DNA of 34,005 nucleotides, from NCBI GenBank assembly GCA_021803575.1, contig JAJZLH010000060.1:1-34005 (forward strand), read 5' to 3'. Position 1 is the stretch's first letter. Each line of letters begins with the position of its first letter. Source of the stretch: Bacillota bacterium. GTDB taxonomy: Bacteria > Bacillota > Sulfobacillia > JAJZYS01 > JAJZLH01. A model generated the notes under the pieces. That model saw only the letters and a list, made by a program, of their open reading frames with translations, did not search any database and was not told where the DNA came from. Both the position numbers and the translations under genes were made by a program. Positions 1-34,005 of this stretch are shown here, in pieces.

Positions 1-37
1 CCCAACGCCCGCACCCGACCGCCCCGCTTTCTCTGAC

Positions 38-760
38 TCAGGTTTCGGCTCCCAGTTTGGCATTGGTCCACACCGCCTGCACGTCGTCCAGCTCCTCCAG
101 GCGCTCCAGCAGCACAAGCAATGACGCCTGATCGTCAGCAGAAAGGTCCACCTCGACCCGGGGCACCCGCTCCAGACCGGCTGAGATCACGGCGGCACCG
201 AGGGAGGTGAGCGTCTCGCTCAGTGGCTGCAACGCCTCCGGCGGACCCACCACCACCAGCTCGTCGCCGTCCTCTTCCAGGTCCTCGGCCCCCGCCGCCA
301 AGAGGGCGTCCATCACCTGGTCGGGGTCGGCACTGAGCCGCACCACGGCCTTGGTGTCGAACTGCCAGACCACGCTGCCGGCTTCGCCCAGGCGGCCACC
401 GTGGCGGCTGAGCAGATGGCGCACCTCGCCGACGGTGCGGTTGCGGTTCTCGCTGATGCAATCGAGGAGGATGGCGGCGCCGCCCGGTCCATAGCCCTCG
501 TAGACGATCTCCTCGATCGCCCCCTCGCCGCCTATGCCGGTGCCGCGCTGGATCGCCCGCTCGATGTTGTCCTGCGGCAGGTTGTACTCCTTGGCCTTGG
601 CCAGGGCGGCCTTCAGCCGGTAGTTGGCGTCCGGATTGCCGCCGCCTTGACGGGCAGCCACTGTGATCTCACGTGCCAGCTTGGAGAAGGCCTGCCCCCG
701 CTGGGCGTCCACCACAGCCTTCTTGCGCTTGATGTTGGCCCACTTGGAATGGCCGGACAT
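38..760 (-). CDS. yebC: YebC/PmpR-family regulator (translation-associated)
   Basis: 240 residues, the usual length of the YebC/PmpR/TACO1 family. The N-terminus MSGHSKWANIKRKK and the block EGYGPGGAAILLDC (about residues 89-102) are family hallmarks. Family members were described as DNA-binding regulators; more recent work links them to easing ribosome stalling, so the exact role here is not decided by sequence. ATG at 760 is preceded by a GGAGGAGGAG ribosome binding site. It is the last visible gene of the tyrS-nadE-HAD-like-yebC run, 25 bp after the previous stop. In many bacteria yebC lies beside ruvC; here the neighbour beyond position 38 is outside the window. Confidence 0.95.
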   Translation of the reverse strand: MSGHSKWANIKRKKAVVDAQRGQAFSKLAREITVAARQGGGNPDANYRLKAALAKAKEYNLPQDNIERAIQRGTGIGGEGAIEEIVYEGYGPGGAAILLDCISENRNRTVGEVRHLLSRHGGRLGEAGSVVWQFDTKAVVRLSADPDQVMDALLAAGAEDLEEDGDELVVVGPPEALQPLSETLTSLGAAVISAGLERVPRVEVDLSADDQASLLVLLERLEELDDVQAVWTNAKLGAET

Positions 761-785
761 GCCTGCTCCTCCTCCTCACACCCGT

Positions 786-1340
786 TCACAACTCGGCCAT
801 CGCCCGCACCGCCAGACCGATGCGGCGCCCCGCCGCCCGCCACAGCACATGGTCGCTGAACAAGGTGGCATCCGCCAGATCGGTGGCCGTACGGGCCAGC
901 ACCCTGAGCAGCATGGCCGGGTCAGGTGGCCAGTCAGGCAGATCCTCCTCCGAGTAGGCGGAGGAGGCCAGGTCGCCCAGGCCCGCCATCTGGAGCGAGC
1001 GAGCCAAGGGGCGCCGGTTGAGGCAGCTGACCGCGATCACGGCGTCACCAGCCGCCCGCCGGCGGCCCAGTCTGGCCGCCATCCCCGGTATCACCACCTG
1101 GGTGCGGAGCACCAGTTCCAAGTAGCGGCTGGTGAAGATGTCGTAGGCCAATCTCCCGTGCGTCGGACCCAAGAGCGCCTTCAGCCCGGCCCGCGGCCCG
1201 TTGCGCAGCAATAGCCGCAGCTCGGGGTCGTCCAGGTGCTGGCCGACGGTCTCCCCCACCGCTCGGCCGAGCGCCTGTGGCCAGACCCTCGACAAGTCGA
1301 GCACGCCGTCTTCCGCTGAGACGATGACGAGCTGGCTCAC
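786..1340 (-). CDS. Degenerate HAD-like protein, function unknown
   Basis: 184 residues, no confident family name. The opening VIVSAEDGVLDLSRVWPQAL resembles HAD phosphatase motif I (hhhDxDGVL), but the position of the nucleophilic Asp is Ala and only the second Asp remains. VIAVSCLNRRPL (about residues 101-112) looks like motif II and a later FSDHVLWRAAGRRIGLAV like the motif IV/AG region. I infer an inactive or altered HAD fold; this is a by-eye match. GTG at 1340 overlaps the nadE stop as GTGA, so translation is probably coupled to nadE. It could instead be an unrelated alpha/beta protein. Confidence 0.75.
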   Translation of the reverse strand: MSQLVIVSAEDGVLDLSRVWPQALGRAVGETVGQHLDDPELRLLLRNGPRAGLKALLGPTHGRLAYDIFTSRYLELVLRTQVVIPGMAARLGRRRAAGDAVIAVSCLNRRPLARSLQMAGLGDLASSAYSEEDLPDWPPDPAMLLRVLARTATDLADATLFSDHVLWRAAGRRIGLAVRAMAEL

Positions 1341-2113
1341 CGCCCTCGGTCCGGGCGCGAAAAGACGGGGGGTGTCGCCAGCTTGTGGCGGGCCTTTCGC
1401 TGCATCGACTCGATGCGCTCAGCCACCTCCGGAGCGCCCTGGCCCGTGGCCAGGAAGCCGTCCAGCTGCTCGTAGCTGAGACCCATCTCGCCCTCATCGG
1501 TCTGGCCGGCCCACAGGCCGGCACTGGGCGTGCGGTCGATGATGCGTTGGGGTACGCCCAGCGCCTGGGCCAGCTGGCGCACCTCGTGCTTGAGGTAGCC
1601 GCCCAGGGGCAGGAAGTCGACACCGCCGTCGCCATACTTGGTGAAGTAGCCCACCTCCAGCTCCGAGCGGTTGCCGGTGCCGAACACCACGGCGTGGCGG
1701 CGGGCAGCCTGGTAGTAGAGGGCGGTCATGCGCAACCTCGGCTTCAGGTTGGCCACGCCCACGGCACTGCTCTCACCGCTCTCCTCGAGGGCGGCCAATA
1801 GGCTGTCGTATGCCTGATCGAGGTTCACGATGACGGTGTCGATGCCAGCTGAACGACAGGCCAACAGCCCGTCCTCCAGGTCCTCCGGCTGGGAGTGGCA
1901 TGGCATCAGAACTCCCAGCGCCCGTTCGGGCAAGGCACGGCCGAGCAGGTGCGCCACCACCGCCGAGTCGATCCCGCCGGAGGCGGCGACCACTCCGCCC
2001 TGGGCACCGGCAGCGGTCACCTGCTGCCGGATCCACTCCAGCAGCGGGCCGATTTCACCCTCGATGCCTAGACCTGATCCCCTTGGCTCTGTCTCTGGCC
2101 GCGTCGCCATCAC
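1337..2113 (-). CDS. nadE: NAD synthetase, ammonia-dependent type
   Basis: Converts nicotinate adenine dinucleotide to NAD using ATP and ammonia. 258 residues, so the stand-alone synthetase without the glutaminase domain. The ATP-pyrophosphatase P-loop SGGIDSA is at residues 45-51, GTGNRSE at 145-151 and the GYFTKYGDGG loop at 155-164. Two starts are possible, GTG at 2113 (overlapping the tyrS stop as GTGA) or ATG at 2110 (TGATG); both imply coupling to tyrS. The downstream HAD-like gene overlaps its stop. No glutaminase subunit is seen nearby, so free ammonia is the likely nitrogen donor. Confidence 0.95.
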   Translation of the reverse strand: MMATRPETEPRGSGLGIEGEIGPLLEWIRQQVTAAGAQGGVVAASGGIDSAVVAHLLGRALPERALGVLMPCHSQPEDLEDGLLACRSAGIDTVIVNLDQAYDSLLAALEESGESSAVGVANLKPRLRMTALYYQAARRHAVVFGTGNRSELEVGYFTKYGDGGVDFLPLGGYLKHEVRQLAQALGVPQRIIDRTPSAGLWAGQTDEGEMGLSYEQLDGFLATGQGAPEVAERIESMQRKARHKLATPPVFSRPDRGR

Positions 2114-3312
2114 CCTATTCTCCAGAATCGGCGCTTGCCCACCCGCAGAACGCCAACCGTGTCGGGACCGATCGATTCGGCCCCGCTCAACCGTTCGCCG
2201 TCCAGAGACACGGCACCTTGCCCGACCAGTCGGCGGGCCTCGGTGAGGCTGGAGGCGGCCTTCAGCGACACCAAGAGGTCGATCAGGCGGGTCGGTTCCG
2301 CCACCCGGATCGAGGCCAGATCACTCGGCGCCTCATGGTCCCGGAAGACGCGGCGGAATTCATCCCGGGCCATGGTGGCGGCTGCCTCGCCGTGACAGCA
2401 CCGAACCAGGGCCAGCGCCATTTCCTCTTTCAGGTCGCGGGCGCCGAGCTCACCCCGGCCGTGGCGGGACAGCAGCGCCTCAACCCGGTCCGGTCCCAGG
2501 TCGGTGGCAAGGCGCAGGTACTCCGGCACGGTCTCATCCGGAACCGACATCGCCTTGCCGAACATCATCGCCGGGGGGTCGAGCAGGCCGATCTGGTTGC
2601 CGAGCGACTTTGACATCTTCTGGTGGCCGTCCAGCCCAACCAAAAGCGGCATCAGCAGCACCACCTCCGGCATCAGCCCCAGATCCCGCATCAGCTCGCG
2701 GGCGGTCAGGAGATTGAAGCGCTGGTCCGTACCTCCCAGCTCGACATCGGCCTTCAGCGCCACCGAGTCGTAGCCTTGCATCAAAGGGTAGAAGAACTCG
2801 TGGATGTAGATCGGCCGGTTGTCCTTGAATCGGAGTTTGAAGTCCTCCCTCTCCAGCATCCTGGCCACCGTCTGGTGGGCGGCGAGTTCGATCACGTCGG
2901 CGAAGGTCAACGGTGCCAGCCAGGTTGAGTTGAACTCAAGGCGCGTCTTCGCCGGGTCGAGAATGCGGAACACCTGGTCCCGATAGGTCCTGGCGTTGGC
3001 CGCCACCTCGGCGCTGGTCAGCTGGCGGCGGACGTCCTGGCGCTGAGTGGGATCGCCGATGCGGCCTGTGAAGTCGCCGATCAGAAAGACGACCTGGTGG
3101 CCCAGGTCCTGGAACTGGCGGAGCTTGCGCAGCACCACGGCATGGCCGATGTGGAGGTCCGGCGCGCTGGGATCGGCGCCCAGCTTCACGACGAGCGGCC
3201 GCTGGGCTCGCGCGCTCTCCTCGAGCTTGGCCGCCAGTTCGTCCCTGCCGATCAGCTCGACCGCACCGGCGCTGAGGGCATCCAGCTGCGCGTCGATCGA
3301 CGGTCGCTGCAC
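2110..3312 (-). CDS. tyrS: Tyrosyl-tRNA synthetase (TyrZ-like)
   Basis: Class Ic synthetase charging tRNA-Tyr. Using the GTG at 3312 it has 400 residues: HIGH at 54-57, KMSKS at 232-236, and a C-terminal S4 RNA-binding domain from about residue 335. The segment KLGADPSAPDLHIGH and FLIGDFTGRIGDPT matches the TyrZ subgroup rather than the classic B. subtilis TyrS. A longer frame opens at GTG 3348, but 3312 is preferred because GGAGGGGAGGAG lies 4 nt upstream of it and family alignments begin at IDAQLDAL. First gene of a four-gene run. No T-box is visible in the short leader, unlike pheS and thrS in this window. Confidence 0.95.
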   Translation of the reverse strand: MQRPSIDAQLDALSAGAVELIGRDELAAKLEESARAQRPLVVKLGADPSAPDLHIGHAVVLRKLRQFQDLGHQVVFLIGDFTGRIGDPTQRQDVRRQLTSAEVAANARTYRDQVFRILDPAKTRLEFNSTWLAPLTFADVIELAAHQTVARMLEREDFKLRFKDNRPIYIHEFFYPLMQGYDSVALKADVELGGTDQRFNLLTARELMRDLGLMPEVVLLMPLLVGLDGHQKMSKSLGNQIGLLDPPAMMFGKAMSVPDETVPEYLRLATDLGPDRVEALLSRHGRGELGARDLKEEMALALVRCCHGEAAATMARDEFRRVFRDHEAPSDLASIRVAEPTRLIDLLVSLKAASSLTEARRLVGQGAVSLDGERLSGAESIGPDTVGVLRVGKRRFWRIG

Positions 3313-3458
3313 CGGACTCCTCCCCTCCGGCCTGGCCGCTACCCGCACCTGACCCGCCGCCTGGGCCGCCTGCGGGCGGCCCGGCCCAAAGCCGGTCGAC
3401 CAAACCGTATGTTATATACTGTCCTAGTTCGACTGACCTCGTCGAGGGGGTTTTCTCC
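3313..3458. promoter_or_regulatory. Divergent tyrS / PBP promoter region
   Basis: The 146 bp between tyrS and the penicillin-binding protein hold the only AT-rich patch locally, at about 3401-3428. A TATACT hexamer (3415-3420) could be the -10 for the plus-strand PBP gene and TATAAC on the other strand the -10 for tyrS. I cannot assign convincing -35 boxes. A GAGGGGG ribosome binding site lies at 3444-3450. Confidence 0.4.
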
Positions 3459-3572
3459 GTACCCGCGCACAACTCCCGTCGCCCCTCAGGCAAAGGCTCA
3501 GGCCTGCGCCGCACCGGTCAGGCGTATCGGCATTTCCGCCGCTTCTCGCTGGAGCACCCGTGGAAGCTGGCC
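3459..3572 (+). other. Probable N-terminal coding extension of the PBP gene
   Basis: In frame with the PBP, this stretch encodes a basic cytoplasmic segment (GKGSGLRRTGQAYRHFRRFS at about residues 11-30) followed by LEHPWKLA and then the membrane helix. That is how class A PBPs normally begin. There is no in-frame ATG, GTG or TTG. GAGGGGG (3444-3450) is spaced 8 nt from GTA at 3459, which would be ideal if the codon were GTG; CTG at 3504 is another option. Confidence 0.55.
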
Positions 3573-6143
3573 GTGCTCGGCGCCCTGACCGTGGTGGGCT
3601 TTCTGGTGCTGGCTGGCGCCTACCTGACCATCCGCGTCATCACCACCCTGCCGTCGGTCAACACGGTGGGCCAGGAGTCGACCCGCTCGGTCATCTACGA
3701 CCTGGCCGGTCAGCCCGTGTCCTATCTGTGGGGGCAGGCCGCCCAGCCCGTGCCCCTGTCCGAGATCCCGATCGACCTGCAAGACGCCATCATCGCCACT
3801 GAGGATCACGCCTTCTACCAGAACAGCGGCATCGACCTGAAGAGCATCGTGCGGGCAGCTCTGGCCGACCTCACCCACCGGGCCGCCGTGCAAGGCGCCT
3901 CCACCATCACCGAGCAGCTGGCCAAGATCCACTACCTGAGCAATCAGAAGACGCTGACCCGCAAGATCGCCGAGGTGATCCTGGGCCTCGAGATCGCCCA
4001 CACCTACACCAAGGCGCAGATTCTCGACATGTACCTGAACCAGGTCTACCTGGGCGAGGGAGCGACCGGCGTGGCGGACGCCAGCCAGGTCTATTTCAAC
4101 AAGCCGGTCAGCCAGCTCACCCTGGGCCAGGCCGCCCTGATTGCCGGGCTGCCCCAGGCGCCCAGCTATCTCGACCCGTTCGTCAACCTCACGGCGGCCG
4201 TGGCCCGCCAGCACGTCGTGCTGCAGAACATGGTGCACTACGGCTACATCACCGAGGCCCAGGCCCAGGCCGCTGCCAGCGCCCCCTTGGACCTGTCGCA
4301 CGGCACCCTGGCCTCCACCACCAACTACCCGTATCCCTGGTACGTGGACACCGTGGTCAGCACCCTGCTCAGCCACGGCTTCTCCATGAATCAGCTGCTC
4401 TACGGCGGCCTCAAGATCTATACGCCGCTGGTGCCGTCGATCGAGAACGACGCCACCAACGCCGTCGCCACCGTCATGAACAAGGCCTTCGGGCCAATCC
4501 AGCCCGGCGTTGTCCCCAACAACGAGGCGGCCGTGATCGTGATCGACCCGCACAACGGCTACGTGGAGGCGGTGGTGGGCGGTCGGGTGCACAACACCAT
4601 TCTGGCCTTCAACCGCGCCACCCAGGCCTATCGGCAGACCGGATCGGCGATCAAGCCCTTGGCCGAATACACGACCGCTATCCTGCAGGGCTACACCCCT
4701 GGCACGATCATCGACGACGGCATCTGGATGTTCCATAACGGCGTGCCCTGGCCGCAGAACGACAGCAAGCGCTACCTGGGCCGCATCACGATGCAGCGGG
4801 CGCTGTCGCTCTCCGACAACAACGCCTCGGTGCGGCTGCTCAGCATGGTCGGCATTCACAACGCCTTCGTCACAGCCACCCAGATCTTCGGCCTGCCCCT
4901 GGTGGCACAGGGGGTGCGCAACGACCAGACCCTGGCCATGGGCATCGGCGGCCTGACCAAGGGCGTGACACCGATGCAGATGGCCGAGGCCTATACGGTC
5001 TTCCCCAACGAGGGTTATCGGGCGATCCCGATCGTCGTCACCAAGGTGGTCAGCCCCACCGGCCAGGTGCTGTTCACGGATGCCCCGCAGCTGATTCACG
5101 TGCTCTCGGCCCAGGTCTCCTACGTCATGATCAAGATGATGGAGCGGATGTTTGTCTACGGCACGGCGCGCAGCCCATTGCTCCAGATCAACCGGCCGGC
5201 CGCCGGCAAGACCGGTACCACCAACCGGGCCACCGACGGCTGGTTCATCGCCTTCACGCCCCAGCTGGAGACAGTGGTCTGGGAGGGCACCGACAACAAC
5301 GCCACGCAGCCCGGCGTGTACGGCGCCACCCACGCCGGCCCGATCTGGGCTGACCTGATGCGGCAGGTGGTGGCCAACATGCCGGTTGAACACTTCCCGC
5401 GTCCGCCCGGCATCGTGCAGGTCACGATCGACACCAAGTCTGGAATGCTGCCCAGCCCGCTGACACCCCGGCAGTACAATCCGGTATGGCTGGGCTACGT
5501 CGTGTCCAATCACTACTTCTATATCAACGGCACACAGCCCACCCAGCAGAGCAACGTCTGGATCCAGGTCCAGGTCGACAGTGCCGACACCAGCCTGCTC
5601 TGGACCCCGGGCTGCCCGTCGCCCCCGGTGACCAAGGTCTTCCTGACCCGCCCCACCGACATCATGACCGGGCCCGGCATGCAGCTGCCGATCGACTCGG
5701 TGCTCTGGCCGCCGACCCAGAGCTGCACCAGCGGTACGACGCCACCTGCCAGCACACCCTCGTCCGCCACCGTCTTCATCCAGAACGGCGCCGCCACCCC
5801 CACCGCCATCTCCACGACAGTCGGCACCACCTTCTCCCTCACCTTGCAAAACGCCGACAACGTGCCCTACACCTTCACGCTGCCAGCCTTTGGTGTCGGC
5901 ACCCAGACCGTCGGTGCCAACACCTCGTTGACGATGACCATGAACGCCAACCAGGCCGGCACGTACGGCTGGACGCTGTCTCCCACCAACGGCGCCACGC
6001 CGACCATCAATGGCACCCTCACGGTCGAGCCCGCCGCATCGTCCAGCACCCCTCCGTCCGGCGGCTCAAGCAGCAGCCCCTCGTCAGGATCTCCTTCGTC
6101 CGGGGGTTCGAGCACCAGCCCCTCGTCAGGATCTCCTCCGTAG
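3573..6143 (+). CDS. Class A penicillin-binding protein with cupredoxin-like tail
   Basis: Bifunctional peptidoglycan glycosyltransferase/transpeptidase anchored in the membrane. From GTG 3573: membrane helix within residues 1-25; glycosyltransferase with ATEDHAFYQNSGID (Glu77), GASTITEQLAK (108-118) and RKIAEVILGLEI; transpeptidase with SxxK at Ser358-Lys361, SDN at 414-416 and KTGT at 546-549. All catalytic motifs are intact. Residues about 735-818 form an added domain resembling a cupredoxin (beta pattern, NADNVPYTFTLPAFGVG, QAGTYGW) but with no His, Cys or Met ligands. A Ser/Pro/Gly tail ends the 856-residue protein. The canonical GTG start falls inside the membrane helix and has no good ribosome binding site, so the true start is probably upstream. 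Confidence 0.93.
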   Translation: MLGALTVVGFLVLAGAYLTIRVITTLPSVNTVGQESTRSVIYDLAGQPVSYLWGQAAQPVPLSEIPIDLQDAIIATEDHAFYQNSGIDLKSIVRAALADLTHRAAVQGASTITEQLAKIHYLSNQKTLTRKIAEVILGLEIAHTYTKAQILDMYLNQVYLGEGATGVADASQVYFNKPVSQLTLGQAALIAGLPQAPSYLDPFVNLTAAVARQHVVLQNMVHYGYITEAQAQAAASAPLDLSHGTLASTTNYPYPWYVDTVVSTLLSHGFSMNQLLYGGLKIYTPLVPSIENDATNAVATVMNKAFGPIQPGVVPNNEAAVIVIDPHNGYVEAVVGGRVHNTILAFNRATQAYRQTGSAIKPLAEYTTAILQGYTPGTIIDDGIWMFHNGVPWPQNDSKRYLGRITMQRALSLSDNNASVRLLSMVGIHNAFVTATQIFGLPLVAQGVRNDQTLAMGIGGLTKGVTPMQMAEAYTVFPNEGYRAIPIVVTKVVSPTGQVLFTDAPQLIHVLSAQVSYVMIKMMERMFVYGTARSPLLQINRPAAGKTGTTNRATDGWFIAFTPQLETVVWEGTDNNATQPGVYGATHAGPIWADLMRQVVANMPVEHFPRPPGIVQVTIDTKSGMLPSPLTPRQYNPVWLGYVVSNHYFYINGTQPTQQSNVWIQVQVDSADTSLLWTPGCPSPPVTKVFLTRPTDIMTGPGMQLPIDSVLWPPTQSCTSGTTPPASTPSSATVFIQNGAATPTAISTTVGTTFSLTLQNADNVPYTFTLPAFGVGTQTVGANTSLTMTMNANQAGTYGWTLSPTNGATPTINGTLTVEPAASSSTPPSGGSSSSPSSGSPSSGGSSTSPSSGSPP
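6074..6137 (+). repeat. 22-bp direct repeat encoding the PBP Ser/Pro/Gly tail
   Basis: Two identical 22-bp copies (6074-6095 and 6116-6137) with a 42-bp period encode the repeated SPSSGSP units at the end of the PBP. The period is a multiple of three, so gain or loss of a unit keeps the frame. Confidence 0.8.
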
Positions 6144-6212
6144 CTCTGGGCGGGCCGTGCTGGACCGCGGCCTTGAACGGTTGATTCTCGTCTCTCGTCG
6201 CTGACAGCTGGA

Positions 6213-6246
6213 GGGGGGACCTCATTGGCCCCACTGCTGTCCCCCC
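6213..6246 (+). repeat. Inverted repeat covering an RBS after the PBP gene
   Basis: GGGGGGAC (6213-6220) is perfectly complementary to GTCCCCCC (6239-6246), with an 18-nt loop. No T-run follows, so it is a poor terminator. The 5' arm contains most of the GGAGGGGGG ribosome binding site for the small ORF at 6225, so the hairpin could hide that site. Confidence 0.5.
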
Positions 6247-6428
6247 CGCACGGCCGGCCCTTCGACTCCAGCCTTCGCCCGCACGCCGCCTGCCGCTGGC
6301 TTCGCCGGGCTGGCATGGCAGTCGTCCTGCTGGCAATCCCGGCCTGCGGCACCGTTGGTGCACCGTCCGGCGGCGGCTTCGTCCATCAGCTCCCCTCCGG
6401 GTGGCTGGACGATCCATGGCCATCTTGA
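6225..6428 (+). CDS. Small lipoprotein-like ORF, possibly a truncated gene
   Basis: 67 residues from a TTG start with GGAGGGGGG ending 6 nt upstream. Residues about 27-41 (RRAGMAVVLLAIPAC) form a positive-hydrophobic-Cys pattern resembling a lipoprotein signal; the lipobox IPAC is imperfect because of the Pro. Only about 26 residues follow the Cys, so it may be the remaining N-terminus of a longer exported lipoprotein. It lies 81 bp after the PBP stop in a region that otherwise codes poorly. I do not recognise a family. Confidence 0.35.
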   Translation: MAPLLSPPHGRPFDSSLRPHAACRWLRRAGMAVVLLAIPACGTVGAPSGGGFVHQLPSGWLDDPWPS

Positions 6429-6660
6429 GTTCGTGTCGGGCATCTGGGCCTGTCGAGAGGGATGTCGGCCGCCCTGGAAACGATTCGCAAGTCCGTGTGT
6501 CTGCCACTGTGATGGACGGCGGTTTCCTGACTCAGGCCTTGATCAACCGATTCAGGCGGCTCCCCGCCCGCTGGGGGAAGAGTCCGGTTGCCGTCATCGT
6601 CACGCTGGCCTGGGCTGTGTCCGGGTTTCGTTCGAGAATGCAACCGGTTTGCGGAGCCTC
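6429..6660. other. Stretch without a recognised gene
   Basis: Between the lipoprotein-like ORF and the PIN toxin stop. The frames that stay open have no family resemblance, good ribosome binding site or typical composition. I see no terminator with a T-run and no RNA gene. It may be decayed coding sequence. Confidence 0.4.
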
Positions 6661-7083
6661 TTAGCCCAAGTCGACGAAAGGATTGACGATGCGCAGAGCA
6701 CCGAGTTCACGCCCATGCTGCATGTCTTCCGTATACAAGACGGATGAGCCGCCGGCCAGGGCCGCCTCCACGATCAGTGCGTCCCAGAATGAAAAGTCCT
6801 GTTGCGTCGTTCGAGCGATGGCGGCCAGGATCATGGGGCCATCCACCAGAATGGTCGGCCAACTCAGAAAGTCATGGATGTCATCGAGCGCTGCCCTGAC
6901 GTCTACAGGGACGGCCAGCTTTCTGGTGACCGTCACGAAATACTCCTGCAAGACCTGCGTGCTGACCACAGCCCTGCCATTCAACACCTCGCGCTCCACA
7001 AGACGCTGGGCCCGCTCCTGCTTCTGCGGATCCTTGGCGTCAACCGCGTAGACGAGGATGTTGGTATCAAGAAACGACCGCAT
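6661..7083 (-). CDS. vapC: PIN-domain toxin, VapC-like ribonuclease
   Basis: 140 residues starting at ATG 7083 (MRSFLDTNILVYAVD), which overlaps the antitoxin stop as TGATG; a longer in-frame opening to 7116 would run into the antitoxin gene. PIN hallmarks are the first acidic residue in FLDTNILVY, the central Glu in TQVLQEYFVTV, and SFWDALIVEAAL with LYTEDMQHG near the C-terminus. VapC toxins cleave RNA, often tRNA or rRNA, when freed from the antitoxin; the target here is unknown. Coupled to the antitoxin gene and regulated by the operator at 7330-7354. Confidence 0.88.
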   Translation of the reverse strand: MRSFLDTNILVYAVDAKDPQKQERAQRLVEREVLNGRAVVSTQVLQEYFVTVTRKLAVPVDVRAALDDIHDFLSWPTILVDGPMILAAIARTTQQDFSFWDALIVEAALAGGSSVLYTEDMQHGRELGALRIVNPFVDLG

Positions 7084-7316
7084 CAAGGACGCTCGTGCAG
7101 GTCTTCCCGACTCCACTGGTGGTCACCGCGGCTCGCACGGCTTTGTTGCGCGCGGCTCAGAAAGCGGCGGACTGCCTGATTCCTGTCCTCACGCCAGCCA
7201 CTGTAGGACTCAAGGTATTCGCGCAGCAGTGCATTGACCGATGTTCTTTGATCCAGGGCCCGTCTGCGAGCTAGCTTGAGCACTTCATCATCCACGGTGA
7301 TCGTCAGGTTTGCCAT
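7083..7316 (-). CDS. vapB: Ribbon-helix-helix antitoxin, VapB-like
   Basis: 77 residues from ATG 7316, with GGGAGGG 6 nt upstream. The N-terminus MANLTITVDDEVLKLARRRA is the beta strand and first helix of a ribbon-helix-helix DNA-binding fold, followed by a second helix (TSVNALLREYL). The charged C-terminal part (about residues 45-77) is expected to bind and block the PIN toxin. An in-frame upstream ATG at 7373 is rejected because it would lie upstream of the predicted transcript start. Its stop overlaps the toxin start by one base. Likely represses its own promoter together with the toxin. Confidence 0.85.
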   Translation of the reverse strand: MANLTITVDDEVLKLARRRALDQRTSVNALLREYLESYSGWREDRNQAVRRFLSRAQQSRASRGDHQWSREDLHERP

Positions 7317-7329
7317 CTCGAACCCTCCC

Positions 7330-7373
7330 GTGCTACACGGGATTAGTGTAGCACGGCGCATCTGGCGACTCAA
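7330..7373 (-). promoter_or_regulatory. vapBC promoter and palindromic operator
   Basis: On the minus strand TTGAGT (7368-7373) and TACACT (7345-7350) are spaced exactly 17 bp. A perfect 9-bp inverted repeat, GTGCTACAC (7330-7338) and GTGTAGCAC (7346-7354), 7-bp spacer, overlaps the -10 and ends 13 bp before the antitoxin ATG. Such an arrangement is expected for an autoregulatory operator bound by a ribbon-helix-helix antitoxin. Confidence 0.7.
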
Positions 7374-7776
7374 CGCGGGGTACCTCTGTTCTCATCACTC
7401 AACTCTTCCGCCAGTGCCAGCCAGGCGCTTCCAGGATAGGAAGCCGCCAGTCCGGCCGGCGAGAGTGCCCATGGAAGGAGGCCGGGCCGCTTCTGCCCGG
7501 AACATCCATCGCAACCAAGGGACAGGAGCCGCGGATGTCAACACCGGTTCAAACGTGGCTCACTGGCGCCGTTTGGGAATTGACCCACCCTGGAGCTGGG
7601 TCCGGGAGGAGAGCGGGCGGCGCGACGAGGTGCAGGCCATCGACTGGGGTGGCTGCATATCGGCTGCTCCGTGACAAGGGTGCGGCGGGGGAGAAAGGCA
7701 CCGACCACATCCGACGATGGAGCGCTGCGATGGACGGATGAGCCGTAAGCCTCCTGGGGAGGCAACGTGCCGGAAC
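7374..7776. other. 403-bp stretch without a convincing gene
   Basis: Holds no recognisable protein, tRNA or insertion sequence. A plus-strand frame at 7535-7741 starts with ATG behind AGGAG but encodes a featureless 68-residue sequence. A 6-bp hairpin, GCCTCC-TGG-GGAGGC (7749-7763), sits 13 bp beyond the methyltransferase stop on the minus strand; with no T-run it is at best a weak transcription end signal. Confidence 0.4.
7749..7763 (-). terminator. Hairpin after the methyltransferase gene, weak terminator
   Basis: Perfect 6-bp GC-rich stem with a 3-nt loop just past the stop codon of the split methyltransferase. Position suits an intrinsic terminator, but only TTACGG follows on the minus strand. 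Confidence 0.3.
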
Positions 7777-8582
7777 TTACCATTCCCTGCGCTTGGCGAC
7801 GATGATGAAGTACATCGGTTGCAGACCTGACCGTTCGGAGTACGAGGGTGGCAGAGGTGTCGGCAGAACCTCCCGGGGTGGCGAGGTGAGCCGCCACAGA
7901 AGGCCCCAGGCGTATCGAGCCGCCTGGCCTAGATGCACTCCTTGCAAGCCGTGATACGCGGCACGAGCCAGGCGCATGCCGCCGGTCATCCATACCTGAA
8001 CGTATGTCTCGGCTATCAGAAAATTGGGGCCCAACAGATCCACCAATTCACTCAGTGCGTACTCTCGAACATGAAACCGGTTATGTGTATTGATCTCCGC
8101 CGGGGCGCCAATCCCTGCGATCAGGCGATTGGGCGTGGACACGATGTACAGACCGCCTGGGGCCAGGAGCCGGGCGGCCTCGTCCACCGCACTACGGGCA
8201 TCTGCCAGGTGCTCGATGGTCTCGAAGGACACCACCACGTCTGCGCTCGCCGTCGGGGCTCTGATGCTGGACACGTCTCACAGAGAAACTCAACGGTTGG
8301 ATCGCGGTATTTTACCCTGGCCGCTGCGACCGTCTCCTCATCTCGGTCGACGCCGAGCACATGGGCTGCTCCCGCCCGGGCGAGTCTTGCGCAGCCGTAG
8401 CCGTCGCCACAGGCAGCATCGATCACTCGTCTGCTCTTCACAAACTGGGCAGCGAAGGCATACCGCCCGAAATGAGTCGGTGCCATATCAGGCGGGGACT
8501 TCTCGGGCACAAATCGTTCACCGCTGATCCGCACGCGCGCCTTGCCGGTGAAGGAGTGCGTTGGATCTGAAGGTCTCACCAT
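7777..8582 (-). pseudogene. SAM-dependent methyltransferase, frameshifted
   Basis: The first frame (ATG 8582, GAGAGGGGG upstream) gives GERFVPE, HFGRYAFA and the SAM-binding motif VIDAACGDGYG (about residues 53-63), running to EFLCE at residue 102. The second frame resumes with VSSIRAPTASADVVVSFETIEHL, APGGLYIVSTPN and ends at 7777. The junction is at about 8279: inserting one G into TGTGAGAC restores LCGDVSS, the expected motif, and a protein of about 268 residues. GERFVPE...RY class I methyltransferases often sit in surface-glycan clusters, but no such genes are here. Either a real single-base deletion or a sequencing error. Confidence 0.75.
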
Positions 8583-8693
8583 GCCCCCGCCCCCTCTCGC
8601 GGTTGCTCTGTCCGGGCTCCGCCCCCGCCTCGCCCCTGCCGATCAGCGCGATGGTCTACACCCCGGTCTTGACCCGCAGCGAGCGAGGGTCTG

Positions 8694-9695
8694 TCAGGTG
8701 ACCGTATGCGGCTGATCGCTGAGGAGGGGCGCCACCGTAGCGACCGTTGTGGCACCGTCCAGAGCCACAATCCTGCTCGCCTCCTCGAACCAGCGAGCCG
8801 GTGCGGCGTGCCCCCAGAAGGTCTGGCGGCGCGGGTCGTCGAGCCGCCAGCGGATCGGCTCAAAATCCGGGTCGGCTGTCAGGTAGTCGCCGGTATAGAG
8901 CTCGATGCGGTGGCCGTCCGGGTCGCGCAGGTAGAGGAAGAAGGCGTTCGAGATGCCGTGCCGGCCAGGTCCCCGCTCCAACGCCGCCACCTCGCCCCTC
9001 GCCGCCAGGATGTCGCAGGCGCGCAGCACGGCCTGCTGGTCCGGCACCCAGAAGCCAAGGTGGTGTACCCGGGGGCCCGCCCCGTTCATCAGCGCCACGT
9101 CGTGGACGCTGGGTTTGCGGTAGAGCCAGGACGCCCACACCTGGGGCGGGTCGGCCGCCGTCTCGGTGTACTCCGAGCAACGGAAGCCCAGCTGCGCCGT
9201 GTAGTAGTGGTGGGCGGCCGCCACATCGGGCACGAACAGGTTGAGGTGATCGATGCGCATCGGCGCCGCACCCCGATAGAGGTCGAAGCGCTGCAGCTGC
9301 CTCTCGGCCGGCTCCATCGCCCAGAACAGCTCCACCGTGAAGCCGAAGGGATCCCGAAAGCGGAGCGCCGGCCCCTGCCCCGGCTCCTCGCCGGCGGACA
9401 GCAGCCGATGCGGCCAGGCCTGCTCACGGCAGAAGGCCCGGGCCCGGTCCAGATCCTCCGCCTGCCGCACCCGGAAGGCGACATGGTCGACAGCCGGCGC
9501 ATCGCCCTGGCATAGGGCCAGGGAGTGGTGGAAGCGTTCCTCCAGGCCGCGCAGGTAGGCGCCAGCCGCCGTCCGCTCGGTGAGGAGAAAGCCCAGGGCA
9601 TCGCAGTAGAAGGCCAGGGCGCGGTCGATGTCGCGCACCACCAGCTCGGCGTGCGCGAAGCGCACGATATCCGCTGGGAACCGCCTTTCAGGCAC
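8694..9695 (-). CDS. hpaD: 3,4-dihydroxyphenylacetate 2,3-dioxygenase
   Basis: Extradiol ring cleavage of homoprotocatechuate to 5-carboxymethyl-2-hydroxymuconate semialdehyde. GTG at 9695 has a perfect GGAGGT 6 nt upstream; an in-frame TTG at 9716 is less likely. 333 residues with two vicinal-oxygen-chelate modules: AHAELVVRDIDRALAFY near the N-terminus and MRIDHLNLFVPDV from about residue 146. Metal ligands are His150, His211 or His212 (VHHLGF) and Glu265 (HRIELYTGDY), matching the type I extradiol arrangement of known HpaD enzymes. Last gene of the hpa operon, 13 bp after hpaC. Confidence 0.92.
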   Translation of the reverse strand: MPERRFPADIVRFAHAELVVRDIDRALAFYCDALGFLLTERTAAGAYLRGLEERFHHSLALCQGDAPAVDHVAFRVRQAEDLDRARAFCREQAWPHRLLSAGEEPGQGPALRFRDPFGFTVELFWAMEPAERQLQRFDLYRGAAPMRIDHLNLFVPDVAAAHHYYTAQLGFRCSEYTETAADPPQVWASWLYRKPSVHDVALMNGAGPRVHHLGFWVPDQQAVLRACDILAARGEVAALERGPGRHGISNAFFLYLRDPDGHRIELYTGDYLTADPDFEPIRWRLDDPRRQTFWGHAAPARWFEEASRIVALDGATTVATVAPLLSDQPHTVT

Positions 9696-9708
9696 CGTGC
9701 CACCTCCG

Positions 9709-10239
9709 TTAGTCAAAGAAGATCTGTTCTCCCTCGAGGGCGGGCGCCGGCCCGGCGTCGCCAGCGGGCAGCCGCCAGTAGGCGCCGCGCCAGAAGACGA
9801 GCGGCCGTTCGCCGGGAGGCGGCGGCGGCGTGAGGGCGACGACCCGGCCGATCACCAGCTGGTGGTCGCCGGCCGGCACCATCGTCTCCACCTCACAGCC
9901 GATGGTGGCCAGCGAGCCGACCAGTCTGGGACCGCCTGCAAATGGCTCGAAGTGCACCTCCGGCGGACTCTTGGCCCGGCCGGCGAAGTGGCGGGAGAGG
10001 TTCTCCTGCTCCCGGCTCAAGAGGTTCACGGCGTAGGCGCCAGACCTGGCGACGGCGGCCAGGGTGTGCGCATCCCTGGCAAAGGCCACCAGCACCAAGA
10101 GGGGGTCCAGCGACAGCGAGGTGAAGGCGTTGGCGGTCATGCCCAGCACCTGGCGGTTGTCCTGAACGGTGATGACGCAGACGCCGGTGGCGAACAGGCC
10201 GACCTGACGCCGAAAGGCCTCGGCCGTGAGCTCAGCCAC
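9709..10239 (-). CDS. hpaC: Flavin reductase of 4-HPA 3-monooxygenase
   Basis: Supplies reduced flavin to the HpaB oxygenase using NAD(P)H. From GTG 10239 it has 176 residues, typical for HpaC-like reductases of the flavin reductase-like family: FRRQVGLFATGVCVIT near the start, LGMTANAFTSLSLDPLLVLVA (flavin-binding region) and AYAVNLLSREQENLSRHFAG. The frame is open to 10308, but that part overlaps hpaB deeply and is not conserved in type. The chosen start overlaps the hpaB stop by 8 nt, so the two components are probably made in coupled fashion. Confidence 0.9.
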   Translation of the reverse strand: MAELTAEAFRRQVGLFATGVCVITVQDNRQVLGMTANAFTSLSLDPLLVLVAFARDAHTLAAVARSGAYAVNLLSREQENLSRHFAGRAKSPPEVHFEPFAGGPRLVGSLATIGCEVETMVPAGDHQLVIGRVVALTPPPPPGERPLVFWRGAYWRLPAGDAGPAPALEGEQIFFD

Positions 10240-11707
10240 GGCTGGGCGGTTCCATGGCCGCACTGTCCACCATGCGGCGGGCCAGGTCGATGTAGCGCTG
10301 TCGGTCATACCCCTGAAACAGGGCGCCAGCCATGCGCACCGGGTCGCCGAAGAAGAAGCGCTCGTAGAGGACCTGCCGGCTGCCGAAGGCGCTGCTGGAG
10401 AGGTCCCAGGCCAGGTGGAAGATGCCCAGCCGCTCCCTGGCGTCGACGCGGGCTGCCGCCAGGTAGCGCTCCACCAGGGGGCCGATCGGGCTGGCCAGGT
10501 CGGCGGACCCTGGCAGTGCCATCAGCCCGGAGGCGCCCAGCTGCTGGATGATCTCGATCAGGCGCGGGTAGACCTTGGGGAAGACGTTTCTGGCGGCGTT
10601 GAGCGGCGCCCAGGCCGGCCTGAGCAGGCCAAACTCGTCAAGGGCGGCGTCGGCCTCGGCGCTGCGCAAAAAGGCACGCATGGTCTCCAGGGCCACGATC
10701 GCCTCGGCCGCCTTCTCCTGGACGTGCTGGAAGACTTCGATGCCGATGGCGTCGATCACGGAGAGGATCACGCCCAGCACGAACTCTGCCTTGGCCACGT
10801 TCTTGACCACCACCTGGTGGGTCATGTGCACCACCGCGCCGGTGGCGGCGAACACCTCGTTGCACCGCTTCAGGTCCTCCAGGAGGAAGACCCGCTGCCA
10901 CGGCACCAGCACATCGTCGAACACGACCAGGGCGTCCATCTCCTCGAACCGGGAGCCGAGTGGATGGTCGAAGTGGGTGCGGCCGTAATCGAAGCTCTCC
11001 CGGCAGATGTACTTGAGGCCCTCACTGTGGGAGGGGATGGCGAAGGCGAAGGCGTAGGGGCGGTCCTCCTCCTGCCCCTTCAGCACCGTCGAGGGGAAGA
11101 CCATGATCTCGTCCGACACCGGGCCTAAGGTGGCGAGCATGCGCGCCCCCCGAATCACCACACCCTGGTCGGTCTCCTTGACGATGCGGGCGGCCAGGAA
11201 GGGGTCCTTCTGCTGGGATGCCCCCACCGCCCGATTGGCCTGCGGGTTGATCAGGGTGTGGGTCAGGCACAGGTCCTTCTCCCGCACTTCCTCGTAGTAG
11301 GCCTGGATGTTCCGGCCGAAACCGGGACGGGCGTCCTCAAAGTAGGCCTGGGCAGCGGCGAAGGCCATCAGGGAGGCGTTCAGGTAGTCGGGGGTCCGTC
11401 CCAGCATGCCCCCCGAGTAGCGGGCCCAGGCGAGCATCATCTCACGCCGCCTGACCAGGTCCTCCTCGGCTCTGGGCTGCAGGAAGCTCAGGCCCACCGG
11501 CTGGCCGCTCTTCGGTGAGGTGTAGGTCATGGTGTCGATCAGCTCCGGCTGGTGCTGCATGTCGTAGAGGTGGGCAAGGGTGTCGACCAGATTGGCGAAC
11601 GCCGGGTGGTGGCTCAGGCCAGTCTGGATGTGCTGCCCTTGAATCCATACGTCGCGGGGCGTTTCGTCAAGCCGTCTCCTGAAATCTGCACCGTGACAGG
11701 CTGGCAT
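10232..11707 (-). CDS. hpaB: 4-hydroxyphenylacetate 3-monooxygenase, oxygenase component
   Basis: Hydroxylates 4-hydroxyphenylacetate to 3,4-dihydroxyphenylacetate with reduced FAD and oxygen. 491 residues. GRTPDYLN (103-110) is the family signature and holds the Arg and Tyr that line the substrate site in known enzymes; the catalytic His lies in DLCLTHTLINPQ (145-156). The acyl-CoA dehydrogenase-like helical C-terminal half is complete. ATG 11707 follows GGAGGT by 9 nt. It starts 15 bp after the hpaE stop and overlaps hpaC. Related enzymes use other phenols, so the exact substrate is inferred from the hpaDEG neighbours. Confidence 0.93.
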   Translation of the reverse strand: MPACHGADFRRRLDETPRDVWIQGQHIQTGLSHHPAFANLVDTLAHLYDMQHQPELIDTMTYTSPKSGQPVGLSFLQPRAEEDLVRRREMMLAWARYSGGMLGRTPDYLNASLMAFAAAQAYFEDARPGFGRNIQAYYEEVREKDLCLTHTLINPQANRAVGASQQKDPFLAARIVKETDQGVVIRGARMLATLGPVSDEIMVFPSTVLKGQEEDRPYAFAFAIPSHSEGLKYICRESFDYGRTHFDHPLGSRFEEMDALVVFDDVLVPWQRVFLLEDLKRCNEVFAATGAVVHMTHQVVVKNVAKAEFVLGVILSVIDAIGIEVFQHVQEKAAEAIVALETMRAFLRSAEADAALDEFGLLRPAWAPLNAARNVFPKVYPRLIEIIQQLGASGLMALPGSADLASPIGPLVERYLAAARVDARERLGIFHLAWDLSSSAFGSRQVLYERFFFGDPVRMAGALFQGYDRQRYIDLARRMVDSAAMEPPSRG

Positions 11708-11722
11708 CGTGGTCAGACCTCC

Positions 11723-13195
11723 TCAGCGTGGTGTCGCGCCAAACTTGGGAATGGGGTGGGGTCCCAGCGCCACCTGAACGGTGGTGGTCTCGGTGTAGAA
11801 GTCGAAGCTGTAGTCCCCGCCCTCTCGCCCGATGCCGCTTTCCTTGGCGCCGCCGAACGGCGTCCTCAGGTCGCGCACGTTTTGCGAGTTGACCCACACC
11901 ATGCCGGCCAGGAGCCCAGCCGCCAGGCGGTGGGCTCTGGTCAGCTGCTCGGTCCAGAGGTAGGCGGCCAGGCCGTAGCGCACGCCGTTGGCCAGCTCCA
12001 GGGCCTCCTCCTCGCCGTGGAACGGCATCGCCACCAGCACCGGCCCAAATACCTCCTCCTGCACCACCCGCATGGCGGGCTGGACGTCCGTGATCAGCGC
12101 CGGCAAAAGGTAGTTCCCGCCCGCCACACCCGCTGGGCGGCCCCCGCCCACCAGCACAGTGGCCCCCTCCTCCCGGGCGCCTTGCAGGTAGCCGAGCACA
12201 CGCTCCAGGTGGTCCGGGTGAATCAGTGGCCCCACCTCAGTGGCAGGGTCGGTCGGATCACCGACCCGGATGGCGGCCACCCGCTGGGCCAGCCGCTCGA
12301 TGAAGGCGGGGTAGATGCTGTCCTCCACCAGGAGCCGGGAGCCGGCGGTGCACCGCTCGCCGTTCAGGGAGTAGACGCCAAACACCACGGCATCCAGGGC
12401 CCGCTCCAGATCGGCGTCGGCAAAGACCACCACCGGTGACTTGCCGCCCAGTTCCATCGACACCCGCTTCAGGTGCTCGGCGCCGGAGCGGATGATCGTC
12501 TTGCCGGTGGTGGTCTCGCCGGTGAAGGAGATGAGCGGCACGTCGGGATGCGCCACCAGCGGAGCACCCGCCGTCTCTCCCAGGCCGTGCACAATGTTGA
12601 ACACCCCGTCCGGGACGCCGGCCTCGGCGATCACCTCGCCCAAGAGGACCGCGGACAGGGGCGACCACTCGGCCGGCTTGAGCACGCAGGTGTTGCCGCT
12701 GGCCAGACAGGGCGCCACCTTCCAACTCTCCAGCATCAAGGGCGTGTTCCAGGGCGTGATCAGCCCAGCCACGCCGACCGGGCGGCGCAGGGTGTAGTTC
12801 AGGAAGCGGCCGGGCTGGGGGTAGGTCTCACCGCTGAGGCGGGTCGCCATCTCGGCGAAGAAGCTGAAGTTGCTGGCGGCGCGCACCGCCTGGCCCCTGG
12901 CCTGGGTCACCGGCAGGCCGGTGTCCGAAACCTCGACGTCCACGAAGTCGCCCTGGCGGCGGATGAGCCCCTCCGCCACCCGGCCGAGGGCGGCTGCCCG
13001 TCCTTCGGCGTCGGTCGCCCAGCTCGACTCCCGAAACGCCTTTTCTGCCGCCTTCACGGCGCGGTCCACGTCCTCGGCTCCTCCGTCTGCCACTTCGGCC
13101 AGGTGGGCGCCGGTGGCCGGGTTGGTGGTCTCGAAGGTACGGCCGTCTGCCCCGTCCACCCAGCGGCCGCCGATCAGGTGCTGCCAGCGCCTCAT
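11723..13195 (-). CDS. hpaE: 5-carboxymethyl-2-hydroxymuconate semialdehyde dehydrogenase
   Basis: NAD-dependent oxidation of the ring-cleavage semialdehyde made by HpaD. 490 residues, aldehyde dehydrogenase fold with all key residues: Asn150 (TPWN), Lys173 (KPAE), Glu248 (MELGGKSP) and catalytic Cys282 (GERCTAGSR). The C-terminal FGGAKESGIGREGG is typical of the semialdehyde and betaine-aldehyde branch. ATG 13195 overlaps the hpaG stop as ATGA. The specific substrate is assigned from its place between hpaG and hpaB; sequence alone says only aldehyde dehydrogenase. Confidence 0.9.
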   Translation of the reverse strand: MRRWQHLIGGRWVDGADGRTFETTNPATGAHLAEVADGGAEDVDRAVKAAEKAFRESSWATDAEGRAAALGRVAEGLIRRQGDFVDVEVSDTGLPVTQARGQAVRAASNFSFFAEMATRLSGETYPQPGRFLNYTLRRPVGVAGLITPWNTPLMLESWKVAPCLASGNTCVLKPAEWSPLSAVLLGEVIAEAGVPDGVFNIVHGLGETAGAPLVAHPDVPLISFTGETTTGKTIIRSGAEHLKRVSMELGGKSPVVVFADADLERALDAVVFGVYSLNGERCTAGSRLLVEDSIYPAFIERLAQRVAAIRVGDPTDPATEVGPLIHPDHLERVLGYLQGAREEGATVLVGGGRPAGVAGGNYLLPALITDVQPAMRVVQEEVFGPVLVAMPFHGEEEALELANGVRYGLAAYLWTEQLTRAHRLAAGLLAGMVWVNSQNVRDLRTPFGGAKESGIGREGGDYSFDFYTETTTVQVALGPHPIPKFGATPR

Positions 13196-13956
13196 CGCCG
13201 CTCGCCGCCCGGCGCCAGACGAACCGGGTTCTCCAGGACACCGACTCCCTCCACCTCGCAGCGGATGACGTCCCCCACCGCCACCGGCGAGATCCCCTTC
13301 GGGGTGCCGGTCAGAATCACGTCGCCCCGCTCCAGGGTCATGAAGGCGGTGATGAAGGCGATCAGCTCCGGCACGCTGTAGACCAGATGGCGGGTGTTGC
13401 CCTCCTGGCGGAGTTCGCCGTTGACCCGGGTGGTGATCTCCAGCTGGCCGGGATCGGCCACGTCGTCGCGGTCGACCAGGTATGGCCCCAGCGGGCAGAA
13501 GGTGTCCCAGCCCTTGGCCCTCACCGGCGGCCGGAACGTGTTCTTGATGTAGTCACGGACGGTCACATCATTCGCCACCGTGTAGCCGGCCACCACGTCC
13601 AGCGCCCGCTCGGCGCTGACAGCCCTGGCCGTCTGGCCGATCACCACCGCCAGCTCCGCCTCGTAGTGCACGAACTGGGCCCGCTCGGGGTAGTGGATCG
13701 GGGCCAGGTGGCCGATCAGTGTCGACACCGGCTTCAGGAAGAGGGTGGGCTCTTCGGGCTTGTCCAGATCCAGCTCCTGGGCGTGGTCGGCAAAATTGAG
13801 AGCCAGTCCGACCACCGAGCGCGGCCGGACCGGCGGCAGGAACACGACCTGATCGAGAGCAAAGCGCTCGCCGCCGCCATCCACCAGTTCGCCGCTCTTC
13901 TCGTCCAGCAGGCCGCGGCAAAGTCGGCCACCAGCCGCGAAGCGGGCCCGCTTCAT
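13192..13956 (-). CDS. hpaG: Fumarylacetoacetate hydrolase-family HpaG
   Basis: Expected to decarboxylate 5-oxopent-3-ene-1,2,5-tricarboxylate and/or isomerise 2-hydroxyhepta-2,4-diene-1,7-dioate. From ATG 13956 (overlapping the upstream dapA-like stop as ATGA) it has 254 residues and one catalytic FAH domain; E. coli HpaG is about 430 residues with two. Metal ligands are Glu99 and Glu101 (YEAELAVVIG) and Asp130 (ANDVTVRDY); KGWDTFCPLGP (148-158) is conserved. A longer in-frame opening to 14097 lies inside the preceding gene and is rejected. No second hpaG is in the window. Confidence 0.9.
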   Translation of the reverse strand: MKRARFAAGGRLCRGLLDEKSGELVDGGGERFALDQVVFLPPVRPRSVVGLALNFADHAQELDLDKPEEPTLFLKPVSTLIGHLAPIHYPERAQFVHYEAELAVVIGQTARAVSAERALDVVAGYTVANDVTVRDYIKNTFRPPVRAKGWDTFCPLGPYLVDRDDVADPGQLEITTRVNGELRQEGNTRHLVYSVPELIAFITAFMTLERGDVILTGTPKGISPVAVGDVIRCEVEGVGVLENPVRLAPGGERR

Positions 13957-14882
13957 GCCTGGGCCGCCGCCTGGGCAGGGGCGTGAATCGCCCAGTCCCG
14001 AAGCGCCGCCGCCAGTCTGGTCTGAACCGCCGGCTGGGGCGGCACCAGCGGCAGCCTGAGGGCGGGGTGGATCTTGCCCATCCAGCCCAGCACGCACTTC
14101 ACCGGGCTGGGGTTGGTCTCCAGGAACAGGGCCTCGTTCAGCGGCAAGAGGCGGTAGTGCAGGTCCCGCGCCTCCTCCCAGCGCCCGGCCTGGGTCAGGT
14201 TGTAGAGCTGGGCGACCTCATGGGGCAAGACGTTGGCTGTGGCCGACACGTGGCCAGCACCGCCCAGCGCCAGCATCGGGAAGCACAGCGCCTCAATCCC
14301 GGAGAAGACCAGGAAATCCCGCCCCAGGGTGAGCAGGATGTCGCTCACCTGCTGCAGGTCGGTGTACGCCTCTTTGACGCCCACCACGTTGGGGCAGGCC
14401 GCACGGATACGGGAGAGGGTCTCCGGCAGGAGATTGACCGCACTGCGGCCCGGAATGTTGTAGACCACCACCGGCAGGCTGGTGCTGTCGGCGACTGCGG
14501 TGAAGTAGGCGAGAAGCCCCTCTTGGCTCGGCCGGTTGTAGTAGGGCACGATCACCAGGGCGGCGTCGGCACCGGCCCGCTCGGCGACCCGGGTCAGGTG
14601 GAGCGTCTCCTTCAGGTTGTTGGTGCCGGTGCCGGCCAAGACAGGCGCCCGTCCGGCAGTGGCTTCCACCGCCAGCCGGATCATGGTCTCCCGCTCGCCC
14701 AGCGACAGGGCGCTCGGCTCGCCAGTGGTGCCGGTGACAGAGATGCCGTGGCTGCCAGAGGCCAGCTGCCAGTCGATCAGCCGGCGCAATGCCACCTGGT
14801 CGATCTCGTCCTCCTCGGTGAAGGGCGTGACCAAGGGCACGATCGAACCGCGGAGCCGGCTCACGTCCGGTGCGTTAGCCAT
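13953..14882 (-). CDS. DapA-family class I aldolase in the hpa operon
   Basis: 309 residues, dihydrodipicolinate synthase/N-acetylneuraminate lyase family, pyruvate-binding TIM barrel. Schiff-base Lys170 (GVKEA), Tyr141 (VVYNIPGR), Thr52-Thr53 (TGTTGE), Tyr114-Tyr115 (VPYYNRPSQEG) and Arg146 all match DapA residues. So it could be a true DHDPS (dapA). However it overlaps hpaG and no other lysine gene is here. HpaI normally splits the pathway intermediate to pyruvate and succinic semialdehyde; succinic semialdehyde is aspartate semialdehyde without the amino group, so a DapA-type enzyme is a plausible replacement. ATG 14882 with GGGAGGT 4 nt upstream. Confidence 0.9.
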   Translation of the reverse strand: MANAPDVSRLRGSIVPLVTPFTEEDEIDQVALRRLIDWQLASGSHGISVTGTTGEPSALSLGERETMIRLAVEATAGRAPVLAGTGTNNLKETLHLTRVAERAGADAALVIVPYYNRPSQEGLLAYFTAVADSTSLPVVVYNIPGRSAVNLLPETLSRIRAACPNVVGVKEAYTDLQQVSDILLTLGRDFLVFSGIEALCFPMLALGGAGHVSATANVLPHEVAQLYNLTQAGRWEEARDLHYRLLPLNEALFLETNPSPVKCVLGWMGKIHPALRLPLVPPQPAVQTRLAAALRDWAIHAPAQAAAQA

Positions 14883-14910
14883 GCCAACCTCCCATCCAGC
14901 GTCCTGCCTC

Positions 14911-16059
14911 TTAGCGGACTGCCAACAGGTCGGCCAGGGCCGCCATGGCGCGGGCGATCTCCTCGTCGCTGGCCGCTAAAGACAGGCGCAGCTCACCCTG
15001 GGCGGAGGTGCCGAAGGCGCTGCCCGGCACGGTGACAACGCCAAACTCCTCGATCAGCCGGCGGTGCACCTCTGTGGCCGGGCCAGCCTTTGAGACGTCG
15101 ACCATCAGGTAGAAGGCGCCGCCCGGTGTGTAGCGGTAGACTCCCCACTCCTTGAGGTGGTGAAGGGCCAGATCGCGCCGCCGCCGGTAGGTGGCGACGA
15201 CGGAGTGGATCTCGGCCTCGGGAACCTTGAGCGCCGCCTTGGCCGCCTCCTGGGCGACCATCGAGGTGGAGCTGTACACCATCTCGGCCACCCGCTTGGT
15301 GGCGTCCACCCGCTGCTCCGGCGTCACCAGGTAGCCCAGGCGCCAGCCGGTCATGGCGTATGTTTTGGAGAAGCTGTAGACGGCCAGTGTGCGCTCCGGG
15401 TAGAGGGCACGCATCGCCACCGGGGTCTCCCCGTAGGTGATCTGGTCGTAGACCTCGTCCGAGATCACCCACAGCCCGTGCCGCCTCGCCACCTGGGCGA
15501 TGCCCTCGGCCAGCGGCCCCGGGAAGACTGATCCGGTGGGGTTGGAGGGGCTGTTCACCACCACGGCTCTGGTCCGGTCCGTGATCGGCCAGCTGTCCGG
15601 GTCGGGCAGGTAGCCGTCGGCGGCGGGCAAGGGATAGAAGAGCGGCACGCCGCCCAGGGACAGCACCTGGCTCACCACGTTTGGCCACCCTGGGTCCGGC
15701 AGCAGCACCTCGTCCCCTGTCTCGAGCAGGGTGCTAAGCGCCAGATAGAGGGCGCCGATGCCGCCGTGCGTCACAAACACCTGCTCGGCGCTGGCACTGA
15801 CCCGATTGACCCGCCCGAGTTTCTCGGCCAGGGCCTGGCGCAGGTCCTTGGGCCCCTCCGTCGGCGTGTAGACCATCCGCCGCTCGAGCACGGCCTGGGC
15901 CGCTGCCTGGCGCACCGCCAGGGGCGCCATCACGCTCGGCTCGCCGAACTCCAGATGGGCTAGCCCCTCTCGGCCCACTGCCAGAGAGGCGGCCGCCCGA
16001 ATCCCGGACCGGGGCAAAGACGCCGCCATGCGAGAGATCTCACGGTCGGTGGTGGCCAC
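14911..16059 (-). CDS. Class I/II PLP-dependent aminotransferase
   Basis: 382 residues, aspartate aminotransferase fold (subgroup I-gamma style). PLP residues: Lys232 in YSFSKTYAMTGWRLGY, Asn173 (PSNPTG), Asp201 and Tyr204 (ISDEVYDQ), Arg240; a C-terminal Arg in ELRLSLA is suited to bind a substrate carboxylate. GTG 16059 has AAGGAGG 7 nt upstream. Substrate is not determinable. Its position as the first gene of the hpa block suggests an aromatic amino acid (tyrosine to 4-hydroxyphenylpyruvate) but an aspartate or alanine enzyme is equally possible. Confidence 0.92.
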   Translation of the reverse strand: MATTDREISRMAASLPRSGIRAAASLAVGREGLAHLEFGEPSVMAPLAVRQAAAQAVLERRMVYTPTEGPKDLRQALAEKLGRVNRVSASAEQVFVTHGGIGALYLALSTLLETGDEVLLPDPGWPNVVSQVLSLGGVPLFYPLPAADGYLPDPDSWPITDRTRAVVVNSPSNPTGSVFPGPLAEGIAQVARRHGLWVISDEVYDQITYGETPVAMRALYPERTLAVYSFSKTYAMTGWRLGYLVTPEQRVDATKRVAEMVYSSTSMVAQEAAKAALKVPEAEIHSVVATYRRRRDLALHHLKEWGVYRYTPGGAFYLMVDVSKAGPATEVHRRLIEEFGVVTVPGSAFGTSAQGELRLSLAASDEEIARAMAALADLLAVR

Positions 16060-16130
16060 GACTGATCCTCCTTATGATGGGGGCCAGACGGCCCTCCCTT
16101 GGGCCTTCTCCACCTCCCTCGGAGCCTCCT

Positions 16131-18503
16131 TCAGAGCTCAACCACCGTCACGCCGCTGCCACCGGCCGCCGGCTCAGCGGTCGCGTAGTGGCGTACCGCT
16201 GGATAGAGGGCCAGGGCTTCGTGAATGGCGCGCCTGAGGCTGCCGCTGCCCTTGCCGTGGACGATGCGCACCCGCTCCAATCCCGCCAGCTGGGCATCGT
16301 CCAGGTACTTGTCGAGCAGGCTCAGCGCCTCATCTACCCTCAGTCCGATCAGGTGCAGCTCCGGTGAGATGTTCTGCGCCTTGGCCAGGCTGATCTGGTT
16401 CCAGCCCGCCCGCTCGGCGGCCCGCTCCCGGCTTCCCGGCTGGAGATCTGCCAGCGGCAGGCGCAGGCGCAGCGCACCCACCTCCACCACCGCCTCCTGC
16501 CGCTCCCGATCGACCTCCACCAGGCGGCCGCTGCGGCCAAGGCGCTCCAGCGCCACCTCAGCTCCAACAGCCAGCTCTGGCCGGTCCGGCTGGGGTGCCG
16601 GCTCAGGGCGGCTAGGGTCCGCCAGCCGCTCGTCCCAGGCCAAAAGCCTCTGCCGCACCTCTTCCAGCGCCTCCACCGCACCCTTTTCCTGCTGCGCTCG
16701 CCGGATCTCACGCAGGGCCTGCGACAGCTCGCGGCGGGCTTCGAGCAAGAGGGCCTGCGCTTCCCGCCGGCTCTGGTCGCGACTCTCCACCGCCCGCCGC
16801 CTGGCTTCTTCGCTGAACTCCCGGGCCCGCTGCTCGTCGCCCCGGGCCTGGTTCAGCCGCGATTCGGTCTCCTGGCGCATTTCCGCCTGCCGGCGGCGCT
16901 CGGCCTCCAGCTCGGCGATCACGTCCTCCATCGCCAGCCGGTCGGTCTGCACCCGGCTGCGGGCCCGCGCCACAATCCGCTCCGCCAGCCCCAGGCGGGA
17001 GGCGATGGCGAAGGCCTGAGAGCGGCCCGGAACACCGATCTGGAGTTCATAGGTCGGCGACAGGGTGGCGAGGTCGAAGGTCACCGAGGCGTTGACCAGT
17101 CCCGGCGTGACCAGCGCCATCGCCTTCAGCTCCGGGTAGTGGGTGGTGGCAAGCCCCAGCACCTGTTGCTCCAGCAACTCCAGGACGACGGAGCCGGCCA
17201 GGGCCGCTCCCTCCTCAGGGTCGGTGCCAGCGCCCAGTTCGTCCAGGAGCACCAGCGACCACGGACGCACCTGGTTCAGGATCAGGATGATGCGCCGCAT
17301 GTGCGAGGAGAAGGTGGACAGACTCTGAGCGATCGACTGATCATCGCCGATGTCAGCCAGCACCCGAGCGAATACCGGCAGCCGGCAGCCTGGTCCCACC
17401 GGCAGCTGGCAGCCTGTCTGATGGAGCAGGGCCAACAGCCCGCAGGTCTTGAGGGCGACCGTCTTGCCGCCGGTGTTCGGTCCGGTGATCATCACCATCC
17501 GGACCTCGGGCGTGAGTTCGACCGAGATCGGCACCACCCGGCCCCTGAGCAGCGGGTGACGGGCGTCTCGCAACACGAAGCAGCCGTCTTCCCCCATCTC
17601 CGCCGGCTCGGCCTGCCAGGCCTCGGCCAGTTCGGCTCTGGCCAGGGCCAGGTCGAGCTGGAGGGCGGCGGCAAAACCGTCGGTCAGGACCAGGTGCTGG
17701 GCCGCCACCTGCACACTGAGGGCAAGGCAGATCCGCTCCACCTCGTCCTGTTCCTGCCGGCGCACCTCCTCCAGGCGGTTGGCCAGCTCCACCGCCCACG
17801 CCGGCTCTACGAACAGCGTGGCGCCGGACTGCGACACGTCGTGGACGATGCCGGGCAGCTGGCTGCGAAACTCCGCTCGCACCGGGATCACCCAGTGGCC
17901 CTGGCGTTGGCTGACCAGGGGCTCCTGCAGCATCTTGGCCGTCTCGCCGCTATGGATCAGCGTCTCCAGACGGCGGCGGATCTCGGCCTCGCCGCGTTGG
18001 ATCTGGGCGCGCAACTGAGCCAGCTTGGCCGATGCCTGGTCGCGCACACCAGCCTCGTCCACGGCAGCCCGGATGGCTGCCTCCAGCTCACCGGCCAGAG
18101 GCAGGCGGCGGCTCAGTTCCGAAAGGGCAATGAGCGCCGGCCTGGTCTGCTCGATCGCCCGCTTGGTCAGCCGCAGGCCGCGCAGCGCTTCGGCCAGGGT
18201 GAACAGCTCCGCCGGGCTCATGGCACCGCCCTGCCGGGCCCGGACAACGGACGGCCGGCAGTCGCTAACACCGCCCAGCAGCACGGCCTCGCTGTGCAGA
18301 AGGCGCCTGCCGTCGGCTGTCTCGGCGCCCAGCTGGCGCACTGTATCGCCCTGGCTGGACGGGCGGAGCTGGCGGGCCATGTCGGCGGCGGCGTGCGTGC
18401 GGCAGCGGCTGGCGATCAGCTCCAGGGCCGCCGGGTACTCAAGCAGCTCCAGCGAGCGCTCGTCCCAAGTTCCTGCCGGGACCTCTTGGCCCTCCTCAGC
18501 CAA
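16131..18503 (-). CDS. mutS2: MutS2 (MutS-related ATPase with Smr domain)
   Basis: 790 residues. N-terminal helical clamp domains, ATPase with Walker A GPNTGGKT (341-348) and Walker B LVLLDE (417-422), long coiled coil rich in Arg/Glu (about 510-620), a KOW-like segment around 645-690 and a C-terminal Smr nuclease domain (LHLIGLRVDEA from 716, HGKGSG at 749-754). MutS2 proteins suppress recombination and, in Bacillus, act on collided ribosomes. TTG 18503 overlaps the gdhA stop by 8 nt; its ribosome binding site is weak, consistent with coupling. In Bacillus mutS2 also lies downstream of pheT, with several genes between. Confidence 0.95.
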   Translation of the reverse strand: MAEEGQEVPAGTWDERSLELLEYPAALELIASRCRTHAAADMARQLRPSSQGDTVRQLGAETADGRRLLHSEAVLLGGVSDCRPSVVRARQGGAMSPAELFTLAEALRGLRLTKRAIEQTRPALIALSELSRRLPLAGELEAAIRAAVDEAGVRDQASAKLAQLRAQIQRGEAEIRRRLETLIHSGETAKMLQEPLVSQRQGHWVIPVRAEFRSQLPGIVHDVSQSGATLFVEPAWAVELANRLEEVRRQEQDEVERICLALSVQVAAQHLVLTDGFAAALQLDLALARAELAEAWQAEPAEMGEDGCFVLRDARHPLLRGRVVPISVELTPEVRMVMITGPNTGGKTVALKTCGLLALLHQTGCQLPVGPGCRLPVFARVLADIGDDQSIAQSLSTFSSHMRRIILILNQVRPWSLVLLDELGAGTDPEEGAALAGSVVLELLEQQVLGLATTHYPELKAMALVTPGLVNASVTFDLATLSPTYELQIGVPGRSQAFAIASRLGLAERIVARARSRVQTDRLAMEDVIAELEAERRRQAEMRQETESRLNQARGDEQRAREFSEEARRRAVESRDQSRREAQALLLEARRELSQALREIRRAQQEKGAVEALEEVRQRLLAWDERLADPSRPEPAPQPDRPELAVGAEVALERLGRSGRLVEVDRERQEAVVEVGALRLRLPLADLQPGSRERAAERAGWNQISLAKAQNISPELHLIGLRVDEALSLLDKYLDDAQLAGLERVRIVHGKGSGSLRRAIHEALALYPAVRHYATAEPAAGGSGVTVVEL

Positions 18504-19854
18504 GATTGCCCGGCGCCTGCGAGTGCGCCGTCTGGAGGGCGGGGTCCACCAGCGGGGTGGCCATCGCCTGCAGCTGGTCAGAAGGGATCTCCATCGCGTT
18601 CTCCCGGCGCACCCAGCCCCGTGCTTCCGCCGCCTCGGCGACGCGGTGCACGGCCACCAGGTAGGCAGCCTCCCGCATCGAGATGTGGTGCGCCTGCTTC
18701 ATCTTGTACACGGTGTCGAAGGCCTTGGTCATCATGGCGCGGAGCTTGCGGTCGACCTCCTGCGGCGGCCAGTAGTAGCCCATCGTGTTCTGCACCCACT
18801 CGAAGTAGGAAACGGTGACGCCGCCGGCGTTGCACAGGATGTCCGGAATGATGAACACGCCGCGCGAGGCCAAGAGTTGGTCGCCCTCCGGCGTGGTCGG
18901 CCCGTTGGCCGCCTCGGCGATGATCTTGGCTCTGACCAGGCGGGCGTTCTCCTCATCGATCTGGTTCTCCAGCGCGGCCGGCACCAGAATGTCGACCTCC
19001 AGGCCGAACAGCCGCCTGGTGTCGATCTCCTGGCTGCCGGGAAACCCTCGGACGGTGTGCATTTTCTCCACGTATTTCAGCAGCCTGGGCACATCCAGGC
19101 CGTCCGGGTCGTAGGCGCCGCCCTTAACGTCCTCCACTGCCAGCACCTTCACGCCGGCCTGGTGCAGGTAGTGGGCGGTGTAGGACCCGACGTTGCCGAA
19201 GCCCTGAATGGCGGCCGTCGCCCCCTTCACCTCCAGGCCGATGCGCTTGGCGGCGGCCAGCACCGTGAACACCACGCCGCGGCCGGTGGCGCCGGTTCGC
19301 CCTTCGCTGCCGCCCAGCACCAAGGGCTTGCCGGTGATGAAACCGGGCAGATGCTGGCCCCGCACCCGGTCGAACTCATCCAGCATCCAGCCCATGATCT
19401 GGGCCGAGGTGTTCACGTCCGGTGCCGGGATGTCCACTTCCGGCCCCATCATCGGGGCCAGGCGCCGGATGTAGCCTCTGGACAGCTCCTCCAGTTCGCG
19501 CTCGCTCATCTGGGCGGGGTCGCAGATGACGCCACCCTTGGCACCGCCGTAGGGCAATCCCATCACCGCCGTCTTGAAGGTCATCCACATCGACAGGCCC
19601 TTGACCTCGTCGATGGTGACATCGGGGTGGAAGCGGATGCCGCCCTTGGTCGGGCCGGTGGCGTCGGTGTGCTGCGCCCGGTAGCCGATGAAGGTCTCGA
19701 GCCGGCCGTCGTCCATCCTGACCGGAACAGCCACCTCAATCATCCGCATCGGATCCTTGAGCAGGTTGTAAACGCTCTGGCCCAGATGCAGATTGTCGAC
19801 GGCTCGCCTGAGCTGACCCTGGACGATGTGAAAGGGATTGGTCTCATCCGCCAC
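18496..19854 (-). CDS. gdhA: Glutamate dehydrogenase
   Basis: Reversible oxidative deamination of glutamate to 2-oxoglutarate and ammonia. 452 residues. GPTKGGIRFHP (67-77), catalytic Lys106 (GGAKGG), Asp146 (DIPAPDVNT) and the Rossmann GFGNVG (218-223) are intact. Nucleotide specificity cannot be called. About 35 residues follow the point where many homologues end (near ARGW), an unconserved tail. GTG 19854 with GCGGGGGGAA upstream. It lies 39 bp after pheT, an unusual place, and two genes upstream of the aminotransferase and hpa genes, so it could regenerate 2-oxoglutarate for transamination. Confidence 0.93.
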   Translation of the reverse strand: MADETNPFHIVQGQLRRAVDNLHLGQSVYNLLKDPMRMIEVAVPVRMDDGRLETFIGYRAQHTDATGPTKGGIRFHPDVTIDEVKGLSMWMTFKTAVMGLPYGGAKGGVICDPAQMSERELEELSRGYIRRLAPMMGPEVDIPAPDVNTSAQIMGWMLDEFDRVRGQHLPGFITGKPLVLGGSEGRTGATGRGVVFTVLAAAKRIGLEVKGATAAIQGFGNVGSYTAHYLHQAGVKVLAVEDVKGGAYDPDGLDVPRLLKYVEKMHTVRGFPGSQEIDTRRLFGLEVDILVPAALENQIDEENARLVRAKIIAEAANGPTTPEGDQLLASRGVFIIPDILCNAGGVTVSYFEWVQNTMGYYWPPQEVDRKLRAMMTKAFDTVYKMKQAHHISMREAAYLVAVHRVAEAAEARGWVRRENAMEIPSDQLQAMATPLVDPALQTAHSQAPGNLG

Positions 19855-19893
19855 CTGGGTTCCCCCCGCTCGTATCGGCTGCCTTGGACTTCT

Positions 19894-22230
19894 TCACCCT
19901 CTGCGCAGATCCCCCCCGAACCGGGCCAGCGCCTGGCTGACCCGGCTGAGGCACTCGTCCACCTCAGTTTCGGTCAGGGTTCGCTCCGGATCCGAGAAGG
20001 TGAGGCGAAGGGCCAGGCTCTTGTGGCCGGCTTCGACCTGCGGGCCCCGGTACAGGTCGAACAGCGCCACATCGCCAAGTTGCCGGCCGGCGGCGGCTAC
20101 GACCGCCGCCTCCAGCTCGGCGAAGGCCACCGTCTCCGGCACCACCACCGCCAGGTCCCGCTGTACCGTGGGCTGGCGGGACGGGAGGCGGACCTTCGGC
20201 ACCTGGCTCTGGCCGATCAGCGGCGCCAGCGCCAGCTCCCACAGCACCACGGCCTGCTTCAGCCGCTCTGGCAAGAGCGCTGGGTGGGCCTCCCCCAGCC
20301 AGCCGATCTCCTGGCTGCCCAGGCGCACCGTGAACTGGCGGTGGGGGTGGAGGAAGCTGTGCGAGCTCCCAGGTTCGAGCGTGAGCGGCAGGTGCAGGCG
20401 GTCGGCCAGGGCGCCGAGCACGCCCTTGCCGCTGAACAGGTCGATCGGGCGGCGGATGCCGGTCCAGCTTCTCGGCCAGCCGCCGGTGAGCAACGCGGCC
20501 AGGTGATCCTCCTCCCGTACAGCGTCTTCGGCGGGGAAGAAGACGCGGCCCACTTCGAACAGTCGCAGGTCCTCATGGCGGAAGGCGAGGTTCACGGTGA
20601 GCGCCTTCAGGAGGCTGGCCGAGAGCGCCGGCCGGAGCCAGGCCTCCTCCACCGACAAGGGATTGCCCAGCGCCGCCGCCGGGCCGAAGGGTGTCACTTC
20701 CCTCTCGGCCAGGAGCGAGTTGCCCCAGTGCTCGCTGAGGCCCATGCCCAATAGCCAGTGGCGGACTTCCCGCACCAGCTCCCAGTCGGCTCCTGCGGCG
20801 CCGACCTGGCCGCTGGGCAAGGGGGTCTCCGGAATCTGGTCGTAGCCGATCAGCCGGCCGACCTCCTCGGCCACGTCGGCCTCTGTGGCCACGTCACGGC
20901 GGCGATCCGGCACCTCGACCACCAGCGCCGCGCTGTGGGCGGTGGCGGCGAGCCCCAGCCGGCTCAGGCAATGGGCCATCTGGGCCTCGCCGATCGGGTA
21001 TCCCAAAAGCTGGGCGACCCGCTCCGGCCTCACCGTCAGGCGGCGAGGCGGCGCTGGCGGTGCCTCCCGTCGCGACACCATCTCGGCGGGACCGGCCCCG
21101 GCCGCCGCCAGGATGGCCAGGGCATCGGCCAGGGCGGCACTGCTGCGCTCGCGGTCCACACCGCGCTGGAAGCGCAGCGCGGCGTCTGTGGGCAGACCAA
21201 GGCGCCGGAAACTTCGCCGGATGCGGGCCGGATCGAAGGCCGCAGCCTCGATCAGCACATGGCTGGAGCTCTCGCTGATCGCCCCGCGCAGTCCGCCCAG
21301 GATGCCGGCGACGTTCAGCACGCCCAGGTCATCGGCGATCACAATGTCGTCCGGTCCGAGCTGGCGGGAGATGCCGTCCAGGGTGACCACCGTCTCGCCG
21401 GCGGCTGCCAGCCGGACCCGGACCTCCCCCTTGATCTGATCGAGGTCGAAGGCGTGCAGCGGCTGGCCCCAGGCCAGGGCGATGTAGTTGGTGATGTCCA
21501 CGTAGAGATTGTGCGTGCGCAGCCCGGAGTCCCACAGGCGGCGCTTCAGCCAGAGCGGTGAGGCGGGTCCGGGCGGACCGGTCAGCTGGGCCAAGAGGTA
21601 GGTCGGTGCGATCTGGGCGGGCTCGACCCGCCCCGGCAACTCACGCTGCCCCTCCGGCAGCTCCTTGAGCGGCAGGCGCACCCGGCGCCCCAGGCCCGCC
21701 GCCAGCTCCTCGGCGAGACCGATCACATGCTGGCAGAAGACGGCCAGATTCGGTGTGAGGTCGATGTCGAACACGGTCTCCGGCAGTCCCAGCACCGCCG
21801 CCAGCGGCTGGCCGCCAGCACCGTCCGGCAGTTCGAGCAGCCGGTCCGCCTCCTCGCCCACCCCCAGCTCCTGGGCGGAGAGCAACATCCCAGCCGAGAC
21901 CTGGCCGGCAAAGACGGCTTCTTCGATCAGCCGGCCGCCGGGCAGAACGCTGCCCGGCGGTGCCCACGGGTAGCAGCTCCCCGCCCTGATGTTTGGCGCC
22001 CCGCTCACCACCTCCACCGTCTCGTTGCCGGTGGATACTACTGCCGCCTGCAGGTGGGCGCTCAGCCGGCGGGTGGTCACCACCTCTACCGCCAAAAGCG
22101 CCTCCAGCCCAGCACCGATCAGCTCCTGGTGCTCGACCAGGAGGCCCTGCCTGCTCAGGATCTGGGCCGCCTCGACCGCAGGCGGGGCCTCGGCCAGGTA
22201 GGAGGCGATCCAGCTGTATGGCACGCGCAT
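19894..22230 (-). CDS. pheT: Phenylalanyl-tRNA synthetase beta subunit
   Basis: 778 residues, forms the alpha2-beta2 PheRS with PheS. N-terminal tRNA-binding-like domain (about residues 40-150), B3/B4 editing region, B5 (DNA-binding-like) with RRSFRRLGLPTDAALRFQRGVD, and a C-terminal anticodon-binding FDX-ACB domain (VPKVRLPSRQPTVQRDLAVVVP onward, ending SQALARFGGDLR). ATG 22230, 11 bp after the pheS stop, with AGGGGG upstream. Co-transcribed with pheS and under the same T-box. Confidence 0.95.
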   Translation of the reverse strand: MRVPYSWIASYLAEAPPAVEAAQILSRQGLLVEHQELIGAGLEALLAVEVVTTRRLSAHLQAAVVSTGNETVEVVSGAPNIRAGSCYPWAPPGSVLPGGRLIEEAVFAGQVSAGMLLSAQELGVGEEADRLLELPDGAGGQPLAAVLGLPETVFDIDLTPNLAVFCQHVIGLAEELAAGLGRRVRLPLKELPEGQRELPGRVEPAQIAPTYLLAQLTGPPGPASPLWLKRRLWDSGLRTHNLYVDITNYIALAWGQPLHAFDLDQIKGEVRVRLAAAGETVVTLDGISRQLGPDDIVIADDLGVLNVAGILGGLRGAISESSSHVLIEAAAFDPARIRRSFRRLGLPTDAALRFQRGVDRERSSAALADALAILAAAGAGPAEMVSRREAPPAPPRRLTVRPERVAQLLGYPIGEAQMAHCLSRLGLAATAHSAALVVEVPDRRRDVATEADVAEEVGRLIGYDQIPETPLPSGQVGAAGADWELVREVRHWLLGMGLSEHWGNSLLAEREVTPFGPAAALGNPLSVEEAWLRPALSASLLKALTVNLAFRHEDLRLFEVGRVFFPAEDAVREEDHLAALLTGGWPRSWTGIRRPIDLFSGKGVLGALADRLHLPLTLEPGSSHSFLHPHRQFTVRLGSQEIGWLGEAHPALLPERLKQAVVLWELALAPLIGQSQVPKVRLPSRQPTVQRDLAVVVPETVAFAELEAAVVAAAGRQLGDVALFDLYRGPQVEAGHKSLALRLTFSDPERTLTETEVDECLSRVSQALARFGGDLRRG

Positions 22231-22241
22231 CTTTTCGCCCC

Positions 22242-23252
22242 CTAGAACTGCTCGAGGAACTGCAGGTCACCCTGCAAGAGGATGCGGACGTCTGGAATCT
22301 GGTAGTAGAGCATGGTCAGCCGCTCGATGCCGAGGCCGAAGGCGAATCCGGTCACCGCCTCGGGGTCGTAGCCGCCGGCCAAGAGCACGTTGGGGTGGAC
22401 CAGTCCGGCCCCCAGCACCTCCAGCCAGCCCGTCTCGCTGCACAAGACGCAACCCTTCTGGCCACAGAACAGGCATCCGACATCGAGCTCGGCCGATGGC
22501 TCCGTGAACGGGAAGTAGCTGGGCCGGAATCTAATCGCCACCTTGGATCCGAACAGCTCTCTCACAAAGGTGGCCAGGGTCGCCTTCAGGTGCGCCATCG
22601 ACACGCCGTGGTCGACGACCAGGCCCTCGATCTGGTGAAAGGCGCTGGCGTGGGTGGCGTCGTCGTCGCGGCGGTAGACCCGCCCCGGTGCGATGATGCG
22701 GAGGGGACCGGGTGCGCTGGCCCGCATGGCCCGAATCTGCACCGGTGAGGTGTGGGTGCGCAAGAGCCAGCCGCCGGAGGCGAGCGTGAAGGAGTCCTGC
22801 ATGTCACGCGCCGGGTGGTCCTTCGGGAAGTTCAGGGCTTCGAAGTTGTGCCAGTCGTCCTCAACCTCTGGGCCGAGCGCCACCTGAAACCCCATCGCCA
22901 CAAAGATCGAGACCAGCCGCTCCTGAATCATGGCCAAGGGATGGGGGTGTCCGAGCGCGATCGGCTCGCCGGGCAAGGTGAGGTCCACTCGCTCTTCCGC
23001 CAGGCGCTGAACAAGAGCACTCTCGGCCAGCGTCTGGCGGCGGCTCATCAGCCTTTCCTCGATCGCTGCCTTGGTCCGGTTGAGCATCTGCCCACTCTCT
23101 CGCCGCGCCTCCGGTGGCAGCTGGGAAAGGGCCCTCAGGGCCTCGGTCAGCTTGCCGCGCCGGCCCAGCACCTCCACCCGGAGCGCCTCCAGCTCCGTCA
23201 GGTCAGCCTGGTCGATCGCCTCGAGGTATGCCTGCCAGTCCTGGTCCGCCAC
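22242..23252 (-). CDS. pheS: Phenylalanyl-tRNA synthetase alpha subunit
   Basis: Catalytic class II subunit. 336 residues from GTG 23252, with GAGGAGGG 7 nt upstream. An in-frame opening to 23330 is rejected because it runs through the T-box terminator. N-terminal coiled coil (about 1-80), motif 2 around RIIAPGRVYRRDDDATHASAFHQ, motif 3 GFAFGLGIERLTML. The four-cysteine insert CLFCGQKGCVLC is typical of Gram-positive PheS. First gene of pheS-pheT. Confidence 0.96.
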   Translation of the reverse strand: MADQDWQAYLEAIDQADLTELEALRVEVLGRRGKLTEALRALSQLPPEARRESGQMLNRTKAAIEERLMSRRQTLAESALVQRLAEERVDLTLPGEPIALGHPHPLAMIQERLVSIFVAMGFQVALGPEVEDDWHNFEALNFPKDHPARDMQDSFTLASGGWLLRTHTSPVQIRAMRASAPGPLRIIAPGRVYRRDDDATHASAFHQIEGLVVDHGVSMAHLKATLATFVRELFGSKVAIRFRPSYFPFTEPSAELDVGCLFCGQKGCVLCSETGWLEVLGAGLVHPNVLLAGGYDPEAVTGFAFGLGIERLTMLYYQIPDVRILLQGDLQFLEQF

Positions 23253-23281
23253 GCCTGGACCCTCCTCGTCTGGCTCTTCCC

Positions 23282-23524
23282 CGAAAAACAAAAACCGCCC
23301 CTCTTGGGGCGGTTGGATCCGCGGTGCCACCCAAGTTGCTGCCGGTGGGCAGCCACTTCGTCGGTTAACGCACGTGCGCGCCGCCCTACTGGAGAGTCCG
23401 TTCAGGCGGCGACTCAGGAGTGAATGGCGGCGGCTTCCGACCGGTGCTCGCAGTCCCTGGCACCGACTCCCTGGACAGTCGCTGGTGCCGCCCTATCTCC
23501 GTCATCGCGTTGGCCTATGCGATT
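23282..23524 (-). ncRNA. T-box riboswitch, phenylalanine-specific, pheST leader
   Basis: Minus-strand leader before pheS. The T-box core GGGTGGCACCGCGG is at 23319-23332, just 5' of a terminator. The Stem I start (ATGACGGAGATAG at about 23494-23506) and a later CGTTAAC element are present. The proposed specifier is TTC (23422-23424), a Phe codon, followed by A and CTCCTGAGT; the same layout is seen in the thrS leader with ACC. Uncharged tRNA-Phe would stabilise the antiterminator and allow pheST transcription. Confidence 0.9.
23283..23314 (-). terminator. T-box terminator before pheS
   Basis: Perfect 9-bp stem AACCGCCCC / GGGGCGGTT (23293-23301 with 23306-23314), 4-nt loop, followed on the minus strand by TTTGTTTTT. 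Competes with the T-box antiterminator. Confidence 0.9.
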
Positions 23525-23530
23525 TGGCCG

Positions 23531-23559
23531 AGTTTATCACCCCAAGCCTGGGAGAACAA
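23531..23559 (-). promoter_or_regulatory. pheST promoter
   Basis: Minus-strand TTGTTC (23554-23559) and TAAACT (23531-23536) with a 17-bp spacer, placed just upstream of the T-box Stem I. The -35 is weak (3 of 6). Confidence 0.5.
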
Positions 23560-23597
23560 GCGGCCCTGTGCTGGGGTTGCCCGCTCCGGCGCCGGAT

Positions 23598-24347
23598 TCA
23601 TGCGGGCAGCCTGGGGCCCATGGCCGAGCTGATCCGAGACAGGAGTAGCGCCGCCGCCACCGCCACATTCAGCGACTCGACAGCCCGGCCCAACGGGATG
23701 GTGACCGGCCGGCCGCGGGCCAGGGCGCCATGCCCTTCGTTTCCGACCACAAGCAGCCAGCGGCCGCTCCACTCACACGCCTCCGGCACCTCGCCGCCGT
23801 GGGCGCTGGCGGTGGCCAGACTGAATCCGTGCCCGCTTGCCTCCTGCCAGTCCTGGATCTCCAGCACCGGCAGGAGGAAACTGGTCGCCGCCGCTGCCCG
23901 CAGCGACTTCGCCGACCAGGGCCGGGCGGACCCCGGCCCTACCACCACGCCGTCCGCACCCAGGGCAGCGGCCACCCGGATCAGGGCGCCGAGGTTGCCG
24001 GGGTCCTGCACACCGTCGATGCCGAGCAGGAGTCGGTCTTTGGCCAGGGACTGCCAGCTTGACCGCGGCCGGCGGAAGACGCCGCTGGCACCGGGCAAGC
24101 TGCGGCTGCCAACCAGACGGGCGTACAGGGCCGCCGGCGCCTCCCACAGCGGCCATGGTCCACTGCGCAGCAGCGGCGGCAGGAGACCCACCCGCCCCTC
24201 GCTGACAACCACCTGCTCCGGGGTGAAGCCGCGGCCGATCAGATCCGCCAGGCGGCGCTCTCCCTCCACCAGCACCAGATCGGCGCGGCCGTCCGCCAGT
24301 GCTGCCAGCTCAGCAGCGCGCTGGCCGTGGGGGCCGAGCCGGCTCAC
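23598..24347 (-). CDS. SpoU/TrmH-family RNA 2'-O-methyltransferase
   Basis: 249 residues. N-terminal substrate-binding domain (about 1-95) and SPOUT domain with its three motifs: DPGNLGALIRVAAALGADGV, VVGNEGHG and IPLGRAVESLNVAVAAALLL (the last two build the SAM-binding knot). Methylates a ribose in rRNA or tRNA; target not determinable. GTG 24347 overlaps the rplT stop as GTGA. In Bacillus the related ysgA also lies between the rplT operon and pheS, supporting equivalence. A perfect 12-bp palindrome (23585-23596) follows its stop. Confidence 0.92.
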   Translation of the reverse strand: MSRLGPHGQRAAELAALADGRADLVLVEGERRLADLIGRGFTPEQVVVSEGRVGLLPPLLRSGPWPLWEAPAALYARLVGSRSLPGASGVFRRPRSSWQSLAKDRLLLGIDGVQDPGNLGALIRVAAALGADGVVVGPGSARPWSAKSLRAAAATSFLLPVLEIQDWQEASGHGFSLATASAHGGEVPEACEWSGRWLLVVGNEGHGALARGRPVTIPLGRAVESLNVAVAAALLLSRISSAMGPRLPA

Positions 24348-24706
24348 TCCTCGGTCAGACCCTGCTTGGCCTGGGCAACCAGTTGCGAGAAGGTGGCGGC
24401 GTCCACCACCGCCAACTCAGCCAGGACCTTGCGGTTGACGGCGACGCCAGACCGCTTCAGGCCGGAGATGAAGCGGCTGTAAGTCAGCCCTTCCTGGCGG
24501 GTGGCGGCGTTGATGCGGGCGATCCACAGCCGGCGGAACTCACCCTTGCGCTGGCGGCGGTGGCGGTAGCTGTGCCATAGCGCATGCAGCATAGCCTCGT
24601 TGGCCGGCCGGTAGAGCTTGGAGCGTGACCCCCACATGCCGCGGGCAAGCCGGAGAATCTTCTTGTGGCGGCGGCGCCGGGTCACGCCGCGCTTCACTCT
24701 AGCCAT
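24344..24706 (-). CDS. rplT: 50S ribosomal protein L20
   Basis: 120 residues, full length. MARVKRGVTRRRRHKKILRL is the basic N-terminal extension that threads into 23S rRNA; the globular C-terminal domain (about 60-120) contains RINAATRQEGLTYSRFI. ATG 24706 with GGAGGAGGGG 5 nt upstream. In Bacillus and E. coli L20 also represses the infC-rpmI-rplT operon by binding the leader or mRNA; the infC leader here has a terminator that could be such a control point. Third gene of the operon. Confidence 0.97.
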   Translation of the reverse strand: MARVKRGVTRRRRHKKILRLARGMWGSRSKLYRPANEAMLHALWHSYRHRRQRKGEFRRLWIARINAATRQEGLTYSRFISGLKRSGVAVNRKVLAELAVVDAATFSQLVAQAKQGLTEE

Positions 24707-24727
24707 ATGGTCCCCTCCTCCGGGCGA

Positions 24728-24925
24728 TCAGGCGCCGGGCAGCAGTCTCTTCAGTCGCTTGGTGTCAGACGGGCTGAGCACGGCGCTCTGGCGCAGATCC
24801 TGGCGGCTGGCTGCACCCTTCCTGGTCAGCTTGTGGCTGCGGCTGGAATGGGCACCGATGCCCTTGCCGTTGCGGGTCAGGCGAAAGCGCTTGGCGGCGC
24901 CGCGGTGCGTCTTGACTTTCGGCAT
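24728..24925 (-). CDS. rpmI: 50S ribosomal protein L35
   Basis: 65 residues from ATG 24925 (MPKVKTHRGAAKRFRLTRNG), the standard L35 start, with AGGAGT upstream. An in-frame opening to 24958 overlaps infC and is rejected. Highly basic, with the SRSHKLTRKGAASRQDLR stretch of the family. Between infC and rplT in the usual order. Confidence 0.96.
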   Translation of the reverse strand: MPKVKTHRGAAKRFRLTRNGKGIGAHSSRSHKLTRKGAASRQDLRQSAVLSPSDTKRLKRLLPGA

Positions 24926-24935
24926 GCTTCCACTC

Positions 24936-25454
24936 CTAGGTGGCGTTCTTGGGGGCAAAAAACATGATCATGTTGCGTCCTTCCAGGCGGGGCGGCCGCT
25001 CGACCACTGCCACCTCCTGCAGCTGGTCGGCCAAGCGGCGCAGGATCTCCTGACCGATCTCCTGGTGCACGATCTCCCGGCCCCGAAACATGATGGTGGC
25101 CTTGACTTTGTCGCCTTCCTTGAGGAACTTCATGGCGTTTCGCATCTTGACGTCGAAGTCGTGGGCCTCGATGCGGGGGCGCAGCTTCACCTCTTTGACG
25201 CTGATCTGCTTCTGCTTCTTGCGGGTTTCCTTCTCCCGCTTCTGCTCCTCGTAGCGGAAGCGGCCAAAGTCCATGATCCTGCACACCGGCGGCTTGGCCC
25301 CGGCTGCGACCTCGACCAGGTCGAGGTTCCGTTCAGTGGCCAGCTCCAGGGCCCGGGACAAGGACACGATCCCCATCTGCGCCCCGTCCGGTCCAACCAG
25401 CCGGACTTCGCGGGCCCTGATCTCGTCGTTGATCCGCCACTCTTTGGTGCTCAG
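24936..25454 (-). CDS. infC: Translation initiation factor IF-3, CTG start
   Basis: IF3 binds the 30S subunit, favours correct start codons and blocks early 50S joining. The first canonical start, ATG 25376, would cut off the conserved N-terminus. In frame upstream the sequence reads STKEWRINDEIRAREVRLVG, the family signature, and opens at CTG 25454, with GGAGG 7 nt upstream. That gives 172 residues, normal for IF3. N-domain to about residue 75, linker KREKETRKKQKQ, C-domain with DFDVKMRNAMKFL and ending GRNMIMFFAPK. A rare start codon is expected, because IF3 discriminates against such codons and so limits its own synthesis (ATT in E. coli). Confidence 0.93.
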   Translation of the reverse strand: MSTKEWRINDEIRAREVRLVGPDGAQMGIVSLSRALELATERNLDLVEVAAGAKPPVCRIMDFGRFRYEEQKREKETRKKQKQISVKEVKLRPRIEAHDFDVKMRNAMKFLKEGDKVKATIMFRGREIVHQEIGQEILRRLADQLQEVAVVERPPRLEGRNMIMFFAPKNAT

Positions 25455-25485
25455 GCTCTCCCCTCCGACGTTGGGCCATGGATCA

Positions 25486-25508
25486 CAAAAGGCAGGCCAC
25501 GCCTGCCT
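25486..25508 (-). terminator. Leader terminator upstream of infC
   Basis: Minus-strand perfect 8-bp stem AGGCAGGC / GCCTGCCT (25501-25508 with 25490-25497), 3-nt loop, then a short T-run. It lies about 32 nt before the infC start and after the promoter, so it can act as an attenuator, as in the Bacillus infC leader controlled by L20. Confidence 0.65.
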
Positions 25509-25585
25509 CTCGCTCGGTGTTGTGAGACCGAACCCGCAACGCCAGAGCGTGCAGGTGAGAAGTCAGGCTTCTTCTTGGCCTCTTC

Positions 25586-25614
25586 AGTATCCAGGCTTGG
25601 GCCGGCTCCGTCAA
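25586..25614 (-). promoter_or_regulatory. infC-rpmI-rplT promoter
   Basis: Minus-strand TTGACG (25609-25614) and GATACT (25586-25591) with a 17-bp spacer: 5 of 6 and 4 of 6 matches to the vegetative consensus. Gives a leader of about 125 nt before infC. Confidence 0.7.
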
Positions 25615-25615
25615 G

Positions 25616-25645
25616 GCTTGCAGGAGGGCCGATCGGTGGTGTCTA
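25616..25645 (+). promoter_or_regulatory. Possible fabI promoter
   Basis: TTGCAG followed about 18 bp later by TCTAAA, upstream of fabI and overlapping the back of the infC promoter. Weak matches; proposed mainly because fabI is transcribed divergently from infC. Confidence 0.3.
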
Positions 25646-25688
25646 AACAGCCGAGGCTCAGAGTTTGGACAACCTAAGGGGGATCCCG

Positions 25689-26480
25689 ATGGGTCTGTTG
25701 GACGGGCGGCGCTGCCTGGTGGCAGGCGTGGCCAACAAGCGATCTCTGGCCTGGGGCTGCACCAGCGCCTTTCTCAGGGAAGGCGCCGAGGTGATTCTCA
25801 CCTATCAGAATGACCACTTCAAAAACACGATCGAGCGGCTGCTCGATGAGAACGGCTATCGGCAGGCGGTGGCCCTCTACCACCTGGATGTCACCGACGA
25901 GGACTCCCTGGCTGAACTTGGCCGGGCCGTTGGCCGCCACGGCAAGCTCGATGTGATCGTCCACTCCATCGCCCACGCCCGCACTGAGGACCTGGAGGGC
26001 AGCTTCCTCGAGGTGTCCCGCCCGGGTTTTGGCTTTGCCCTGGATGTCAGCGCCTACTCCCTCGTTTCCCTCACCCGCGCCCTCAGGCCGCATCTGTCCG
26101 ACGACGCCAGCGTGATCACGATGACCTATCACGCCGGCGAACGGGTGGTTCCCAACTACAACGTGATGGCCGTCGCCAAGCAGGCCCTGGAGACCATCGT
26201 CCGCTACCTGGCCGCCGAACTGGGTCCAGCCGGCGTACGGGTCAACGCGGTGTCCGCCGGAGCGGTGAAGACACTGGCCGCCTCCGGCGTGAAGGGCATC
26301 TCACACTCGATCAAGACCTACGAGGAGATTGCCCCCCTGCGCCGGGCCGTGACCATTGAGGAGATCGGTGACGCCGCCGTCTTCCTGGCGTCGCGGCTCA
26401 GCCGGGCCGTGACCGGCACCATCCTGTTCGTGGACGAAGGCTTCCACGTGCTGGGGTCGGTTCCGACCTCAGCTGGCTAG
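25689..26480 (+). CDS. fabI: Enoyl-ACP reductase FabI
   Basis: Last step of each fatty acid elongation cycle, NAD(P)H-dependent. 263 residues from ATG 25689, with AAGGGGG 6 nt upstream; an in-frame TTG at 25665 is less likely. The nucleotide site begins GVANKRSLAWG; catalytic Tyr and Lys lie in TYHAGERVVPNYNVMAVAK (Tyr-x6-Lys). The usual MG of YNVMGxAK is MA here. SDR fold to the end. Its stop overlaps the thrS stop over CTAG, tail to tail. Not part of a visible fab cluster. Confidence 0.95.
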   Translation: MGLLDGRRCLVAGVANKRSLAWGCTSAFLREGAEVILTYQNDHFKNTIERLLDENGYRQAVALYHLDVTDEDSLAELGRAVGRHGKLDVIVHSIAHARTEDLEGSFLEVSRPGFGFALDVSAYSLVSLTRALRPHLSDDASVITMTYHAGERVVPNYNVMAVAKQALETIVRYLAAELGPAGVRVNAVSAGAVKTLAASGVKGISHSIKTYEEIAPLRRAVTIEEIGDAAVFLASRLSRAVTGTILFVDEGFHVLGSVPTSAG

Positions 26481-28399
26481 CGGCTTTCCTCAGCGTGGTG
26501 GCCGGGGCCCAGCCAGCGGCTGGCGACCTTGTGCTGGAGCTCGGAAACAAAGTCCTTGACCGGCATGGCCCCGAGGTCTCTGCCGCCCCGCTCCCGGACG
26601 GCCAGCGTGCCTGCCTCGACCTCCCGCTGGCCGATCACGGCCACATACGGGACCTTGTCCTTCTCGGCATGACGGATCCGGTAGCCCACCTTCTCGTTGC
26701 GCCCGTCCAGCTCTACCCTCAAGCCAGCGGCCTGCAGGGTTGCTCGTACGCCCTGGGCGCTCTCGTGTTCGGCCTCCGATATCGGTAGGAGGCGGACCTG
26801 GACCGGGGCCAGCCACAGCGGAAAGGCCCCGGCGAAGTGCTCGACCAGGACGCCTATGAAGCGCTCCAGCGATCCCATGATGGCGTGGTGCACCATCACC
26901 GGCGTCTTCTGCCTGCCATCGCGGTCGATGTAGTGCAGGTCGAAGCGGATCGGCAGCTGGAAGTCCAGCTGGACGGTGGCCACCTGCCAGCGCCGGCCCA
27001 GGGCGTCCGTTGCCACGAAGTCCAGCTTGGGACCGTAGAAGGCCCCCTCGCCGGGGTCGGTCACATAGGGCCTCCCGGCTTCCTTTAGCACACCCTCCAG
27101 AGCGGCCTCGGCCCGGTCCCAGAGGGCCTCCTCTCCCATGCGGTCTGCGGGCCGGGTCGAAAAGTGGATCTCAATGGGCATGGCGAAGGCCTCGTAGATG
27201 GCGTCGACCAGGCCCAGCGCCTCGGCCACGACCTCCTCAATCTGCTCCGGGGCCAGAAAGGTGTGGGTGTCGTCCTGGTGCATGCCGCGCACGCGCAGGA
27301 GCCCATGCAGTGTGCCCGATCGCTCGCGGCGGGTGAGCGGTCCGTACTCGGCGATGCGGAGCGGCAGCTCCCGGTAGGAGCGGGTGGTCTCAGAGAAGAG
27401 GAGGCAGTGGCCCGGGCAGTTCATCGGCTTGACGCCGAAGGCCTCGCCCTCCGCCTCCATCAGGAACATGTTGTCCTTGAAGTGGGCGGCGTGCCCCGAG
27501 GTCTGCCACAGCTCGGTCTTGTAGATCCAGGGGGTGGACACCTCCTGGTAGCCAAGCGGCTGCTGCAGGCTGCGCGAGAAGCCGACCAGCGCCTCGTAGA
27601 GGGCGAGGCCCTTGGGGTGCCAGAAGGCAAAGCCAGGGGCGACGTCGTGGAAGCTGAACAGGTCGAGTTCCGGGCCCAGCCGGCGATGATCGCGCCGCTT
27701 CGCCTCCTCGATCAGGAAAAAATGGCGCTCCAGCTCGTCATCTGACGGGAAGGCCGTGCCATACACCCGCTGCAGCATCGGGCCCTGATCGTTGCCCTGG
27801 AAATACGCACCGGCCACATTGGTGAGCCGCAGGGCCTTGATCAGGCCCGTTCTGGCCAGATGCGGCCCCCGGCACAGATCGGTGAACTCGCCCTGGCGAT
27901 AGGTGGTGATCACGGCATCGTCCCGCAGCGCCTCGATCAGGGCCACCTTGAACGGCTCACCGGCCTGGGTGAACCACGCTAGGGCATCCTGGCGGGAGAT
28001 CTCCTGGCGGCTGACCGGATGGTCCTCAGCCACCACCCGGGCCATCTCGGCCTCGATGGCGGCCAGGTCAGCGCTGCTGATCGGTTCTGGAAACAGGATG
28101 TCATAGAAGAAGCCCTCGTCGGTGGCCGGCCCGATCGCCAGCTGGGCCTTCGGGTAGAGCCGCTTCACGGCCTGGGCCAGAACGTGGGCGGCGGTATGGC
28201 GAAACACCTGGCGCCCTTTGGCGTCGGTGAAGCGGAGCAGACGGACACTTGCTGCCGTCACCGGCCTAAAGAGCTCCAGCACCTGGTCGCCCGCCGCCAC
28301 GGCCAAGGCCTGCTCGGCCCCCAGCCTGGCCACCAGATCGGCGTACACCGCCCCCTCCGGCAGTTCCACCGCACCGGCTCCCACCACATCGACTCGCAT
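26477..28399 (-). CDS. thrS: Threonyl-tRNA synthetase
   Basis: 640 residues from ATG 28399, GAGGAGG 7 nt upstream; the opening to 28429 runs into the T-box terminator. N-terminal TGS domain (1-60), second additional domain with the editing site (HTAAHVLAQAVKRLYP, HxxxH-like), class II core with motif 2 RERSGTLHGLLRVRGMHQDDTH, zinc ligands in MNCPGH, QDDTH and VHHAIMGS, and C-terminal anticodon-binding domain (APVQVRLLPISEAEHESA onward). Charges tRNA-Thr and edits Ser-tRNA-Thr. Regulated by its own T-box. Confidence 0.97.
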   Translation of the reverse strand: MRVDVVGAGAVELPEGAVYADLVARLGAEQALAVAAGDQVLELFRPVTAASVRLLRFTDAKGRQVFRHTAAHVLAQAVKRLYPKAQLAIGPATDEGFFYDILFPEPISSADLAAIEAEMARVVAEDHPVSRQEISRQDALAWFTQAGEPFKVALIEALRDDAVITTYRQGEFTDLCRGPHLARTGLIKALRLTNVAGAYFQGNDQGPMLQRVYGTAFPSDDELERHFFLIEEAKRRDHRRLGPELDLFSFHDVAPGFAFWHPKGLALYEALVGFSRSLQQPLGYQEVSTPWIYKTELWQTSGHAAHFKDNMFLMEAEGEAFGVKPMNCPGHCLLFSETTRSYRELPLRIAEYGPLTRRERSGTLHGLLRVRGMHQDDTHTFLAPEQIEEVVAEALGLVDAIYEAFAMPIEIHFSTRPADRMGEEALWDRAEAALEGVLKEAGRPYVTDPGEGAFYGPKLDFVATDALGRRWQVATVQLDFQLPIRFDLHYIDRDGRQKTPVMVHHAIMGSLERFIGVLVEHFAGAFPLWLAPVQVRLLPISEAEHESAQGVRATLQAAGLRVELDGRNEKVGYRIRHAEKDKVPYVAVIGQREVEAGTLAVRERGGRDLGAMPVKDFVSELQHKVASRWLGPGHHAEESR

Positions 28400-28421
28400 C
28401 GCCCAGCCTCCTCGATAGACG

Positions 28422-28631
28422 CAAAACACCCGCCCCGGTCAGGGGCGAGTGTCGCTCGCGGTTCCACCCTAGTTTGGAAGTCGCCTTCCCTCCGGCGCGC
28501 TATCGGGCGCTGGCCGCCGGCGTTGGCGCCGGAACTCAGAAGTGGTCTTCACCGTCTGGCCTGCGGGGGGCTCGCACCCTTCCCCCTTCGCTGCGGCGCC
28601 CGGACGGCTACTCGCTTCGTCATCGCTGTTG
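28422..28631 (-). ncRNA. T-box riboswitch, threonine-specific, thrS leader
   Basis: Minus-strand leader before thrS. The T-box core AGGGTGGAACCGCG is at 28457-28470. The proposed specifier is ACC (28544-28546), a Thr codon, followed by A and CTTCTGAGT, the same arrangement as in the pheS leader. A GAAGCGAGTAG element near the 5' end fits Stem I. Uncharged tRNA-Thr would prevent termination. Confidence 0.9.
28423..28452 (-). terminator. T-box terminator before thrS
   Basis: 11-bp stem (28442-28452 with 28426-28436, one G-T pair), 5-nt loop, then TTTT on the minus strand. Ends 24 nt before the thrS start codon. Confidence 0.85.
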
Positions 28632-28637
28632 GGGCGT

Positions 28638-28666
28638 ATTCTCGCCGATGGCAGGCTGTTCGTCAA
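28638..28666 (-). promoter_or_regulatory. thrS promoter
   Basis: Minus-strand TTGACG (28661-28666) and GAGAAT (28638-28643) with a 17-bp spacer, directly upstream of the T-box leader. TTGACG is also the -35 of the infC promoter in this window. Confidence 0.65.
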
Positions 28667-28766
28667 GCGAGCCGGCCGGCGGGGGCGGGCAGGGCCGCGC
28701 CCCCTGTCGCCGAACTGCTGGCTGGTATCGACGCCGTGCAGGATGCGCCAGGAAAGAGGTGGTTAG

Positions 28767-29169
28767 GTGTTGCACCGTCTGAAGTCACCGAAGAGCCCCG
28801 TCAACATCCAGCACCAGGAACGGCTGAGGCCGCTGGACCGTGCCGCCTTGGTGATCACCACCCGGGTTGGCACCATGTCCTTCTTCCTCGTCATTTTCAC
28901 CTGGACGGCCGTCTGGCTGCTCTGGAACGTCCTGGCCCCCGTCTCGCTGCGCTTCGACCCGGCACCGGCCTTCGTGTTCTGGCTGTTCCTCTCCAACATG
29001 ATTCAGATCTTCCTGATGCCGCTGGTGATGGTCGGGCAGAACCTGCAGGGCGCCCACAGCGAACTGCGGGCAGAGTACGACCATGAGACGGTGACCGAGA
29101 TGAAGAGCCAGCTTGCCGCCATCCTGGCCAAGCTGGAGGCGCTGCCGGAGTTGAAGGGGGACAAGCCGG

Positions 29170-29180
<11 letters not shown>
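28767..29180 (+). CDS. DUF1003-like membrane protein
   Basis: 137 residues from GTG 28767, with AGAGGTGG about 4-6 nt upstream. Two predicted membrane helices (about 35-57 and 69-91) separated by RFDPAPAF, and a C-terminal coiled coil (EYDHETVTEMKSQLAAILAKLEAL). The pattern of N-terminal PVNIQHQERLRPLDRAA, helix, FDPxPF-like loop, helix and QNLQ...EYD matches the DUF1003 family, whose function is unknown. Divergent from thrS; its stop overlaps the ABC-F stop by 11 bp, tail to tail. Confidence 0.85.
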
Positions 29181-30969
<1,789 letters not shown>

Positions 30970-31080
30970 GGGTACCTCCCGGCGGCAGCTGCCGCAATCA
31001 CTTGAAGCCGATCGGCGTCCCGACCAGACGACAAGCCGTCTCACCTCGGTGATAGCAGGAAAAGGGCGCGCTTGCCCCTT

Positions 31081-31110
31081 TTAGCCCGCCGACACCTCAG
31101 TGAGACGCAT
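31081..31110 (-). CDS. Putative 9-residue leader peptide of the ABC-F gene
   Basis: ATG 31110 behind GAGAGGGGA (about 6-nt spacing), encoding MRLTEVSAG and a TAA stop, 111 bp before the ABC-F start. It begins about 25 nt after the predicted transcript start. A 7-bp hairpin (31060-31066 with 31076-31082) overlaps its stop codon. Micro-ORFs of this kind control several antibiotic-resistance ABC-F genes by ribosome stalling. The coding call rests on position and ribosome binding site only. Confidence 0.45.
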   Translation of the reverse strand: MRLTEVSAG

Positions 31111-31141
31111 GGGAAGTCCCCTCTCCACCTCTTCAGGTTGA

Positions 31142-31170
31142 AGCATAGCGAAGCCACTTCTGGGTTGCAA
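31142..31170 (-). promoter_or_regulatory. ABC-F gene promoter
   Basis: Minus-strand TTGCAA (31165-31170) and TATGCT (31142-31147) with a 17-bp spacer, 4 of 6 matches each. Back to back with the rsgA promoter: the two -35 boxes are 9 bp apart. Confidence 0.55.
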
Positions 31171-31177
31171 ATCCTCT

Positions 31178-31208
31178 GCTTGCGCAGATGGCAAGCGGCG
31201 TCTACACT
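31178..31208 (+). promoter_or_regulatory. rsgA promoter with inverted repeat
   Basis: TTGCGC (31180-31185) and TACACT (31203-31208) with a 17-bp spacer. A perfect 6-bp inverted repeat GCTTGC / GCAAGC (31178-31183 and 31191-31196) covers the -35, a possible operator. The 9-mer TGCGCAGAT (31181-31189) recurs inverted at 31366-31374, next to the rsgA ribosome binding site. Confidence 0.5.
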
Positions 31209-31240
31209 ACCGGCACGGAGTGCTGGAGGAGGTGGCGTCT

Positions 31241-31306
31241 ATGGCCCGGGTGCTGACCGTGTCTGGAGCGCGCCTCTCTGGCCTCGCAATCCGGCCTGGG
31301 GACTGA
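31241..31306 (+). CDS. Putative 21-residue leader peptide before rsgA
   Basis: ATG 31241 with a near-perfect GGAGGAGGT 7 nt upstream, about 25 nt after the predicted transcript start. The peptide begins MARVLTVSGARL and ends AIRPGD, then TGA. It is followed by a strong terminator (31323-31362) and then rsgA, the classic order of an attenuator. No family is recognised. CCTCC at 31314-31318 could pair with its ribosome binding site. Confidence 0.5.
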   Translation: MARVLTVSGARLSGLAIRPGD

Positions 31307-31322
31307 TAAGTCGTCCTCCGCT

Positions 31323-31362
31323 CGGGCGCTGCGCTGGAAGGCGCGGCGCCCGTTCTTGTTTG
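31323..31362 (+). terminator. Intrinsic terminator between micro-ORF and rsgA
   Basis: 12-bp stem: CGGGCGC (31323-31329) with GCGCCCG (31346-31352), extended inward by TGCGC with GCGCG, loop TGGAAG, followed by TTCTTGTTT. It lies 30 bp before the rsgA start and after its promoter, so it would stop rsgA transcription unless read through. Confidence 0.75.
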
Positions 31363-31391
31363 CGCATCTGCGCAGGAGGAGGCTCCACCGC

Positions 31392-32465
31392 TTGGATCTC
31401 AGGAATCTTGGACTTACAGCGCCGCTAGCGGCCCAGTTCGCTCTCAGCGGGCAGGACACCCACCGCCTCGGCCGGGTGATGACGGTGACCGGCCAGGCCT
31501 GGCTGGTCGGCTCGGAGCGGGGTGAGCAATTGGCCCAGATCTCCGGCAAGCTTGGCCACCTGGCAGCGGAGGACCCATCCCGCCTGCCGGTGGTCGGTGA
31601 CTGGGTGGCCCTCCGCCGCCACACCGGCACCCAGGCCGTGATCGACTGGGTGGTGGAACGCCGGCATACCCTCAGCCGACCCGACCCGGAACGGCCTGGC
31701 CGGACGGAGGTCCTGGTCTCTCACGTCGATGCCGCCTTGATCGTGATGGGGCTCGATTTCGACTACAACCTGCGCCGCCTGGAGCGCTACCTGGCCATGG
31801 TCCGCACCAGCGGCGCCGAACCGGTGGTGGTGCTGACCAAGGCGGACCTGGTCCAGGACTGGCGGCCGCTGGCACTGGCCGCCGCTGAGGCGAGCGGCAG
31901 CTGTGCCGTCCACGCCGTCTCCGCCCTGAGCGGCGAGGGCATGGCAGAACTCAGCGCCCACCTCGACTCGCTGCCCACCGTGGTCCTGATCGGTTCGTCC
32001 GGCGCCGGTAAGTCGACCCTGGTGCAAGCCCTGACTGGAGAGAAAGGGATCGCCACGGCCCCGACCCGCGCCGCGGACGGCCGCGGCCGTCACACCACAG
32101 TGGGCCGCCACCTCCACCCCAGACCCGGCGGTGGCTGCCTGATCGACACGCCAGGTCTGCGCTCGGTGGCAGTGGCGGCTCGTGCCGACCTGGCCGACAC
32201 CTTTGGTGAGATCGAGCGGCTGGCTCGGGCCTGCCGCTTCTCTGACTGTCAGCATCAAGGTGAGCCCGGCTGCGCAGTGGGCGCGGCGCTGGCCACAGGC
32301 GTCCTCAGCGCCGAGCGGCTCGGCGCCTGGCGCAAACTGGAACGGGAGGTGCGCCGTCAGGACGCCAAGCAGGACTCCGAGCTGCGGGCCGCTCTCCGCC
32401 AGCAAAACCGCCAGCGGGCGAAGCAGATCCGCAGCGAGTTGGAGGCTCTGCCCAAGCGCCGCTGA
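31392..32465 (+). CDS. rsgA: Ribosome small subunit GTPase RsgA
   Basis: Circularly permuted GTPase that checks late 30S assembly. 357 residues from TTG 31392 (MDLRNLGLTA), with AGGAGGAGG 9 nt upstream; an in-frame TTG at 31356 is inside the terminator. N-terminal OB fold (about 25-100), then G4 LTKADL (148-153), G5 VSALSGEG, G1 GSSGAGKST (201-209), G3 DTPG (252-255), and a zinc finger Cys281, Cys286, His288, Cys294. The basic C-terminal helix (RQDAKQDSELRAALRQQNRQRAKQ region) is typical of the subgroup with an LG start motif. Possibly controlled by the upstream attenuator. Confidence 0.95.
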   Translation: MDLRNLGLTAPLAAQFALSGQDTHRLGRVMTVTGQAWLVGSERGEQLAQISGKLGHLAAEDPSRLPVVGDWVALRRHTGTQAVIDWVVERRHTLSRPDPERPGRTEVLVSHVDAALIVMGLDFDYNLRRLERYLAMVRTSGAEPVVVLTKADLVQDWRPLALAAAEASGSCAVHAVSALSGEGMAELSAHLDSLPTVVLIGSSGAGKSTLVQALTGEKGIATAPTRAADGRGRHTTVGRHLHPRPGGGCLIDTPGLRSVAVAARADLADTFGEIERLARACRFSDCQHQGEPGCAVGAALATGVLSAERLGAWRKLEREVRRQDAKQDSELRAALRQQNRQRAKQIRSELEALPKRR

Positions 32466-32479
32466 GGACGCCCAAGGAA

Positions 32480-33508
32480 TCAGGTGGCGCTGGCCTCGGC
32501 CTCCCCCGCCGCGCCGTCCACCAGGCGGCGGAGCCTCTCCAGCTCGTCTCTGGTGCCGCTCACGAACAGGTGGTCACCCTCGGTCAGGGGCCGGTCCGGG
32601 TCGGGCGGCACATTGAGCAGCCCGCCGTGCTCCACGGCCACCACCACGATCGACGGCCCGTTGTCGCGGCGCAGGTCGCGCAGGGACATCCCCCGCACCG
32701 GCGACTTAGCCGCCACCGCCAGGTCTACCAGGTCGAAGCCGTGCTCCCACAGCCAGGACGAGTCGATCAACTCGGCCGAGCTGGGCTGGAGCGTGAGGCG
32801 GGCCAAGCGGCGGCCACCGATGCGGGTCGGCACCACCACCCGGCTCGCCCCGGCCAGGAGCAGCCGGCGCTCGGAGGCGGCATTCTCGGCCCGGGCTGTG
32901 ATCACCAGGTGAGGGTTCAACTCGCGGGCTGCCAGCACCACATACAGGTTCTCCGCATCGGAGGGCAGTGCCGCAATCAGGCCATACGCCTCGGCCACCG
33001 CCGCCGCCTGCAGGGTCTCCTGCTCGGCGGCGTCGCCCTCGATCACCTGAAAGCCGCCTTGCACCAGCTCCAGGCAGCGCTGCGGATCCGACTCAATGAT
33101 CACTGCGCCCACCCGGCCCAGGCCGGTCACTTCCTCGGCCGCCCGCTGCCCCACCCGGCCGCCGCCGGCGATCACGATGTGCCCCTGCATCCGCCTCACC
33201 CGCCTCTCCATGCGCCGCCTGCCCCAGGCGGCCTGCAGATCCCCGCCCACCAGGTATCCGGTCAGGGTGCCGACGGTGTACAGGCCCACCGACACACCGC
33301 CCAGGGCCGCGAACGCAGCCAGGAGGAACTGGGCGGCGGTGTGCGGCGCCGGTGCATCGGCCCCCACCGTGGTCATGACCATAATCGCCATGTAGAAGGC
33401 CTTGACCGCACTGACCCGGTAGAGGGCTGCGAAGAAGGCACTGCTGATTGCGACCAGCACGACCAGCAGCACCAGTGCCTCGGCCAGCCTGCGCTGGGCC
33501 TTGTTCAT
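32480..33508 (-). CDS. Two-helix ion channel with RCK/TrkA domain
   Basis: 342 residues. TM1 about 9-30, pore helix and filter 38-52, TM2 about 59-88, then an RCK_N Rossmann domain (GHIVIAGGGRVG, 109-120) and a TrkA_C domain from about residue 255. Layout is that of MthK/Kch-like potassium channels gated by a ligand at the RCK ring. The filter reads TTVGADAP rather than TVGYGD or TVGFGD, so ion selectivity is in doubt. ATG 33508 with GGGGGTGA upstream. It converges on rsgA, 14 bp apart. Confidence 0.9.
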   Translation of the reverse strand: MNKAQRRLAEALVLLVVLVAISSAFFAALYRVSAVKAFYMAIMVMTTVGADAPAPHTAAQFLLAAFAALGGVSVGLYTVGTLTGYLVGGDLQAAWGRRRMERRVRRMQGHIVIAGGGRVGQRAAEEVTGLGRVGAVIIESDPQRCLELVQGGFQVIEGDAAEQETLQAAAVAEAYGLIAALPSDAENLYVVLAARELNPHLVITARAENAASERRLLLAGASRVVVPTRIGGRRLARLTLQPSSAELIDSSWLWEHGFDLVDLAVAAKSPVRGMSLRDLRRDNGPSIVVVAVEHGGLLNVPPDPDRPLTEGDHLFVSGTRDELERLRRLVDGAAGEAEASAT

Positions 33509-33800
33509 CGCTCACCCCCGGCTTTCCAGGGCCAAGGAGCCCACAGTCGCATGCGCTGATCCGATGTTCGCCCCAGCCAGCTAGGCGGCCTGCCAGATGC
33601 CGCTGGACACCGACCTCCTGACCGCCTAGTTCCGCTCCCTGCGACAGCTCCATGCCATGTGCTATGTTCATGATCTGACCGGTCGTTGCCACTTCTCCCG
33701 GCCGCCGCTCTGGCCCGGCTCCCCCGCCGCCACAGGCCAGGCCGAGCGGCCAGGGTAAACACCGAGCCAGACACCCCACCTGCGATCTAGGGGGCCGAGT
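33509..33800. other. Intergenic region between channel and TPP enzyme
   Basis: 292 bp with divergent flanking genes. A perfect 8-bp inverted repeat CTAGGCGG / CCGCCTAG (33581-33588 and 33622-33629) spans a 33-nt loop. An AT-richer patch at 33658-33680 (TATGTT) may hold a promoter for the plus-strand gene; no convincing -35. Nothing coding seen. Confidence 0.4.
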
Positions 33801-34005
33801 ATGACCCAGCACCGAATCGGCGCCGATGTGCTGGCTGACGGGCTGGTCGCTGCCTGCGTGGAGGTTGTGTTCGGGGTGCCCGGCGACACCGGCATTGCCC
33901 TCTACGAAGCTCTCTATCAGCGTGCCGACCGCATCCGGCACGTGCTCGCCCGCGACGAACGGGCAGCGGCGGCGATGGCAGACGGCTACGCTCGCACCGG
34001 GCATC
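33801..34005 (+). CDS. Thiamine-diphosphate enzyme, N-terminal part (cut by window end)
   Basis: ATG 33801 with GGGGG about 7 nt upstream; 68 codons visible, no stop before the window ends. VEVVFGVPGDTGIALYEAL and VLARDERAAAAMADGYARTG match the start of the PYR domain of acetolactate synthase, pyruvate oxidase and related decarboxylases; the Glu in RDERAA is the TPP-activating residue. The reaction cannot be told from this part. Confidence 0.88.
   Translation, partial: MTQHRIGADVLADGLVAACVEVVFGVPGDTGIALYEALYQRADRIRHVLARDERAAAAMADGYARTGH

Follow-up and report, generated by a model that had tools for sequence, protein, structure and literature searches.

In Listeria monocytogenes, the HflX paralogue HflXr (lmo0762) is encoded behind a short-ORF attenuator, in the leader rli80, and acts beside the ABC-F protein Lmo0919 (PMC6310831). 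The resistance ABC-F gene msrD is preceded by the leader uORF msrDL, which stalls at its stop codon (PMC10314930), and VmlR is reported as a resistance ABC-F with an attenuating leader (PMC9226507). In Escherichia coli, generic ribosome stalling on toiL, the uORF of topAI, unmasks the downstream ribosome-binding site (PMC12121999), and in Streptomyces coelicolor one of two RsgA/EngC paralogues is reported to be WblC- and tetracycline-dependent (PMC7157823). A search of the openly accessible literature found no report tying RsgA to a leader ORF. Here we describe a locus on a 34,005-nucleotide stretch of a Bacillota genome (the whole stretch is hereafter called the window) in which an rsgA gene and an ABC-F gene diverge from one another, each behind a short uORF. 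Comparative and folding analyses make it likely that the window holds two back-to-back ribosome-mediated attenuators, which would induce the RsgA protein and, in this genus, the ABC-F protein together under translation stress.

An RsgA paralogue divergent from an ABC-F gene

RsgA has been studied as a housekeeping GTPase of 30S maturation. The rsgA gene of the window (31392-32465, plus strand; TTG start at 31392) encodes a 357-aa protein that belongs to this family, scoring 129.1 with TIGR00157 (cut-off 100) and 146.6 with Pfam RsgA_GTPase (cut-off 30), with the GTPase motifs TKAD, GSSGAGKST and DTPG and the zinc-site Cys/His cluster CRFSDCQHQGEPGC all intact. That it is the housekeeping orthologue was rejected because its branch is split from housekeeping RsgA with 100/100 tree support and a different contig of this genome (G000:C44) encodes a further RsgA; the initial annotation had missed this paralogue status. 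We coined the label RsgA2 for this long, patchily distributed paralogue, which occurs in 21/145 genomes at the level of the class and in 61/299 at that of the phylum. It is also found in Actinomycetota, Cyanobacteriota, Pseudomonadota and other lineages, the breadth outside Bacillota being drawn from about a dozen loci (plasmid-collection matches plus six named genomes). Judged by its family, its biochemical role is presumably that of an RsgA protein. At least on the Lysinibacillus fusiformis plasmid pMGMM7, rsgA2 adjoins a resistance gene, being located directly upstream of fosM (fosfomycin resistance; L157:2495-4017). At another locus (L148, genome G016), a sequence that by eye resembles a selenocysteine tRNA, with anticodon TCA, is located shortly upstream of the rsgA2 leader. 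In the window itself, the gene convergent with rsgA2 (32480-33508, minus strand) ends with its stop 14 nt from that of rsgA2 and encodes, by eye, an ion channel-like protein with a TrkA-type nucleotide-binding part.

The ABC-F ATPase gene occupies the minus strand (29170-30969) and encodes 599 aa from an ATG at 30969, with the Shine-Dalgarno (SD) GGGAGGT directly upstream; all three genomes of the genus retain this start and SD region. The protein scores 283.6 against the ribosomal-protection model NF000355, under the cut-off of 380, and is thus not classed as an antibiotic-resistance (ARE) ABC-F. Its closest solved relative by sequence is YheS.

Between the two genes, the initial annotation had placed two divergent promoters with 17-bp spacers, 9 bp apart, and the sequence bears out these coordinates, with the 17-nt spacers kept in relatives. 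The minus promoter, which would serve the ABC-F leader, reads TTGCAA-17-TATGCT (−35 at 31165-31170 and −10 at 31142-31147, in plus-strand numbering), and the plus promoter of the rsgA2 leader reads TTGCGC-17-TACACT (−35 at 31180-31185, −10 at 31203-31208); the 9 bp separate the two −35 boxes. By consensus alone both are unremarkable in the window genome, where 0 sites pass a consensus scan. The other two genomes of the genus (G001 and G002) have TTGACC-17-TAGACT as plus promoter, a site that does pass (0.1 expected), whereas on the minus side all three genomes share the −10 TATGCT and the 17-nt spacer. The divergent ABC-F/rsgA2 pair is also kept in G001 and G002 with a spacer of 423-435 bp. 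Both uORFs, their spacing and the terminator described below are kept in 3/3 genomes, and it is on these three genomes only that conservation of the window's own leaders is judged.

Two leaders of different construction

The plus-strand leader contains what had been noted at the outset, a 21-codon ORF with a near-perfect SD followed by a strong terminator and then rsgA. The uORF (31241-31306, plus strand; peptide MARVLTVSGARLSGLAIRPGD) follows its SD AGGAGGTG (31227-31234) at 8-nt spacing, and this SD is also part of a predicted anti-antiterminator strand. The predicted antiterminator 5′ strand lies within the uORF (31268-31280; partner at ~31336-31345), and a small hairpin, GACT-GATA-AGTC, with one compensatory pair among the three genomes, is located at the uORF stop (31301-31312). 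Next come the anti-SD TCCTCC (31314-31319), complementary to the rsgA2 SD, and an intrinsic terminator (31323-31359), which comprises a 13-pair stem (31323-31352) and the U-rich tail TTCTTGTTTG. The terminator is kept in the three genomes, among which its stem shows a compensatory C-G to U-A double change. The rsgA2 SD, AGGAGGAGG, is at 31374-31382. This arrangement, a short ORF with its own SD between promoter and terminator upstream of rsgA2, is that of ribosome-mediated transcription attenuation of the rli80/hflXr and msrDL type, and the second hallmark of such systems, mutually exclusive terminator and antiterminator folds set by ribosome position, is predicted in silico.

In G001 and G002, the plus uORF has the same start position and SD spacing as in the window and contains 18 codons (peptides MTKVGSWIQSRPLASVSD and MAAVDCSIQSRPSVSASD), a 1-nt indel having shifted the frame of its second half. 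The check proposed in the initial annotation, in-frame conservation of this micro-ORF, thus turned out mixed: the ORF, its SD and its stop are kept in the three genomes, and the peptide frame is changed. The position of the uORF and the RNA structure are conserved in the genus despite the change of peptide. Because the peptide is unconserved, the leader is unlikely to sense through one particular peptide and would have to respond to a generic event.

We folded the leaders as truncated transcripts, using equilibrium energies and an assumed 30-nt ribosome footprint placed at successive codons. For the plus leader, folded with 8 nt of the terminator 3′ arm transcribed, a ribosome at codons 1-5 gave antiterminator values of 0.78, 0.83 and 0.88 in the three genomes, compared with ~0 at codons 9 and 13, and 0/60 shuffles in each genome matched this switch. 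In two of the three genomes some antiterminator forms even with no ribosome present, and the static complementarity of the antiterminator strand is, taken alone, only marginally above chance (0.04-0.11). In a broader switch test the window genome scored 0.36, a value that 0.10 of shuffles matched (not significant) and that is lower than those of the other two genomes of its genus. Once complete, the terminator prevails at equilibrium in every case; the switch would depend on kinetics during transcription.

The 9-codon minus-strand ORF reported to precede the ABC-F gene is likewise present (31081-31110), encoding MRLTEVSAG in the window and MRLIEVAAG in G001 and G002; it has the same length in all three genomes and is conserved in frame. 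Located ~110 nt downstream of it is the ATG at 30969, the true ABC-F start, which the first reading had overlooked together with a hairpin at the uORF stop. This hairpin, AAAAGGGGCAAGCGCGCCCTTTT (31060-31082, minus strand), overlaps the stop, forms the inner part of a long hairpin that is possibly a weak terminator and is kept in the three genomes. The segment GGGGACTTCCC, positioned just before the uORF start (31111-31121), is complementary to the ABC-F SD region GGGAGGTACCC (30970-30980) and is predicted to pair with it, which would mask the SD unless a ribosome occupies the early codons. Indeed, in the folding analyses the ABC-F SD accessibility is 0-0.16 with no ribosome or a late one and 0.42-0.60 with a ribosome at codons 1-3. 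Shuffling the 5′ segment abolishes the switch, with 0/40 shuffles reproducing it in each genome. In G001 and G002 both pairing sides differ from those of the window, and SD masking is kept in a shifted register. An ABC-F SD that is masked and then freed by a ribosome on the uORF is, as predicted in silico, the hallmark of ribosome-mediated translation attenuation of the ermC and toiL type. The +X+ arrest motif (e.g., RLR) is absent from MRLTEVSAG, MRLIEVAAG and the three plus peptides, and peptide-specific macrolide arrest was ruled out on this ground.

The initial annotation had joined the two leaders into a shared ribosome-stress switch. A common trigger is plausible, since both leaders respond in silico to a ribosome held at the first uORF codons, but the two genes do not physically share a switch: each has a leader of its own with its own predicted mechanism, antitermination for rsgA2 and SD unmasking for the ABC-F gene.

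Leader ORFs and ribosome position across RsgA2 genes

Among 96 deduplicated RsgA2 upstream regions, a strong-SD uORF, defined as 8-32 codons behind a near-perfect SD, is present before 42, compared with 2.4 in shuffles (maximum 6) and 0 in antisense; about half of the RsgA2 genes lack one under this strict rule. The SD spacing is ~8 nt in many RsgA2 lineages. Strong terminators precede 26/96 genes (0.35 in shuffles), and uORF and terminator occur together in 10/96 regions (0.05 in shuffles). When relatedness is allowed for, uORFs are found in 17-20 of 54 protein clusters (65% identity). Only 2 of 104 ABC-F control upstream regions contain a strong-SD uORF, which argues that method bias does not cause the RsgA2 enrichment. 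The same count led us to reject the idea that ABC-F genes in general have a leader ORF; this feature is specific to the window's genus. The ABC-F/RsgA2 pair was also rejected as a widespread module, the pairing being seen in the window's genus only, with no ABC-F gene within the flank of about 0.8-2.5 kb of the other RsgA2 loci examined. From these sequences, leader-ORF control of the RsgA paralogue appears to be widespread and its pairing with ABC-F confined to one genus. In a small RsgA subclade on the housekeeping side (L011, L012), some genes also have a strong-SD uORF. This third subclade, nearer to housekeeping RsgA, comprises L011/L153 (G025), L012 (G038) and L152 (G041), where strong-SD uORFs are followed by terminators.

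The RsgA2 leaders show two designs. In the terminator type, to which the window leader belongs, the order is uORF, 13-34 nt, terminator, SD and gene. The Clostridia type (17 leaders) has no U-run and contains instead a three-way SD/anti-SD/SD switch, formed by GGGGAGGT in uORF codons 13-15, CCTCCC roughly 5-14 nt past the stop and the gene SD, GGGAGG or AGGAGG; CCTCCC can pair with only one of the other two segments at a time. In the uORF peptides of this type, GEV corresponds to the SD-like RNA segment GGGGAGGT read in frame. We therefore rejected the idea that the conserved motif EIVxxGEV acts as a signal through the peptide: GEV is encoded by GGGGAGGT, which is needed to pair with CCTCCC, and this RNA constraint accounts for the motif at least as well. 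RNAalifold gave no informative covariation on the Clostridia alignment, in which MAFFT had placed the anti-SD out of register. In another phylum, at L161 (Nonomuraea gerenzanensis) and L241 (N. jabiensis), the uORF SD region TGATCGAGGAG is complementary to CTTCTCGATCA, which immediately precedes the rsgA2 SD, within about the last 123 nt before rsgA2. These leaders have the SD-to-SD design of the window's ABC-F leader.

In the ribosome-position folding test, most of the leaders tested are predicted to be ON with a ribosome at codons 1-5 and OFF once it advances, far above shuffles. For the Clostridia type, the mean accessibility of the gene SD falls from 0.55-0.68 with the ribosome at codons 1-5 to 0.01-0.02 with it at codons 11-15, and the mean switch over the 17 leaders is 0.62, with a shuffle-round maximum of 0.05. 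The 19 terminator-type leaders have a mean switch of 0.32 (shuffle maximum 0.09), clear in 12 and not clear in 7; outside the window's genus the mean is 0.28, versus 0.08 in shuffles. Two terminator-type loci, L217 and L223, carry the short uORFs MKDELTMVVVG and MKKVYELVIVG at a distance of 54-64 nt from the terminator; a ribosome at early codons does not switch them, so that their geometry must differ. RNA structures differ between lineages and the ribosome-position logic is retained; in these folding models, differently built leaders share one logic, being ON while ribosomes are held at the earliest codons. Given the variation in early codons and peptides, what the leaders report is probably stalling in general rather than one drug via one peptide. 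By analogy, the RsgA2 and ABC-F leaders probably sense generic stalling as toiL does.

Proposed mechanism and relation to described systems

Anatomy, conservation, lineage-wide enrichment, alternative folds and dependence on ribosome position were computed, and the mechanism proposed here builds on them. What goes beyond them is inference: that the uORFs are translated, that termination and antitermination take place in cells, which signal induces the system and how RsgA2 acts. In the plus leader, transcription would start at about 31215 and the uORF would be translated. When ribosomes run through, the antiterminator strand would be covered or folded back onto the uORF SD region, so that the terminator (31323-31352) forms and rsgA2 is off. 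Ribosomes held at codons 1-5 would instead cover the SD/start strand and release the middle of the uORF, which could capture the emerging terminator 3′ arm and allow RNA polymerase to continue into rsgA2. In the minus leader, the ABC-F SD would be masked by the segment just before the uORF start, and a ribosome at codons 1-5 would cover this segment and free the SD by translation attenuation; the hairpin at 31060-31082 may contribute transcription attenuation. Both RsgA2 and ABC-F would thus rise whenever translation stress detains ribosomes at early codons, and the best-fitting inducers would be inhibitors of initiation or early elongation. RsgA2 would then resemble HflXr as a ribosome-handling factor that can be induced.

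Other explanations were weighed against these data. The uORFs could be real and yet only insulate or tune basal expression, with the terminator limiting read-through, the uORF coupling translation and no induced state. The poor peptide conservation agrees with this, as does the fact that the switch is supported by in silico folding alone; however, ribosome-tied exclusive pairings recur with different sequences in unrelated leaders, above shuffles, and we regard basal tuning as unlikely. Somewhat less probable still are leaders that sense a metabolite or an amino acid (by riboswitch, T-box or trp-type attenuation) and contain short ORFs incidentally. Terminator/antiterminator anatomy is common to all those classes, but neither the window leaders nor those of 20 related loci match Rfam at gathering thresholds, on which ground riboswitches and T-boxes were rejected. 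In addition, near-perfect uORF SDs at about 8-nt spacing occur in many lineages, no run of a single amino acid is common to the early codons, and structures vary by lineage whereas the ribosome-position logic stays. Finally, the plus uORF could be a chance ORF, with the terminator merely ending stray transcription and rsgA2 driven from elsewhere. The failure of the window-genome promoters in the consensus scan would fit such an arrangement, yet nothing promoter-like passes the scan between the terminator and the rsgA2 start, three genomes retain the promoter, the SD spacing and the terminator, and the same element order recurs across lineages, making a chance ORF very improbable.

Under the attenuation mechanism, a wider reading can be put forward tentatively, as a possibility that we hold with some reserve: RsgA2 may be an unrecognised, widespread, stress-inducible ribosome factor, switched by unrelated leader designs that sense first-codon stalls. 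It would serve to protect small subunits, or to recycle them, under a block of initiation or early elongation, and in this genus a divergent pair of attenuators would co-induce it with ABC-F. A large RsgA2 family behind ribosome-sensing leaders suggests repeated recruitment of a maturation enzyme against translation inhibition, as of HflX in HflXr. It offers a testable function for the second RsgA copy of many genomes, predicts stalls at codons 1-5 as the inducing stress and yields a set of natural leaders that differ in design but follow a single logic.

Among described systems, HflXr/rli80 of Listeria appears to be the nearest. Both involve a paralogue of a housekeeping ribosome-associated GTPase, a short ORF, a terminator, an antiterminator, an anti-antiterminator and an ABC-F partner. 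However, the window has RsgA in place of HflX, its uORF lacks an RLR motif, its ABC-F gene is divergent and adjacent, and its switch is a prediction from folding. As with MsrD and VmlR, a short uORF or attenuating leader precedes the window ABC-F gene. In contrast to these proteins, the window ABC-F scores under the ribosomal-protection cut-off and its uORF peptide is unrelated. Moreover, msrDL stalls at the stop codon, whereas unmasking of the window ABC-F SD is predicted at codons 1-5. Like toiL, the ABC-F uORF is predicted to unmask a downstream ribosome-binding site, but the targets of toiL are a toxin-antitoxin operon and Rho termination rather than RsgA or ABC-F. The S. coelicolor RsgA/EngC copy resembles the proposed RsgA2 in rising under a ribosome-targeting antibiotic. 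Unlike the window gene, it is described as being under the control of a transcription factor (WblC/WhiB7) rather than of a cis leader, and it may or may not be an RsgA2. By analogy, it lends independent support to the existence of stress-inducible RsgA copies.
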